Below are positions 1 through 64,000 of a DNA stretch of 64,000 bases, one piece after another. The stretch's first letter is position 1; each line of letters begins with the position of its first letter. Source of the DNA: an uncultured Ulvibacter sp. (lineage in GTDB: Bacteria > Bacteroidota > Bacteroidia > Flavobacteriales > Flavobacteriaceae); contig CALSSW010000001.1 in assembly GCA_943789105.1 (NCBI GenBank), forward strand, positions 1-64,000. Reading direction: 5' to 3'. The position numbers were made by a program, and so were the translations under genes. Under the pieces are notes generated by a model. That model did no database searches and was not told the origin of the DNA. It saw nothing but the letters and a program-made list of their open reading frames with translations.

Positions 1-1919
1 CTTTCGCTAAAGGTTTTAAAGTGCTGAAATGCTAATATTGTGGTAGGCACTAAAATGGCAACCTGCTTGCCATTATCAACGGCTTTAAAAGCTGCACGAA
101 CGGCAACTTCTGTTTTGCCAAACCCAACGTCACCACAAATTAAACGGTCCATAGGGCGCTCACTCTCCATATCTGCTTTTACATCAGCCGTTGCCGTAGA
201 TTGATCTGGGGTATCCTCAAATATAAAGCTGGACTCTAGCTCATGTTGCAAATAGCTATCTGGATCATATTGAAATCCTTTTTGAAGCCTTCTTTTTGCG
301 TATAATTCTATTAAATTAAAAGCAATGTGTTTTACTCTTGCTTTTGTTTTTTGTTTTAGTTTTTTCCAGGCAGCACTTCCTAACTTGTAAATTTTTGGAA
401 CGGCGCCATCCTTGCCATTGTATTTCGAAATTTTATGTAATGAGTGAATGCTTAGATATAAAATATCACGCTCCCCATATATTAATTTAATGGCTTCCTG
501 TTGTTTGCCTTCTACTTCAATTTTTTGAAGCCCTCCAAATTTTCCTATTCCGTGATCAATATGGGTGACATAATCACCAACCACTAGGTTGGTTAACTCC
601 TTAAGGGTAATGGCTTGTTTTTTAGCGTACCCGTTTTTAAGGCTAAATTTATGGTAGCGTTCAAATACTTGATGATCTGTGTAGCAAACATGTTTGCACT
701 GGTGGTCAATAAACCCTTGGTAAAGCGGAAAAACAACCGTCTCAAATTGAGTTACAGCTACCTTGGCGTCTGCAAAAATATCTTCAAAGCGTTTGGCTTG
801 TTGGTCGCTGCTGCAAAATATGTAATTGGTATATCCCTTATCGGTGTTTTGATTTAGATTTTCAATCAGCAAATCAAACTGCTTGTTAAAAGAGGGCTGT
901 GGCTTGGTGTTAAAGCCAATGAGCTTTGATGTATTCTCGGGCAGTGTACCACCTACTTTTTCTCTTAGCCCATGAGGATTACTGCTAGCTAAGGTTATTG
1001 TTTTAAAACCTTCAAATTGTTTTTTTAACAGCCTAGAGGTGCAAAATAACAGCTCAGGAGAAATTCTTTTAACCTCCCCTTGCAGCATACCATATGCCTG
1101 GGTTGCTTTGGTAAAAAGAGTGTCTATAGCGCTGTTTACTATTTCTTGATCTTTAAGACAAACAATAGTTTTTCCAGAGATGTATTTAAGAAAACTTTCT
1201 CTGTTTTCTTCCATCAGCTTGTTTTCTACATTAGGAATGACAAACACTTTTTTTAACTGCTCGAGAGAGAGTTGTGTTTCTACATCAAAGGTTCTTATGG
1301 AGTCAATCTCATCTCCAAAAAATTCGATCCTGTAGGGCTCATCGTTACTAAAAGAAAATACATCTAAAATACCGCCACGAACAGAAAACTCTCCTGGCTC
1401 TGTTACAAAATCTACCCTTTTAAAGTTGTATTCAAACAATACTTCGTTTACAAAATCTATAGATAGGTTTTCTCCAACCGAAATTTTTAGGGTGCTTTTA
1501 TCTAGCTCTTTTTTTGTAACTACTTTCTCAAATAACGCTTCGGGGTAGGTAACAATAAGCGCTGGTTTTTTTCTGGAATTGATACGGTTTAACACCTCAC
1601 TTCGAAGTAAAACATTTGCGTTGTCTGTCTCTTCTATTTGATAAGGCCTTCTATAGCTTCCAGGATAAAACAACACACTTTCATCTCCCAGGATATTTTC
1701 TAAATCATTGAGATGATATGCAGCTTGTTCTTTGTCATTTAAAATAAGTAGAAAAGGAAGGGCTGTTTCCTTGAATAGTTCAGCAATTGTAATAGAGAGT
1801 GCGCTTCCTACAAGTCCTGATACCACGCAGTTATCCCTGCTTTTTTGATTAAGCTGGGTTTTTAATACTGCCTGTGCAGAAGACTCTCTAAAGAGAGAGC
1901 GAACAAGTTTTTTGCTCAT
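1..1919 (-). CDS. mfd: Transcription-repair coupling factor Mfd, partial (N-terminal about 640 residues)
   Basis: Absent from the ORF track because it runs off the left edge. It begins MSKKLVRSLF and stays in one frame from base 1919 down to the Walker A motif GDVGFGKT near base 134. Mfd is a DNA translocase that removes stalled RNA polymerase from lesions and recruits the UvrA excision-repair machinery. Visible parts, in order, are the UvrB-like N-terminal region, the RNA-polymerase-interacting region (GDYVTHIDHGIGKFGG) and the start of the helicase domain with GDVGFGKTEVA and VPTTILA. The rest of the helicase and the C-terminal domain lie outside the window. Identification is firm. Confidence 0.95.
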   Translation of the reverse strand, partial: MSKKLVRSLFRESSAQAVLKTQLNQKSRDNCVVSGLVGSALSITIAELFKETALPFLLILNDKEQAAYHLNDLENILGDESVLFYPGSYRRPYQIEETDNANVLLRSEVLNRINSRKKPALIVTYPEALFEKVVTKKELDKSTLKISVGENLSIDFVNEVLFEYNFKRVDFVTEPGEFSVRGGILDVFSFSNDEPYRIEFFGDEIDSIRTFDVETQLSLEQLKKVFVIPNVENKLMEENRESFLKYISGKTIVCLKDQEIVNSAIDTLFTKATQAYGMLQGEVKRISPELLFCTSRLLKKQFEGFKTITLASSNPHGLREKVGGTLPENTSKLIGFNTKPQPSFNKQFDLLIENLNQNTDKGYTNYIFCSSDQQAKRFEDIFADAKVAVTQFETVVFPLYQGFIDHQCKHVCYTDHQVFERYHKFSLKNGYAKKQAITLKELTNLVVGDYVTHIDHGIGKFGGLQKIEVEGKQQEAIKLIYGERDILYLSIHSLHKISKYNGKDGAVPKIYKLGSAAWKKLKQKTKARVKHIAFNLIELYAKRRLQKGFQYDPDSYLQHELESSFIFEDTPDQSTATADVKADMESERPMDRLICGDVGFGKTEVAVRAAFKAVDNGKQVAILVPTTILAFQHFKTFSE

Positions 1920-1980
1920 AGCATGCAAAAATAAACCAAAGTTAAATCCTTACAAAGGGCCTTAAGATATATTTAAACAA

Positions 1981-2772
1981 TTAATTTTTTTTAAAAAGTT
2001 TACTAAGTGGGTTGTTTACAGTGTTTTTTAGAGAGTGAATACTACTGCTCAAAAGTAAGACCCCTGCACATAGATAGGCCATTTGCTTTATAGCTTCATA
2101 ATTACCTGTGTTTGCCACTCCAATGGCCACTAGGCCCCAAGCGCCAACTAAGGCAAATTCGGGCATATTTCGTCTCCAGTTAACAACAAGATTTATAAAA
2201 GTGGCAATGCCAATCATTGTAAAAGTCCAGGCCTCTGGGGAAATGCCCCAGCCCTCCCAGCCAATTTTTGTAAGATAGATCGTTACATTAGCAATACAAG
2301 CCACGGTAAGCCATCCACTATAAATAACAAAGGGCCACCACAAAAAAGCAATTGTTGAAAGTGGCGCATCCCAAAGTTTCATTTTATTTCTCATTACAAT
2401 TTGTAGCAAACAAAATAAAATAAAGAAAATAACAAAGGTAGATAGCAGTATGTGATCACAAACAAATAAGTAGCACCATAGGCTATTTGCTGTACAACTA
2501 AGTATAAACCACCATCCTGTTTTTTCTATAAATGCATCATTAGATACTTTAACAAAAAGGCTTCTAGACTGGTATATAACAAAACCAAAAAGTAAAAGAT
2601 AAATAACCCCCCATATAGAAAACCCATAGCTTGCTGGAGTAAAAAGAGTTTGATATTTACCGCTTATGTCAGCCTGTGTGGAGTTGTTAAACATCCCTGT
2701 GCTTGAGCCGTAGTTCACATAAATAGTCCCAATAAAAAATACAATATTAAGAATCTGGAGTAGTTTTTTCAA
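1981..2772 (-). CDS. TspO/MBR-related tryptophan-rich membrane protein
   Basis: A 263-residue, very hydrophobic protein with many tryptophans and about eight predicted membrane spans. The segment FTPASYGFSIWGVIYLLL near residue 45 is typical of the Bacteroidota proteins labelled tryptophan-rich sensory protein or TspO/MBR family, which are longer than classical TspO (about 160 residues). Function in this group is not established; ligand binding or small-molecule transport in the inner membrane is only an inference. It lies about 60 bp downstream of mfd on the same strand and diverges from acs. The start fits a short hydrophobic N-terminus. Confidence 0.6.
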   Translation of the reverse strand: MKKLLQILNIVFFIGTIYVNYGSSTGMFNNSTQADISGKYQTLFTPASYGFSIWGVIYLLLFGFVIYQSRSLFVKVSNDAFIEKTGWWFILSCTANSLWCYLFVCDHILLSTFVIFFILFCLLQIVMRNKMKLWDAPLSTIAFLWWPFVIYSGWLTVACIANVTIYLTKIGWEGWGISPEAWTFTMIGIATFINLVVNWRRNMPEFALVGAWGLVAIGVANTGNYEAIKQMAYLCAGVLLLSSSIHSLKNTVNNPLSKLFKKN

Positions 2773-2887
2773 GAGTTGAGGTGTTTGTTAATGCTAATTT
2801 AGAGCTTTAAAGTTACGGGACTTATTTTAATAAAAAATAGTAGCATTTAAAAAAATAAGTATCTTTCTGTTTCTAAAACACCCTAAA

Positions 2888-4795
2888 ATGCAAAACCACT
2901 ATCATATTGACTCTTTAGAGGCTTATAATCAGGCCTGCCAAGATGCAACAAACACTCCTGAAGATTTTTGGGATACTATTGCTCGTGAAAATTTTGACTG
3001 GATAGCCCCCTGGGAAAGTGTGTTAGAGCATGATTTGTCGATCCCAGCGGTAAGCTGGTTTAAAGGTGCTAAATTAAACATCACTTTAAATTGTATAGAT
3101 AGGCATTTGGCCACTCGAGGGTCAAAAACAGCCTTGCTTTTTGAACCCAATGATCTCGGGCAACCTGCTGTTGCCATTAGTTATAGAGAGCTTCATGTGC
3201 GCGTTTGTAAAATGGCAAATGTGCTAAAGAGTAAAGGCATACAAAAAGGCGATCGGGTGTGTTTGTATCTGCCTATGATTCCAGAGCTGGCAATAGCCGT
3301 TTTGGCCTGTGCTAGAATTGGCGCTGTTCATTCTGTAGTGTTTGCTGGGTTTTCTGCTGCGGCCTTGGCTACACGTATAAACGATTGCGATTGTAAAATG
3401 GTTATAACTAGTGATGGGTCCTACAGGGGCGCTAAAACCATAGATTTAAAAGCTATTGTTGATACCGCACTTTTAAGCTGTGAGGCAGTACAGAGTGTTT
3501 TGGTAGTGAAAAGAATAGGAACCGAAATTACCCTATACAAGAACCGTGATTATTGGATACAACCACTACTTGATGCCGCTTCTGGTGTTTGCCAGGCTGA
3601 GGTTATGGATGCAGAAGATCCTTTATTTATTTTATACACCTCTGGATCTACCGGTAAACCCAAAGGAATGGTACATACAACTGCCGGATATATGGTGTAT
3701 AGCGCCTATTCATTTAAAAATGTATTTCAGTATCAAGAGAAAGATGTGTATTGGTGTACCGCAGATATTGGCTGGGTAACAGGCCATAGTTACATTGTAT
3801 ATGGCCCTTTGGCCAATGGAGCCACTTCTTTGATGTTTGAAGGAGTACCTACCTATCCAGATGCAGGACGCTTTTGGGAGGTAGTTGCAAAACACAAAGT
3901 CACTCAGTTTTATACCGCTCCCACAGCTATTAGAGCCCTGGCTAAAGAATCATTATCTCTAGTAGAGAAACACGATCTATCTTCTTTAAAGGTACTCGGC
4001 ACAGTTGGAGAACCTATAAACGAAGAAGCGTGGCACTGGTATGATGACCATATTGGTAAAAATAAAGCCCCTATTGTAGATACCTGGTGGCAAACAGAAA
4101 CAGGTGGTATTATGATTACTTCATTACCAGGAATAACAAAAACAATTCCTACCTACGCAACCCTGCCTCTGCCTGGTATTAAACTAGCCCTGATGGATGA
4201 CACAGGACAACAAATTACAACACCTCAGGGGCAAGGAAAATTATGTATCACCTTTCCGTGGCCTTCCATGGCGCGCACTATATACGGAAATCATCAGCGG
4301 TACAAACAAACGTATTTCTCTGCCTTTAAAAATGTCTATTTCACAGGTGATGGTGCACTTCGGGATGCCGAAGGAAATTACAGAATTACAGGAAGAGTAG
4401 ATGATGTTATTATAGTCTCTGGCCATAATTTAGGCACAGCCCCCATTGAGGATGCTATAAATCAGCACCCTTTGATTGCAGAAAGTGCTGTTGTAGGATT
4501 TGCCCATGATATAAAAGGGACCGCTCTTTACGGGTATGTAACCCTAAAAAACACCAATGTTACAAATCAAGACCAACTCCGCAAAGAAATAAATGCAAAG
4601 ATTAGACTCGAGATCGGAGCTATTGCAAAACTTGATAAAATTCAATTCACGCAGGGCTTGCCTAAAACTAGAAGCGGGAAGATAATGCGCAGGATACTGC
4701 GTAAGATTGCCGGGAAACAAACCGATAATTTAGGAGATATTTCTACCCTATTAAATCCAGAGGTAGTGAAAGATATTAAAGAAAACGCGCTTTAA
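2888..4795 (+). CDS. acs: Acetyl-CoA synthetase (acetate--CoA ligase)
   Basis: A 635-residue cytoplasmic AMP-forming ligase that activates acetate to acetyl-CoA through acetyl-AMP. It shows the ATP-binding loop YTSGSTGKPKG near residue 250, the WWQTETGG motif near residue 400, the hinge and C-terminal subdomain, and the KTRSGKIMRR motif around residue 600, whose lysine is the usual site of regulatory acetylation. Length is normal for the family (about 630-650). It is transcribed alone, divergent from the TspO-like gene and convergent with fbp, with only 12 bp between the two stop codons. No clear consensus promoter was found just upstream. Confidence 0.96.
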   Translation: MQNHYHIDSLEAYNQACQDATNTPEDFWDTIARENFDWIAPWESVLEHDLSIPAVSWFKGAKLNITLNCIDRHLATRGSKTALLFEPNDLGQPAVAISYRELHVRVCKMANVLKSKGIQKGDRVCLYLPMIPELAIAVLACARIGAVHSVVFAGFSAAALATRINDCDCKMVITSDGSYRGAKTIDLKAIVDTALLSCEAVQSVLVVKRIGTEITLYKNRDYWIQPLLDAASGVCQAEVMDAEDPLFILYTSGSTGKPKGMVHTTAGYMVYSAYSFKNVFQYQEKDVYWCTADIGWVTGHSYIVYGPLANGATSLMFEGVPTYPDAGRFWEVVAKHKVTQFYTAPTAIRALAKESLSLVEKHDLSSLKVLGTVGEPINEEAWHWYDDHIGKNKAPIVDTWWQTETGGIMITSLPGITKTIPTYATLPLPGIKLALMDDTGQQITTPQGQGKLCITFPWPSMARTIYGNHQRYKQTYFSAFKNVYFTGDGALRDAEGNYRITGRVDDVIIVSGHNLGTAPIEDAINQHPLIAESAVVGFAHDIKGTALYGYVTLKNTNVTNQDQLRKEINAKIRLEIGAIAKLDKIQFTQGLPKTRSGKIMRRILRKIAGKQTDNLGDISTLLNPEVVKDIKENAL

Positions 4796-4807
4796 ATTTT
4801 ATGAGGC

Positions 4808-5806
4808 TTATTTCATAAAGCTTTCGGCCATGGTAACCATATTCTTGCTTCCGCAGAAAAAAGGAACTCGTTGGTGCAGCTCGGTGGGTTTGATATCTAG
4901 TATTCTGGTATACCCATCACTGGCTTTACCTCCAGATTGTTCTGCAATATAGGCCATTGGGTTGCACTCATACAATAAACGTAATTTCCCGTTTGGGTCC
5001 TTAGAGGTGTTTGGGTACATGTAAATCCCTCCTTTGATCATATTTCTATGAAAATCTGAGACCAAAGACCCAATATACCTTGAGGTGTAAGGTCTATCCT
5101 CTTCTTCTTTTTGGCAATACTTTATATAGTCTTTTACACCCTGCGGGAAATGCACATAATTACCTTCATTTACAGAGTAAATGCTTCCGTTTTCTGGAAA
5201 TTGCATGTTAGGATGCGATAAATAATAGGTGCCAATAGCCGGGTTTAACGTAAAGCCATTTACCCCATGCCCTGTAGAGTATACAATCATTGTTGAGGTA
5301 CCATATACAATATATCCTGCTGCTACTTGTTTGTTTCCAGGCTGTAAAAAATCATTAATTGTTACAGGAGTTCCCTCTGGGGTGATTCTTCGGTAGATAG
5401 AAAAAATAGTACCTACAGAAACATTAACATCTATATTGGAGGACCCATCTAGGGGGTCTATTAAGACAACGTATTTATTGTCATTTTTTTCATTTCTACC
5501 AATAATGGTTATAAAGTCATCCTCTTCTTCGCTGGCAATACCACATACAATTTCTCTGTTAATCAATGTTTTGATGAACACATCATTTGCGTATATATCC
5601 AATTTTTGTTGATCCTCTCCTTGCACATTTGTTTCTCCTGCTGCTCCCAAAATATCAACCAAACCCGCTTTGTTTACCTCGTGGTTTACCACCTTTGCTG
5701 CTAAACGGATAGAATTAATTAATCTAGAAAGCTCACCAGAGGAGTATTTAAATTCTGTTTGGTTTTCTATAATAAATTCTCCTAATGTTTTATTTTTATT
5801 TGGCAT
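4808..5806 (-). CDS. fbp: Class I fructose-1,6-bisphosphatase
   Basis: Hydrolyses fructose-1,6-bisphosphate to fructose-6-phosphate in gluconeogenesis. The metal and substrate site is seen as [12 protein letters not shown], with [11 protein letters not shown] and the late motif [13 protein letters not shown]. The ORF track gives 398 residues, but the first 66 are low-complexity and antisense to the neighbouring acetyltransferase. Starting at [12 protein letters not shown] gives 332 residues, the usual family length, and removes the overlap. The gene converges with acs and diverges from the GNAT gene. An acetate-to-gluconeogenesis link with acs is possible but is only inferred from adjacency. 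Confidence 0.95.
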
Positions 5807-5888
5807 ATTGGCTTGTTCAAGGAATTTAGTGCAAATATCGCATTTTTTAAGAAATTGAACCGATATTTGTGTATCAAAACGTAAACCA

Positions 5889-6371
5889 ATGGGTGTTGTT
5901 GTAAGAAAAGCCACGAAAGAAGATATGCCAGATGTACTCGAGCTTATCAAAGAACTTGCTGTTTTTGAAAAGCATCCAAATGCTGTGCAGATTGATGTAG
6001 ACACGCTGGTTGTTGAAGGTTTTGGTAAACACCCTCTTTTTACTTGTTTTGTTTCTTTAATAGCGGGTCAAATTGTAGGGATGGCACTGTGTTATTTTAG
6101 ATTTTCTACCTGGAAGGGGCGCAGTGTTCATCTAGAAGATTTAATTGTGAAAGAGTCTAAGCGAGGCCAAGGCGTTGGTATGGCTTTGTATAAAAGAGTT
6201 ATGGAGCATGCCGCATCTTTTGATGTAAAAAGAGTAGAGTGGGTGGTGCTTGGTTGGAATACCCAGGCCATTAAATTCTATGAAAAAACAGGAGCAACGA
6301 TATTAAAAGATTGGTATTTAGCTCAATTTGACCAAGAGGGATTGTCTAATTTTATTAGCCCTAGTAGTTAA
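5889..6371 (+). CDS. GNAT-family N-acetyltransferase
   Basis: A 160-residue single-domain acetyltransferase. The acetyl-CoA pyrophosphate loop is RGQGVGMAL near residue 96, preceded by the [12 protein letters not shown] strand, and the C-terminal [13 protein letters not shown] segment is the usual beta6-alpha4 region. The overall pattern ([19 protein letters not shown] at the start) resembles the diamine or thialysine acetyltransferase branch, but substrate cannot be assigned from this. It sits 30 bp upstream of lysC on the same strand and may be cotranscribed with it. Confidence 0.85.
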
Positions 6372-6400
6372 CTTTAAATAATAGCTTTGTGATCAATACT

Positions 6401-7657
6401 ATGAATGTATTTAAATTTGGAGGCGCTTCTGTAAAAGATGCTCAGGGAGTAAAAAATGTTGCTACTGTTTTACAGCAAACAGGCCATGTCAATCTTGTAA
6501 TCGTAGTCTCGGCTATGGGCAAAATGACCAATGCCTTAGAGGGTGTTGTAAACTGTTATTTTAAAGAACCTGCAAAAGTAAAACAAGCAATAGAAGATAT
6601 TAAGGAATATCACTGGTCTGTCTCCAAGGAAATATTTACAGATATTAACGCTCCAATTTTCAAGCAAATACAGGCATTAATTACAACACTTTCTTCTTTT
6701 TTACAGACTAATAAATCTACCAACCAGGCCTATGTTTATGACCAGGTGGTGGGCTATGGAGAGCTTCTCTCTACCACCATTGTATCTGCGTATTTAACCC
6801 AAAAGACCATAAAAAATACCTGGGTAGACATACGCACTTGCATAGTTACAGACGCCAGTTTTAGAGATGCCTCTGTAGATTGGCAAACCACAAAGCAGCA
6901 TATTATTAAAAATATTCCTGCCACAGGCATTACAATAACACAAGGCTTTTTGGCAGCAGAGGCCACCAATAATTTCACAACAACTCTGGGCAGAGAAGGT
7001 AGTGATTACACCGCCGCAATTCTTGCCTACTGTTTAAACGCAGCAAGTGTTACCATCTGGAAAGATGTTCCTGGTGTTTTAAATGCAGACCCTAGGTATT
7101 TTAAAACCACAACTTTATTGCATCACATTTCTTATAGAGAAGCCATAGAGTTGGCTTTTTATGGCGCTTCTGTGATACATCCTAAAACCTTACAGCCCTT
7201 ACAGAAAAAAGAAATACCTTTATTTGTGAAATCATTTTATGATCCACTAAGCCCAGGCACTTGTGTGGGCAAGGGTGTTACCTTAGATCCAAAAACAGCC
7301 TGTTTTATTTTAAAGAAAGGACAAGTATTACTATCCTTATCATCTTTAGACTTTAGTTTTATTGTAGAGAAAAACATAAGTGATGTATTTACATTACTAG
7401 ATAAAAATAAAATGAAGGTTTCCTTAATTCAAAACTCAGCCATTAGTTTTTCTGTGGTTATCGATAATATATACAACAACCTAGAGGTGTTACTCACCTC
7501 ACTTCGTTCCACTTTTAGGGTAAGTTGGAATGAAGAAGTCACTCTCTACACCATCCGCCACGCTTCTTTTAATGATGTAAAGTCTCTAATTAAAAACAAG
7601 GAGGTTTTATTAAAGCAGGAAAGTAGAGAGACCGTGCAGGTGGTTATTAAAGATTAA
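6401..7657 (+). CDS. lysC: Aspartate kinase
   Basis: Phosphorylates aspartate, the first step toward lysine, threonine, methionine and diaminopimelate. The protein begins MNVFKFGGASVKDA; FKFGGASV is the kinase phosphate-binding signature (T replaced by A, as often seen in this phylum). The substrate segment TLGREGSDYTAA is near residue 200. The C-terminal 120 residues form a weak ACT-like regulatory region. The ORF track begins at a GTG (6389), but the ATG at 6401 places the methionine directly before the conserved N-terminus, giving 418 residues. Its last 11 bp overlap the convergent arsC gene. Confidence 0.9.
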   Translation: MNVFKFGGASVKDAQGVKNVATVLQQTGHVNLVIVVSAMGKMTNALEGVVNCYFKEPAKVKQAIEDIKEYHWSVSKEIFTDINAPIFKQIQALITTLSSFLQTNKSTNQAYVYDQVVGYGELLSTTIVSAYLTQKTIKNTWVDIRTCIVTDASFRDASVDWQTTKQHIIKNIPATGITITQGFLAAEATNNFTTTLGREGSDYTAAILAYCLNAASVTIWKDVPGVLNADPRYFKTTTLLHHISYREAIELAFYGASVIHPKTLQPLQKKEIPLFVKSFYDPLSPGTCVGKGVTLDPKTACFILKKGQVLLSLSSLDFSFIVEKNISDVFTLLDKNKMKVSLIQNSAISFSVVIDNIYNNLEVLLTSLRSTFRVSWNEEVTLYTIRHASFNDVKSLIKNKEVLLKQESRETVQVVIKD

Positions 7658-8078
7658 AGCGGGTATTTGAAAAGGCTAGACAATAGTTTTTTATTTCTTC
7701 TCTGGCTTTTATAAATGCAGCTTCCGTTTGTTTAGCAGTACCAATAAACTTTGATGGATCATAAAAATTATGATGCAATCTTTCTGCGTTTGGTGCCGCT
7801 ATAAAAGGACAATTTTCATAGGCATGATCACAGACGGTGATAATGTAATGCCAATCTATTTCTTGGTACTCATTTACATTATTGGAGGTATGACCAGAAA
7901 TATCAATACCGTCTTTTTTCATGGCTAATGCCGCTCCCGGATTAATGCCGTGGGTTTCTATTCCTGCGCTATAGATAGTTGCCTTATCTCCAAGAATTTG
8001 ATGTAGGTAACCATGTGCCATTTGGCTTCGGCAACTGTTACCTGTACAAAGAACGAGTATGTTTTTCATGTTTTTCAT
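7647..8078 (-). CDS. arsC: Thioredoxin-type arsenate reductase / low-molecular-weight phosphatase fold
   Basis: A 143-residue protein of the low-molecular-weight tyrosine phosphatase fold. The P-loop CTGNSCRS begins at Cys11, and the pair TVCDHAYENC supplies Cys83 and Cys90. This three-cysteine spacing matches the thioredoxin-coupled arsenate reductases (Cys10/82/89 in the Staphylococcus enzyme) and argues against a plain phosphatase. It would reduce arsenate to arsenite in the cytoplasm. A second ATG three codons in is an equally possible start. It is followed upstream by a DUF6428 gene, a common partner in Bacteroidota arsenic loci, but no ArsR repressor or arsenite pump is seen here. Confidence 0.85.
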   Translation of the reverse strand: MKNMKNILVLCTGNSCRSQMAHGYLHQILGDKATIYSAGIETHGINPGAALAMKKDGIDISGHTSNNVNEYQEIDWHYIITVCDHAYENCPFIAAPNAERLHHNFYDPSKFIGTAKQTEAAFIKAREEIKNYCLAFSNTRFNL

Positions 8079-8112
8079 TTGTTTTGTATGGTAGCTATTA
8101 TTTTAAAATTTA

Positions 8113-8604
8113 TTAACAACACCCACTTCCAGGGGTGCAACTATTTGCTTGTGGCTGGGTGTTTTCTATTTCTGGAATTCCGCAGATATCTTCTGCTTTA
8201 CAGGCAGTTTTTTGAGTAGCTAGATGCACCAGTAAGCTGTCGTTGGTTACCTCTACTGCCGATACAAATAATTGGGCGGTATGAAATAGCGTATTACTAT
8301 ATTCAAAACGCACAGTGCTTGTATTGGTGTAAGGTCTTATTTTCCCTACGGTATTTAAAATAGCTAAGGCTTTATGACAACTCATAAAATCTATCTTTCC
8401 TATCTCCGAGGGGCTTTCCCATAGTTGTATGATGGTTTCTTTCCAGGAGTCTTCTCTAGCGCCACAATCTACAGATTCTACGGTGATGTGTTTTACTTCT
8501 GTAATGTGGTAATTAGCTCCAACGAGTTGCCCAGGCATGTATTGAAATAGCAACGATTTGCCTGGGTGTTCTTTTAGAATGTTAAAAAATTCTTGTGTTG
8601 TCAT
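8113..8604 (-). CDS. DUF6428 family protein of an arsenic-type locus
   Basis: A 163-residue soluble protein beginning MTTQEFFNILKEHPGK. The pattern matches the conserved family annotated DUF6428 that is often found beside arsC/arsR in Bacteroidota; the biochemical role is unknown. The C-terminus is cysteine-rich (SCTPGSGCC), with three cysteines in the last eight residues, plausible for binding a soft metal or metalloid. It lies 34 bp upstream of arsC and probably shares its transcript. The family name is a pattern judgement, not a computed match. Confidence 0.65.
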   Translation of the reverse strand: MTTQEFFNILKEHPGKSLLFQYMPGQLVGANYHITEVKHITVESVDCGAREDSWKETIIQLWESPSEIGKIDFMSCHKALAILNTVGKIRPYTNTSTVRFEYSNTLFHTAQLFVSAVEVTNDSLLVHLATQKTACKAEDICGIPEIENTQPQANSCTPGSGCC

Positions 8605-8622
8605 AAGGTATTATTTTTGGAT

Positions 8623-9570
8623 TCACTTTGTGTTTGGTCTATATCTTGTCACTATTTTATTGACTATTACTTGCGCTAATTTTTCTTTACTCTCAATGGT
8701 CCAGCCTGCAACATGTGGGCTTAAAATAACATTGTTCATGGCCAAAAGCTCCTTAAATTCTTTTGGCATCTTTTCTGTAAATAATGTTTCAAAAGAGCGT
8801 TTTTCATATTCTAAAACATCCAGACCAGCCCCTAGTATTTTTCCGCTTTTTAACCCAGAAACCACATCTTTGGTTACCACGCTTTTTCCTCTTGCGGTGT
8901 TAATAAGCCAAAATGGTTTTTTAAACTTGGCTATAAAAGCAGCATCCACCATTTTATCGGTCTGTGGAGTCCAAGGGGTATGAAGGCTTAGAACATCTGC
9001 CTTTTCTTGTAATGTTTCTAGAGACACTTGTGTTGCGTTTTTGTTGCCTAGGTCTTTTTGTATATCATAGCAAAGAATAGTACACTTAAAACCTTTTAAT
9101 TTTTTTGCAAAGCTGCGCCCCATGTTTCCATACCCAATAAGGCCAATGGTTTTTCCTTTGATTTCTAAACCTCTATTGTGCTCTCTTTCCCAGAGCCCAG
9201 ATTTTACTTGCCTATCTGCTCGGTTTAGCTTATTAAACAAAGACAACAGCATGCCCAGGGCATGTTCGCCCACTGCATTTTTGTTTCCCTGGGGTGCTGC
9301 AAATAGAGAGATGTTTTTACTTGCTGCATAACAGACATCGATGCTTTCTAGACCAGCTCCCACGCGAGCTATAAATTTTAAATGGGTAGCTGCATCTAAA
9401 AATTGTTTGTCTATTTTAAACCTGCTTCTAATAACAATACCATTATAAGGGGCTATACGGTTCTCTATGTCCTGTTTTGAAGAGGTGTAATCTTCCTGGC
9501 AATCAAAACCAGCTTGGGTAAGCTGCTCGATAAGCAAGGGGTGGTTTTGGTCTAGATGCAGTATCTTCAT
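8623..9570 (-). CDS. D-isomer-specific 2-hydroxyacid dehydrogenase, NAD-dependent
   Basis: A 315-residue two-domain dehydrogenase. The NAD-binding Rossmann motif is GLIGYGNMGRSF near residue 143; the catalytic arginine lies in INTARGKSVV, and the catalytic histidine in LSPHVAGWT near residue 290. It lacks the C-terminal ACT domain of long SerA enzymes, so it is of the short phosphoglycerate-dehydrogenase-like or hydroxypyruvate/lactate dehydrogenase type; substrate is uncertain. It is only 18 bp upstream of the DUF6428 gene on the same strand and may be cotranscribed, but a functional link with arsenic is not evident. Confidence 0.85.
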   Translation of the reverse strand: MKILHLDQNHPLLIEQLTQAGFDCQEDYTSSKQDIENRIAPYNGIVIRSRFKIDKQFLDAATHLKFIARVGAGLESIDVCYAASKNISLFAAPQGNKNAVGEHALGMLLSLFNKLNRADRQVKSGLWEREHNRGLEIKGKTIGLIGYGNMGRSFAKKLKGFKCTILCYDIQKDLGNKNATQVSLETLQEKADVLSLHTPWTPQTDKMVDAAFIAKFKKPFWLINTARGKSVVTKDVVSGLKSGKILGAGLDVLEYEKRSFETLFTEKMPKEFKELLAMNNVILSPHVAGWTIESKEKLAQVIVNKIVTRYRPNTK

Positions 9571-9639
9571 ATTACACGATAAACAAGCAAAGATACCAGG
9601 TCTTTGTATAGATATACATTGTCTTAGATTATATAAAAG

Positions 9640-10005
9640 TTAAATTTTAGGATAAGTGTTTTGTGTTTTCTCGTGCACCACATTGCCGGTATGTTTGGTG
9701 TCTAGTTTTTCAAAAAGTAAGAGGTGTACCTCTTGATCATTCTGGCTTTTTGGACAATGCTCTACCCCCTTAGGGACTACAATAATTTCTCCTTGTTTGA
9801 CAATCTCTATTTTATCTCTAAAATGCATTTCTAGCACTCCTTTTTGTACAAAAAATAGCTCGTCTTGCTCCTGGTGTTTATGCCACAAAAATTCTCCTTT
9901 AATTTTGGCTAGTAGAACTTGCATGTCATCCACAACAGCGATCTGGTGTGGGCGCCATTTTTTATCAAATTTGCTAAATTTTTCTTTGATGTTAATTGGG
10001 TGCAT
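9640..10005 (-). CDS. Cupin-domain protein
   Basis: A 121-residue single cupin barrel. The first metal-binding motif is visible as HKHQEQDELFFVQKG (His, His, Glu ligands) near residues 43-57, and the second as PKGVEHCP near residue 79. It is a small cytoplasmic protein; cupins of this size include isomerases, dioxygenases and sensors, so the reaction is not assignable. It stands alone between the dehydrogenase and mgtE. Confidence 0.75.
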   Translation of the reverse strand: MHPINIKEKFSKFDKKWRPHQIAVVDDMQVLLAKIKGEFLWHKHQEQDELFFVQKGVLEMHFRDKIEIVKQGEIIVVPKGVEHCPKSQNDQEVHLLLFEKLDTKHTGNVVHEKTQNTYPKI

Positions 10006-10075
10006 TGTGTTATATTTTATACCAAAAACATGGCGCTACTATTTAAAAAACGGGAGACTCTAGCCAAAAAGAAGC

Positions 10076-11425
10076 CTAAAAGTTTAAAATTAGTTTGGCT
10101 ATAAAGAAGAATAGAAAAATCCCAAAAATATCATTACTTGTTGTTATAAAGGGACCAGTTGCAATGGCAGGGTCAATGCCTTTTTTGTCTAAGATAATTG
10201 GCACAAAAGTACCTACTAGAGCCGCAACTATAATGACCAAAAGCATAGAAATGGCGATGGTAAATGCCACTTGTTGGTCCATCTGTGTTAAGGCGCCAAA
10301 TAAAATAACCAACACCCCAAGGGCAACACCATTTATAAGAGCAAGGCCTACTTCTTTAAGCAGTCTTTTAAATAAACTTCCCTTTACATTGTCATTGGCC
10401 AAACCCTGTACAATAATGGCACTAGATTGTACTCCAACATTTCCGGCCATGGCGGCAATAAGAGGGGTGAAGAAAAACAGCTCTACATGGGTTGCAAGGG
10501 CCTCATCAAAACCTCTCATAATATACACACTCCCAAGACCTCCCAGGAGTCCTAAAACTAGCCAGGGCAAGCGGGCTTTTGTAAGGTCTACAATGCTGTC
10601 ATCCGCCTCTACATCTTGTGAGATACCTGCAGCCATTTGGTAATCCTTTTCTGCCTCGTCTTTTATAAAATCTACAATATCATCAATGGTAATTCTTCCC
10701 ATCAAAATACCCTGATCATCAACAACAGGGATCGCCTCTAAATCATACTTTTGCATAATACGTGCCACCTCTTCGTTTTCTGTATGCACAGTCACGTAAT
10801 CTACCTTTGGTATGAATACATCACTAATTTTTGTTTTTGCTTCTGCGGTTAGTAAATCTTTTAAAGAGAGCCTACCTGTTAGTTTTCCTTCTTTATTGGT
10901 AACATAAATAGAGTGTACTCTTGTTACATTTTCTGCCTGGCGGCGCATTTCACGAACACAGCCCGCAACAGTCCAGGTTTCTTTTACCTGCACCAATTCT
11001 TTAGCCATTAGAGCTCCAGCGGTATCCTCATCATAGTTAAGCAGTTCAACAATATCTGCGAGATGTTCTTGATCTTCAATTTTATCTATTACTTTTTGCT
11101 GGATTTTTTCATCAAGCTCTGCAATAATATCTGCAGCATCATCTGTGTCAAGCTCTTCTAGCTCTGCAGCGATTTCTTTAGGAGAAAGACGCTCAAGAAT
11201 TTTTTCTCGCACATCATCATCAAGCTCCATAAGGGCCTCAGATGTTAAATCACTTTCTAGTTGTTGAATTAGGTAGGTTGCCTGATCGATTTTAAGCTGA
11301 TCGAGTAGCTCTGCAATGTCTGCAAAGTGAAAATCTTGCAATACTTCACGCAACGTATTACCCTCTTTTTTGGCAATGTGTTGTGCTATATTTTCTATAA
11401 AATCACTGGTGAGTTGAAATTGCAT
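10076..11425 (-). CDS. mgtE: Magnesium transporter MgtE
   Basis: A 449-residue inner-membrane Mg2+ channel. The order is a helical MgtE N domain (about 1-130, with [12 protein letters not shown]), two CBS domains (about 135-255), a linker helix and five membrane segments in the C-terminal third. [14 protein letters not shown] and [14 protein letters not shown] are the usual pore-domain motifs with the Mg2+-binding aspartate. The N and CBS domains sense cytosolic Mg2+ and close the pore. Its start overlaps the 3' end of rsmA by 23 bp, so translation is likely coupled. Confidence 0.95.
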
Positions 11426-12257
11426 CGTCTTCCAATTTTTGTGTTAGTGCAATAAATTGCGCTACAGATAGCTGCTCGGGTCTTTGCCCAAAGATAGCAT
11501 CTTCTTTTATTTTATCTGAAAGATTAAAAGATTTTAAACTATTTCTTAGTGTTTTACGTCTTTGCTGGAAGGCATTTTTGACAACTTTATACAGCATGGC
11601 CTCACTACAATCAATGTCTAAGGAGGCTTTTCTGCGCAATCTAAGCACGCCGCTCTCCACTTTGGGTGGCGGGTTAAATACCGTGGGTGGAACCGTGAAA
11701 AGATACTCTGCATCATAAAATGCCTGGGTAAGTACAGAGAGAATACCATAGGTTTTGCTGCCTTCTTTGGCGCAAATACGCATGGCTACCTCTTTTTGAA
11801 ACATGCCACTAAATTCTGGCACCTGCTGTTTCATCTCAAGCATTTTAAATACAATTTGGGTAGATATATTGTAAGGAAAGTTACCTATAATACCAAACTG
11901 CTGCTCTCCAAAATAATCTTTTAGGTCTTCTTTTAAGAAATCTGCCTCTAAAATCTGCAAGTTCTGGTTGGGGTAATTATTGATAAGATAATCTACAGAT
12001 TCGCTATCGAGTTCCATGGCCACGAGATTGATGTCTTTCTCTAGTAAATACTTGGTCATTACACCTGTTCCTGGGCCAATCTCCAGCACGTTTTTATAGC
12101 CTTCAAGCTTTAGGGCTTGAGAGATGTTGTTGGCAATAGTTTCGTCTATTAAAAAATGCTGGCCTAGGTGTTTTTTTGCGCGCACCCCATCGTTTTGCGG
12201 ATTAAACTCTCTCTTAGGAAACGCGGTATGTTTATTGTATTTTTTCTTTTTTGCCAT
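11403..12257 (-). CDS. rsmA: 16S rRNA (adenine1518/1519-N6)-dimethyltransferase
   Basis: A 284-residue SAM-dependent methyltransferase (KsgA) that dimethylates two adenosines in helix 45 of 16S rRNA during 30S assembly. Seen are KKHLGQHFL, the SAM motif [10 protein letters not shown] near residue 62, and NFPYNIST, the family variant of the catalytic NLPY motif. The basic N-terminal extension ([14 protein letters not shown]) is common in Bacteroidota. It overlaps mgtE by 23 bp and follows DUF4286 by 7 bp, forming a compact operon. Confidence 0.95.
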
Positions 12258-12264
12258 GGGTGGG

Positions 12265-12573
12265 TTATTGCTCAGATATTACCTCTAATTCTGTTCTAAA
12301 GGCTATATAGTTTCCCTCAAATGCTTTGCCTTGCGCTCTTAATGCCGGGGCATCTTCTTTGTAATACCTCTCTAGGGTTTGTTTGCTATCTGTGGTGTAT
12401 TGTACAGAGTAGGTGATCCCGCCCATCTCTTCTTCCACCATTACTTTAGTCATAAGGGCTTTACTGAACTTATTGGTAGCCAGCATTGCAGGAATATGGC
12501 TGTTTTTCATCCAATATAACCACTCAAGATGTATGGCATTTTCTACGTTAATAGTGACATTATATATATACAT
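12265..12573 (-). CDS. DUF4286 family protein
   Basis: A 102-residue protein starting [15 protein letters not shown] and containing [14 protein letters not shown] and YKEDAPALR, a pattern typical of the conserved Bacteroidota family DUF4286. No catalytic motif or signal peptide is visible and the function is unknown. The fold is probably a small ferredoxin-like alpha/beta domain (inference). It lies 7 bp upstream of rsmA, a gene order often seen in the phylum, and is probably translated from the same mRNA. Confidence 0.75.
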
Positions 12574-12624
12574 AGGGGTATATTAAGGTTATAGTTTTCA
12601 TGGCTTTAAAAGCAGTATTAGATG

Positions 12625-14400
12625 TTATCTTCCTCGCAGCATCCGATATTTCTTTCTAGCCTGGGTAAAGTAAATACTGTCTGCAAAGTCAAAAATAATT
12701 TGCTCGTAATACTGTTTTGCTTTTTGAGGATCTTGTAATTGATGCTCATATAAATTTGCGAGATTGAAATACGCATCATCTGCTAGGATTTCATCTTTAT
12801 AGACAGTAATTATTTTGAGGTAATTGGCCTCGGCTTTTTTGTATTGCCCTGTTTTTTCAAAGAGTTCTGCTTGTTTTAAAAGGGCTTCGTCTTCTATTTT
12901 TTCACCTTTGTGGGTGGTCAAAATTTCTGACAAAACCTCGATGGCCTGAGCATCTTTATTTTGAAGTGCTAAGAAATCTGCCCTAGCATATTTTTTCAAG
13001 GCAGTTTGCAGAGAATCTTCCAGGGTGTTGTCATGAATCATGAGTGTCATTTTCAGGGCATCATTGGCAATAAGCTGGGTGGTAGATTTACGCAAAACAT
13101 CTGTCTGGGCTTTAGCCCAAACAAAATCACCTTTAAAATAACTTGTTCTTGCTACTTTAAATCTAGCCTGTTGCGCTAAGACATCACTTTTAACTTTGTT
13201 TTGGATTTGAGAATAATAAATAAGCGCTCTATTAAATTTCTCGTCAAAGACCAATATATCTGCCAGTTCCATCTTAACTAAAGATTCTTGATATGGATTT
13301 AGCTGTTTTTTAATGAGTTTTTTTAGATTGGCAGTAGCCAGGGGGACCTCTTTGGCAGTAAAAGCCAAAAAGTGATTGTAATCTATTTGAAGTAAATAGG
13401 TCTGGCCGTCATGCCCGTATTGGTCTAGCAGGGTTTCAAACTGCTGGGCTATTTTTTTATAGTCTTTTTCTTGGGCGGTGGCGAGCCTTATTTTCATCAG
13501 GTATTGATGCCCTTGCAGCTTTGCACTTGGGGTTACAGATCTATCAATTAAAAAATTAATAATTTGCTCTGCATTGAGATAGTCTTTTTCTTCTAAGGTA
13601 ATTACGGCAAGATCAACAATAGCCGTAAGGTCTTGATCTCCCATTCTTTTGTAAATGGCTTTTTCTTGGGCAAACGCTTTATTAAATTCTTTTTGCTGTA
13701 TAAACAACCAGCTTAAAAGTTCATTATAAAGAACATCTGGTCCTTGTTGTAATTTTTTCAGTAGTGTTTTTCTCAGTAAAACATTGGCATTGTTTTGAGG
13801 GTCTTGTGTGATGTACAAACTAAAATTACGTTGGGCTAAGGGCTTATAACGCTGTTGTAGTTTTACAGCATTAATATATTTTAAAAACATCTTTTCAAGG
13901 GCACCTTGCTCTCCATATAGACGGGCAACTTGAATGTTGTAATTTACTGCTGGATTACCCTCCATTGCTTTTTCATAGGCCATTATAGCCCTGTCTAGCA
14001 AGCTGTACTTTTCGAATTTTTTGGCAATTACAGAACCGTAATTTGGGTTTTGAGCAACTAATTCAAGAGCTTGGGCGTAATACTTGTTAGCGAGAGAGTC
14101 TTTTTTTTGCAGCGAATAATTGTGCCCTAAATCAACCAAATATTGATTTTGACCATTGCGCGTGTTTACTTGTTTTTCCAGTAACGCCTGTGCTGCCTGA
14201 AAGTTTTCTAGTTGCTGATGCGCCTCCACAAGTCTGAGCATGTACTGGCTTTTGTAGGGTGTTTTTGCGTATAGTTTTTCGTAAATAGAAATAGCCTTTT
14301 GATATTCCCCACGATCAAAGTAGTTTTCGGCTAAAATTTCGCTTTGCGAAAAAACCGAACTACTGGCAAGAAAAAATAAAAGGATATACAATAACCGCAT
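12625..14400 (-). CDS. Exported tetratricopeptide-repeat protein
   Basis: A 591-residue protein with a signal peptide (MRLLYILLFFLASSSVFS, cleavage near residue 19) followed by TPR-like helical repeats over most of its length. Clear repeats include AENYFDRGEYQKAISIYEKL at the N-terminus and DDAYFNLANLYEHQ near the C-terminus. Such proteins serve as periplasmic scaffolds; no specific partner can be named. The serS terminator lies about 40 bp upstream, so this gene probably begins its own transcript, which may continue into DUF4286-rsmA-mgtE. Confidence 0.8.
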   Translation of the reverse strand: MRLLYILLFFLASSSVFSQSEILAENYFDRGEYQKAISIYEKLYAKTPYKSQYMLRLVEAHQQLENFQAAQALLEKQVNTRNGQNQYLVDLGHNYSLQKKDSLANKYYAQALELVAQNPNYGSVIAKKFEKYSLLDRAIMAYEKAMEGNPAVNYNIQVARLYGEQGALEKMFLKYINAVKLQQRYKPLAQRNFSLYITQDPQNNANVLLRKTLLKKLQQGPDVLYNELLSWLFIQQKEFNKAFAQEKAIYKRMGDQDLTAIVDLAVITLEEKDYLNAEQIINFLIDRSVTPSAKLQGHQYLMKIRLATAQEKDYKKIAQQFETLLDQYGHDGQTYLLQIDYNHFLAFTAKEVPLATANLKKLIKKQLNPYQESLVKMELADILVFDEKFNRALIYYSQIQNKVKSDVLAQQARFKVARTSYFKGDFVWAKAQTDVLRKSTTQLIANDALKMTLMIHDNTLEDSLQTALKKYARADFLALQNKDAQAIEVLSEILTTHKGEKIEDEALLKQAELFEKTGQYKKAEANYLKIITVYKDEILADDAYFNLANLYEHQLQDPQKAKQYYEQIIFDFADSIYFTQARKKYRMLRGR

Positions 14401-14438
14401 AGGGTAAAGATAGTGTTTTTAGCCTGCTCTATAAAGAG

Positions 14439-14471
14439 AAAAACCACCGCTTAAATTAGCTTGGTGGTTTA
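14439..14471 (-). terminator. Rho-independent terminator of serS
   Basis: On the minus strand, AAACCACC and GGTGGTTT form an 8-bp stem with a 14-nt loop followed by TTTTT, about 35 bp after the serS stop codon. Confidence 0.75.
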
Positions 14472-14503
14472 TGGGTTTGAACTTATTTTTTATGACTGTT
14501 GTG

Positions 14504-15775
14504 TTAGTTTATCATGTCAAAACCACAATAGGGCACAAGTACCTCCGGGATTTTAATACCCTGCGGGGTTTGGTAGTTTTCTAAAATACTAGCCAGTACT
14601 CTAGGTAGGGCCATAGCGCTACCGTTTAGGGTGTGTGCTAGTTTGTTTTTACCATCTGTGTCTTTAAAACGAAGCTTTAATCTATTTGCCTGAAAGGTTT
14701 CAAAATTAGAAACAGAACTTACCTCAAGCCATCTGTCTTGGGCTGTTGAGAACACTTCAAAATCATAGGTGATTGCTGCTGCAAAACTAAGATCTCCACC
14801 ACATAGACGCAAAATTCTAAAAGGGAGTTGTAGCGCTCTTAAGATGTTGGCAACGTGTTCTACCATGTCCTCTAGCGCTTTTGTGCTATTATCTGGATGC
14901 TCTATACGTACTATTTCTACCTTGTCAAACTGGTGCAATCTGTTTAGGCCCCTTACATGCGCGCCATAGCTTCCAGCCTCTCTTCTAAAGCAAGGCGTGT
15001 AACTTGTGCAAGATATAGGCAAATCTGCCCCTTGGACTAGGTCACCTCTAAACAGGTTTGTAACTGGCACCTCTGCCGTTGGTATTAGATACAAATCATC
15101 AACACCTACGTGATACATCTGTCCTTCTTTGTCTGGCAATTGTCCTGTTGCTATTCCAGAGGCTTCATTTACCAGATGAGGTACTTGGTACTCTGTATAA
15201 CAGGCTGCTGTATTTTTATCAAGAAAATAAGAAATAAGAGCACGCTGTAGGCGGGCTCCTTTTCCTTTATAGACAGGAAATCCTGCGCCAGTGATTTTAA
15301 CACCCAATTCAAAGTCTATAATATTGTATTTTTTCGCTAATTCCCAGTGAGCCATAGCACCTTCTTCCAATACAGGAATAGCACCTTCTCTAAGGGTTTG
15401 CTCATTGTCATTCTCATCTTGGCCAGAGGGAACTAACTCTTGAGGTATGTTGGGAATGGTGTAAAGCAGGTCTTGTAATGTTTTTGAAATACTCTTTAAA
15501 TGGTCATCTAAGGCTTTTGAAGTCTCTTTTAAAGTGCTTGTTTTTTCTTTAAGAGCGTTTGCCCCAGCGGCATTTCCAGATTTGAAAAGAATACCAATTT
15601 CTTTAGAAAGGGAGTTTGATTCTGCTAGGAGATCATCTAGTTTTGCTTGGGTAGCACGACGGTTGTCGTCTGCCTCTAGAACTTGATTAATAACAGGTGT
15701 TGCATCCATACCTCTTTTTTTCAAGGCTTTGACGAAGGCTTCTTTGTGATCTCTAATGCGCTGAACTTGTAACAT
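14504..15775 (-). CDS. serS: Seryl-tRNA synthetase
   Basis: A 423-residue class II synthetase that charges tRNA-Ser. It has the N-terminal antiparallel coiled coil (about residues 30-110) that contacts the long variable arm of tRNA-Ser. Motif 2 is seen as CFRREAGSYGAHVRG, and motif 3 near the C-terminus as LNGSAMALPRVLASILE. Length matches the family. It is bounded by its own terminator and a long upstream gap. Confidence 0.96.
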   Translation of the reverse strand: MLQVQRIRDHKEAFVKALKKRGMDATPVINQVLEADDNRRATQAKLDDLLAESNSLSKEIGILFKSGNAAGANALKEKTSTLKETSKALDDHLKSISKTLQDLLYTIPNIPQELVPSGQDENDNEQTLREGAIPVLEEGAMAHWELAKKYNIIDFELGVKITGAGFPVYKGKGARLQRALISYFLDKNTAACYTEYQVPHLVNEASGIATGQLPDKEGQMYHVGVDDLYLIPTAEVPVTNLFRGDLVQGADLPISCTSYTPCFRREAGSYGAHVRGLNRLHQFDKVEIVRIEHPDNSTKALEDMVEHVANILRALQLPFRILRLCGGDLSFAAAITYDFEVFSTAQDRWLEVSSVSNFETFQANRLKLRFKDTDGKNKLAHTLNGSAMALPRVLASILENYQTPQGIKIPEVLVPYCGFDMIN

Positions 15776-15939
15776 GATTCCCTTAATTTTTATAAGGCAA
15801 AGTTATGGAATTTGTAATAATGAAGGCTTTATTGTACTAGAAATTAGCAAGTAGATTTGTTTTACAACAAAAGTAAAGCCTAAAGCACGTTATTGCTAGG
15901 GATGTATTGCATTGTACTGCTTTTTAAAGGGAGAGATCG

Positions 15940-16047
15940 CTAAAAACGTTTTAATAAAAACCCCATAATTACAAGAATAAAAATAACCAGTAACACTACA
16001 GATTGCATGTTGCGGGCTTTGTCTTTTTTAGAGTTTTTGTTGAGCAT
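15940..16047 (-). CDS. Small single-pass membrane peptide (35 residues), not in the ORF track
   Basis: Reading the minus strand from ATG at 16047 gives 35 residues: a lysine- and asparagine-rich head (MLNKNSKKDKARNMQ), one hydrophobic helix (VVLLVIFILVIMGFLL) and a KRF tail before TAG. The charge pattern is that of a type II or tail-anchored inner-membrane peptide. It sits in a gap otherwise empty of genes, between serS and the HTTM gene. Function is unknown. Coding status rests on composition alone; conservation would decide it. Confidence 0.5.
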   Translation of the reverse strand: MLNKNSKKDKARNMQSVVLLVIFILVIMGFLLKRF

Positions 16048-16105
16048 ACTATGGTTTTACAGCTAATTTATAAATATAGTTATTTATTTTTTCTGGGCGG
16101 CTATG

Positions 16106-17443
16106 CTATTTTTTTGGAGAAGGCAAAATCCAAAAGTGGTGTTTTAAAGGGGTCCATTTTTGTGACCCTAGGTCTATGGTGTCATTTATTAAACGAGCGT
16201 AAGGCCCGCCATTTACACTCACTTTTGTGTCTGCAAACACGGCAACATCAATACCTTTTTGGGCCTGTATTTGCTTTATTCTTTGGGCCAATTGCCAGAT
16301 AACATCTGGTTTTGTGCCTACGGTTCTTTGTTGTTTTTTGGTAAGTATTTCCTTGATGTTGTACTTGCTTTTTTCTTGTGTGTTTTTATCTAGCGTGTAC
16401 ATGGTGGTGTATCCTGTTTTACTTCTTAGCATCATGCGCCAACTAAGGCGGTGCCCTTCTTCTGTCCATAAAACATCATCTTTAATGCCTAAATGCCTTA
16501 GTGGCAACGCTATTTGTAATATAAAATATAAACACAGGATACTACTAATTATCTTGCCGTTAGGTGGCACTTTGACCTCTCCCAACTCATAGTGTTCTTT
16601 TTTTGGTAAAAAGCGCTGTTGCAAATTTTTGGAGGAAAAAAAGAAAAAGGCAAATGCCAAAGACATGAACGGAAAAATACCTATTTGAAATACCACAGCA
16701 TTAAAAAGATGAAAAACAATAGAGCAGCAAAATGCTAAAAGGCGAGTGCGTTTGTATAAAAGTAATGGTACGATTAGTGCGTCAAAGAAAATCCCCACAT
16801 ATGCAATAGCATAATGCACCCATTGTTGTTGTAAAAAAGGACCAATGAGCCAATAGTCTTTTTTGCCTGTCATAAGCAAGCCAGTGACCGTTCCATCTAG
16901 CCAGGCTGGGTATATTTTTGCGATGGCCGCATAGGTGTACACAATCCAAACTTGCACAATAAGTGCCAAGATAACCCATCTAGGCATAGACCTGGATGCT
17001 ATGTTTGGTTTTTGTCTCGCATCTATAGAAAACCATTTGTTGGCAGGTAAAAAAACCATACCCCAAGACAGCAGTAGCATTAAATAATAATGGTTGTTAT
17101 AACTACTTTTTTGCATTAAGTATACCCCGCTCCACAGCAAAGCAAAGCAAAACATACTGAGTCTGTATTTATACCCGAGCATTACTCCAACCCCTAGTAT
17201 ACCCAGGCACATAAAATAGATATACATCCCGTTACCCTCCAAGGGTTGCAGCAACTCAAAACCAATAAAGTTAAATGTAAACTGGGGGTCTATAAGGGTT
17301 TTTTTTACCCAGCCTGTTGCAATGGCTCCAAAACCTTCAAGGGCAATAAGAAACCCAAATACTACCCTAAACAGCACTAGCCCAGAATTGTCGATATGTT
17401 TAAAGAGGAGTTTATGCAAGGGGTTGTATATAGTCTCGTGCAA
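16106..17443 (-). CDS. HTTM-domain membrane protein (vitamin K-dependent carboxylase-like)
   Basis: A 445-residue multi-span protein. The N-terminal two thirds has the HTTM pattern: LVLFRVVFGFLIALEG, then MQKSSYNNHYYLMLLLSWGMVFLPANKWFS, with about eight membrane helices. The family shares its membrane part with vitamin K-dependent gamma-carboxylase; bacterial members mostly have unknown substrates. The C-terminal 130 residues are soluble (DVAVFADTKVSVNGG). The start overlaps the end of ribF by 32 bp; no nearer in-frame ATG exists, so translational coupling with ribF is likely. Confidence 0.8.
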   Translation of the reverse strand: MHETIYNPLHKLLFKHIDNSGLVLFRVVFGFLIALEGFGAIATGWVKKTLIDPQFTFNFIGFELLQPLEGNGMYIYFMCLGILGVGVMLGYKYRLSMFCFALLWSGVYLMQKSSYNNHYYLMLLLSWGMVFLPANKWFSIDARQKPNIASRSMPRWVILALIVQVWIVYTYAAIAKIYPAWLDGTVTGLLMTGKKDYWLIGPFLQQQWVHYAIAYVGIFFDALIVPLLLYKRTRLLAFCCSIVFHLFNAVVFQIGIFPFMSLAFAFFFFSSKNLQQRFLPKKEHYELGEVKVPPNGKIISSILCLYFILQIALPLRHLGIKDDVLWTEEGHRLSWRMMLRSKTGYTTMYTLDKNTQEKSKYNIKEILTKKQQRTVGTKPDVIWQLAQRIKQIQAQKGIDVAVFADTKVSVNGGPYARLINDTIDLGSQKWTPLKHHFWILPSPKK

Positions 17444-18344
17444 AGGCCTCGTCTTTTTGGATGGCTTGTTTTAAGCTTTCTAAGTCTTTAAAAGTGGCCT
17501 CCTCCCGTATGTGCTGCAAAAACTGTAGTTGTAGCTCTTTGCCATAGAGATCTGTGTTTGTGTCTAGAAAAAATGTTTCTATACTCTTTGCCGTTCCTCC
17601 TACGGTAGGGTTTGTACCTATGCTTGTGATTCCGTAGGTTAGGGAATTGTTTATTTGCGCTTTTACCACATATACTCCATTTTTGGGTATAAGCTTATAG
17701 GTTTGTGGTACATGCAAATTGGCGGTAGGATAGCCAATGGTTCTTCCCAGGGCTTTTCCTTGGGTAACAGTGCCTTCTATGGTAAAAGCATAGCCTAGGT
17801 ATGTATTTGCGGTATGGATATCTCCCTGGGCCAGGGCTTTTCTAATTTTGGTAGAACTTACAGATACCTCATCTAGTTGTTGGGCGCTTATTTCTTCTAC
17901 TTCAAAACCAAACTCTACCCCATATTTTTTTAAATCTTGGATATCTGCATTTCTATTTCTGCCAAAGCGGTGGTCATAGCCAATAATAATTTTTTTAGCC
18001 TTGAGCTGTGTCACCAAAATATCCCTTACATATTCAAGGGCAGAGAGTCTAGAAAACTCATAGGTAAAAGGCTCAACCACAAAATAATCTAGGCCAATAT
18101 CTTCTAGAAGTTGTTTTTTTTCTGAAAGAGTATTTATAAGCTTGATATCGCTGTTTTTTTGCAAAACCATCCTTGGGTGAGGAAAAAAAGTAAGCACCGT
18201 AGATACAAGCCCCTGCTCTTTTGCTGCCGAAACAAGGCGCTCCATAATAGCGCGGTGGCCAACATGAACACCATCAAAGGTGCCAATAGTAATCACGCTT
18301 TGGGTATTGCTTTTAAATTCAGCGGTTGTTGTGAGTTGCTCCAT
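17412..18344 (-). CDS. ribF: Bifunctional riboflavin kinase / FAD synthetase
   Basis: A 310-residue enzyme that phosphorylates riboflavin to FMN and adenylylates FMN to FAD. The N-terminal adenylyltransferase domain has TIGTFDGVHVGH (HxGH nucleotidyl transferase motif) near residue 20 and IIGYDHRFGRNR near residue 115. The C-terminal kinase domain has GRTIGYPTANLHVP near residue 200. Length is normal. It is 6 bp downstream of pth and overlaps the HTTM gene. Confidence 0.96.
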   Translation of the reverse strand: MEQLTTTAEFKSNTQSVITIGTFDGVHVGHRAIMERLVSAAKEQGLVSTVLTFFPHPRMVLQKNSDIKLINTLSEKKQLLEDIGLDYFVVEPFTYEFSRLSALEYVRDILVTQLKAKKIIIGYDHRFGRNRNADIQDLKKYGVEFGFEVEEISAQQLDEVSVSSTKIRKALAQGDIHTANTYLGYAFTIEGTVTQGKALGRTIGYPTANLHVPQTYKLIPKNGVYVVKAQINNSLTYGITSIGTNPTVGGTAKSIETFFLDTNTDLYGKELQLQFLQHIREEATFKDLESLKQAIQKDEAFARDYIQPLA

Positions 18345-18350
18345 CGAGTA

Positions 18351-19040
18351 TTATCCGTTAAAGGTATTCATGGTATTGTCTAGCCCTGCAAGGGCAAAAG
18401 ATTCTATAGCTTCAATGCTCTTTGGGATTTGGGTGATAAGATGAGACTCCTCTTGCGGGGTCCACTCACCTAAAACATAATCTACTTGTTTGCCCTTAGA
18501 AAAGGCATCACTAATGCCAAATCTAAAACGAGGATATTTTCCAGTACCAAGCATCTCCTGGATATCTTTAAGACCATTGTGGCCTCCACTGCTTCCTTTG
18601 CCTTTTATTCTAAAGGTTCCAAAGGGTAAGTTGAGGTCATCGGTTACTACCAGCAGGTTTTCAAGGGGGATGTTTTCTTTCTCCATCCAGTATTTTACTG
18701 CCTTGCCACTTAGATTCATGAAAGTGCTTGGTTTAAGAAGTATAAGGGTGCGCCCCTTTTTTTTGTGGGTAGTGATGTCTCCAAGTTTTACGGTTTCCCA
18801 AGGAAGGTCTGCTTGTTTTGCCAGGGCATCAAGGACTCTAAAGCCAATGTTATGGCGTGTATTTTTGTAGGCAGGGCCAATGTTGCCAAGGCCAGCGATT
18901 AAAAATTTTTTCATATCCAAGCTCCTATTCTTTGTAGCAAGTGTTTGTGTTTGTACGGCTGTTTGTTTCTCTATCTCTAAAGATACGTTGTTTGTTGCTG
19001 GGTTTTTAAGACCCAACAATTTTCTAACAAATGAAAGCAT
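18351..19040 (-). CDS. pth: Peptidyl-tRNA hydrolase
   Basis: Releases peptides from prematurely dissociated peptidyl-tRNA. The core begins MKKFLIAGLGNIG and shows NTRHNIGF (catalytic His) and STFMNLSGKAV, with GKGSSGGHNGLKDI further on. An N-terminal extension of about 40 residues (MLSFVRKLLGLKN) precedes the core, as is common in Flavobacteriia. The ORF track starts at 19076, but the rplY terminator (19070-19097) overlaps that stretch, so the ATG at 19040 is preferred, giving 229 residues. A start at the core methionine (MKKFLI) is a less likely alternative. Confidence 0.93.
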   Translation of the reverse strand: MLSFVRKLLGLKNPATNNVSLEIEKQTAVQTQTLATKNRSLDMKKFLIAGLGNIGPAYKNTRHNIGFRVLDALAKQADLPWETVKLGDITTHKKKGRTLILLKPSTFMNLSGKAVKYWMEKENIPLENLLVVTDDLNLPFGTFRIKGKGSSGGHNGLKDIQEMLGTGKYPRFRFGISDAFSKGKQVDYVLGEWTPQEESHLITQIPKSIEAIESFALAGLDNTMNTFNG

Positions 19041-19069
19041 TGTTTTGTGTTGGTTTTGTAAAAATAAAA

Positions 19070-19097
19070 AAAGCATCCCGAATTAACGGAATGCTTT
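19070..19097 (-). terminator. Terminator of rplY
   Basis: On the minus strand AAAGCATTCCG and CGGGATGCTTT pair with one mismatch, followed by TTTTT, 24 bp after the rplY stop. It overlaps the longer form of pth in the ORF track, which argues for the shorter pth start. Confidence 0.8.
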
Positions 19098-19120
19098 GTA
19101 TATAATTAACTTTCTTGTGC

Positions 19121-19774
19121 TTACTGAGCAGCAGCGGCCTCCGGAGCAGCAGTGCCTTCTGCACCTTCTGCATCTTCTGCACCTTCTGCACCTTCTGCTT
19201 CTTCTTCATCTGTTTCTTCATCTTCAACAGCAACTCTAGATGTTCTAATCTGGCAAATTACAGTGTTGTCTGTATGAAGTATAGAGAATGTATCTTCTTT
19301 AACAGCAGTGATATACATTTTTGCGCCAATTTTCATCTCTGTAATATCTGCGTTGATAAAGTCTGGAAGATTTTTTGGTATTGCCTTCACACGTAACTTA
19401 CGTGTTACAATACGAAGTACCCCTCCATTTTTAACACCACGAGAATTTCCTGACACACGTACAGGAATTTCCATCATTACTTCTTTATCATCAAATATTT
19501 GATAGAAGTCTATGTGCAGGATTCTGTCTGTTACTGGGTGAAATTGAATGTCTTGTAAAATTGCATTGATTTTAACACCGTCTAACTCAATTACTACGGT
19601 ATGCACATCTGGTGTGTATACTAGTTTATTGAAGGAAAGCTCTGGTGATTGAAAGTGAATTGGCTCGTCTCCTCCGTATACTACGCAAGGAACCATACCA
19701 GCATTACGTAAGGCTGCAGTTGCTTTTTTGCCTACGACTTCTCTTTTTGATCCGTTGATTGTAATTGATTTCAT
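19121..19774 (-). CDS. rplY: 50S ribosomal protein L25 / general stress protein Ctc
   Basis: A 217-residue long-form (CTC-type) L25 that binds 5S rRNA. The N-terminal domain ([26 protein letters not shown]) is the L25 beta-barrel; the second TL5-like domain follows from about residue 95. After residue 180 the protein turns into an acidic, low-complexity tail of Glu, Gly and Ala, encoded by a 9-bp tandem repeat. Such tails vary between strains. It lies between prs and pth, a common bacterial order. Confidence 0.95.
19155..19199 (-). repeat. Five tandem 9-bp units in the rplY tail
   Basis: Plus-strand units ccttctgca (twice), tcttctgca, ccttctgca and ccttctgct run without gaps and encode the EGA/EDA repeats of the L25 tail. 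Copy-number change in units of nine would keep the frame. Confidence 0.9.
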
Positions 19775-19805
19775 TTTGAAATTTTAATTTATAATATATT
19801 GTTTT

Positions 19806-19830
19806 CCCGATTTTTCGGGCTGCAAAGATA
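19806..19830 (-). promoter_or_regulatory. Putative rplY promoter -7 element and 5' hairpin
   Basis: On the minus strand TATCTTTG (19823-19830) matches the Bacteroidota -7 consensus TAnnTTTG. Just downstream, CCCGA-aaaa-TCGGG (19806-19819) would form a hairpin at the very 5' end of the mRNA. No convincing -33 element was seen. Confidence 0.4.
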
Positions 19831-19946
19831 AAATTTTATATTGTAAAGTAGTGGCTCTTGGGCACAATTTTGGCACAAAGACTCAAAGTGTAGGGTTGTA
19901 TTAGGAGTTTTAAGGTTTTATCACCCCTAAAAGTGGGGGTGTCTAA

Positions 19947-20876
19947 TTACATTAAGAACTTAGAACTTATAGACTCGTTTTTATGCACACTTGTCATTAC
20001 ATCTGCAAACAAAGTGGCGCAGGTAAGTACTTTAAGTTTTGGACTTTCTTGACCAATGGGTATAGAGTCTGTAACAATAAGCTCTTGTAGTTTTGAGTTT
20101 TCAAGACGCTCAAAGGCACTTCCAGACATAATAGGGTGGGTGCAAATAGCACGAACGCTAAGTGCGCCTCGATCTATCATAAGGTCTGCTGCTTTGGTAA
20201 GGGTTCCAGCGGTATCTACCATATCATCTACCAAGACTACATTTTTACCTTTCACGTCTCCAATGAGCTCCATGTGGCTAATAACATTTGCTTTTTCGCG
20301 TTGTTTGTAGCAAATTACTACATCACTAGAAAGGGCCTTAGAATATGCGTAGGCTCTTTTACTACCTCCCATGTCTGGTGATGCAATGGTTAAGTTATCA
20401 AGCTGTAAGCTTTTTAAGTAAGGTAAGAAAATAGTAGAGGCATATAGATGATCTACAGGTTTTTCAAAGAAACCTTGTATTTGGTCTGCGTGCAAATCCA
20501 TGGTGATAATACGGGTGGCTCCTGCAGTTTCTAGCATTTTAGCAATCAGTTTTGCAGCTATTGGCACACGAGGCTTGTCTTTTCTGTCTTGTCTTGCCCA
20601 ACCAAAATAAGGGATTACAGCTGTAATGTGTCTAGCACTTGCGCGTTTTGCCGCATCACACATTAGCAGTAGCTCCATAAGGTTGTCGCTACTTGGGTGG
20701 GTAGAGCCTATTAAAAACAAACGACACCCTCTAACAGATTCTTCAAAACTGGGCTGAAATTCACCGTCACTATAGGTTGAGGTAATAATATTTCCTAGGG
20801 GTAGGCCATAGGCATTTGCAATATCTTTGGCTAGTGATTGGCTTTGTTTACAAGCAAATATCTTTGGTGTTGGCAT
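19947..20876 (-). CDS. prs: Ribose-phosphate pyrophosphokinase
   Basis: Makes PRPP from ribose-5-phosphate and ATP for purine, pyrimidine, NAD, histidine and tryptophan synthesis. The 309-residue protein shows the flexible-loop region YFGWARQDRKDKPR, the metal-binding MDLHADQIQGFF, and the PRPP-binding loop VVLVDDMVDTAGT near residue 215. Length is normal for class I enzymes. It is transcribed from a well-matched promoter and followed downstream by rplY. Confidence 0.96.
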   Translation of the reverse strand: MPTPKIFACKQSQSLAKDIANAYGLPLGNIITSTYSDGEFQPSFEESVRGCRLFLIGSTHPSSDNLMELLLMCDAAKRASARHITAVIPYFGWARQDRKDKPRVPIAAKLIAKMLETAGATRIITMDLHADQIQGFFEKPVDHLYASTIFLPYLKSLQLDNLTIASPDMGGSKRAYAYSKALSSDVVICYKQREKANVISHMELIGDVKGKNVVLVDDMVDTAGTLTKAADLMIDRGALSVRAICTHPIMSGSAFERLENSKLQELIVTDSIPIGQESPKLKVLTCATLFADVMTSVHKNESISSKFLM

Positions 20877-20896
20877 AGTTTGAGATTTTATTTACA

Positions 20897-20925
20897 CAAA
20901 TGTAAAAGAAAACAATATACACAAA
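20897..20925 (-). promoter_or_regulatory. Promoter of prs
   Basis: Minus strand reads TTTG (20922-20925), 17 bp, then TACATTTG (20897-20904), a full match to the Bacteroidota TTTG/TAnnTTTG promoter, about 20 bp upstream of the prs ATG. Confidence 0.6.
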
Positions 20926-20994
20926 CTCTTAAGTTATGCTGAGTTATTAAGAATGTCCAAAAACAAACTATTGTAGGTCTTTTTATAATTATAG

Positions 20995-21037
20995 AAAAAA
21001 ACCTCCTTCCTTTTTTACAAGGTGGAGGTTTTTTTGT
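20995..21037 (-). terminator. Terminator downstream of the 21058-21912 gene
   Basis: AACCTCC and GGAGGTT form the stem, flanked by A and T runs on both sides, about 20 bp after the stop codon. It could act in both directions. Confidence 0.7.
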
Positions 21038-21057
21038 TGATTGTTACTAATTGATTG

Positions 21058-21912
21058 TTATTGTATTAGTAGCTTTTTTGAAAACATAGCGTTTCCGGAT
21101 TTTAGTTTTAAAACATACATTCCTCTTGTAAGACCTAGTGTAGAGATGCTTTGAGTTTGTGTTGTGCTATGTAGTTTTTTGCTTCGGATACTCATGCCTA
21201 ACATATTGTATAGCGTTGCAGTTGTGTTTTCTTGCCCTTGAGCAAGTCCTTTTATGGTGATAAATGAATCTGTATTTGCTTTGTAAACTTCAAAGGCATC
21301 TGATGCAAACAAATTGCTAGTTGCTAAGACATCTTCTCCTAAAATTTCTGTTGTAAAATGGATTTGAAACCTACCCTCTTCATTTAAATCACTTTGAGCC
21401 GTTAACTCAAAATCTTTTTCTAATATTAAAGTAAATGTATTTTCTAATATATCTTCAATGTAAACATTTACATTGTCAGGTAAGGTGTTTTGCGAAAGGT
21501 TAATTCTAAAAGTTTGACCAATAGATTGATTAATTATTAACGGAACCGTTTGATTATAGGCAGATTCTAACCCCATTGCGTTTATAGCGAAGTTAGTCCC
21601 TTGGTTATCTTCAACTAATCTTGAACTCAGAGAAGTGTCCTGATCAAAAGCTCCTGCATCATACCCTGGGTCTAAACCTAGGGTGAGACCGTTTTGAAAG
21701 TAAAATCTAGTTTCTGCATCTTCTGTCTGACCATTATATAGTTTTAAAAATAAAGTATAAGTGGTTAAAATTGGCGCACTTGTCAAAGATTCACTTTCAG
21801 AAATTATATTAGATGTGTGGCTTAAATTTATGAGAGTTTCTTCATAATTTTTTGAGTAACAAGTAAAGGAGAAAATCAAAGTTAATAATGGGAGTAAAAT
21901 AAGTTTTTTCAT
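21058..21912 (-). CDS. Secreted T9SS protein, short paralogue of the 22567-24147 protein
   Basis: A 284-residue protein with a signal peptide (MKKLILLPLLTLIFSFTCYS) and a C-terminal type IX sorting domain ending GMYVLKLKSGNAMFSKKLLIQ-like. The middle (LKLYNGQTEDAETRFYF, LTLGLDPGYDAGAFDQ, DFELTAQSDL) aligns clearly with residues about 300-420 of the divergent neighbour, but the 300-residue N-terminal part of that protein is missing. It is either a naturally short family member or a truncated duplicate. Role at the cell surface is unknown. Confidence 0.75.
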   Translation of the reverse strand: MKKLILLPLLTLIFSFTCYSKNYEETLINLSHTSNIISESESLTSAPILTTYTLFLKLYNGQTEDAETRFYFQNGLTLGLDPGYDAGAFDQDTSLSSRLVEDNQGTNFAINAMGLESAYNQTVPLIINQSIGQTFRINLSQNTLPDNVNVYIEDILENTFTLILEKDFELTAQSDLNEEGRFQIHFTTEILGEDVLATSNLFASDAFEVYKANTDSFITIKGLAQGQENTTATLYNMLGMSIRSKKLHSTTQTQSISTLGLTRGMYVLKLKSGNAMFSKKLLIQ

Positions 21913-22383
21913 AACAATTTTTTTTGGGGGTTATTTATAGTACAAACATAATTATAAACTTCTAAACAAAACACTTAATCCGATAATAATTACATTTAAA
22001 CGATAAATAAAGGTTTTTTTAAGCATTTAAAAAGTATTTTCTTACAATTAAGGCACTGTAAACAGGAAGTTTATCGATAAACTGCAATTTTACATTTATT
22101 TTGTTTTTTTATTGCATTTTGTGTGTTTTTATCGATAATATTTGCTTTTAATCGTATTTTTTGAAGAAAAAAATGCTATAAAACGTCAATTCTTACACTT
22201 TCAAATAAAATAATCGATAAAGTGCACACCAAAAGAATAGTGTTACTATTTTCGATTTCTGTAAAACAATTTTTAAGGGGTAGCGGATGGTTTTATTTAC
22301 AAATCAGATTCAACTAAAAAAATTATCGATAAGCGCGCAAAACAGATTACATTAAACCTGAAACTTTTTAGGATAATATAATA
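21913..22383. promoter_or_regulatory. AT-rich divergent intergenic region with TTATCGATAA palindromes
   Basis: About 470 bp without coding potential between two divergent paralogous genes. It holds three perfect TTATCGATAA palindromes (22071-22080, 22129-22138, 22323-22332) and one copy with one mismatch, TAATCGATAA (22211-22220). Weaker related words (CGATAATAA, CGATAAATAA near 21980-22005) also occur. A regulator binding array is the likeliest reading. Confidence 0.5.
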
Positions 22384-22590
22384 ATTCTTGGAGATAATTT
22401 GTACACCCCCCACTCCAAGTATCGAACTTTTTCTTGCAAGATTTGGATAGGTTAAGAGATTTCACTCTACGCTTAAATACGGTTTAAATTTCACTCTTGT
22501 AGTTGTATTTAAAAAGAAATGTTCTATTTTTGAGAGAGATTTAATTAATCATTTAATCACTAATTAATGAAACAATTTTTTACACTATTA
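22384..22590 (+). repeat. Leader module, copy 1 (direct repeat with 25747-25953)
   Basis: Aligned without gaps to 25747-25953 at a constant offset of 3363 bp. Bases 22437-22586 are identical in both copies: 130 bp of upstream sequence plus the first codons of the signal peptide. The module includes a promoter and two copies of TTTCACTCT. Confidence 0.92.
22503..22532 (+). promoter_or_regulatory. Promoter of the 22567 surface-protein gene
   Basis: TTG (22503-22505), 19 bp, TATTTTTG (22525-22532) fits the Bacteroidota consensus, with the expected start about 28 bp before the ATG. The same promoter is repeated in the second leader copy at 25866-25895. Confidence 0.6.
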
Positions 22591-24147
22591 GCGGCGGTAT
22601 TATTTACTGCAACAACTTTAGCCCAAGGAAATTTAACTGTCACCTCTGGGGGTTCTCTAACGGTAAGCGCAACAAATTATTTAACTGCTGCTGGTAACTT
22701 TTCCAACAATGGTGGTACCGTTACTTTAAACTCTACCGCAGATAATTTTTCTTCTCTTATTGTGCAAGGAACTGCAACTGGAGACATCGTTTACAACAGA
22801 TTTGTAAATGTGTATGACGACCTTAATGGTGGTGGTTGGGATTTTGTAGGAGCCCCTACCGGGATGACCATTGCAGATTTTATAACAGCAAATGGATCTA
22901 ACATACAAGTACTTGGTGATGATTATGCATTCGCTCAGTATGATAATGCGACTGGACAGTATACTAGATACGCAACAGCCTCACAAACAGGAAGCTTTAC
23001 ACCTGCACAAGGGTATGCATTGGCAATGTCACCAGAGGATCTACCTCCACCTCCATCAGGTGGCGTACCTGGAACCACAGTAGCCTTTACTGGTGCTATG
23101 GAAACTACATCTCAAAGCATCAATATTGTTAACAATCATGACGGCGCCGGAGGTAGAAGATGGAACTTGGTATCAAATCCTTTCCCTTCATATATATCAG
23201 GAAATACTGCTGCAGGAGTTACTAACTTTATAGATGCAAACAGCACTGTTATTGATAATGAGCGTTTGGCTGTATATGGTTGGAATGGCTCTGATTACGA
23301 TATTTACAACCAGCTTTCAGGTGGTTTTTCAATAGCTCCTGGTCAAGGATTTTGGGTAGCTGCAGCAAGCACGTCAGATGCCGCTCTTGATTTTACAGCT
23401 GCTATGCGTACTTCTATAGGAACTGGAGATTTTGTTTCAGGACCACAGCTACTTACTTACAATTTAGGATTAAAGCTTTACAATGGTGAGATAGAAAGAG
23501 CAGCAACCAATTTCTACTTTAGAGATGGTCTTACCCTAGGTCTTGATCCTGGGTATGATGCAGCAGCATACAACCAGTCAACAAAACTAAGTTCAAGACT
23601 GGCCCAAGGAAGCCAAGAAACAGCATTTGCTATAAATGCTATGGATATTGATGATTTGCAAAACACTAGAGTGCCGCTAGAGATAAGACAAAATGCAGGA
23701 CAGGCCTTCAGCATTAGTATTGCAGATATGGAACTGCCTCAAGATATCTCTGTATATCTAGAAGATACCTTAAACGGTACCCTTACTTCACTAAAAGACG
23801 GAGACTTTGAGCTAACGGCTCAAAGCGATCTTAGCGGTATAGATAGATTCTTTATTGTCTTTAAAGACAATAGCGTACTCTCTAGTGGAGATAACCTTGG
23901 TATAAACACGCTAAATGTATATAAAGCAAATACAGAAAACTTTGTAACTATAGCAGGTATAACGCCAAGTCTTGGTAAACTGGATGTTACGCTGTATTCT
24001 ATGCTAGGGCAAACAGTACTAGAAAAAGCATTAAACCAAACAACAACAACCCAGAGAGTATCTACAGAAGGCCTAGCAAGCGGTTTATATGTTGTACAAA
24101 TAAGGTCAGGAAATCAAATATTTAACAAAAAAATAATTATAAAATAA
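22567..24147 (+). CDS. Secreted T9SS type A sorting-domain surface protein
   Basis: A 526-residue protein with signal peptide MKQFFTLLAAVLFTATTLAQ. The N-terminal part (LTVTSGGSLTVSATNYLT) is a repetitive beta-rich, glycine/threonine-rich region as in adhesins, followed by a region with VSNPFPSYISGN and PGQGFWVAAAS, typical of large flavobacterial surface proteins. The C-terminal 80 residues form a T9SS sorting domain (LYSMLGQTVLEKAL to NKKIIIK) that directs export by the Por machinery and surface attachment or release. Its second half is paralogous to the divergent 21058-21912 gene. It shares leader and signal peptide with the next two genes. Confidence 0.85.
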   Translation: MKQFFTLLAAVLFTATTLAQGNLTVTSGGSLTVSATNYLTAAGNFSNNGGTVTLNSTADNFSSLIVQGTATGDIVYNRFVNVYDDLNGGGWDFVGAPTGMTIADFITANGSNIQVLGDDYAFAQYDNATGQYTRYATASQTGSFTPAQGYALAMSPEDLPPPPSGGVPGTTVAFTGAMETTSQSINIVNNHDGAGGRRWNLVSNPFPSYISGNTAAGVTNFIDANSTVIDNERLAVYGWNGSDYDIYNQLSGGFSIAPGQGFWVAAASTSDAALDFTAAMRTSIGTGDFVSGPQLLTYNLGLKLYNGEIERAATNFYFRDGLTLGLDPGYDAAAYNQSTKLSSRLAQGSQETAFAINAMDIDDLQNTRVPLEIRQNAGQAFSISIADMELPQDISVYLEDTLNGTLTSLKDGDFELTAQSDLSGIDRFFIVFKDNSVLSSGDNLGINTLNVYKANTENFVTIAGITPSLGKLDVTLYSMLGQTVLEKALNQTTTTQRVSTEGLASGLYVVQIRSGNQIFNKKIIIK

Positions 24148-24173
24148 TTTAGCCTTAATAAACTAATTAACCA

Positions 24174-25562
24174 ATGAAACAATTATTAACACTTTTAGCA
24201 GCAGTATTACTAACTGCAACAACGTATGCCCAAGTGGGTATAAACACAGAAAATCCAGATCCATCTTCGGCATTAGACATTAACTCTACCACAGGGGGTT
24301 TGTTAACGCCAAGAATGACCAACCAGGAGCGTCTTGATATTCAAGACCCAGCTGTAGGATTACTTGTTTACCAAACAGATGGTACAGCGGGTTTTTATTA
24401 TCATAATGGAACTAGTTGGGCTGCGGTAAGTGGTTCTGGAGGGTCTGACACCAATTGGTTAGATGATGGTACAGGTAATATCTCTAATTCTAATACAGGA
24501 AGTGTTAATGTTAATAGTGTTTTAAATGCCAATGGTGGTATTGTTAATTCAGACATTACGGCATCTAGTTCATTATTTGCTACATCAACGGGTACAACTA
24601 CCTTAGGAGGTGGCGCTGTAGATGTAAGTGCTCTTGGAGCTACCACAACTATTAAAGGAGATTTGGTAGTAGATGGTTCTTTTACAGGAGATGTAACAGC
24701 TACAAGTGTAGAAAATGGTGTGTATACCATAGGAGGTCAAACAATCGCTGGCACTAAAAATTTTACTGATGATTTATTTTCTACTGGAGATTTTTGGAAT
24801 GAAGGAATTATGCATTCTTTTGGGGAAATAAGATCTTTTGATACTATAAATTCTTATGGTGTTTTAAATGCCAATGGTGGTATTGTTAATTCAGACATTA
24901 CGGCATCTAGTTCATTATTTGCTACATCAACGGGTACAACTACCTTAGGAGGTGGTGCTGTAGATGTAAGTGCCCTTGGAGCTACCACAACTATTAAAGG
25001 AGATTTGGTAGTAGATGGTTCTTTTACAGGAGATGTAACAGCTACAAGTGTAGAAAATGGTGTGTATACCATAGGAGATCAAACAATCGCTGGCACTAAA
25101 ACTTTTAGTGATGATTTAATTTCTATGGATATGCTAAGAAGTGATGGTGTTCTAGAAAATAATGGCCTATTAATATCTCCAGGTACTATAAATTCTATGG
25201 GTAACTTCTATGGACAAACGTTGCACGCTAATGAATATATCACCACCTCAGATAGACGCCTTAAGAACAATATTAAACCAATGACAAAGGCTATAGATAA
25301 AGTTATGGCGCTAAACCCAGTAAGCTACAACAAGAAAAAATCAATTTCTGACAGTGAGTATGTTATTCAAGAAAATGGATTTATAGCCCAAGAGTTACAA
25401 AAAGTAATGCCAAAATTGGTAAAAGTTGGAACAGATAAGGATAAAACACTGTCTGTGAATTATTCAGGAATAATCCCAGTGCTTACCAAGGCCATACAAG
25501 AGCAGCAAAAGGAAATTGAAGAGCTAAAGCAATTGGTTAAAAAATTACTCTCTTCAAAATAG
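24174..25562 (+). CDS. Tail-fibre-like surface protein with C-terminal peptidase S74 chaperone domain
   Basis: A 462-residue protein with the same signal peptide type (MKQLLTLLAAVLLTATTYAQ). The N-terminus (VGINTENPDPSSALDINSTTGGLL) is a motif common in Bacteroidota fibre proteins. The middle contains a duplicated segment (VLNANGGIVNSDITASS to QTIAGTK) at about residues 116-201 and 230-315. The C-terminus, from TTSDRRLKNNIKPM to a final coiled coil (EQQKEIEELKQLVKKLL), is the S74 intramolecular chaperone that trimerises and normally self-cleaves. There is no T9SS domain. It starts 26 bp after the preceding gene and is likely cotranscribed. Confidence 0.85.
   Translation: MKQLLTLLAAVLLTATTYAQVGINTENPDPSSALDINSTTGGLLTPRMTNQERLDIQDPAVGLLVYQTDGTAGFYYHNGTSWAAVSGSGGSDTNWLDDGTGNISNSNTGSVNVNSVLNANGGIVNSDITASSSLFATSTGTTTLGGGAVDVSALGATTTIKGDLVVDGSFTGDVTATSVENGVYTIGGQTIAGTKNFTDDLFSTGDFWNEGIMHSFGEIRSFDTINSYGVLNANGGIVNSDITASSSLFATSTGTTTLGGGAVDVSALGATTTIKGDLVVDGSFTGDVTATSVENGVYTIGDQTIAGTKTFSDDLISMDMLRSDGVLENNGLLISPGTINSMGNFYGQTLHANEYITTSDRRLKNNIKPMTKAIDKVMALNPVSYNKKKSISDSEYVIQENGFIAQELQKVMPKLVKVGTDKDKTLSVNYSGIIPVLTKAIQEQQKEIEELKQLVKKLLSSK
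24519..24776 (+). repeat. Internal 258-bp direct repeat, copy 1
   Basis: Nearly identical to 24861-25118 (offset 342 bp, in frame), with only a few, partly synonymous changes. The two copies flank an 84-bp unique spacer. Confidence 0.92.
24861..25118 (+). repeat. Internal 258-bp direct repeat, copy 2
   Basis: Second copy of the in-frame repeat in the S74 protein. Because the offset is a multiple of three, loss of one copy would keep the reading frame. Confidence 0.92.
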
Positions 25563-25589
25563 AAACTATTAAAAAGAAAGATTTTTATC

Positions 25590-25620
25590 AAAGCCCTTTC
25601 ATAAATGTTGGGGCTTTTTA
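25590..25620 (+). terminator. Terminator of the S74 surface-protein gene
   Basis: AAAGCCC and GGGCTTT separated by 14 bases and followed by TTA, about 30 bp after the stop codon. The right arm coincides with the start of the 3' module repeat. Confidence 0.6.
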
Positions 25621-25767
25621 ATTATTTATCAATTTAGCGTAGCGATCTCACAAACACCTTTCAAGAAAATAACAATGGGTGCGTAATTTAATAAGTGCCG
25701 CGTAAGCGGCCGAGTAAAAAAAATAAATCCCCAAGAATAATAATTTATTCTTGGGGATAAATTGTAC
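25611..25767. repeat. 3' module, copy A (direct repeat with 26701-26865)
   Basis: Matches 26701-26865 closely over about 157 bp (copy B has 8 extra bases near its start). It contains the hairpin GCCGC-gtaa-GCGGC (25697-25710) and a 14-bp inverted repeat ATCCCCAAGAATAA (25727-25758). In copy B the inverted repeat is the terminator of tRNA-Leu; here no tRNA is present next to it, only GTACTCC...ATCGAAC, which faintly resembles a tRNA 3' end. Confidence 0.88.
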
Positions 25768-25953
25768 ACAACGTACTCCAATTATCGAACTTATTCTTAC
25801 AAGATTTGGATAGGTTAAGAGATTTCACTCTACGCTTAAATACGGTTTAAATTTCACTCTTGTAGTTGTATTTAAAAAGAAATGTTCTATTTTTGAGAGA
25901 GATTTAATTAATCATTTAATCACTAATTAATGAAACAATTTTTTACACTTTTA
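25747..25953 (+). repeat. Leader module, copy 2
   Basis: Second copy of the promoter, leader and signal-peptide module of 22384-22590, here driving the decayed gene at 25930. It includes TTG (25866-25868) and TATTTTTG (25888-25895). Confidence 0.92.
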
Positions 25954-26711
25954 GCAGCAGTATTACTAACTGCAACAACCTATGCTCAAATAGGTATTAA
26001 TAATGAAAACCCAGATGCTTCTGCGGCTTTAGATATTACTTCTACTACGGGAGGGTTACTGCCACCACGTATGACAACTACCCAGCGTGATGCGATTAGT
26101 GCTGCAAAAGGATTAGTGTTATTTAATACTACTACAAACACACTACAGATTAATGAAGGAGATGCTACAACAGCCAATTGGTTAAGTTTAACTGCTTCTA
26201 CTTGTGGCTTATCAATAGGTGATACCCACCAAGGTGGTATTATCTTTTATTTAGATGGTTCAGGCTGCCATGGATTGGTGGCTGCGCCAAGTGATCAAAG
26301 TACAGGGATTCAGATGGTATGCATGGCAGGTTATACTCGACAGCCTATGCTTATGGAAATGGTATTGGCAGTGGAGAAGGTAATACGTCAAGGAATCAGG
26401 CAGCCAGTGGCATGGAGATGATGGTGATAATTATGCAAGCTCGAATTATGTCAAGATTTAAAATTTCGAGGAGGACAGAAACTGGGATTGGTATTTACCC
26501 TCTAAATACGAGTTAAATCTTATGTATGAAAACATAGGACAAGGAAATGCTCTTGGGCCTGGGGAATGTTGGTAATTTTGCTAGTAGTTCCTACTGGAGT
26601 TCTACGGAGTACGATTAACTTTGACGCGTGGAAACAGAGTTTCTTCAATGGTAGTCAGACCAACGTCATAAGTCAGCGCAGTACTATGTGCGTGCTGTTC
26701 GGGCTTTTTAG
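25930..26711 (+). pseudogene. Decayed secreted protein with Lcl/DUF1566-type C-terminal domain
   Basis: The intact N-terminus has the shared signal peptide and IGINNENPDASAALDIT, then GDTHQGGIIFYLDGSGCHGLVAAP, the start of the domain found in Lcl/DUF1566-type proteins. After about residue 127 the reading breaks, but family motifs continue in other frames: AYAYGNGIGSGEGNT, WYLPSKYELNLMYENIGQGNALG-like, SSYWSSTEYD, DAWKQSFFNGSQ and finally QYYVRAVRAF before TAG at 26709. At least four frame changes are needed, so this is true decay and not one sequencing error. The ORF track shows it as fragments at 25930, 26319 and 26566. Confidence 0.85.
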
Positions 26712-26865
26712 TTATTTAATTATTTATCAATTTAGCGAAGCGGTCTCACAAACACCTTTCAAGAAAATAAGGAGGGGTGCGTAATTTAATAAATGCCGCG
26801 TAAGCGGCCGAGTAAAAAAAATATATCCCCAAGAATAAATTATTATTCTTGGGGATAATTTGTAC
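26701..26865. repeat. 3' module, copy B, ending at tRNA-Leu
   Basis: Second copy of the 25611-25767 module. It starts in the last codons of the decayed gene and ends at the 3' end of tRNA-Leu, so the repeat boundary coincides with a tRNA, the classic position for recombination. Confidence 0.88.
26812..26857 (-). terminator. Terminator of tRNA-Leu
   Basis: A perfect 15-bp inverted repeat TATCCCCAAGAATAA (26824-26857, 4-nt loop) follows the tRNA on the minus strand and is followed by ATATTTTTTTT. Confidence 0.8.
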
Positions 26866-26944
26866 TCAAGATGGGAATCGAACCCACACTCCCGAAAGAA
26901 CTGGATTTTGAATCCAGCGCGTCTACCAATTCCGCCACTTGAGC
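26863..26944 (-). tRNA. tRNA-Leu (anticodon CAA)
   Basis: Minus strand folds as a class II tRNA: acceptor GCTCAAG with CTTGAGT (first pair G-U), D arm with GGTAGACGC, anticodon stem CTGGA/TCCAG enclosing TTCAAAA (anticodon CAA), a short variable arm and the T arm GTGGGTTCGATTCCCAT, with discriminator A. CCA is not encoded. Confidence 0.93.
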
Positions 26945-27021
26945 ATTTAGAGGCTTCAAAAATAAAACAATTTTATAATGCCTTGCGTGTATTGTATTAA
27001 TTATTTCAGAAAAAATAACAC

Positions 27022-27029
27022 TATTTTTG
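27022..27029 (+). promoter_or_regulatory. Putative -7 element of the dCMP deaminase gene
   Basis: TATTTTTG matches TAnnTTTG 46 bp before the chosen ATG; no convincing -33 element at the usual distance. Confidence 0.35.
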
Positions 27030-27074
27030 TTACCCGGGTTGGATACCCTACTTTTATACTCTCACATTAAACCC

Positions 27075-27509
27075 ATGAAGCAAGACAAACAAACCACCTA
27101 TGATATTGCCTATTTAAGAATGGCCAGAGAGTGGAGCAAACTCTCCTATTGCAAACGCAAGCAAGTAGGGGCTCTTATTGTTAAAGACAAGATGATTATC
27201 AGTGACGGCTACAACGGTACCCCAACAGGTTTTGAGAATGTTTGTGAGGATGACCACGGAGACACTAATTGGTATGTACTCCACGCAGAGGCAAACGCTA
27301 TATTAAAAGTAGCAGGCTCTACCCAATCTTGCAAAGATGCCACACTATATATTACCATGTCCCCATGTAAAGAGTGTAGCAAGCTCATACACCAATCTGG
27401 CATTAAGAGAGTTGTTTACCACTTAGGCTATAAAGATGCCAGCGGATTGAAATTTTTAGAAAAAGCAGGCGTTAGTATTACACACATCCCAAGTTTAGAA
27501 AACCAGTAG
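27075..27509 (+). CDS. dCMP deaminase family protein
   Basis: A 144-residue zinc-dependent deaminase. The zinc site is seen as HAEANAIL (His and catalytic Glu) and SPCKECSKLI (two Cys). The N-terminal region (REWSKLSYCKRKQVGALIV, DGYNGTPTGFENVCED) is typical of deoxycytidylate deaminases/ComEB, which make dUMP for thymidylate synthesis. The ORF track starts at TTG 27027; ATG 27075 gives MKQDKQTTYDIAYL, the usual N-terminus. It is followed 4 bp later by the S41 protease gene, a gene order common in Flavobacteriia. Confidence 0.9.
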   Translation: MKQDKQTTYDIAYLRMAREWSKLSYCKRKQVGALIVKDKMIISDGYNGTPTGFENVCEDDHGDTNWYVLHAEANAILKVAGSTQSCKDATLYITMSPCKECSKLIHQSGIKRVVYHLGYKDASGLKFLEKAGVSITHIPSLENQ

Positions 27510-27513
27510 CACT

Positions 27514-29113
27514 ATGCCTGTCCAGAAAAAATACATTCCTTTACTTCTAGGAGTTGCTGTTGCCGTAGGGATTTTTCTTGGCGCAAGACTAAATTTTACT
27601 ACCGTAAGTGACACGCTGTTTTCTTCCAACTCAAAAAAAGAAAAGCTCAACAGGCTTATAGACTTTATAGACTTTGAGTATGTAGATAAGGTAAATACAG
27701 ACAGCATCGTAGATATTACCGTAAACAGCATCCTTGAAAATCTGGATCCACACTCTGTGTATATCCCATCAAAAAGCTATGAAGATGCTGCAAGTGATAT
27801 GCGCGGAAATTTTATTGGTATTGGTATTAGTTTTTACCAACACCAAGATAGTATTGCCGTGATACGCACCATCGAAGACGGTCCTGCACAAAAGGCTGGC
27901 ATCCATAGCTGGAGACAGAATACTATACGCAGATACCATACCCTTGTTTGGCAAGGGTCTAAACAGGTATGATGTTGTCTCTCAACTTAAAGGCACCCGC
28001 AATAGTAAGGTTTCCCTTAAAATAAAAAGAAAAAACCAAGACAGCCTTTTAACTGTAAAAGTAACCCGGCAAAAAATACCGCTGGTTAGCCTTGATGCTG
28101 CCTACCTTCTTACCGATGCTATAGGGTATATCAAACTCAACCGTTTTGCAGAGCCTACCTATAGTGAGTTTAAAAAAGCACTGACAGCTCTCATTGATCA
28201 AGGCGCCACCAAATTAGTGCTAGATTTAAGAGATAACCCAGGGGGGTACATATCATCTGCCCAGGCTATTGTAGATGAGTTTTTACAAGACAACACCCTG
28301 ATACTTATCACCAAAAACAAAAATGGCAAACAAGAAAAAACCTATGCAACAAATAAAGGCAGCTTTAAAACCGGTAGCCTATATGTGTTAATTAACGAGA
28401 ACTCTGCCTCTGCCAGCGAAATTGTAGCAGGCGCCCTGCAAGACAACGATAAAGGGGTTATTATTGGCCGCCGCTCTTTTGGTAAAGGACTTGTGCAGCG
28501 CGAGATGGCCCTTGGAGATGGTAGCGCCGTGCGTCTTACCATTGCTAGATATTACACCCCAACAGGAAGATCTATTCAAAAACCCTACGATAAGGGCAAT
28601 GACGCCTATTACAGTGAGTATGAGTCTAGGTATGTAAACGGGGAGCTGCAAAGTCTAGACAGTATCGTAGTTAATGATTCTTTGCGTTTTGTTACTCCAA
28701 AAGGAAAGGTAGTATATGGCGGGGGAGGGATTATCCCAGATGTGTTTGTGGGTAAAGATACCACTCAAGAGTATCAGGCCATTAGTTATATCTCAAATAA
28801 TGGCTTTATGAGTTATTTTGCCTTTGAGTACCTAGACACCCACCGCCAAGATTTTAAAGGGCAAACCCAGCAAGATTTTATAGATAATTACACGGTTTCT
28901 AAGGCTACATTGCAGGCTTTTTTAAGCTATGCAAACATCACAGAGCTTACTACTTTTAAAGGCTACACCCCCCGTCTTAAACTCCTTATTAAGGCCACTC
29001 TAGCCCGGCAATTATACGGCACCCAGGCCTATGAGATGATTTTAAATAGCCAAGACCCTATGATTAAAAAAGTATTAGAACTTCAACAAAGGCTTGCTGT
29101 TACAGATCAGTAA
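27514..29113 (+). pseudogene. S41 family C-terminal processing protease (CtpA/Prc-like), one-base frameshift
   Basis: Two ORFs (27514-27972 and 27944-29113) together make one protease. The first has a membrane anchor (YIPLLLGVAVAVGIFLG) and the PDZ start (GIGISFYQHQD, GPAQKAGI); the second continues the PDZ domain (GKGLNRYDVVSQLKG) and holds the S41 catalytic domain with ENSASASEI (Ser) and SFGKGLVQ (Lys). Removing one A at about 27907 (CATAGCTGG to CATGCTGG) restores GIHAGDRILYADTIPLFGKG, exactly what the family requires. It is therefore either a recent mutation or a base-call error. If intact it would cleave periplasmic substrates. Confidence 0.88.
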
Positions 29114-29115
29114 AA

Positions 29116-29319
29116 CTAGTTTTGCTGTCTTGCTTTTTCTGAAATTTTCTTAGACACCAGTAAAATACTCAGCATCACACCAACGCAGGCTGCTGCAAGA
29201 GTGCAAATAGCTGCTGTGGTACTATCTTTTTCAAAGGGGGCAGAGAAATCTATGTTTGTGATGTTAAAAACCATCATAAAAATAGAAATAGCCAGTAATA
29301 TATAAATGAAAATTTTCAT
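29116..29319 (-). CDS. Small two-span membrane protein
   Basis: A 67-residue protein with two hydrophobic segments (IFIYILLAISIFMMVFN and ICTLAAACVGVMLSILLV) and a basic tail (SKKISEKARQQN). No family function is recognised. It is convergent with the S41 protease gene (stop codons 3 bp apart) and 37 bp downstream of the MarC-family gene on the same strand, so it may be in one operon with it. Confidence 0.65.
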   Translation of the reverse strand: MKIFIYILLAISIFMMVFNITNIDFSAPFEKDSTTAAICTLAAACVGVMLSILLVSKKISEKARQQN

Positions 29320-29355
29320 GAACTCTGCGGGTATTATGTTGCTACAAAAATACGC

Positions 29356-29937
29356 CTAATTGAATAACTCTTGAATATTTGAGGTAAATAATTTTACTGC
29401 AATGGCAAGTAAAATTACACCAAATACTTTCTCAATAATCTTAATTCCGTTTTTACCCAGAAAGCCTTGAAGTTTATTAGAGGTTTTCAAGACAATATAA
29501 ACCACCACCACATTTACCAAAATAGCAATAATGATGTTCTCTAAGGCGTATTCTGCGCGCAAAGATAATAAGGTAGTTAAACTTCCAGGACCTGCCACAA
29601 TAGGGAAGGCTATTGGAAACACCGTTGCCATCTCTAGGTTAGACTCATCTTGTTTAAATAAAGTAACCCCTAAGACCATTTCTAAGGCAATAAAAAATAA
29701 AATGAGTGATCCTGCAACCGCAAATTCATTTACATTAATACCAATAAGGTTTAGGATTTCTTCTCCAATAAACAAGAAAATAATAAGAACAAAGGCCGCA
29801 ATAATGGAGGCTCTTCCACTTTTTATAGTACCGTTTTTCTCCCGCAAAGAAATAATGATAGGAATACTACCCACAATATCTATTACAGCAAACAATACCA
29901 TTGTTGCCGTTGCAATTTCTTTAAAATTAAAACTCAT
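29356..29937 (-). CDS. MarC family integral membrane protein
   Basis: A 193-residue, six-span inner-membrane protein. LFAVIDIVGSIPIIISL near the N-terminus and FPIAFPIVAGPGSLTTLL in the middle are the hallmarks of the MarC/UPF0056 family. The family was once linked to multiple antibiotic resistance but that role was not upheld; transport of small solutes is suspected. Length is normal. Confidence 0.88.
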   Translation of the reverse strand: MSFNFKEIATATMVLFAVIDIVGSIPIIISLREKNGTIKSGRASIIAAFVLIIFLFIGEEILNLIGINVNEFAVAGSLILFFIALEMVLGVTLFKQDESNLEMATVFPIAFPIVAGPGSLTTLLSLRAEYALENIIIAILVNVVVVYIVLKTSNKLQGFLGKNGIKIIEKVFGVILLAIAVKLFTSNIQELFN

Positions 29938-30060
29938 AATACCTATCTTTAGGGTGCAAAATTAGGAATTTAAAAACTAGCGCATGGTTTTTTGTAGCAT
30001 TATGTCACCCCGAGGCTTAATTTTTCAAAAGCACCTATTAAAACATGTATATTTGCGAGC

Positions 30061-30627
30061 ATGTTTCAACTAGGAAAAACCATCGTATCTGAGGATATCA
30101 TAGAAAAAGACTTTGTCTGTAATTTAGGAGCCTGTAAGGGTGAGTGTTGCATCTCTGGCGCTGCAGGAGCTCCCGTTACTAAGGATGAAGTTACTATATT
30201 AAAAGACATCTACCCAAAGGTAAAACCATTTTTACGCCCAGAGGGTATTGCTGCCATAGATAAGCAAGGCACACACGTGCTTAGCACTACAAACGAGCTA
30301 GAAACCCCCTTGGTACATCAAAAAGAATGTGCCTATGTAACCTTCTCTGAAAACGGTACTGCTGGCTGCGGCATAGAAGATGCCCATAACGCAGGAGTCA
30401 TAGATTTTAAAAAACCCATTTCATGTCATTTATATCCTGTTAGAGTCCAGGATTACAGTGAGTTTTCTGCAGTAAATTATCACAAATGGCCAATTTGTGA
30501 TGATGCCTGTACTCTGGGAAATGAGCTTAAAGTGCCTGTGTATAAATTTGTAAAAGAAGCTCTTGTTAGAAAATTTGGACCACATTGGTATGCAGCCCTT
30601 GAGAAAGTAGCAAGCTCTCTCTCTTAG
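30061..30627 (+). CDS. DUF3109 family cysteine-rich protein
   Basis: A 188-residue protein with conserved cysteines in CNLGACKGECC near residue 20, KECAYV and GCGIEDAH in the middle, ISCHLYPVR and WPICDDAC near the C-terminus. This is the DUF3109 pattern, related to the YkgJ-type Fe-S or zinc cluster proteins; metal binding is likely, activity unknown. Monocistronic by context. Confidence 0.82.
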   Translation: MFQLGKTIVSEDIIEKDFVCNLGACKGECCISGAAGAPVTKDEVTILKDIYPKVKPFLRPEGIAAIDKQGTHVLSTTNELETPLVHQKECAYVTFSENGTAGCGIEDAHNAGVIDFKKPISCHLYPVRVQDYSEFSAVNYHKWPICDDACTLGNELKVPVYKFVKEALVRKFGPHWYAALEKVASSLS

Positions 30628-31085
30628 CACATTTTTTACTGTAGCTTAAAAAAATCAGTCAAAAACCAACAAGCCAACCTTAAAATTTGTTTTATTACAA
30701 AAAGGTGTTGTTTTTAAAATCATTTTTTATAAATCTGCTTTTTTTTTTAAAAAATATGTTAAAGTTTTTTCTAAAATATGTTGAAAAAACATCTTGTTAA
30801 AACAAGGGTGAAAGTGCCCTTAAACTACCGCTGTATCAACTCTGGTTAGGCTTTTCAACTACATTTTTTTGAATTGTTAATAATCTAGAGGCAGCCTTTT
30901 AAGCTACTGTTTATCAGTGTTTTGTGAAATAAATTAACAAAACTATAGTAACAACTCAATTTTTTCGTTGTTGAAAACTTTGTTGAAAACCCGCTGTGTT
31001 TTGTTCTTTTTAAACCTCATATATTTATCATATTTGTTAGTCCCCAGTAAACAGACATTTTTAATAATTTATTTAAGAAGATATA
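30628..31085 (+). promoter_or_regulatory. Long structured leader of nrdB-nrdA
   Basis: A 458-bp gap with several ordered elements. AAAATATGTTAAA (30751) recurs as AAAATATGTTGAA (30773), 22 bp apart. GTTGAAAA (30780-30787) can pair with TTTTCAAC (30852-30859), enclosing further hairpins such as AAGGG/CCCTT (30804-30821), and is followed by a run of seven T. TTGTTGAAAAC occurs twice more (30968-30978, 30980-30990) and could compete for the same TTTTCAAC. GTTTTGT/ACAAAAC (30919-30943) is another stem. The 62-residue ORF at 30968 shows no protein-like features. Confidence 0.45.
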
Positions 31086-32066
31086 ATGAACGCATCAGAG
31101 CCAATTTTAGAGAAAAACGACGGAAGATTTGTAATTTTCCCTATTCAACATCATGATATCTGGGAGTGGTATAAAAAATCTGAGGCAAGTTTTTGGACTG
31201 CCGAAGAAATCGATTTGCACCAAGACCTTACAGACTGGACCTCAAAATTAAATGAAGATGAGCGTTATTTCATAAAGCATATTTTGGCATTTTTTGCTGC
31301 CAGTGATGGTATTGTAAATGAAAACTTAGCTGAAAACTTTGTAAACGAAGTACAATACAGTGAAGCAAAATTCTTCTATGGTTTTCAAATCATGATGGAA
31401 AACATCCACAGTGAAACCTACTCACTACTTATTGATACCTACGTAAAAGATGACAAAGAGAAGGACCAATTATTTAATGCCATAGAGAATTTCCCCGCCA
31501 TCAAGAAAAAGGCAGACTGGGCCTTAAAATGGATCGATTCTCCAAGTTTTGCAGAACGTTTGATTGCTTTTGCAGCCGTAGAAGGAATTTTCTTTAGTGG
31601 AGCCTTTTGTTCTATTTTCTGGTTGAAAAAACGTGGTATTATGCCAGGACTTACCTTTTCCAATGAGCTTATCTCTAGAGATGAAGGAGTACATTGTGAT
31701 TTTGCAGTACACCTGCACAACCACCACTTAGTAAACAAGGTACCAAAAGATCGTATCCGCAGCATTATTGTAGATGCTTTAAACATAGAACGTGAATTCA
31801 TTACAGAGTCTCTGCCGGCAAGTTTAATTGGTATGAATTCTAACTTAATGACTCAGTACTTAGAGTTTGTTACAGACAGATTACTAGTAGAGCTTGGTTG
31901 TGAGAAAGAATTTAACACCAAAAATCCTTTTGATTTTATGGATATGATCTCTTTGCAAGGAAAAACAAACTTCTTTGAGAAAAGAGTGGCAGAGTATCAA
32001 AAAGCAGGTGTTGCCAACACCACAGACAAAGAAGCCAATAAAATTAGCTTCGACGCAGACTTTTAA
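31086..32066 (+). CDS. nrdB: Ribonucleoside-diphosphate reductase small subunit (class Ia, R2)
   Basis: A 326-residue ferritin-like subunit that holds the diiron-tyrosyl radical cofactor. Metal ligands are visible in the [19 protein letters not shown] and [14 protein letters not shown] segments, and the radical tyrosine lies in [13 protein letters not shown], matching the eukaryotic R2 pattern FYGFQIAMENIHSE. A conventional tyrosyl-radical enzyme is therefore expected. It is cotranscribed with nrdA, but in the order B-A. Confidence 0.95.
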
Positions 32067-32109
32067 GCCAAACATACTTTAGAAATATAATACCTAAGTG
32101 CTTGATAGT

Positions 32110-32129
32110 GTGTGTTTTACAAAACACAC
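32110..32129 (+). other. Hairpin between nrdB and nrdA
   Basis: GTGTGTTTT and AAAACACAC form a perfect 9-bp inverted repeat with a 2-base centre in the 126-bp spacer. It lacks a T run, so it is more likely an RNA-processing or stability element than a terminator. Confidence 0.5.
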
Positions 32130-32192
32130 GCCTGAAATCACTTTACCATAATAATAGCAGAATCAAAAAATAACCTCGAAAACCCGCAAGAT

Positions 32193-34685
32193 ATGAATGT
32201 ACTAAAAAGAGACGGCCGCAAAGAACCCATCATGTTTGATAAAATTACAGCACGTGTAAAAAAGCTGTGTTATGGCCTTAATGAACTTGTGGATCCCGTT
32301 CGTATCTCAATGCGTGTAATTGAGGGTTTGTATGATGGTGTAACTACCAGTGAGTTAGATAATCTGGCAGCAGAAGTTGCTGCAACCATGACAACATCAC
32401 ACCCAGACTACGCAAAGCTTGCTGCGAGGATATCTGTTTCTAACTTACATAAAAATACAAAAAAGACATTCAGTGAGGTGATGGATGATTTATACACCTA
32501 TGTAAATCCCCGTACCGGGAAAGACGCTCCTTTACTTAGTGATGAGGTTCACAAAGTAATTATGGATAATAAAGAAGAATTAGATTCTACTATTATTTAC
32601 AACCGTGATTTTGGCTATGACTATTTTGGGTTTAAAACCCTAGAGCGTTCTTACCTGTTAAAATTAAATGGCCAGATAGCAGAGCGCCCTCAGCATATGT
32701 TAATGCGTGTGTCTATTGGGATTCACCTAGATGATTTAGAAGCTGCCAAAGAAACCTATGAGTTAATGAGTAAACGGTTTTTTACCCACGCAACGCCTAC
32801 ACTATTTAATAGTGGTACACCAAAGCCACAAATGTCTTCCTGCTTTTTATTGGCCATGCAAGACGATAGCATAGACGGTATTTATGATACGCTAAAACAA
32901 ACCGCAAAAATTTCTCAGTCTGCAGGTGGTATAGGTCTCTCTATACACAATGTACGTGCTACAGGGTCATACATATCTGGCACCAACGGTACCTCTAATG
33001 GTATTGTGCCAATGTTACGAGTATATAACGACACGGCACGATATGTAGATCAAGGTGGAGGAAAACGTAAAGGTAGTTTTGCTATTTACGTAGAACCGTG
33101 GCATGCAGATATTTTTGATTTTCTGGATCTTAAGAAAAATACAGGAAAAGAAGAACAACGAGCGCGGGATTTATTTTATGCTATGTGGATTCCAGATTTA
33201 TTCATGAAACGGGTAGAGGAAGATGCAGAGTGGACTCTTATGTGTCCTAACGAGTGTCCAAACCTCTATAACGTTCACAGCGATGAGTTTGATGAACTAT
33301 ACTTAGGCTACGAAGCTGAAGGAAAAGGAAGAAAAACCATTAAAGCGCGTACACTTTGGGAGAAAATAATGGAATCTCAAATTGAAACTGGAACCCCTTA
33401 CATGCTCTACAAAGATGCAGCAAACCGTAAGAGTAACCAGAAAAATCTGGGAACCATACGTTCTTCAAACCTTTGTACAGAAATCATAGAGTACACCTCA
33501 CCAGATGAGGTTGCTGTATGTAACTTGGCCTCTATAGCACTTCCTATGTTTGTAACTGATGGCGCCTTTGATCACGACGAGTTATTTCGTGTAACCAAAC
33601 AAGTAACTAAAAACCTAAACCGCGTTATAGACCGTAATTACTATCCTGTAAAAGAAGCAGAAAACAGTAATTTCCGTCATAGACCTGTTGGGCTAGGTAT
33701 CCAAGGATTAGCAGATACCTTTATTATGCTCCGTTTACCTTTTACCTGTGACGAGGCTAAAAAGCTAAACCAAGAAATTTTTGAGACGCTTTATTTTGCT
33801 GCGTTAACAGCATCTATGGAAGAAGCCAAAGCAGATGGCGTATATGAGACCTATGAGGGATCTCCTATTAGTGAAGGGAAGTTTCAGCACAACCTATGGG
33901 GGATAGAAGACAATGAATTAAGTGGCCGCTGGGATTGGGCAGCTCTAAGAGCTGAAGTGGCAGAGCATGGAGTGCGTAACTCACTGCTTGTGGCGCCTAT
34001 GCCTACAGCATCCACATCACAAATTTTAGGAAACAACGAAGCCTTTGAACCTTACACAAGTAATATTTACACAAGGCGTGTGTTAAGTGGAGAGTTTATA
34101 GTTGTAAACAAACACTTACTGGAAGACTTAGTAGGTCTAGGACTTTGGAACGACACTTTAAAAGAACAAATTATGCGTAATAATGGTTCTGTACAAGATG
34201 TAGATATTCCTCAAGATTTAAAAGACCTTTATAAAACAGTGTGGGAGCTTTCCATGAAAGACATCATTGATATGTCAAGACACAGAGGGTATTTCATTGA
34301 CCAGTCTCAGTCTTTAAATCTATTTATGGAAAATGCTAGTTATGCAAAATTAACATCAATGCATTTTTATGCCTGGAAAAGCGGTCTTAAAACAGGAATG
34401 TATTACTTGCGTACCAAGAGTGCGGTAGATGCCATTAAATTTACACTCTCTAAAGAAGATAAAAAAGAACAGCCAAAGGCTGCCGAAGCACTATCTACAA
34501 CAGCAATTGATGCAGATGGCGCATTGGCATCAGTACCAGCTCCAGCGCCAAGCCCAGCGCCAAAAGCTCAGTTAGGCAATACCGCCACAGAGCAAAAGCC
34601 AATGACGGCTCAGGAGTTTAAGGACCAAATGAATAAATCACAAAATGGCGGTCCAGATGAGGATTGTTTGATGTGTGGATCTTAA
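32193..34685 (+). CDS. nrdA: Ribonucleoside-diphosphate reductase large subunit (class Ia, R1)
   Basis: An 830-residue catalytic subunit that reduces NDPs to dNDPs. The N-terminal ATP-cone (residues 1-95, [16 protein letters not shown]) is the allosteric activity site. The active site is seen as SSCFLLAM (first Cys), SNLCTEI (radical Cys and Glu) and VAVCNLASI (second Cys). A Pro/Ala-rich flexible linker ([12 protein letters not shown]) leads to the C-terminal CLMCGS, the shuttle cysteine pair reduced by thioredoxin. The complete ATP-cone predicts dATP feedback inhibition. Confidence 0.96.
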
Positions 34686-34705
34686 AATTATATTTTTAAG
34701 AGTAC

Positions 34706-34743
34706 AAAAAAAGGGACACCATCTTTTGGTGTCCCTTTTTTAT
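34706..34743 (+). terminator. Terminator of the nrdB-nrdA operon
   Basis: AGGGACACC and GGTGTCCCT form a perfect 9-bp stem with a 7-nt loop followed by TTTTTT, 20 bp after the nrdA stop. Confidence 0.9.
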
Positions 34744-34755
34744 TTTTAGTGGCTG

Positions 34756-34960
34756 TTACTGTAAAATGTCTGTCCCCAAATACCCATCATCTTTGTTGTA
34801 ATACCAGGCTTTCTCTTTTGGAAATTTTATGCCATTGATTATCTTGATATCCTTAAGTAAGATAAACTCGCCTGTCTTCTAGCTTTTCACCGCTAATGTC
34901 TTTAAAGCTCAACGAGCAAAAAAGAAAACCCAAGCAAATAATAAATCCGTATAATTTCAT
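34756..34960 (-). pseudogene. Small exported protein or lipoprotein, one-base frameshift (not in the ORF track)
   Basis: Minus strand from ATG 34960 reads MKLYGFIICLGFLFCSLSF, a signal or lipoprotein-like peptide, then KDISGEKLED and an early stop at 34853. In the next frame protein-like sequence continues (GEFILLKDIKIINGIKF, AWYYNKDDGYLGTDILQ) to a stop at 34756, but that frame has a stop just before the join and no start codon. Removing one base near 34875 joins the two into about 67 residues. No family is recognised. It may be a relic or a base-call error. Confidence 0.5.
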
Positions 34961-35010
34961 ACAATAGCATTTACATACTCAAGATAGTAAAACCTACACC
35001 AATGTAAGTA

Positions 35011-36141
35011 TTAAATAAGCGCTAGTAGATATCCAAGGATAGCTCCCACAACAAGCACCCACATCACAGAAACTTTCTTAAATTTAAAGATAAGTACCCC
35101 ACTTAACACAGCAATAAAAGTAGCTTGCCAATCTACAAGGGTTTGTTGGCTCATAGTGATAAGAACGGCAAGCATAATGGCAACTGCTGCTACGTTTATA
35201 CTATCAAGGAAATAGCCTAAGACCTTAGATTTTCTCATTTTTGGTATCAGCGGGTTTAACAGCCAAACGAACAAAAAAGAGGGCATAAAAATACCGGCAG
35301 TTGCAGCAATAGCACCCCAAAAACCACCTAGTTGGTAGCCAATAAAAGTGGCTGTTGATAATACAGGACCTGGGGTAAATTGCCCAATACCAATGGCTTC
35401 TATGAGCTGCCCTTGATTTAGTAAGGCGGTAGTTACAAGTTCTGTGTCTAAGTAGGCAAAAAGCACATACCCACTACCGTATAGTATACTACCCACTTTC
35501 AAGAATTTTAAAAAGATACCAACCGTAGTTAATTTAGCCCCTATTTCTGAGACTATAAAGATCATAAAGGTTGGCGCATATAGGGGTGTAGTGTGTTGTA
35601 TTTTTGACCGCATTAAAAACAAACACATTCCCGCTATACCTCCTCCAAGGAGTAGCAATATTTGGTTAATACCTAGAAGGCTAGCAATTAAAAAAAGACT
35701 CCCTAAAACAGCAAGCTCCCAATTTTTTAACGCCTTTTTCCCCAGTTTTATAACAGCAGAAGCAATTATAGCCATAACGGCTGGTTGTATCCCTTTAATA
35801 AAAGGCTGTACTTGGGGCAATGCGCCATACAAGACATATAAATACCCTAGAATTGCTGTTATAAAAACTGCCGGAAAAATAAAACTAATGCCTGCTATAA
35901 ACAATCCTTTTTTACCTGCCCGCTGAAAGCCGCAGTGCATGGTCATCTCTGTTGAGTTGGGTCCAGGTATAAGATTTGTAGCTCCTATAAGGTCCAGATA
36001 GTGCTCCCGTGTCATCCAGGCTCGTTTGGTGACGACCTCATGCTCCATCATCGCAATATGAGCTGCAGGACCTCCAAATGCAAAGAGACCGAGTTTAAAA
36101 AAAACGGCTGCGACTTGTTTTAATTTTTGAGATTCAGACAT
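35011..36141 (-). CDS. chrA: Chromate transporter (CHR family, two-domain)
   Basis: A 376-residue inner-membrane protein with two homologous halves. The first carries FKLGLFAFGGPAAHIAMME and NLIPGPNSTEM, the second FLKVGSILYGSGYVLFAYL and GQFTPGPVLSTATF; the paired PGP motifs define CHR proteins. About ten membrane spans. Members with both halves export chromate, but many are of unknown substrate, so the gene name is tentative. The gene is downstream of the PiT gene and separated from it by a terminator. Confidence 0.88.
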   Translation of the reverse strand: MSESQKLKQVAAVFFKLGLFAFGGPAAHIAMMEHEVVTKRAWMTREHYLDLIGATNLIPGPNSTEMTMHCGFQRAGKKGLFIAGISFIFPAVFITAILGYLYVLYGALPQVQPFIKGIQPAVMAIIASAVIKLGKKALKNWELAVLGSLFLIASLLGINQILLLLGGGIAGMCLFLMRSKIQHTTPLYAPTFMIFIVSEIGAKLTTVGIFLKFLKVGSILYGSGYVLFAYLDTELVTTALLNQGQLIEAIGIGQFTPGPVLSTATFIGYQLGGFWGAIAATAGIFMPSFLFVWLLNPLIPKMRKSKVLGYFLDSINVAAVAIMLAVLITMSQQTLVDWQATFIAVLSGVLIFKFKKVSVMWVLVVGAILGYLLALI

Positions 36142-36163
36142 AGAGCTTACTAGTTAAAAGTAA

Positions 36164-36199
36164 TAAAAAACCCCACAATTCAAAAGAATATGCGGGGTC
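36164..36199 (-). terminator. Terminator of the PiT gene
   Basis: On the minus strand ACCCCGCA and TGTGGGGT pair (one mismatch), followed by TTTTTTA, about 30 bp after the PiT stop. Confidence 0.75.
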
Positions 36200-36224
36200 T
36201 TTGAGGGGTTTAATAAGGCAATGC

Positions 36225-38472
36225 TTACTCTTTTTTATAACTCGTATAATACTCATCCATTAAATTCATAATACTTGATACCAAATCTTTAGTTTCCAGT
36301 AAAATATTAAAGTATAGAGATGTGTTTTTTGGACTTTCTTCCTCGGTTCTTGTTCTATCAATCTGGGTTGTAATTTTTTCAGAAATAATTGTAATAAGTT
36401 CCTGTTTTTTAGAAAGCACATAACTAATTCTTTCAAACTTACGGCTGTTAAATACCTCTTCAATTTCAACGAGCAACCCTTCCAAAAAATCATCAATTTC
36501 TTGGAGATCTTTAATTTGATTGAATTTTAATTTTCGATGATTGTTATTAACGTGCTTAAAACTCTTCTTTGATATAAAGTCCAAAGACTGAGTCATATCC
36601 GTAAGGTATGCTAGTATGGTTATATAAAAACTACTCCCCCGAACACTTGTTTCATCTAGGTTTTTAATTAGGTAGAAAATATTATCTCTCAGATCTTCTA
36701 CCTCCTGGTCTAGTTTTTCTACACCTTTTCTAGCCTTTTTAAGTGCTTTAGCATCTTCTTTGGCTAGACCTTTTAAAACATCTGTATAGATTTTGTTGGT
36801 TCTAGAAACCACATTAGAGATATTATCTGCACTCTCAGTAATAATTCCTTGAACCGTACTACTCTCAGACTTTTTTAAGCTTTTAGGATCTACTGTTGTA
36901 ATACTACTTTTCTTGTGAGACAAGTAGTTTCTCACGAGCAATAAAACTGTAAATAACAGTAATATAGGAATCATAACATTTTTATTCCAACTAATTAAAT
37001 ACACAACAGTACCTGCAGCAACTAGGGCTCCGAATGCCGTAAAAAACCATCCTCCAATAACATTTAATACTCCAGCTACACGGTATACAGCACTTTCTCT
37101 ACCCCATGCTCTATCGGCAAGTGAGGTACCCATTGCAACCATAAAAGTTACATAGGTGGTAGACAGTGGTAGTTTCATGGACGTTGCAATGGATATAAGT
37201 ACTCCTGCTACCATTAGATTTACCGAAGCTCTAATCATGTCAAAGGCAGGCGCATCAATACTCTGGTCTTTGGTAAGAAGCTTTGTATCCGGCTTAGTGA
37301 AACTTGCATTTATTTTTTCTTGCGTTGCTTTTGGTAGAAAACCGCTAATACTATTAGATAGCCATGAACTCCCTTTTACAATTCCTCTAGAAAGCATATT
37401 TGGCTGAAATTTCTCATGTGTATCATTTTGGCGAGACAGGCTTAATTCTGTCTCTGCAACTGTTTTTGCTTTTTTAGAAAACCAAAGAGTTGCCACCATG
37501 ATACCTCCAGCTATAAATAACAAGAATGGCTCAGCAGGCATTTTTTTGTCTAAGACCTCCATGGTAAACTCTGTGGCAGGAATTCCAGATACAGACCACG
37601 CCTCATAAGAGTGGTAAGCGGCCATTGGTACCCCAATGAAATTTACCAAATCATTACCAGAGAAGGCCAAGGCCAATCCAAAAGTACCAACTGCAATAAC
37701 AACAAGTAGGATACTTTTTTTTGTAATTTTTTGGAACGCATAAGAAAACAAAGTAAAAAATACAAAACTCAACGCCATTACTAAATATTCATTACCATCA
37801 AGGTATCCTTTCAAATCTTTATAGAATGGGCTTCCTTTAAGTCCTTTCATAAAAATAAAATACATGATGGCAGCGAGTGCTAAACCTCCAAAAAGAGCCC
37901 CAAAATTCTTTATTTTTTTCTCAAAATGGAATGAAAATATTCTGCGAGATATCCATTGAACAACAGCCCCAACACTAAAGGCAATCACTACAGAAAGTAA
38001 AATACCACTTATAATAGTAAGCGCTTTTTCTTTGTTAATGTAATTTCCAAGATCTGCAATGGTAGCTCCATCTGTACCACTTATTTTAATTAAGGATACT
38101 ACAATAGCAGCACCAAGTAAGTTAAATACAATAGAGACCGTTGTAGATGTTGGCAGCCCTAGGGTGTTAAAGAAATCTAGAAGTAAGATATCTGTAATCA
38201 TTACTGCCATGAAAATCATCATGATTTCATCGAAGGTAAACATCGCCGGGACAAAAATTCCTTTACGAGCCACTTCCATCATACCACTAGAGTAAACAGC
38301 ACCAATAAAGATACCCAAACTGGCAACAATCATGATTGTTCTCAGTGAAATTACCTTTGACCCAATAGCTGAGTTTAAAAAGTTAATAGCGTCATTACTA
38401 ACCCCAACCACAATATCTGCAATTGCAAGAATTGTCAAGTGCTACCAGCATTAATAAATAAATGTTATCCAT
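36225..38472 (-). CDS. Inorganic phosphate transporter, PiT family, with C-terminal PhoU-like domain; probable one-base frameshift near the start
   Basis: A sodium/proton-coupled phosphate carrier of about 750 residues. IADIVVGVSNDAINFLNSAIGS and a second copy of the family signature (SMKLPLSTTYVTFMVAMGTSLADRAWGR) flank the membrane core; the last 220 residues form a soluble, helical, DUF47/PhoU-like domain (KGVEKLDQEVEDLRDNIFYL). The ORF track begins at a TTG (38438) inside the first helix. Starting from ATG 38472 (MDNIYLLMLVAL) and dropping one base at 38435 gives the normal N-terminus. Located in a probable phosphate-acquisition cluster. Confidence 0.85.
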
Positions 38473-38526
38473 ACCATAGTTAGTGTAATATTTTACTACA
38501 AATGTCTCTAATTTGTAAGACTAATT

Positions 38527-38543
38527 TGTTACCAAATTGTTAT
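38527..38543 (-). promoter_or_regulatory. Pho-box-like direct repeat upstream of PiT
   Basis: Plus strand TGTTAC (38527) and TGTTAT (38538), exactly 11 bp apart; on the coding strand ATAACA-N5-GTAACA, about 55 bp before the PiT ATG. Confidence 0.4.
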
Positions 38544-39745
38544 TAAAAATGTAAATCGAAACCAGTTCTTACCATGATATTATCTTGCTCACCATTTTTG
38601 GTTGCGTAGCTAATATCTGCCTGTACTTTTAATTTATGGCCTACCACATATTTAGATATACCTAGTGTGTACTGATCTTGAGGATCTCTAGAGGTAATGT
38701 CATCAAATTCTAAGGTGGTATAGCGTCCAGTTATCTCAACATTGTTTTTTAGCAAATAACTTAGTTGCATGTTTATGGCATTTCCAACTCTTACAATATC
38801 TCCAGTTTCTGTTCCATCTGCATTTACTGCAACAGCAGCGTCTGCTTCACGCATGGCATATTCACCCATAAAGGCAAGCCCTTTGTATTTAAACATGGCA
38901 TCTGCAAAAAATGTAGTAATATCTGTTTGGTATAAAGAGCCGTCATTCAAAAACATGTAGCTCCCCATATTACTTCTTGTTTTTACAGCATCTTTATTGT
39001 AATCGTAGGTGAGCCCTACCATTAATTTTGGTGCTTTTTCACGCTTTAGATCTCCTTGTGAATAATCTCCCTTTGAAGCAAATTTTCCAAAAGGTAAAAA
39101 CTCCAAACGCCCTGTGTATTGCAAGCCGCCTTCATTACCTTCAGTGATGTTTCTTCCTTCACCCTGTGAGATAGCAATTTTTTCACGAATCATGAAATCT
39201 CCAAATAGTGTTCCGTGGTGTCTTAGTTGTATTCCCACATCACGATCAATATTAAAGTTACTATTTAATAACGATCGGTTTATGAGTTGCAGATTTGCAG
39301 AAGATACAACGCGTTCCACATTTCCTGGTAATTTTGTTTGTCCTGCCCAAAGTTCAAAATTTTGGAAGAAATTCCACATTACAACGGCATCTAGAATAAT
39401 GCGAGGTGTGTTGCGATTAAATTCACTAGCTCCAGATACATCTCTATTTGAGAGTCCAAGCTCAACTTTATATTTAAGTTTTGTGGTGTAGGCAAAACCG
39501 CTAAATTTTAAACGGGCTCTTCTAAGTGAAAAATTTTGAGCTGCATCACCATAACTGTCTCCATCATAATCCCACTCAGAGTTAAATCTGGCCTGGATAC
39601 GAGGTGCAAATTTCATGCTAAAGGTACTGTCTTTAGCAACAAAGTTAAAAAGGCCTTTGCCAAAACTAGCATCGCTAAGGGTTTGGGCATTTGAGGTTGT
39701 GTATGCAAAACATACCACTACAATAAGGAAGTTGCGTAATTTCAT
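38543..39745 (-). CDS. OprO/OprP-like phosphate-selective porin
   Basis: A 400-residue outer-membrane beta-barrel with signal peptide MKLRNFLIVVVCFAYTTSNAQ. The pattern (FAPRIQARFNSEWDYDGD, SLRRARLKFSGFAYTTKLKYKVELGL, and a final GFDLHF with terminal Phe) is that of the phosphate-selective porin O/P family. The terminal phenylalanine is the Bam recognition signature. It is 70 bp upstream of the PiT gene, fitting an outer- plus inner-membrane phosphate route. Phosphate selectivity itself is inferred from family and context. Confidence 0.85.
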   Translation of the reverse strand: MKLRNFLIVVVCFAYTTSNAQTLSDASFGKGLFNFVAKDSTFSMKFAPRIQARFNSEWDYDGDSYGDAAQNFSLRRARLKFSGFAYTTKLKYKVELGLSNRDVSGASEFNRNTPRIILDAVVMWNFFQNFELWAGQTKLPGNVERVVSSANLQLINRSLLNSNFNIDRDVGIQLRHHGTLFGDFMIREKIAISQGEGRNITEGNEGGLQYTGRLEFLPFGKFASKGDYSQGDLKREKAPKLMVGLTYDYNKDAVKTRSNMGSYMFLNDGSLYQTDITTFFADAMFKYKGLAFMGEYAMREADAAVAVNADGTETGDIVRVGNAINMQLSYLLKNNVEITGRYTTLEFDDITSRDPQDQYTLGISKYVVGHKLKVQADISYATKNGEQDNIMVRTGFDLHF

Positions 39746-39805
39746 GTTGAAAAATCTATTTTAGTTTTTGTCAAGGGCAAAATTCTAAAATAAATAGGAT
39801 TCCAA

Positions 39806-39833
39806 TGTTAACAAATCTTTAAGCTTATGTTGT
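39806..39833 (-). promoter_or_regulatory. Pho-box-like triple repeat upstream of the porin
   Basis: Plus strand TGTTAA (39806), CTTTAA (39817) and TGTTGT (39828) recur every 11 bp, about 60 bp before the porin start. Confidence 0.4.
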
Positions 39834-39852
39834 TTTTATGTGTTATTTTTAA

Positions 39853-39884
39853 TAAAAAAAAAGGGCCATCTATAAAGATGGCCC
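39853..39884 (-). terminator. Orphan minus-strand terminator
   Basis: GGGCCATC-tataaa-GATGGCCC forms a perfect 8-bp stem, followed on the minus strand by nine T. No minus-strand gene lies between this site and the terminator at 40519, so its transcript is unidentified. The rest of the 39746-40121 gap is AT-rich with no ORF. Confidence 0.75.
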
Positions 39885-40050
39885 CAAACGTAAAAATCTA
39901 GTCGACAAAAACTAAATGATTTTCATACGCAAATACAAAATAAGCCCATTTATGTGCCCTTTGTGTAAATGGAATATTACCAAATTATTAAAATTTAAAT
40001 TAAAATTTAAAATATATAAGTACCTTAAAAACAGGTAATTGAGAGATTAA

Positions 40051-40078
40051 TGTTAATTTAATGTTATCAAAACGTTGT
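40051..40078 (+). promoter_or_regulatory. Pho-box-like triple repeat upstream of the MORN-like gene
   Basis: TGTTAA (40051), TGTTAT (40062) and CGTTGT (40073) recur every 11 bp, 44 bp before the gene. The layout resembles CTGTCAT-N4-CTGTCAT of enterobacterial Pho boxes. Confidence 0.4.
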
Positions 40079-40121
40079 CTGAATGTAAAAATTTTAATAA
40101 ATTTATGTTATTAATAAAATA

Positions 40122-40499
40122 ATGCGTCTAATGATGAAAAAGACAATGCTACTACTTGTTACCCTTTTTGTTGTACAATTTACATTTGCACAACAACACA
40201 AGAACAATCAATATGTTGCTGATGGAGAAACCATTAAAGCCACATTATATCATGATAATGGGATGGTAGCTCAGACCGGGTTTTACACTAAAGATAATGT
40301 GTTAGATGGTCACTGGATTAGTTATGATGCTCAAGGAAATACAACTGCCGTTGCACGCTATGACAAGGGCCTTAAAGTAGGTACTTGGATGTTTTATCAA
40401 GGTGACAGTATCAAACAAGTGACTTATCAAAACTCAGATATTGCAGAAGTTAAAACCTGGAGCGTTACAGATACTCGAGTAGTATCAAATAGGCCCTGA
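40122..40499 (+). CDS. Exported MORN-repeat (YwqK-like) protein
   Basis: A 125-residue protein with a signal peptide (KKTMLLLVTLFVVQFTFAQ). The mature part contains MORN-like repeats: LYHDNGMVAQTGFYTKDN, DGHWISYDAQGNTTAVARYDKGLKVGTWMFY. Databases often label these as toxin-antitoxin YwqK antitoxins, but here there is no toxin gene and the protein is exported, so that role is doubtful. Start could also be at the second or third methionine (MMKK). Flanked by terminators; probably its own transcript. Confidence 0.75.
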   Translation: MRLMMKKTMLLLVTLFVVQFTFAQQHKNNQYVADGETIKATLYHDNGMVAQTGFYTKDNVLDGHWISYDAQGNTTAVARYDKGLKVGTWMFYQGDSIKQVTYQNSDIAEVKTWSVTDTRVVSNRP

Positions 40500-40518
40500 A
40501 CTTAAGGATATATAACAT

Positions 40519-40548
40519 AAAAAGCCCCTTAAGTAAGGGGCTTTTTTT
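40519..40548. terminator. Bidirectional terminator
   Basis: AAAAGCCCCTT-aagt-AAGGGGCTTTT with flanking A and T runs, between the convergent MORN-like gene and the beta-helix lipoprotein gene. Confidence 0.88.
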
Positions 40549-40583
40549 AGTACAAACAAAGTGGATCTGTTTGGCTAATAAAA

Positions 40584-41603
40584 CTATAATCCTGCTGCAA
40601 CCCAAGCCCATCCAGATATGTCAACGGCTGTGCCGTTAAAAACATCATCTGAGGGATCACTCATTGGTGTATTGTCTACAATAACATTTTCAATTGGCCC
40701 CTGGTCTTTCATATCTACATTAGTATCATATCCCATTAACAATACATTTGTCATAGTAGCACCCGAGAGTTTCTTAAACTGTAATGCTGTTCCACCAACA
40801 GTAGATACGGCTGTAAAATTTGTGATGGTTGGATTGTTGTTATCACCATCTGCCTCAATTGCAGTAGAGAACCCATCATTGTTATGAACAATATAGGTAT
40901 TTGTTAATGTTCCGTTCCAACCCTCCGTCCAATCTACAGAGTCATCTTGATTGTTTTCTGCATATAAGTTGGTGATTGATACGCTTCCGCCAAAAAACTC
41001 TACACCATCATCTGCGCCATCAAGTAGTGCTACATTATCAATACTAGTTCCACTTCCTACAGCGTATAGCGTAAGGCCATTGTATTGAGAGTCTGCGTTA
41101 ATTTGAGCTCCTGCGTTTTTAATGATTAAGTAATTAATGGATCCAGAACTATCACTTGGGTTGGTACCACCGTAGATAAATCCTCCAACTTCAGCAGTTG
41201 CATTAACTCCCTCTGTTGTTACAGCATCTCCAAGAAGAACTAGTCCTCCCCAGTCTCCTTGATTGCCTGCACTACTTCGCATTATCACAGGCAGGCTTTG
41301 TGTTCCTTGAATGTCAATATTTGCGCCTTTTTCTATAGCAATATAATTGTTACTTGCTACCTGAGAGATAATTTGTGTCCCAGCAGGAATGGTTAGGGTA
41401 GCCCCAGCTTTTACAATGTAAGACCCTGTAAGGCTATAAGGTTGACTTGGGTCAAGTATCCTGTCACTTTCAAGAACTCCGTTTAACTCAAAGTTAGCCG
41501 GGTCTACACCTGGATCTGTAGAGATGAAGTCATCATCTGAGTCACAAGAAGTGAAGATTAAGCAAAGAATTGCTAATGCGATTGTAAAATAATTGTTTTT
41601 CAT
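40584..41603 (-). CDS. Surface lipoprotein with parallel beta-helix fold
   Basis: A 339-residue lipoprotein: signal peptide ending in the lipobox FTSC, followed by an acidic stretch (DSDDD) that in Bacteroidota often marks export to the cell surface. The rest shows beta-helix features (TLTIPAGTQIISQ, KGANIDIQGTQSLPVIM, GDWGGLVLLGDA, DGVEFFGGSVSITNLYAENNQDDSVDW). It lies 23 bp downstream of the TonB receptor gene and is likely its lipoprotein partner. Substrate is unknown; nearby phosphate genes suggest, but do not prove, phosphate or phosphoester uptake. Confidence 0.8.
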   Translation of the reverse strand: MKNNYFTIALAILCLIFTSCDSDDDFISTDPGVDPANFELNGVLESDRILDPSQPYSLTGSYIVKAGATLTIPAGTQIISQVASNNYIAIEKGANIDIQGTQSLPVIMRSSAGNQGDWGGLVLLGDAVTTEGVNATAEVGGFIYGGTNPSDSSGSINYLIIKNAGAQINADSQYNGLTLYAVGSGTSIDNVALLDGADDGVEFFGGSVSITNLYAENNQDDSVDWTEGWNGTLTNTYIVHNNDGFSTAIEADGDNNNPTITNFTAVSTVGGTALQFKKLSGATMTNVLLMGYDTNVDMKDQGPIENVIVDNTPMSDPSDDVFNGTAVDISGWAWVAAGL

Positions 41604-41626
41604 GATTTATAGTTAAAAGTTAAAAG

Positions 41627-44410
41627 TTAAAAAGTGTATGTAAGATTTAGTCCTATTTGTGCACCACGGGTGTAGGAAAGCACTGTTTCATTTGTTTCAA
41701 ATTGCGTGTTAGGATTTCTGACCAATTGTGTTCTTTTTATTTCTGGATTTAACAAATTTCTCGCCACAAGTCCTAAAACTAGTTTTTCTGAAAGCGTTTT
41801 TGTTGTGGTAAAGTCTAGGGCAACAAACCCATTTTCAATAATGGCATCATTATAATTAACATCTCCAGAGTCTCTAATGGTAGCATTACCAAGGGCAAAT
41901 ATCTTTCCTGAAGTGTAGTTTGCAGTTATGGTAGCTAAAAATGGTTTTTGTGTATTAGAATTATAACTCAACGAACCATTGACAATCCAATCTGAGGCTC
42001 CTTGCAACCCCTCTTGGGTCAATCCTTTATATCTAAAGGTGTTTACAAAGTTTCCATCTCCATCTCTGATTTCTTTTAGATCCTGTTGGTGCCACATTCT
42101 TGAAGCATTTACATTTACATCTAGGTTTGCTGTTTTGTTTTCTGACCCATCTATTAGCGACATACGAGCTTCAATCTCTAAACCGTATATGGTTGCCTTC
42201 TCTGAGGTGTTGAAGTATGAGAATGCTCCAGAGGCTCCTCTATCTTGTACTTTGTTGATAGGGTCTTCAATCTTTTTATAGAAACTTGTAAGTGATAAAA
42301 GCTGCCCCTTGGATGGGAAGTACTCAAACTTTAAGTCATAATTTGTATTCAAAGAAGCTTCAATATCTGTGTTTCCACGAGTTACTTGACCAACTGCAGA
42401 TACGTACTCAAAGGGAGCAATCTCTTTAAATTCTGGAAGGGTAGTAGTGTAGCTGTTTGCAAAGCGAAGATTTAACTTCTCTGTCGGGGTATACTTAAGA
42501 TTCACAGATGGGTATACTCTTTGATAGTTTTTATCAACCATTCCCAATCTTCCAGGAATATTACCCACATCATATTGTACATTAATTTGGTCATCCTGAT
42601 ATCTCACACCTCCTTGTAGTGTGAATTTACCTATCACTGCTGTTGCTTGTATGTAAGTTCCTAGAGATTCTAATGAACCCCTGTAACGATCTACGGGGAG
42701 TCTATTTATTCTCAAAAGACCATTATCTATATTTTGCTCGGTAAAGATCTCTGAAAGCGCGTCAATAGAAGTTGGGTTCACTGCATTAAGAACTGTTTCT
42801 TGAATGCCAAAGAATTGAGAACCAAAATTACGCTCCTTGTTTCTGTAGGTTGCGCCAACATCAACTTTAAAATTTTTGGAGTCTGTGTCCTTTACAATAA
42901 ATTCATTGTTTATGCGCCCATTGTATTCTATGTCTTTGATTTTTTGAATTGTTTTACGTTGTTGAAAGCCTCCGTTTCTTCCTAGCTGTACCAGTGCCGG
43001 ATCTTCCGCAAAATTAAAATTCACCTCATTTCTAATTCTGTTTGGCTCATCTGCCTTGAGATAGTTATATCCTAATGCCCAGTCTAATGTGTTTTTCTGA
43101 CCAAGATTATTTTTACCGCTAAACTGTGTGATAGAGGTGAGCGTGTTTTTAGTATTTTGATCTCTTATAAACTGAAATGCTTCCCCAACATTGGTTTCCT
43201 CAAAAATTGTAGTAGTTCCTGCGCGACCTCCCTCAAACACCTCGTCTTGTATTTTGTTTATAAACAAAGAGGTCAGTTCAAATGTATTGTCATCATTGGC
43301 GCGGAATTTTCCATTAACAAGTCCTGATGTAGCAATTGTTTTTCTCCATCGTATGGCATCTGGAATGGTGTCGTCTATAAAGTTTCCTCTAAATTCTCTA
43401 AAAACACCTTCTCGGTATTCAAAATTTGAGGCTTGTCCTAGGGTTGCCAGTACCTTTATTTTGTCTCCGATCTTACCGCCTGCACTTACAGAAAATGAAG
43501 TGTTGATAGGATTTTGTATTGTTTGCGGAGACCAAGACTCCTTGGTTAGAGCTTCTCTTGTATTTAAATTTCTAGAATAAAAACCAGCAGTAATATTCTC
43601 GTTATTTGGTGATACTTTAAAATTACTAAATACGCCATTACTTATCACATTTGTATTAACTGTACTGGATGTTTTTAGTTTTAGTAATTTACTTCCATTC
43701 AAGCTTTTAGTGCTAATATTTACATTACCCGATGCCTGATCTGCAGACAGCTCAGATGAGGTAGTTTTGCTCACATCTATACTCTCTAAAAGTCTTGTAG
43801 TAAAAAGTCCAAGATCTATGTTCTTTTTTTCAATATCATCTGAGGGTATTGGCAACCCGTTTAGTGTAGTATATAAGTAACGGTCTCCAAGGCCTCTTAT
43901 AAAAACATCTCCAGTCCCTTCAGATTTAGATATCCCCGATATTTTTGTGGTAGCTGCAGCGGCATTAGAAATTCCAAGTTTTGAGAGCGCAACAGATCCA
44001 ATACTCTCTTTTATGGTAGAGGCTTTCTGTTGTTCTAACAAAAGGACACTTTCTGTATCTCTTCTTAGGCTAGTCTTTATAACCACTTCATCAAGTGCTG
44101 CTGCACTAGGGCTTAGGGTTACATCTAATGTAGTGCTTTGGTTTGCTTGTATAGAGATCGTTTTCTCTATGGTTTGATAACCAACAAAACTGAATTCTAT
44201 AGTATAAGTTCCAGGAGCTAAATCATCTATGGCATAAAGCCCATCAAAATCTGAAGTGGTTCCTTTGCTGGAGTCTTTTATGATTACGTTTGCGAAAGGC
44301 AGCGGTTCGTTGTTCATTTGTTTGTCTGTCAAGGTCCCTTTTACAGAACCTGTTTGAGCATGGGTTATAGATGCTATTATGCTTGTTAATACAAAAAGTA
44401 ATTGTTTCAT
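41627..44410 (-). CDS. TonB-dependent outer-membrane receptor with N-terminal carboxypeptidase-like domain
   Basis: A 927-residue receptor. After the signal peptide (MKQLLFVLTSIIASITHAQ) comes a CarboxypepD_reg-like domain (GSVKGTLTDKQ, PFANVIIKDSSKGTTSDFDG), then the plug (SKLGISNAAAATTKISGISKSEGTGDVFIRGLGDRY) and a 22-strand barrel ending in NLTYTF with terminal Phe. It imports a ligand with TonB energy; the partner lipoprotein gene follows. A Pho-box-like repeat lies upstream. Ligand unknown. Confidence 0.92.
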   Translation of the reverse strand: MKQLLFVLTSIIASITHAQTGSVKGTLTDKQMNNEPLPFANVIIKDSSKGTTSDFDGLYAIDDLAPGTYTIEFSFVGYQTIEKTISIQANQSTTLDVTLSPSAAALDEVVIKTSLRRDTESVLLLEQQKASTIKESIGSVALSKLGISNAAAATTKISGISKSEGTGDVFIRGLGDRYLYTTLNGLPIPSDDIEKKNIDLGLFTTRLLESIDVSKTTSSELSADQASGNVNISTKSLNGSKLLKLKTSSTVNTNVISNGVFSNFKVSPNNENITAGFYSRNLNTREALTKESWSPQTIQNPINTSFSVSAGGKIGDKIKVLATLGQASNFEYREGVFREFRGNFIDDTIPDAIRWRKTIATSGLVNGKFRANDDNTFELTSLFINKIQDEVFEGGRAGTTTIFEETNVGEAFQFIRDQNTKNTLTSITQFSGKNNLGQKNTLDWALGYNYLKADEPNRIRNEVNFNFAEDPALVQLGRNGGFQQRKTIQKIKDIEYNGRINNEFIVKDTDSKNFKVDVGATYRNKERNFGSQFFGIQETVLNAVNPTSIDALSEIFTEQNIDNGLLRINRLPVDRYRGSLESLGTYIQATAVIGKFTLQGGVRYQDDQINVQYDVGNIPGRLGMVDKNYQRVYPSVNLKYTPTEKLNLRFANSYTTTLPEFKEIAPFEYVSAVGQVTRGNTDIEASLNTNYDLKFEYFPSKGQLLSLTSFYKKIEDPINKVQDRGASGAFSYFNTSEKATIYGLEIEARMSLIDGSENKTANLDVNVNASRMWHQQDLKEIRDGDGNFVNTFRYKGLTQEGLQGASDWIVNGSLSYNSNTQKPFLATITANYTSGKIFALGNATIRDSGDVNYNDAIIENGFVALDFTTTKTLSEKLVLGLVARNLLNPEIKRTQLVRNPNTQFETNETVLSYTRGAQIGLNLTYTF

Positions 44411-44494
44411 CGTCGACTATTTTTAGTTTAAGGCAAAGATGCGGTGCTATCGTAAAGTTGGTGTTACCGAAATATTATGTCTCTATAACCTTTG

Positions 44495-44511
44495 GGTTAT
44501 TTTAATGTTAA
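44495..44511 (-). promoter_or_regulatory. Pho-box-like repeat upstream of the TonB receptor
   Basis: Plus strand GGTTAT (44495) and TGTTAA (44506) are 11 bp apart; coding strand TTAACA-N5-ATAACC. The word AATGTTAACAA here is shared with the site upstream of the porin. Confidence 0.35.
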
Positions 44512-44536
44512 CAACCCTATCTTATGGCTTGTGTTT

Positions 44537-44544
44537 TAAATTTG
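44537..44544 (+). promoter_or_regulatory. Putative -7 element of dgt
   Basis: TAAATTTG matches TAnnTTTG, about 43 bp before the dgt ATG. Confidence 0.35.
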
Positions 44545-44586
44545 TAAAATCAGTGGTATATTGCTACCACTTAAACCAAGAGCGTT

Positions 44587-45930
44587 ATGATGCAATGGGA
44601 ACAACTACTATCACTAAAAAAACAAGGAGTATCAAACAAAAGATTACGTAAAGAAGAAGATCCAACTCGCTTGGGTTTTGAAGTAGATTACGATCGTATT
44701 ATTTTCTCTCAAGCCTTTAGAAGCCTTCAAGATAAAACCCAGGTAATACCGCTGTCACAAACCTCTTTTGTACATACTAGATTAACCCATAGCCTTGAGG
44801 TTTCTGTAGTAGGCAGGTCTTTAGGGCGCACCGTAGGTAAGGCAATACTTGAAAAACACCCGCAACTAGAATCGATACATGGATATCATTTCAATGACTT
44901 TGGAGCTATTGTGGCGGCTGCCTCTTTGGCTCATGATATTGGTAATCCTCCTTTTGGTCATAGCGGGGAGAAGGCCATTGGAGATTATTTTTCAAACGGA
45001 AGAGGAAAGCGTTTTAAAGCCTTGCTTAGTGATAAAGAGTACCAAGATCTTGTAGATTTTGAGGGTAACGCCAATGGTTTTAAAATACTAACCCAGTCCA
45101 AAAATGGATTAGACGGCGGTTTGCGTCTTACCTATGCCACCTTGGGCGCCTTTATGAAGTACCCTAAAGAATCCTTACCTAAAAAACCGACCGCTCACAT
45201 TGCAGACAAAAAGTTTGGGGTATTTCAGTCAGAGGTTTTTTTCTTTGAGCAGGTCGCTCAAGAGATAGGTCTTACCAAACGTGGAGAGAAAGAGGATTTA
45301 AGTTACAACCGTCACCCCCTGGCATATTTGGTAGAAGCCGCTGATGATATATGTTACACAATTATAGATTTTGAAGACGGCATTAATCTAGGACTTATAG
45401 AAGAAGAGTTTGCCCTAGAATATCTTATTGCACTAGTTAAGCATACCATAGACACAGCAAAATACCATAAATTAAGTGATAGTAAAGACAGGTTAACTTA
45501 CCTAAGGTCTATGGCCATTGGGGTTCTTATACAAGAGGCTGCACAACTATTTTTGGCAAATGAAGAGGCTATTTTGGCAGGAACCTTCACAGGATCTCTT
45601 CTAGACAACAGTAAATATAAGGCTCAAATAAACGACATTATTAAAATTTCGGTAACCAATGTGTATCAAAGCCAAGAGGTTATTGAAAAAGAAATAGCCG
45701 GATACAAAATACTATCTGAGCTACTGGACACCTTTACCACCGCCATAGAAAACTACCATACCACTGGAGAGTTGCGCCACTATGATGCGCTTATTTTGAC
45801 CCACTTTGACGCCTCTATTAAACAGCCGCAATCTGTCTATCAATATGTAATGGCATGTTGTAGTTTGGTTTCAAGATTAACAGACGGTAACGCCTTGCAA
45901 ATATTTCAAAAAATAAACGGAAAAATATAA
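44587..45930 (+). CDS. dgt: Deoxyguanosinetriphosphate triphosphohydrolase-like dNTPase
   Basis: A 447-residue HD-superfamily enzyme that hydrolyses dNTPs to deoxynucleosides and triphosphate. The metal ligands are seen in HTRLTHSLEVSVVGR (His) and AASLAHDIGNPPFGHSGE (HD). The N-terminal region RLRKEEDPTRLGFEVDYDRIIFSQAFRSLQDKTQV is the standard dGTPase entry motif. Length fits the Dgt type 1/3 group. It is divergent from the TonB receptor gene. Confidence 0.93.
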   Translation: MMQWEQLLSLKKQGVSNKRLRKEEDPTRLGFEVDYDRIIFSQAFRSLQDKTQVIPLSQTSFVHTRLTHSLEVSVVGRSLGRTVGKAILEKHPQLESIHGYHFNDFGAIVAAASLAHDIGNPPFGHSGEKAIGDYFSNGRGKRFKALLSDKEYQDLVDFEGNANGFKILTQSKNGLDGGLRLTYATLGAFMKYPKESLPKKPTAHIADKKFGVFQSEVFFFEQVAQEIGLTKRGEKEDLSYNRHPLAYLVEAADDICYTIIDFEDGINLGLIEEEFALEYLIALVKHTIDTAKYHKLSDSKDRLTYLRSMAIGVLIQEAAQLFLANEEAILAGTFTGSLLDNSKYKAQINDIIKISVTNVYQSQEVIEKEIAGYKILSELLDTFTTAIENYHTTGELRHYDALILTHFDASIKQPQSVYQYVMACCSLVSRLTDGNALQIFQKINGKI

Positions 45931-46013
45931 GGAGTTTTTTTCTGTTAAAAATGTTAATTCCTCTTTTTTGTTCGTGTAGTGTGAGTAGCTTTGAAAAAAA
46001 ATAGCATCTTATT

Positions 46014-48617
46014 ATGAAAAAGTACGCATTGTTAATTTTGTTATGTACCATTGGCTTTAGTAATGCTCAAGACAATCAAGCCATTCTAGAAAACCATTTT
46101 AACACAAACAGAGCCCAATTGGGTCTCTCTCAAGAAGATGTTAATGATTTTAAGGTAAATTCATCAACATATTCCAAGAGTATGAGAATAGATAATGTGT
46201 ACGTCTCTCAGCGTATATCTGGCATTGAAGTATTCAATTCTACTTCAGTTTTTGGAATCAAAAATGGTGTTGTAGTTTCTTCAAAAATGGGTTTTATACC
46301 AAACACAGCTCAGAAAATTAATACCACAACTCCAGTAATCACTGCTCAAAATGCAATTGTTAAGGCAGCTACAGCTATTGGAATAAGTGCTCCAACAGCA
46401 CTAGAGATTCTAGAAACCACAGCGCCCAATAGTTTTGTTTTTAATACCGGATCAATCTCTTTAAATAACATACCTGTTTCACTGGTATTTCAACCAATGC
46501 AGGACGGCACACTTAATCTTGCTTGGGATATCAGTATCTATTTGTTAGACGCTTCTCATTATTATGCCGTGAGAATAGACGCCATTACAGGCGCTTTATT
46601 ATCAAGCAATGACTGGGTAACTAGTTGTGATTTTGGTAAGCCAACTCACAATCATCTTCCAAATACTAATACCGGCAGCAGCTTTTTACATAAACCAGAA
46701 AACACAGTTTTATTCAATGCACAAGGCGGGGTAAGCTACAGAGTATTTCCAGTACCCTTTGAAAGCCCTAACCACGGTGGTGATGAGTTAGTAATTGACC
46801 CTGCAAACCAAGATGCTTCTCCTTTTGGATGGCATGACACAGATGGGGTGGTAGGACCAGAATACACTATCACTAGAGGGAATAATGTAATTGCCAGAGA
46901 TGATATAGATAACAATAATTCTGGGGGCGTTTCTCCAGATGGTGGTGCTTCATTGACCTTTGATTTTCCTTTTAATTTTAATGCAGACCCTATAGAAATG
47001 TTACCTGCAGCAACTACTAATTTATTTTATTGGAATAACATCATGCATGATGTGTACTATCAATATGGCTTTGATGAAGCAAGCGGAAATTTTCAAGATA
47101 ATAACTACGGAAATGGCGGTACCGGCAATGATTTTGTAGATGCCCAAGCTCAAGATGGTGGCGGTACTAACAATGCTAATTTTTCTACCCCGCCAGACGG
47201 TGGTAACCCAAGAATGCAAATGTATTTATGGAATGGCCCTCCAGGCAATGCCTTAACAATTGACGGATCTCTTGCGGGTGATTATCTTGGGGTACCTGCT
47301 AATTTTGGGGCTCCACTTCCAGAAGACACTCCAATTGTAGGACAACTAGCCCTGACCCTAGATGATGACCAAGGAGCCTCTGAAGACCCCTATGACGCCT
47401 GTGATGATTTATTAAATGGACCAGATTTAAATGGTAATATTGCAGTAATTAGAAGAGGAGAATGTCAATTTGGATTTAAGATATTATCTGCCCAAAATCA
47501 AGGAGCTATTGCCGTTATTATTGTCAATAATGTTCCGGGAGGCCCCATTGTAATGGCACCAGGAGAAGTTGGAGATCAAGTAACGATAACCGCTATTATG
47601 ATTTCTCAGGCAGATGGAGATGCAATTATTGCAGCATTGCTTGCCGGTGAAGATATTGAAGGTTCTTTACTTAACAGCACTTCATACCAACTCGATGGTG
47701 ATGTAGATAATGGAATAATAGCGCATGAGTATGGCCATGGTATCTCCACTAGGCTCACAGGAGGAAGATTTAATTCAAGTTGTTTGTCAAACCAGGAGCA
47801 AATGGGCGAGGGATGGAGTGATTGGTTTGGTCTTATGCTAACACAACAACTTGGAGATCAACCAGAAGATATTCGTGGTATTGGTACTTATGCAACTGGC
47901 CAGGCTACAGACGGTGGCGGTATTAGAGAAGCCCCTTACAGCACAGATTTTTCTATAAATAATTATACCTACCAAGATACAGACGGAAATGTTTCTGTTC
48001 CTCACGGTGTTGGTTTTGTTTGGGCAACGATGTTATGGGAAATGACCTGGGATTTGATAAATCAATATGGGTTTGATTTAGATCTATACAACGGAACTGG
48101 TGGAAACAACATCGCCATGCAACTTGTACTAGATGGTCTGAAGTTACAGCCTTGTAATCCTGGTTTTGAATCTGGTAGAGATGCCATACTTGAGGCAGAT
48201 ATGCTAGCAAATGGTGGTGCCAACCAATGTTTAATTTGGGAAGCATTTGCGCGAAGAGGATTAGGATTGTCTGCCTCACAAGGAAGCTCCAATAGCCTTA
48301 ATGACCAAACAGAGGCCTTTGATGTTCCTCAGACTCCAGATTGTCTTTTAGATTCTGCAGATAGATCACTTTTACAAACAGGTATTATTTTATACCCAAA
48401 TCCTGCCAAGCAGACCGTTCATATACGTGTCAACCAGGTATCTGGTGATGCAAATGTATCTATACTTGATATAAATGGAAGATTAATTGTTACCAAAGAA
48501 ATTTCTCTTGATTCTACTGCCACTGTTGATGTTAGTCAATTCATCTCTGGGGTTTATCTAGTTCAAGTTACATCGAAAGATGGATTTATGTCAACAACTA
48601 AGTTAATTATCAAATAA
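46014..48617 (+). CDS. Secreted M36 (fungalysin-type) metallopeptidase with PA and T9SS domains
   Basis: An 867-residue extracellular protease. Signal peptide MKKYALLILLCTIGFSNAQ; an FTP-like inhibitory propeptide (to about residue 200); the M36 catalytic domain with zinc motif HEYGHGISTRLTGG and the later Glu in EGWSDWFGLML; a protease-associated insertion (IAVIRRGECQFGFKI) before the zinc site; and a C-terminal T9SS sorting domain (IILYPNPAKQTVHIRV to KLIIK). It would be exported by the type IX system and digest external proteins. A TAGCTTTG -7-like element lies at 45986-45993. Confidence 0.93.
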   Translation: MKKYALLILLCTIGFSNAQDNQAILENHFNTNRAQLGLSQEDVNDFKVNSSTYSKSMRIDNVYVSQRISGIEVFNSTSVFGIKNGVVVSSKMGFIPNTAQKINTTTPVITAQNAIVKAATAIGISAPTALEILETTAPNSFVFNTGSISLNNIPVSLVFQPMQDGTLNLAWDISIYLLDASHYYAVRIDAITGALLSSNDWVTSCDFGKPTHNHLPNTNTGSSFLHKPENTVLFNAQGGVSYRVFPVPFESPNHGGDELVIDPANQDASPFGWHDTDGVVGPEYTITRGNNVIARDDIDNNNSGGVSPDGGASLTFDFPFNFNADPIEMLPAATTNLFYWNNIMHDVYYQYGFDEASGNFQDNNYGNGGTGNDFVDAQAQDGGGTNNANFSTPPDGGNPRMQMYLWNGPPGNALTIDGSLAGDYLGVPANFGAPLPEDTPIVGQLALTLDDDQGASEDPYDACDDLLNGPDLNGNIAVIRRGECQFGFKILSAQNQGAIAVIIVNNVPGGPIVMAPGEVGDQVTITAIMISQADGDAIIAALLAGEDIEGSLLNSTSYQLDGDVDNGIIAHEYGHGISTRLTGGRFNSSCLSNQEQMGEGWSDWFGLMLTQQLGDQPEDIRGIGTYATGQATDGGGIREAPYSTDFSINNYTYQDTDGNVSVPHGVGFVWATMLWEMTWDLINQYGFDLDLYNGTGGNNIAMQLVLDGLKLQPCNPGFESGRDAILEADMLANGGANQCLIWEAFARRGLGLSASQGSSNSLNDQTEAFDVPQTPDCLLDSADRSLLQTGIILYPNPAKQTVHIRVNQVSGDANVSILDINGRLIVTKEISLDSTATVDVSQFISGVYLVQVTSKDGFMSTTKLIIK

Positions 48618-48638
48618 ACAAACAAATACATATAGACA

Positions 48639-48669
48639 ACAAAGAGGCCTTTGTTTTTGGCCTCTTTTT
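48639..48669. terminator. Bidirectional terminator between the M36 peptidase gene and dxs
   Basis: AAAGAGGCC and GGCCTCTTT form a perfect stem with a 9-nt loop, followed by a T run; the two genes converge here. Confidence 0.85.
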
Positions 48670-50454
48670 TTATGTGCAATAGGTAAGTAACCTTTGTTTT
48701 ATTTTTTCTGAGGATATGCCCTCTAAATCTTGTAACTGGCTTACCCTTGCATGCTGTGGAAATTCATCCTTAACACCAAGTAGCTCCACTTTATTAGTGT
48801 AGTTGGTGCTTGCTTTATATTCCAAAACAGCGCTTCCAAACCCACCACTTACAACACCATCTTCTAAGGTTATTATAGTTGTGTAGTGTTCAAAAATTTC
48901 AGCAAGTAGTTTTACATCTAGCGGTTTTATAAAACACATATCATACACGCCCACTTGATTTTTTTGCGACTCTGAGTCAAGCAAATCTATCGCCTGTTGT
49001 GCATTTTGTACCATACCGCCAATGCATAAAAGAGCAATACTAGTGCCTTTTTTTAGTTCCTGTGCCTGGCCAATGGCTATTTTTTTAAAGGGCTGTTTCC
49101 AGTCTAATATACTGCCGCGCCCTCTTGGGTATCTTATGGCAATTGGCAAATCTAGACCTAGTTGTGCGGTGTATAAAATGTTGCGAAGTGCAATTGCATT
49201 GCTGGGTGCAGCAATAATAATATTTGGAATACACCTTAAAAATGCCATGTCAAAAATACCATGATGGGTTGCACCATCCTCTCCAACGATGCCAGCTCGG
49301 TCTAGGCAAAATATCACGGGGAGTTTTTGCAAGCATACATCGTGTATTACCTGGTCATAGGCACGTTGTAAAAAAGTTGAATAGATAGTACAAAAAACAT
49401 GTAATCCTTGGCTGGCAAGCCCTGCAGATAGAGTAACGGCATGCTGTTCTGCAATGCCTACATCAAAAGCGCGCTTAGGAAAGGCCTCCATCATATATTT
49501 TAGGGAGCTTCCCGTTGGCATGGCTGGGGTAATACCTATGATCTTGTCATTATCTTTGGCTAGATCAACAAGAGTGTGCCCAAAGACATCTTGAAATTTT
49601 GGAGGGAGCTTGGCCGTATTGTTTTTTAACCTATCACCTGTTGCAGGGTTAAACTTACCTGGAGCATGGTAGGATACCTGATCTTCTTCTGCTTGTTTAA
49701 GCCCTTTTCCTTTCTTTGTGATAACATGCAGTATTTTTGGGCCTTTTTTATGTATAAGTTTTTCGAAAACAGCTATTAATTCACTGATATTGTGCCCATC
49801 TACAGCCCCTGTATAATCAAAATTTAATGCCTCAAAAATATTGTCTGTATCTGGGGCGCCGTCTAGAGTTACTTTGGTGAAATATTGTTTTAATGCTCCC
49901 ACGCTAGGGTCTATACCAATAGCATTGTCATTTAAAATCACTAAGATGTTCGTATCTGTAACTCCTGCATGGTTTAGGGCCTCAAAGGCCATTCCACTGG
50001 CTATGGAGGCATCTCCTACTACAGCGATATGTTGTCTTGTATTGTTATTTGCCAAACGGGCTGCAATAGCCATCCCCAAACTAGCAGATATTGCAGTACT
50101 ACTGTGTCCTGTACCAAAACAGTCATAAATACTTTCTTCTATTTTTGGAAACCCACTAATGCCCTTTAAGGTTCTGTTGGTGTGAAAGATCTCTTTTCTT
50201 CCAGTGAGTATTTTATGGCCATAGGCTTGATGTCCTACATCCCAAATCAATTTGTCCTCTGGGGTATTAAAAAAGTAATGCAATGCAATAGTTAGCTCTA
50301 CCACACCTAGTGAAGCCCCCAGGTGTCCTTCTTTTACAGCTACTATATTAATAATAAAATCTCTTAGCTCTTGGGCTAATTGGGGTAATTGATCTTTAGG
50401 AAGCGCTCTAAGATCTTTGGGAAATGATATGGTCTGTAATAGGTTTTTTGACAC
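48670..50454 (-). CDS. dxs: 1-deoxy-D-xylulose-5-phosphate synthase
   Basis: A 594-residue thiamine-diphosphate enzyme that condenses pyruvate and glyceraldehyde-3-phosphate, first step of the MEP isoprenoid pathway. Seen are WDVGHQAYGHKILTGR, the ThDP/Mg site GDASIASGMAFEALNHAG with later NDNAIGID, and the transketolase-like DVGIAEQHAVTLSAGLA. Slightly shorter than proteobacterial Dxs, as usual in Bacteroidota. Together with the polyprenyl synthetase at 60.7 kb it serves isoprenoid synthesis, though the genes are not linked. Confidence 0.95.
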   Translation of the reverse strand: MSKNLLQTISFPKDLRALPKDQLPQLAQELRDFIINIVAVKEGHLGASLGVVELTIALHYFFNTPEDKLIWDVGHQAYGHKILTGRKEIFHTNRTLKGISGFPKIEESIYDCFGTGHSSTAISASLGMAIAARLANNNTRQHIAVVGDASIASGMAFEALNHAGVTDTNILVILNDNAIGIDPSVGALKQYFTKVTLDGAPDTDNIFEALNFDYTGAVDGHNISELIAVFEKLIHKKGPKILHVITKKGKGLKQAEEDQVSYHAPGKFNPATGDRLKNNTAKLPPKFQDVFGHTLVDLAKDNDKIIGITPAMPTGSSLKYMMEAFPKRAFDVGIAEQHAVTLSAGLASQGLHVFCTIYSTFLQRAYDQVIHDVCLQKLPVIFCLDRAGIVGEDGATHHGIFDMAFLRCIPNIIIAAPSNAIALRNILYTAQLGLDLPIAIRYPRGRGSILDWKQPFKKIAIGQAQELKKGTSIALLCIGGMVQNAQQAIDLLDSESQKNQVGVYDMCFIKPLDVKLLAEIFEHYTTIITLEDGVVSGGFGSAVLEYKASTNYTNKVELLGVKDEFPQHARVSQLQDLEGISSEKIKQRLLTYCT

Positions 50455-50584
50455 ACTACAAAGATACTAGAATAAATACATCGTGCCCGCTTTGTTTTTG
50501 AAGTGAATATAAAATAATGTGCGGGATTATTTTTTTAGTGTATTAACTCAATTACCATTATTTTTAAGGCTAATAAAAGCTATT

Positions 50585-51034
50585 TTGATTACACCTCACG
50601 ACGATATTTATTTTATGAAACGCGCCCTGCAAGAGGCGCAAGCCGCCTATGATAAGTCTGAAATTCCTATTGGTGCTGTCATTGTTGCAGATAATCAAAT
50701 CATAGCAAGGGCACATAATTTAACCCAGACACTTAATGATGTTACAGCGCACGCAGAAATGCAAGCCATTACAGCGGCAGCAAATTTTTTGGGTGGCAAG
50801 TATTTACACAAATGCACCTTATATGTAACCATAGAACCCTGCCAAATGTGCGCAGGAGCTTTGTTTTGGAGTCAAATACCTAACATAATATATGGCGCTT
50901 CTGATTCCCAAAGAGGGTGTATTGCAATGAAAACGACTCTGCATCCTAAAACCAAAATACGTGGGGGGGTTCTTGCCAAAGAAGCTGCGGGTTTAATGCA
51001 GCAGTTTTTTGTCGAGAAAAGAAACCTTAACTAG
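50585..51034 (+). CDS. tadA: tRNA-specific adenosine deaminase
   Basis: A zinc deaminase that converts A34 to inosine in tRNA-Arg. HAEMQAITAA holds the His and catalytic Glu, and EPCQMCAGAL the two Cys ligands. The ORF track begins at a GTG (50519) with 22 extra residues of unrelated character. No ATG precedes the conserved DDIYFMKRALQEA; a TTG at 50585 gives MITPHDDIYFM, which matches the usual family N-terminus, so it is preferred (149 residues). Monocistronic. Confidence 0.9.
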   Translation: MITPHDDIYFMKRALQEAQAAYDKSEIPIGAVIVADNQIIARAHNLTQTLNDVTAHAEMQAITAAANFLGGKYLHKCTLYVTIEPCQMCAGALFWSQIPNIIYGASDSQRGCIAMKTTLHPKTKIRGGVLAKEAAGLMQQFFVEKRNLN

Positions 51035-51048
51035 AATAGTAAAACAAA

Positions 51049-51079
51049 AAAAACCTCGCTTTTGTAAAGCGAGGTTTGG
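51049..51079. terminator. Bidirectional terminator between tadA and the cold-shock gene
   Basis: AAACCTCGCTT-ttgta-AAGCGAGGTTT, an 11-bp perfect stem flanked by an A run on the left. Confidence 0.85.
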
Positions 51080-51094
51080 TTTGCTAAAAAAGGA

Positions 51095-51286
51095 TTATAT
51101 AGCCGTTACTTGGGCAGCTACAGTTCCTTTTCTTCCTTCTTCTTCAACATATGTTACCTTATCACCTTCGTTAAGAGATGGCCCGTTAACTCCTGTGACG
51201 TGTACAAAAATATCTTGCCCAGTTTCATCATTTGTAATAAAACCAAACCCTTTAGATTCGTTAAAAAATTTTACTGTTCCTTCCAT
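51095..51286 (-). CDS. Cold-shock domain protein
   Basis: A 63-residue CspA-type OB-fold RNA chaperone. RNP1 is KGFGFITND and RNP2 is DIFVHVT. Slightly shorter than E. coli CspA, as is usual in Bacteroidota. The upstream region has two -7-like words on the minus strand (TACATTTG at 51316-51323 and TATATTTG further up). Expected to prevent RNA secondary structure; whether it is cold-induced cannot be told. Confidence 0.93.
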   Translation of the reverse strand: MEGTVKFFNESKGFGFITNDETGQDIFVHVTGVNGPSLNEGDKVTYVEEEGRKGTVAAQVTAI

Positions 51287-51368
51287 TTTTCAATTGTAAT
51301 ACATTAATAATATAACAAATGTATGGAAAAATAAATTTCAAATATAGTCTATAAACGGTTTTTTGATA

Positions 51369-51614
51369 TTATAACGTATTGTTATTGGTGTATTTACGCA
51401 TTTTCAAGATGTTTTCTTGGTTGAGCATATATTGCTTTACATCCTTTCCTTTCCAGCGGTAATAAACAAAAGTTGGCATCCAGACAAAGAATAAGGTTGT
51501 TACCCCCAAACCTATAAATAGTTGTGATGTAGCAAGATCTTCTTGACCAATATAAAAGCCATAACCTGCTAAAATAACTGCTGTAACAAAGAAAATATAT
51601 AATAGTATACGCAT
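51369..51614 (-). CDS. Small two-span membrane protein
   Basis: An 81-residue protein with two hydrophobic helices (LLYIFFVTAVILAGYGFYIG and LFIGLGVTTLFFVWMPTFV) and a basic C-terminus (YRWKGKDVKQYMLNQENILKMRKY). It lies 6 bp downstream of aspS and is probably cotranscribed. No function is recognised. Confidence 0.7.
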   Translation of the reverse strand: MRILLYIFFVTAVILAGYGFYIGQEDLATSQLFIGLGVTTLFFVWMPTFVYYRWKGKDVKQYMLNQENILKMRKYTNNNTL

Positions 51615-51620
51615 GTGTTA

Positions 51621-53375
51621 TTATTGTTGAAGGTCTAGTTTTAGGTGTAGCTCTGTAAGTTGAGTGTCATCTAGGGGGGCAGGGGCATCAATCATCACAT
51701 CACGACCACTATTGTTTTTTGGAAAGGCTATAAAATCGCGAATGGTTTCTTGACCTCCAAGAATTGCAACTAGCCTATCTAGACCAAAAGCAATACCTCC
51801 ATGAGGTGGCGCACCATATTCAAAGGCATCCATCAAAAATCCAAACTGTGCCTTGGCCTCTTGCTCACTAAAGCCTAAATGTTTTAACATAGTGGCTTGG
51901 GTTTGCTTGTCATGAATACGGATAGAACCTCCACCAATTTCATTTCCGTTTAATACTAGGTCATAGGCATTCGCTTTTACCTCTCCGGGGCTTGTTTCTA
52001 GAAGTTCCATCTGCCCAGGTTTTGGAGATGTAAAAGGATGGTGCATGGCATGGTAGTTTCCTGTTTGCTCATCTAGTTCTAACAGCGGGAAATCAACAAC
52101 CCACAAGGGTGCAAACTCATCTGGCTTTCTGAGACCTAATCTTTCAGCCAGTTCCATACGAAGGGCACTTAATTGTGCGCGTACCTTATTGGTTTGACCA
52201 GAGAGCACACAAATTAAATCCCCAGGTTTTCCGCCAGTAGTTTCTGCCCATTTAGCTAAATCTTCTTGGTCATAAAACTTATCTACAGAAGATTTAAAGC
52301 TGCCATCGTCATTACAACGGCAATACACCATACCAAGGGCTCCTATTTGTGGCCGTCTTACCCAGTCAATTAATTTGTCAATTTCTTTTCGTGTAAAACT
52401 ATTTGCTCCCGGGACGGCAATACCAACTACTAATTCTGCAGTGTTAAAGACGTTAAATTCTTTGTGTTTTACAACTTGGTTTAACTCTCCAAATTCCATT
52501 GCAAAACGTATGTCTGGTTTGTCATTTCCATACAAACGCATGGCATCATCGTACTGCATTCTTGGAAATGCCCCAACACTTACTCCATTTATTTCTTTTA
52601 GTAAATGGCGGGTCAATCCTTCAAAGGTGTTAAGAATATCTTCTTGTTCCACAAAAGCCATTTCACAATCTATTTGTGTAAACTCAGGCTGTCTATCTGC
52701 CCGTAAATCTTCATCTCTAAAGCATTTTACAATTTGGAAGTATTTGTCTAAACCTCCCACCATAAGTAGTTGCTTGAATGTTTGGGGTGATTGTGGTAAT
52801 GCGTAAAATTGTCCTTGGTTCATTCTACTTGGCACAACAAAATCACGCGCACCCTCTGGCGTAGATTTAATCAAATAGGGTGTTTCTACATCTACAAACC
52901 CTTGTCCAGATAAGTAATTGCGTACTGCCATAGACACTTTGTGCCTAAAGATAAGATTTTCGCGCACTGGATTTCTTCTTATATCCAGATAGCGGTATTT
53001 CATGCGCAGGTCCTCTCCACCATCTGTAGTGTCTTCAATAGTAAAAGGAGGAGTGAGTGAGGCGTTAAGAATTATAACTTTTGAAACTAAAATTTCTATA
53101 TCCCCCGTTGGCATGTTTGGGTTTTTAGATTCACGCTCTATTACAGTTCCCGAAATTTGAATAACAAACTCACGTCCAAGATTTTGAGCTTGCTGCATCA
53201 TGGATTTTTGTGTGCGCTGGGCATCAAAAATAAGTTGCGTCACACCATAGCGATCTCGAAGGTCTACCCAAACCATAAATCCTTTGTCTCGAGTTTTTTG
53301 CACCCAACCTGCAAGTGTTACTTCTTGTCCTACGTTCTGTGCCCTTAGTTGGCCATTAGTATGTGTTCTGTACAT
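51621..53375 (-). CDS. aspS: Aspartyl-tRNA synthetase (bacterial type)
   Basis: A 584-residue class IIb synthetase. N-terminal OB-fold anticodon-binding domain ([24 protein letters not shown]), motif 2 region [23 protein letters not shown], the bacterial GAD insertion domain (about 280-410) and motif 3 GLDRLVAIL. The ORF track begins at TTG 53402; ATG 53375 gives [11 protein letters not shown], the normal start. No second AspRS-related gene is in view. Confidence 0.95.
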
Positions 53376-53639
53376 GCGTGTTTGTTTTATATCTTTTAAC
53401 AAAAGATGTATGCAAATTTAATAAGTTCTTTGATATTGACCCTCCTTTTAAGGTATTTATAGCAATGCCAAAAACAACAAAAAGAAATAATTAAAAATTA
53501 ACATGTAAATTTCATGTTAATACAGCTTCTCTCTAGCTGTATACAGATGCAATCTTTTTCTCAGATGGGCAATAAAAGCAGTTAAAATAATGCTTTATAA
53601 CTTACATAGCCATATATTTACATAGTAATTTTGGATTAT
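53376..53639 (-). promoter_or_regulatory. Upstream region of aspS with two tandem hairpins
   Basis: Two perfect 8-bp inverted repeats, each with a 7-base loop, touch each other: TTAACATG/CATGTTAA (53498-53520) and ATACAGCT/AGCTGTAT (53520-53542). On the minus strand the first is followed by TTTTTAATTATTTC, so it could be a terminator or attenuator ahead of aspS. No ORF. Confidence 0.45.
53626..53633 (+). promoter_or_regulatory. Putative -7 element of the small-RNA candidate
   Basis: TAATTTTG matches TAnnTTTG and would place the transcription start at about 53640, right where the structured region begins. No good -33 element was found. Confidence 0.4.
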
Positions 53640-53768
53640 AGTGTACCGTAAGAACCAAGATTAACCAATAGAAGTATTGGGCACGTATGCCAAAATGATG
53701 TTTTTTGTTTCTTACACGTAGTTTTCAATTATACAAAGTCGCCTGTAGCAGTACAGGCGACTTTTTTT
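53640..53768 (+). ncRNA. Candidate structured small RNA, family unknown
   Basis: About 130 nt on the plus strand in a gap with no ORF. Elements in order: 5' arm GTAAGAA (53648), hairpin CCAATA-gaag-TATTGG (53664-53679), hairpin GGCA-cgta-TGCC (53680-53691), 3' arm TTCTTAC (53709-53715), and terminator stem AGTCGCCTGTA/TACAGGCGACT followed by seven T (to 53768). It lacks the landmarks of SRP RNA, tmRNA, RNase P RNA or 6S RNA that I can recognise by eye. Confidence 0.5.
53738..53768 (+). terminator. Strong terminator, mainly plus strand
   Basis: AGTCGCCTGTA-gca-g-TACAGGCGACT followed by TTTTTTT on the plus strand. On the minus strand only three T follow, so it may also act weakly for the RND operon that ends at 53813. 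Confidence 0.8.
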
Positions 53769-53812
53769 AAAATACGGGTCCAATGTATTGAGGTTTCCTT
53801 TTTAACACCTTT

Positions 53813-56800
53813 TTATTGAAGTTTAGTTGGGTTTCGTTCCGCGATAAATACAGCAATTTTCATTTTGAGTCGAGTAGCAAAATAAAATAGGATGGGAACA
53901 ATAATTAATGTCAAAAATGTGGCAATAATTAAACCATATATTACTGTCCAGGCTAAAGGCCCCCAGAAAATCACATTATCTCCTCCCATGTAAATATTAG
54001 CGTCAAAGTCACTAAATAAAGTAAAGAAATTTATATTTAAGCCAATGGCCAATGGTATGAGCCCTAAAACAGTAGTAATTGCTGTTAACAATACAGGGCG
54101 TAATCTTGCCTTACCTGCTTGTATGATACACTCTAGTAGGTCGTCTTTCTCTAGATATTTATTAGTGTCTAAATTCAGGGTGTTTTTCTTTCTATCGATA
54201 AGCAGCTGGGTATAATCTAACAAAACAACACCATTATTAACAACAATACCAGCAAGGGATATAATACCCATCATGGTCATGATAATAACAAATGGAGCTC
54301 CAGAAATCACAATGCCTCCAAAGACACCAATAAAGCTAAGGAATATAGCCATCATGATAATAAATGGTTTAGAGACAGAATTAAATTGAAAAATTAATAT
54401 CAGAAAAATTAAGCCCAAGCCACTAAAAAAAGCGCCCATTAAAAAGGCCTGTTCTTTATTTTGTTTTTCTAGTTGCCCTGTGTAATCAATTTTTACACTA
54501 TCTGGTATTCCTTCAATGTTAAGCATTTCATCTTTTACCAGTGCAACTGCAGCACCTGCATCTGTATATCCCGGAGATAATGCAGAATACAGCGTTACAA
54601 TTCTTTTAGATTGTTTGTGCTTTATGGCACTAAACCCAGACTTGTTTTTTTGAGAGGCAACTGTTGACACAGGTATTTCACGCAGTTTTCCGGTGGCAGT
54701 TCTAAAGGTAATCGTTTGATTAAACAGGGCACTTGAGTTGTAACGGCTTGCCTTGTTAAAACGAATATATATATCATAATCTTCTCCGTCTTCTTTGTAC
54801 ACCCCTGCCTTGGCGCCAAATAAAGAGTTGCGCAATTGTTGGCCTATTTGCCCAGCATTGACCCCTAACTCTCCTGCTTTTTCTCTGTCAATGATCACCT
54901 GCATTGCTGGTTTGTCTTTGTTGACATCTATCTTTAGCTCATCTATGGCAGCTATGTTTTTGGTGTTTAAAAAAGCACGCATTTTTTCTGCAGCAGTGAT
55001 TAGCTCATTATAGTCATTGCCAGAGAGCTCTATGTTTACTGGTGCTCCTTGCGGTGGTCCATTAGAGTCTTTCTCTACAGAGATGATAATGCCGGGATAA
55101 ATACCCTTTAAATCTTCTTGTACTTTTTTGCGCAATACCTCACTGTCTTCTCCACGGCGGTATTTATACTCTCTCATGGAGGCTGTTATTTTTCCTTTAT
55201 GAGGCATTTCTGCTGCAGACCCGCCATCCGTTTGGGGGTTTCCTGCACCTTCTCCAACCTGAGATACGGCACTCTCTACCAAATAATTAAATCCTCCATC
55301 TGTGTACTGATCACTATTTATAGTATTGTATACACGCTTTTCAATTTCTTTGGTAATCGCATTTGTTTTTTCAATTGAAGTTCCTTGGGGATATTCTAGA
55401 TATACTATAATTTGATTGGGTGTGTTGTCTGGAAAAAATTCAATTTTTGTTCTTTGGTTTGAAACTGAAATTCCAAATGCTGCAAAAGCTCCAAATAGCA
55501 TTACAAAAGTAAATCCAATAATAAAATAAGGTCTTGCACCTTTAAAGGCTATTGTTAGGTTTTTTTTGTACCAATTCTCTAATCTAGTAAGGACCTTGGT
55601 CTGAAATGTGTTGGCAAGTTTGCGCAGGATTAAACGATACACCCACAACATAATGGCAGTAAATATCATTAGGCTTCCAAGACCGCTATAAGCGCCTCCA
55701 AATGCCATAATAAATGTTCCAATACCCACCATAATTGCTGAAATGGCAATAATATTTTTTAAAGGCATGTCTTTGTCTTGGATAGACATAAACTGAGACA
55801 CCAGCACCGAGTTAAAGAATATGGCAACAAATAACGAGGACCCTAACACCACAGACAGCGTGATAGGGAAGTAAATCATAAATTGCCCCATTAGCCCCGG
55901 CCATAGCCCTAGGGGTATAAATGCAGCGACTGTTGTTGCTGTAGAAATAATAATAGGAAATGCAATTTCTCCAATTCCTTTTTTAGCAGCATCTAAACGG
56001 CTAAGACCTTCTTCGTCCATTAACCGGTATACGTTTTCTACAACTACAATACCATTATCAACCAACATACCAAGGCCCATTATGAGTCCAAAAAGAATCA
56101 TGGTATTTAATGTGTATCCCATCCAACCCAATATCATTAACGACATAAACATAGACATGGGTATTGCAAAACCAACAAATAGCGCATTTTTAAAACCAAG
56201 GAAAAACATCAATACCGTTACCACCAAGATGATTCCGAAAATAATATTATTCACCAAATCATCTACCTGTCCAATTGTTTTTGATGATTGATCATTGGTG
56301 ATGTTTACCTGCAGGTTTGATGGAAACACATTGGCCTGTGTTTGTGCCACAATTTTTTCTATTTTTTCGGCCGCAGCAACCATGTTTTTACCAGATCTTT
56401 TCTTAACATCTAGCATAACCACTTGGTTACCGTATTCTCTGGCAAAGGTGGTTCTGTCTTTCTCCTTAAAACTTACAGTAGCCACATCTTTTAGATAGAC
56501 TATGTCTCCATTTTCTGACTTTACAACAAAATTTTCTAATTCTTTGGGGTTTTCTATTTCGCCTAAAATTCTGATGGTTCTGCGCTGTCCGCTGGTTTTA
56601 AAATTACCTGCAGACATGGTGGTGTTACCATTAGATACGGCACCTTGAATATCACTAAAACTAACAGAAGAGGCCATCATTTTATAAATGTCTACAGCAA
56701 CTTCTACTTCTTTTTCTTGAGCTCCACGAATATCAACTTGCTTTATTTCTTCTAGATTTTCAATTTCATCTTGTAGGTATTCTGCAAATTCTTTTAATTT

Positions 56801-57301
56801 TTCTACTGGATAATCACCCGAAATATTGATGTTTAAAATGGGCATTTCTTCGCTCATACTGAGCTCAAAAATAGTAGGCTCTACTTTTGCGCCATTAAAA
56901 GTAGGCCAATCCTCATTGGAGGTTTGGGTGTCTATCTCATCTTTAACTTTTTGTTTTGCTTGGTCTACAGAAATACCTTCATCAAACTCAACTATTACCA
57001 TAGAGTAATCTTCTTGGGAGGTGGAGGTTATTTCTACTACATTGCTTACTGTTTTTAATTTATCCTCTAATGGGTCTGTGATAAGTTTTTCAATGTCCTC
57101 TGCGGTATTTCCAGGATACACAGAGCTAATGTAAATTTTTGTTTCTCTAATTTCTGGGAAGTTTTCACGCGGCATATTATTGTATGCGCTTGATCCTAAA
57201 AATAACACCAATACCATTGCCATATAAATGGTTGTTTTGTTATTAATGGCCCAAGATGAAAGTTTAAACTCTTTCTCGGTATTTTTTTTATGCTTTGCCA
57301 T
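53813..57301 (-). CDS. RND-family efflux permease (AcrB/HAE1-like)
   Basis: A 1162-residue inner-membrane proton/drug antiporter. Two repeats of six spans with large periplasmic loops; the TM4 proton-relay region reads GLIMGLGMLVDNGIVVVENVYRLMDEEG, with the acidic residues expected. The second half contains SLAGIVVNNGVVLLDY. It is somewhat longer than AcrB owing to a 60-residue insertion after the first repeat (about residues 530-570). It would form a tripartite pump with the adaptor and TolC-like protein encoded upstream in the same operon. Confidence 0.92.
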   Translation of the reverse strand: MAKHKKNTEKEFKLSSWAINNKTTIYMAMVLVLFLGSSAYNNMPRENFPEIRETKIYISSVYPGNTAEDIEKLITDPLEDKLKTVSNVVEITSTSQEDYSMVIVEFDEGISVDQAKQKVKDEIDTQTSNEDWPTFNGAKVEPTIFELSMSEEMPILNINISGDYPVEKLKEFAEYLQDEIENLEEIKQVDIRGAQEKEVEVAVDIYKMMASSVSFSDIQGAVSNGNTTMSAGNFKTSGQRRTIRILGEIENPKELENFVVKSENGDIVYLKDVATVSFKEKDRTTFAREYGNQVVMLDVKKRSGKNMVAAAEKIEKIVAQTQANVFPSNLQVNITNDQSSKTIGQVDDLVNNIIFGIILVVTVLMFFLGFKNALFVGFAIPMSMFMSLMILGWMGYTLNTMILFGLIMGLGMLVDNGIVVVENVYRLMDEEGLSRLDAAKKGIGEIAFPIIISTATTVAAFIPLGLWPGLMGQFMIYFPITLSVVLGSSLFVAIFFNSVLVSQFMSIQDKDMPLKNIIAISAIMVGIGTFIMAFGGAYSGLGSLMIFTAIMLWVYRLILRKLANTFQTKVLTRLENWYKKNLTIAFKGARPYFIIGFTFVMLFGAFAAFGISVSNQRTKIEFFPDNTPNQIIVYLEYPQGTSIEKTNAITKEIEKRVYNTINSDQYTDGGFNYLVESAVSQVGEGAGNPQTDGGSAAEMPHKGKITASMREYKYRRGEDSEVLRKKVQEDLKGIYPGIIISVEKDSNGPPQGAPVNIELSGNDYNELITAAEKMRAFLNTKNIAAIDELKIDVNKDKPAMQVIIDREKAGELGVNAGQIGQQLRNSLFGAKAGVYKEDGEDYDIYIRFNKASRYNSSALFNQTITFRTATGKLREIPVSTVASQKNKSGFSAIKHKQSKRIVTLYSALSPGYTDAGAAVALVKDEMLNIEGIPDSVKIDYTGQLEKQNKEQAFLMGAFFSGLGLIFLILIFQFNSVSKPFIIMMAIFLSFIGVFGGIVISGAPFVIIMTMMGIISLAGIVVNNGVVLLDYTQLLIDRKKNTLNLDTNKYLEKDDLLECIIQAGKARLRPVLLTAITTVLGLIPLAIGLNINFFTLFSDFDANIYMGGDNVIFWGPLAWTVIYGLIIATFLTLIIVPILFYFATRLKMKIAVFIAERNPTKLQ

Positions 57302-57313
57302 AGTTATTACAAA

Positions 57314-58481
57314 TTAGTAGGTAATGATTTTTACTGGCTGCTCATCTTTTACGCTACGAGCTCCCTCTTCAATAATTTGATCTCCGTCCTTCAGGCCAGA
57401 CAAGACCTCGATGCTATTTCCTTGTTTTTTTCCTGTTTCAATAATCACACGACTAGCCACCGCTTTGTCTTGATTTATTTGTTTTAAGATATAGATATAT
57501 TGTTCTCCCTGTGCATTTTCTGAAATAATACTTTGTGGTATTACAATAGCATTTTTGTTTGTGTAGTCGTTAATTTTTAATCGTGCAGTTAAATTTGGCT
57601 TGATATTGTTTTTCCTATTTTTTAGGTCTATTTCTGCCTTAAATGTCCTGTTGTTGGGATTTATAAAACTTCCTGTTTGGCTTATTGTTGTATCGAAGGT
57701 TTCTCCTAGTACTGCAAAGGAAACCTCAACTTGTTTTCCTACTGTGACACTGGTTATATATGTTTCTGGCACATCAGCCTTCACGTACATATTCTCTAAA
57801 CTCACAATTCTAAATATTGCTGTTAGTCCCGTGGCTACTACATTTCCTTTCTCTGTAATAATATCATCAATAGTACCAGAGAAGGGAGCCTTAATACTTG
57901 CTTTGGCTACTTGTTGTTGCATAGCGTTAACTGCTTTTACTTGTCCATCATAGAGCCGTCTTAGCCTGTAGGTATTGTATTTCGCTACCAATGTTTTGAT
58001 TCCATAGGCGCTCCTGTCTCTCAAAAGTTGTTTTGGCAAGTGCCTTCTGTACCTGCATTTGGGCCAATGATTGGCTCATACCACCATCATCTATAGTGGC
58101 AAGAAGCTGTCCTTTTTTCACGCGTTGGCCTTTTTTTACATGTACGTTCTTTAAGATACCACCCATTTCTGGGGTGATTAGAATGTTTTGGTCTGTTTCT
58201 ACACTTCCTTGCAATTCAACATAATGCTTGAAAACCGTCTTACTTGCTGCAAAAGAGGTTATTAAAGGCATGTTTTTTTCTGGATTTAATGCTGTCAGAG
58301 CCTTATCTAAGGCTTTTATTTGGCTGTTTGCTTCTTGCTGCTGTAGTACTATTTTGTCACGTCTTTTTTGAATTGCATCCACATTTTCAGAAGCAATTAT
58401 CTCTTGGGTTGTTTCTTGTTTTTGGTCTGCGCAGCCTGTAAGTAAAATTGTTATGGCCAGTAGTGTAATTATATTTTTCAT
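57314..58481 (-). pseudogene. RND periplasmic adaptor (membrane fusion protein), one-base frameshift
   Basis: Two ORFs (57948-58481 and 57314-58039) make one adaptor of about 388 residues. The first has lipobox LLTGC, an alpha-hairpin segment and lipoyl half (GGILKNVHVKKGQRVKKGQLLATID) up to IQYLQAKTA; the second resumes at YDGQVKAVNAMQQQVAKASIKAPFSGTI and continues through the barrel and membrane-proximal domains. Removing one base at 57953 (GGCTCTATG to GGCTTATG) joins them as QAKTAYDGQVK. The operon around it is intact, so either a recent mutation has disabled the pump or the base is an error. Confidence 0.88.
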
Positions 58482-58505
58482 AATTGATTGTATTGCTTTT
58501 TGATC

Positions 58506-59942
58506 TTAGTATTTGTTTTTAATCTCTTCTACAGACATCCTTAAATTTGGGGTATTTAAAACCGTTTCCATTTCTGCTTTGGCATTTATTATTTCTACCA
58601 TAGCATTCAAGTGTTGTTGTTGTACCCTAAATAATTGGCTTTGAGCTTGTCTTAAATCAAAACTTGTTGCCAAACCTTCTTTAAATTTTACCTGATTTTT
58701 ATGTTCAATGCTTCTAGCCAAGACAAGGTTTTTTTGAGTGTTTTGATAACGCTCTAGACTATACTGATAGTTGCTTTTTGCTCTTTCAAAGTCTAGTTTT
58801 ACACGCTGGATTGTTTGATCAAAATCTGTTTTTGCTTGATCTAGGGCTATTTTTGCTTGTTGGTTTCTAGCATTTCTCAAGCCACTAGAGAAAACCGGAA
58901 CATTTAAAGTTATTCCAAAAGCAGAAGATTGATACCAGTTTTGATTACTACTGAAAAAATCAAACTGATTTCCAAAGCCTGTACTCCCATAATCGATAAA
59001 ACCATTTAAAGAAGGCATGCCTTGGCTTTGTTCAAGTTTTAATTCTATCACGCGCTGGTTGGTGAGGTTTTCTGCAAGTTTATAGTCCAGGTTTTTTTCG
59101 ATTTCCAAGGTGTTGTCCAAAAGGACCAAAGAAATATTATCAGCGGTGAGCCCTTCAAGGGTATTGGTTAACACCACTTTTTTATCTACACTAATACCTA
59201 AGGTTAGATTTAATAATTGTTTTGCAATATTAAAAGACCTTTGTGCATTACTTAATTGTGTTTTCTCATCCAATAGTGTAATCTCTAACTGCTGTATAGC
59301 TTGTTGTTCTATAAGGCCGTTTTCATAGACCTTTGTTGCCTCAAAGAGGTTTTCTTCTACATTAGCAATGTTGTTTTTTGTAATCGTTATAAACGCATCT
59401 GCCACTAGCACATTTGCATAGGCCTCGATAACTTGTTTTCTTACCTCTAGGTTTGTTTTTTCGTTTAAATTTTCATTAAAACTAAGGAGCGATTTTACAC
59501 CTTCAAGTGCAAACAAGTAGCTTCCGTCAAAAATAAGTTGGGTAAGGGTGGCAGAGGCTCCTAAATTTTGTTTTGTCCCGAAAACTATAGGAACAAAACC
59601 CTCAGGCGCAATGGGTGTCCCCGTGGCTTGTATACCAAAAAACTCCTCAACGGTGTTTATCACACTGGTAGTGTTGTCAAAGGCTGCAGCAGGCAGTAAT
59701 GAAACTCGTTGGCTTAGGTTATTTTGGTAAGAAAAATTAGCATCTATTTGTGGCAGCCCCATTGCTGTGGCTTCCCATTTTCTTTTTAACACCTTAGAGA
59801 TCTCTCTTCTAGAATTAATGGTTGCATAACTACTATCAATTGCAAATGAGATGGCCTGTTGTAAAGAAAAAGAGTAGGATTTGTCTTGGGCAAATCCCTG
59901 TAGGCTTACTAGAGCGCATAGTATAATGATGTGTTTTTTCAT
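58506..59942 (-). CDS. TolC-family outer-membrane efflux protein
   Basis: A 478-residue protein with signal peptide MKKHIIILCALVSLQGFAQ and two repeats of long coiled-coil helices, each ending in an outer-membrane strand region, as in TolC. Seen are SFSLQQAISFAIDSSYATI at the start and LDFERAKSNYQYSLERYQNTQKNL and EGLATSFDLRQAQSQLF in the second repeat. It is the exit duct of the tripartite pump. Its ATG overlaps the stop of the TetR gene by one base (TAATG), so the two are translationally coupled. Confidence 0.92.
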   Translation of the reverse strand: MKKHIIILCALVSLQGFAQDKSYSFSLQQAISFAIDSSYATINSRREISKVLKRKWEATAMGLPQIDANFSYQNNLSQRVSLLPAAAFDNTTSVINTVEEFFGIQATGTPIAPEGFVPIVFGTKQNLGASATLTQLIFDGSYLFALEGVKSLLSFNENLNEKTNLEVRKQVIEAYANVLVADAFITITKNNIANVEENLFEATKVYENGLIEQQAIQQLEITLLDEKTQLSNAQRSFNIAKQLLNLTLGISVDKKVVLTNTLEGLTADNISLVLLDNTLEIEKNLDYKLAENLTNQRVIELKLEQSQGMPSLNGFIDYGSTGFGNQFDFFSSNQNWYQSSAFGITLNVPVFSSGLRNARNQQAKIALDQAKTDFDQTIQRVKLDFERAKSNYQYSLERYQNTQKNLVLARSIEHKNQVKFKEGLATSFDLRQAQSQLFRVQQQHLNAMVEIINAKAEMETVLNTPNLRMSVEEIKNKY

Positions 59943-60547
59943 TAGTCTTGGTTTGATTGTATCAGTTGGTTTAATATGTTTCTTCCCTTTGGCGTAACAA
60001 TGCCTCTAAGGTGATATTCTAGGTACATTTCATAGAGGGTTTCTCCCTCATACATGGTGTGTGGGAATAACGACTCTTCTTTAATGCCAGTAATTCCGTT
60101 AAAATATATTCTGGCTACAAATTGCACTTCAATATTTTTACGATATAGGTCCTGGTCTAAACCTTTGTTGAGGTTTTTAACAACACATTGTTGCATATAT
60201 CCAAATTGGCGTTTTTTTATATTATCATAAATAGAAGGGTAGTATTTTTGAAGTTGGTACCATGGAGATGCTTTTTCTTTCTGCATGTATTGCATCACTC
60301 TCTTTTTAATGGCGTACAATTCCTCAATCGGGTTTTGTCCCAAATCACAAATAGCATCAATATCTTCGCACACTACTTCAAATACATGGTCAGTAACAAC
60401 TGCTACAACTGTCTCTTTGTTACTAAAATGGGTGTAAATGGTTTTTTTAGAAATACCCATTTCTTTTGCAATGTCATCCATAGTAACACTCTTGAAACCA
60501 AGTTTCATGAAGAGTTCTGTAGCCTTAAGGATGATATTTTTTTTCAT
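59942..60547 (-). CDS. TetR/AcrR-family transcriptional regulator of the efflux operon
   Basis: A 201-residue repressor-type protein. The N-terminal helix-turn-helix is clear (ILKATELFMKLGFKSVTMDDIAKEMGISKKTIYTHFSNKE), and the rest is the ligand-binding helical domain. The ORF track start (60598) adds 17 residues encoded by the promoter/operator; ATG 60547 gives MKKNIILKATEL and is preferred. It is the first gene of the tetR-tolC-adaptor-permease operon, and a dyad within its own promoter suggests autoregulation. Confidence 0.92.
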   Translation of the reverse strand: MKKNIILKATELFMKLGFKSVTMDDIAKEMGISKKTIYTHFSNKETVVAVVTDHVFEVVCEDIDAICDLGQNPIEELYAIKKRVMQYMQKEKASPWYQLQKYYPSIYDNIKKRQFGYMQQCVVKNLNKGLDQDLYRKNIEVQFVARIYFNGITGIKEESLFPHTMYEGETLYEMYLEYHLRGIVTPKGRNILNQLIQSNQD

Positions 60548-60557
60548 AATGCGATGG

Positions 60558-60596
60558 CAAATATACAAGGAAACTTCAGATACAAAAAAAGTTTCC
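60558..60596 (-). promoter_or_regulatory. Promoter and dyad operator of the RND efflux operon
   Basis: Minus strand reads TTTG, 17 bp, TATATTTG (60558-60565), a full promoter match about 10 bp before the tetR ATG. A perfect inverted repeat GGAAACTT-N12-AAGTTTCC (60569-60596) straddles the -33 element, the position expected of a repressor site. Confidence 0.7.
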
Positions 60597-60710
60597 ATGG
60601 TTTAATCTTTTTTTAACACCTCATATTCTCTTTTTTAAAATGGGGTATCTTTTGTTAAAACCAGGTCATAAAAGATTGCGAACATCTCCCATTAATATCC
60701 AGTTAATCCT

Positions 60711-60718
60711 TATTTTTG
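60711..60718 (+). promoter_or_regulatory. Putative -7 element of the polyprenyl synthetase gene
   Basis: TATTTTTG lies 16 bp before the ATG at 60734, implying a very short leader; no good -33 element. Confidence 0.35.
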
Positions 60719-60733
60719 AGGAAATTTTACAAC

Positions 60734-61705
60734 ATGGATATTTCAAAATATAGTGATGCCTTAGTTGCGCACCTGGCCAACAAGGTTGCAATAAAAGAGC
60801 CTGCATCATTGTATGAGCCTATCAAGTATATTCTTACTCTAGGAGGCAAGCGCTTGAGGCCAGTATTAACACTTATGAGTGCAGATTTTTTTGGAGGAAA
60901 TTACAAACAGGCCCTTGATGCCTCTCTTGCCGTAGAAATGTTTCATAATTTCTCGCTAGTTCATGATGATATTATGGACAATGCACCACTTAGAAGAGGC
61001 CACCAAACAGTACATGAGAAATGGGATGTCAATACGGGTATTTTATCCGGAGATGCCATGCTAATTTTAGCCTACCAACTTTTTGAAACCTACAGGCCAA
61101 AAGTGTTCACTCAATTGGCCGTTTTGTTTAGCAAGACAGCTCTAGAGGTTTGTGAGGGCCAGCAATATGATGTAGATTTTGAAACAAGAAATGATGTTAC
61201 CATTTCTGAGTATATTAAAATGATTGAATACAAAACGGCGGTTTTAATTGGCGCTTCTTTACAAATGGGTGCTATTATTGCCAATGCATCAGCGTCTTGC
61301 CAAGAAAAAATATATGCTTTTGGAAAAAATTTAGGCATCGCATTTCAATTACAGGATGACTACTTAGATGCCTTTGGAAACCCCTTGACTTTTGGAAAAC
61401 AAGTCGGAGGTGATATTATAGCCAATAAAAAAACATTTCTCTATTTAACGGCCTTACAAAAAAGCACTCCTTCTGGGGCCCAAGAATTATCTTCATTGTT
61501 TGCTACTATGCCCAAAGATCCTTCAGAGAAAATAACAGCTGTAAAAGAAATATTTGTCTGCTCAGGAGCTGCAAAAGCAACCGAAGATGAAATAGCTAGA
61601 TATACAAACACATCTATATCATTATTACAAGACATTAAAATTTCACAGCAACACAAAGACACTTTAAAGAGCTTTGCAGATTATTTAATGAATAGAAACG
61701 TCTAG
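60734..61705 (+). CDS. Polyprenyl (trans-isoprenyl) diphosphate synthase
   Basis: A 323-residue all-helical prenyltransferase that chains isopentenyl diphosphate onto an allylic primer. First aspartate-rich motif is LVHDDIMDNAPLRRG, second is QLQDDYLDAFG. The residues before the first DDxxD (MFHNFSL, with Phe upstream) suggest a longer-chain product than farnesyl, for example geranylgeranyl or a quinone side chain, but this is weak. The ORF track starts at TTG 60716; ATG 60734 gives MDISKYSDALV. Confidence 0.92.
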   Translation: MDISKYSDALVAHLANKVAIKEPASLYEPIKYILTLGGKRLRPVLTLMSADFFGGNYKQALDASLAVEMFHNFSLVHDDIMDNAPLRRGHQTVHEKWDVNTGILSGDAMLILAYQLFETYRPKVFTQLAVLFSKTALEVCEGQQYDVDFETRNDVTISEYIKMIEYKTAVLIGASLQMGAIIANASASCQEKIYAFGKNLGIAFQLQDDYLDAFGNPLTFGKQVGGDIIANKKTFLYLTALQKSTPSGAQELSSLFATMPKDPSEKITAVKEIFVCSGAAKATEDEIARYTNTSISLLQDIKISQQHKDTLKSFADYLMNRNV

Positions 61706-61862
61706 GTTTTTCTCTAGATAAAAATTCTTACAAAAGGAAAATACTTGCATTATAAAGTTAAAATTACTTGTTATTTTTTGATGGGTCATCATTAGAGATC
61801 GCTTATGACAATTAGTACCATAAATATACGATTTCCAAAGATGTATTTTTAGGTATTTGTTG

Positions 61863-61870
61863 TATTTTTG
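61863..61870 (+). promoter_or_regulatory. Putative -7 element of sucA
   Basis: TATTTTTG, 32 bp before the sucA ATG. Confidence 0.35.
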
Positions 61871-61901
61871 CCTTGTTTTAAAACATCGCAGGATTCCAAT
61901 T

Positions 61902-64000
61902 ATGGATAAATATTCTTTTCTAAATGCAATTCATCCCGAGCAAATTTCGGAACTATATTCTACGTACTTAAAAACTCCAGATATTGTAGAGCCTAGTTGG
62001 CGTGCTTTTTTTCAAGGGTTTGACTTTGGTATAGAAAGCGGTAGTGTTGCAGAAGGGCTTGGTATTACGGATGCAGATACCGTTCCCCAGGATGTATTAA
62101 ATGAGTTTAAGGTTATAAAACTTATTGATGGCTACAGAACACGCGGGCACCTGTTTACCAAAACAAACCCAGTTAGAGAGAGAAGAAAATACCAACCAAC
62201 CTTAGGGCTTGAAAATTTTGGCCTACAAGAATCTGACCTTCAAACAGAATTTGAAGCAGGGTCCATTATAGGGCTTGGTAAAACAACCCTAGCAGTAATT
62301 GTAAGTCATCTTGAGGCTATTTATTGTAATTCTATTGGAGTTGAGTATATGTACATACGCAACCCAGAAGAAATTAAATGGATACAAAATTGGATTAACA
62401 CCAATGACAATGCTCCTACCTATTCTACCGAGCAACAAAAACACATACTAAAAAAATTAAATCAAGCACTTTCTTTTGAAACCTTTCTGCACTCAAAGTA
62501 TGTAGGCCAGAAGCGTTTTTCTATAGAAGGAGTTGATGCGCTGATTCCAGGGCTTGATACCCTAATGGAAAGGGGAGCAGAAAAAGGTGTAGAACAATTT
62601 GTGGTAGGAATGGCCCATAGAGGCCGTCTTAATGTCTTGACGAATATCTTCGGAAAATCTCCCGAGGATATATTTAGTGAGTTTGACTCTAAAGAATACG
62701 ATGAGGCAGAACTCTTTGATGGAGATGTTAAGTACCACATGGGCTGGACAAGTTTTAGAAAAACAGATGGTGGTAAACAAGTACGTATGGACTTGGCACC
62801 AAACCCTTCTCACCTGGAAGCAGTGAATGCTGTGGTTGGTGGTATTTCTAGAGCAAAAATAGACACAAAACTAAATGGAGATGCCTCCAAAATATTGCCT
62901 ATTTTAATTCACGGTGATGCCGCAGTAGCCGGGCAGGGTGTTGTGTATGAATTTATTCAAATGGCGCAACTCGATGGCTACAAAACTGGAGGAACCATTC
63001 ATATTGTGGCAAACAATCAAGTTGGTTTTACCACCAACTATTTAGACGCGCGTTCTTCTACCTATTGTACAGATATTGCAAAAGTAACCTTGTCTCCGGT
63101 ATTGCATGTAAATGCTGATGATGTCGAGGCGGTTTGCCATGCCTTTAGCTTTGCGCTAGATTTTAGACTTGAGTTTGGGCGTGATGTATTTTTAGATATT
63201 TTAGGGTATAGAAAGTATGGACACAATGAGGGAGATGAACCCCGTTTTACCCAGCCTAAATTGTATAAGGCAATTGCAAAACATCAAAACCCTAGAGATA
63301 TTTACGCTGCAAAATTAGTCCAACAAAATTGTATTGATGCCGGATATGTAAAAAAACTAGAGCAACAATACAAAGACGAGCTCGAAGATGATCTGCAGGC
63401 GTCTCGAAAAAAAGACAAGACTGTTATTACCAAAATACTAGCCGATGATTGGGAAGGATATACCCTTGGCAGAAAGGAAGCTATCCTAGCTCCTACAGAC
63501 ACAACATTTGCTTTAAAAAACCTAGACAAACTAGCCGAGGGGATTACAAAATTACCTGCAGACAAAAATTTTATGCGTAAAATAGAGCGCATTATTGCAG
63601 ATAGAAATAAACAATATACCCAGCACAATAGCTTAGACTGGGCAATGGGAGAGCTGTTGGCTTATGCTTCTTTAATGGAAGAAGGGTTTGATGTTAGAAT
63701 CTCTGGTCAAGATGTAGAGCGCGGTACCTTCTCTCACAGGCATGCAGTTATAAAAACAGAAGAAGAAGGGGAGCGTATCAATCTTCATAACAAACTTGAT
63801 TTACAAGGTAAAATGCATATCTACAATTCACTACTCTCTGAGTACGCTGTTGTAGGTTTTGATTATGGCTATGCTATGGCAAGTCCTAAAACATTAACCA
63901 TTTGGGAAGCACAGTTTGGAGACTTCTCAAACGGAGCGCAAATTATGTTAGATCAATACATATCTGCAGCAGAAAGTAAGTGGAAAACACAAAACGGTCT
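61902..64000 (+). CDS. sucA: 2-oxoglutarate dehydrogenase E1 component, partial
   Basis: Runs off the right edge and so is missing from the ORF track. In frame from ATG 61902 (MDKYSFLNAIHPEQI) to the last base, about 699 residues. E1 decarboxylates 2-oxoglutarate with thiamine diphosphate in the TCA cycle. Seen are the lid segment KRFSIEGVDALIPGLD, VVGMAHRGRLNVL, the ThDP region HGDAAVAGQGVVYE and ANNQVGFTTN, and GYRKYGHNEGDEP; the final visible part is WEAQFGDFSNGAQI. The C-terminal part and the usual sucB partner lie beyond the window. Confidence 0.95.
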   Translation, partial: MDKYSFLNAIHPEQISELYSTYLKTPDIVEPSWRAFFQGFDFGIESGSVAEGLGITDADTVPQDVLNEFKVIKLIDGYRTRGHLFTKTNPVRERRKYQPTLGLENFGLQESDLQTEFEAGSIIGLGKTTLAVIVSHLEAIYCNSIGVEYMYIRNPEEIKWIQNWINTNDNAPTYSTEQQKHILKKLNQALSFETFLHSKYVGQKRFSIEGVDALIPGLDTLMERGAEKGVEQFVVGMAHRGRLNVLTNIFGKSPEDIFSEFDSKEYDEAELFDGDVKYHMGWTSFRKTDGGKQVRMDLAPNPSHLEAVNAVVGGISRAKIDTKLNGDASKILPILIHGDAAVAGQGVVYEFIQMAQLDGYKTGGTIHIVANNQVGFTTNYLDARSSTYCTDIAKVTLSPVLHVNADDVEAVCHAFSFALDFRLEFGRDVFLDILGYRKYGHNEGDEPRFTQPKLYKAIAKHQNPRDIYAAKLVQQNCIDAGYVKKLEQQYKDELEDDLQASRKKDKTVITKILADDWEGYTLGRKEAILAPTDTTFALKNLDKLAEGITKLPADKNFMRKIERIIADRNKQYTQHNSLDWAMGELLAYASLMEEGFDVRISGQDVERGTFSHRHAVIKTEEEGERINLHNKLDLQGKMHIYNSLLSEYAVVGFDYGYAMASPKTLTIWEAQFGDFSNGAQIMLDQYISAAESKWKTQNG

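Follow-up and report, generated by a model that had tools for sequence, protein, structure and literature searches.

The window analysed here (the whole stretch of 64,000 nucleotides) contains a gap with no open reading frame of at least 60 amino acids between 53403 and 53812, and the genes flanking it, aspS (Pfam tRNA-synt_2) and an RND transporter gene (ACR_tran, AcrB-type), both lie on the minus strand, as an initial sequence-only reading of this DNA had described. Within the gap, the plus strand carries a compact unit (53596-53768) composed of a promoter-like box, TAATTTTG, a predicted RNA of ~130 nt, and a 13-bp hairpin with a U-tract. The putative promoter region (53596-53633) combines an invariant upstream TTTATAACTT (about 53595-53604) with the -7-like box (53626-53633) and is kept in all six genomes found to carry the unit, including the most distant relative, G003. 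The box fits the published sigma-A -7 consensus TAnnTTTG, which was measured in F. psychrophilum (PMC9723704); this motif is kept in five of the six genomes, its last base differing in G001, and no clear -33 TTG is seen at the expected place upstream.

The predicted small RNA would span 53639-53768 (about 130 nt), its 5' end being placed from the box and its 3' end from the U-tract. A closing stem, formed by GTAAGAA (53648-53654) and TTCTTAC (53709-53715), together with an inner helix surrounds two small hairpins (53648-53715; RNAalifold and pair counts). Hairpin 1 (53665-53680) pairs CCAATA (53665-53670) with TATTGG (53675-53680), and hairpin 2 (53680/81-53690/91) pairs GGCA (53680-53683) with TGCC (53688-53691). 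Every sequence word singled out in the sequence-only reading is present where it had been placed, and both of its tight hairpins exist, but because TATTGG and GGCA overlap at G53680 they are never complete at the same time and split as 6+3 or 5+4 pairs. The near-invariant core ATTAACCAATAGaagTATTGGGCACGTATGCCAAAATGATG (53660-53701), a candidate seed, takes in both hairpins and the single-stranded CAAAATGATG. An intrinsic terminator, common to the convergent RND operon, follows at 53735-53768, with arms AAAGTCGCCTGTA (53735-53747) and TACAGGCGACTTT (53752-53764) and a run of seven T at 53762-53768; its stem, previously counted as 11 bp, reaches 13 pairs once A-U pairs are included. A pattern scanner did not pick it up, probably because the long A-U stem uses up the T-run that the scanner requires.

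Conservation of the unit

A 201-base query (53590-53790) recovered full-length copies, 86-92% identical, from five further genomes of the GTDB genus, one copy per genome; all five are Bacteroidota/Flavobacteriaceae MAGs, one of them labelled Aequorivita sp. HC6-5 (exact pattern matches). Promoter, RNA and terminator together are 96% (G010), 90% (G001), 86% (G004), 86% (G003) and 85% (G002) identical to the window, whereas in the same comparisons the two flanking genes, aspS and that of the transporter, reach just 43-69% at their fourfold-degenerate sites; for G003, the contrast is 86% to 43%. Conservation starts near 53596 and stops at the T-run, and the sequence decays on either side, with mean pairwise identity of 0.18 upstream (53536-53555) and 0.03 downstream (53776-53795). 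Compared with G003, the gap holding the unit is the most conserved of the ORF-free syntenic gaps of the window (0.90 against ≤0.79); it ranks second to a tRNA gap in the comparison with G010, and second of five, behind one shorter gap, in that with G004. Positions 53676-53695 are invariant in the five genomes in which aspS is the neighbour, and the G003 core is near-identical, differing at loop positions and two single bases.

Since this conservation is far above that of synonymous sites and neighbouring gaps, the alignments indicate that purifying selection acts on the ~170-bp unit. Conservation, not fold stability, is the strong evidence for the unit. It also bears on the notion that no RNA function exists and that a bidirectional terminator and a promoter-like sequence were simply conserved by shared descent. 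The six genomes are closely related, the structure is weak, and a hairpin is ancestral at the site, but the block exceeds synonymous sites and neighbouring gaps in conservation by a wide margin, and we regard this account as very unlikely.

Independence from flanking genes and strand assignment

In G003, a TonB-dependent-receptor-like gene replaces aspS as the upstream neighbour, and all three parts of the unit (promoter, RNA, terminator) are preserved. In the four species of the genus that have large genomes (G005-G008), the RND transporter is followed by a hairpin, and the unit is absent whether the gene beyond the transporter is aspS, a TonB-type receptor or another gene; G009, a 59%-complete genome, was left out of this presence/absence call. 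Because the unit is intact away from aspS in G003 and missing from G005-G008 whatever the neighbour, it is independent of aspS, and by these gene-order comparisons the RNA is clade-specific and behaves as a unit of its own. An own promoter and terminator, conserved independently of neighbours, are what is expected of a trans-encoded sRNA, and both are seen here at the level of sequence; an aspS cis-leader should lie upstream of aspS in all members, which is not the case in G003. Irrespective of the presence of the RNA, the neighbour of the RND transporter alternates within the genus between aspS and a TonB-dependent-receptor-like gene (L005, L102).

The terminator alone proves little, because the hairpin also ends the RND operon. 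It had been argued that a terminator pointing along the plus strand needs a plus-strand transcript; this argument is weak, as the four relatives lacking the RNA also have a hairpin in the terminator's place, where the convergent RND operon ends in a near-symmetrical stem with T on both sides. Such dual use would suit a cis element of the minus strand (an extended RND operon 3' UTR or an aspS leader), as would the RND 3' end adjoining the unit in all six genomes and the minus strand of the full RNA region folding as well as the plus. Nevertheless, the G003 unit is intact with aspS gone as neighbour, the conserved block lies beyond the RND terminator, the RND operons of four relatives do without it, and both the T-run and the -7 box are oriented along the plus strand. 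Moreover, the proposed pairs, read on the plus strand across the six genomes, include 8 G-U/U-G cells and 0 A-C cells; these wobble changes favour a plus-strand RNA, because a G-U pair on the plus strand would be an A-C mismatch on the minus. We thus consider a minus-strand element quite unlikely.

Predicted structure and coding potential

The full RNA region, terminator included, has a folding z-score of -3.4, mostly owing to the terminator. The 95-nt core lacking the terminator has z-scores from +0.8 to -1.9 over the six genomes, and the closing-stem block from -0.3 to -2.5. Judging from pair counts over the alignment, 96% of the cells of the whole structure are paired, mostly as invariant pairs or with wobble changes; both sides changed in 3 pairs, one in the terminator, where G003 has a compensatory GC to AU change, and the others in the inner helix, which is poorly conserved. 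The covariation score was equalled or exceeded in 16 of 500 shuffles. The modelled fold, with closing stem and two hairpins, is therefore plausible but stays unproven, because the six sequences are too alike. Of the novel structured small RNA put forward in the sequence-only reading, the conserved promoter-RNA-terminator unit stands, and the alignment of relatives shows conservation well beyond the terminator; its structured character is supported only modestly, with little covariation and core energies near those of shuffled sequences.

Within the RNA, at 53696-53722, the invariant AAAATGATG opens a hydrophobic frame of 6 to 13 codons whose length is not conserved. Were it translated, the unit might encode a small protein or leader peptide (MMFFVSYT in G000, the source genome), and the invariant ATGATG with an A-rich context ahead would fit this. 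The end of the frame varies, however (MMLFIS in G004, MMLFISYVYYSII in G002; alignment read by eye), and there is more variation after ATGATG than before it, so that a coding role appears extremely improbable.

Homologue searches

Searching Rfam 15 at the gathering threshold and at E ≤ 10 gave no family match at the locus, and the best sub-threshold matches were driven by the terminator (for example, rseX at 25.1 bits against 50). The two 6S models, RF00013 and RF01685, had no match in the window at either setting, and RF00013 had none in 59 relatives. The true 6S-Flavo RNA (RF01685) of the source genome sits elsewhere (G000:C4:244120-244228); with a distinct gene on contig C4 and no match to either model at the unit, a 6S identity was rejected. 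The earlier statement that the locus lacks the landmarks of known housekeeping RNAs is borne out by these searches, and its claim of novelty survives them.

Two covariance models, R1 of the full unit and R2 of the core only, both find the six genomes strongly. Over 301 family genomes, R1 gave no convincing homologue, the extra matches being terminators of other genes, and R2, run over samples of 400 genomes from the family and 398 from the order, gave weak matches only, none of them reliable: L107 falls within a coding gene, L106 is a plain terminator, and L194 and L195 are at the multiple-testing level. A pattern search of 400 family genomes and viral contigs found no copy beyond the genus, and BLAST of plasmids and phages found none. 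The sRNA is thus new to the databases searched, yet of a familiar kind.

In G006, a single intergenic Y-shaped hairpin with a T-run (C3:333698-333780; L113 1501-1583, minus strand) has GGGC..GCCTATGCCAAAA / GGGC..GCCTATGCCAAAAGGA in common with the RNA core, with different stems. It is possibly a distant relative of the RNA, or a chance terminator.

Relation to known small RNAs and proposed mode of action

Taken as a whole, the unit is in all likelihood a transcribed, functional RNA, that is, a lineage-specific sRNA gene, as far as can be judged from comparative data. GibS of Bacteroides thetaiotaomicron is an intergenic sRNA of about 145 nt with its own promoter and genus-level conservation, which folds loosely into two small hairpins, a linear region and an intrinsic terminator, and acts on mRNA start regions (PMC7366714). 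By description, the unit is alike in size, intergenic site, own promoter, loose two-hairpin fold, terminator and restriction to a genus, whereas GibS lies at another locus, carries its seed in an unstructured 5' end and has targets that are proven. Rfp18 and other independent sRNAs of F. psychrophilum, conserved at genus level and mostly with TAnnTTTG promoters (PMC9723704), are likewise, by description, independent flavobacterial transcripts comparable to the unit, though no homologue of the unit was found in the family samples. 6S-Flavo, present in the same genomes, resembles it in being short and encoded on its own behind a TA-rich -7 box, but it is a separate gene, whose model the unit does not match.

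Because its anatomy (short, AU-rich, loosely folded, with own promoter and terminator) resembles that of GibS, we favour the reading of the unit as an independently transcribed, trans-acting, base-pairing sRNA, which we hold to be probable irrespective of its target. A sigma-A-type housekeeping promoter at about 53596-53633 would start the ~130-nt RNA near 53639, and the transcript would end with the terminator hairpin and its U-tract (53768), both ends being suggested by anatomy and conservation. The RNA would be loosely folded, with the closing stem around two small hairpins and, downstream of this stem, a linear stretch that leads into the terminator; its near-invariant core GGGCACGUAUGCCAAAAUGAUG would most likely pair with mRNAs near their starts, blocking translation or promoting decay, as GibS does. 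Bacteroides are reported to have no obvious Hfq and ProQ homologues (PMC7366714).

Two elements are candidate seeds for such pairing: CAAAAUGAUG, which is unpaired and invariant, and the hairpin GGGCACGUAUG. Over the genomes searched, complementary sites were not in excess of a reversed-pattern control, and in the source genome they were mostly internal or antisense, with no obvious start-codon sites. This lack of seed enrichment, along with an invariance that covers hairpin stems and unpaired bases alike, would fit an RNA whose invariant hairpin core binds a small molecule or a protein (RNA polymerase or an RNA-binding regulator). Such an RNA is not 6S, given the separate 6S-Flavo gene and the missing RF00013 match, it matches no Rfam family, and its core folds weakly; we rate this explanation as unlikely.

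Candidate target of the RNA

For the favoured base-pairing sRNA, the most plausible target would be a TolC-like gene (58506-59942, minus strand) of the neighbouring RND efflux operon, so that the RNA might tune efflux. Among 48 genes of the window, this gene has the best-scoring start region, and its codons about 3-14 (59900-59935, minus strand), a predicted site within the coding sequence, can pair with the RNA core. Paired with the RNA of its own genome, the TolC-like start gave duplex energies of -21.8 (G000), -28.0 (G010), -25.6 (G001) and -22.8 kcal/mol (G004); the pairing is weak in G002 (-15.3 kcal/mol) and absent in G003 (-11.7), i.e. lost in two of the six genomes. Orthologues in four species lacking the RNA pair at background (-10 to -19).

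Permuting the RNA alignment columns over all six genomes, with five operon or neighbour genes tested, gave p = 0.011 for the TolC-like gene; the TetR-type regulator of the RND operon reached p = 0.048, and aspS, the transporter and the fusion protein showed no signal. Among 251 genes with a G010 orthologue, drawn from about 364 kb of genome and ranked by duplex energies only, the TolC-like gene stood second by composition-corrected score and eighth by energy, and two unrelated genes scored similarly. The start of this gene is the best candidate target by sequence complementarity, to be taken as a lead. The more specific proposal, that a new sRNA family at the 3' end of an RND operon represses the operon's outer-membrane channel gene through first-codon pairing and would be a dedicated, recently born efflux riboregulator in Bacteroidota, is in our judgement plainly unlikely.

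To our knowledge, trans-acting sRNAs of Flavobacteriia have seldom been characterised. The sRNA gene proposed here, compact, confined to one clade and missing at the same locus in sister species, offers a tractable case of sRNA birth beside an efflux operon; should the RNA control the adjacent operon, riboregulation and multidrug efflux would be connected in this phylum.

Other intergenic sequences of the window

Three further intergenic sequences of the window were noted. The best 150 nt of the ORF-free gap at 30631-30967 match G010 at 95% identity, a higher value than for most of the window's gaps. A large ORF-free gap at 21913-22566 is mostly unshared with G010 (26% overall) and has a conserved end at 22411. 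Finally, a short block upstream of aspS (53416-53435) has a mean pairwise identity of 0.94 and is probably the promoter or leader of aspS, on the minus strand.
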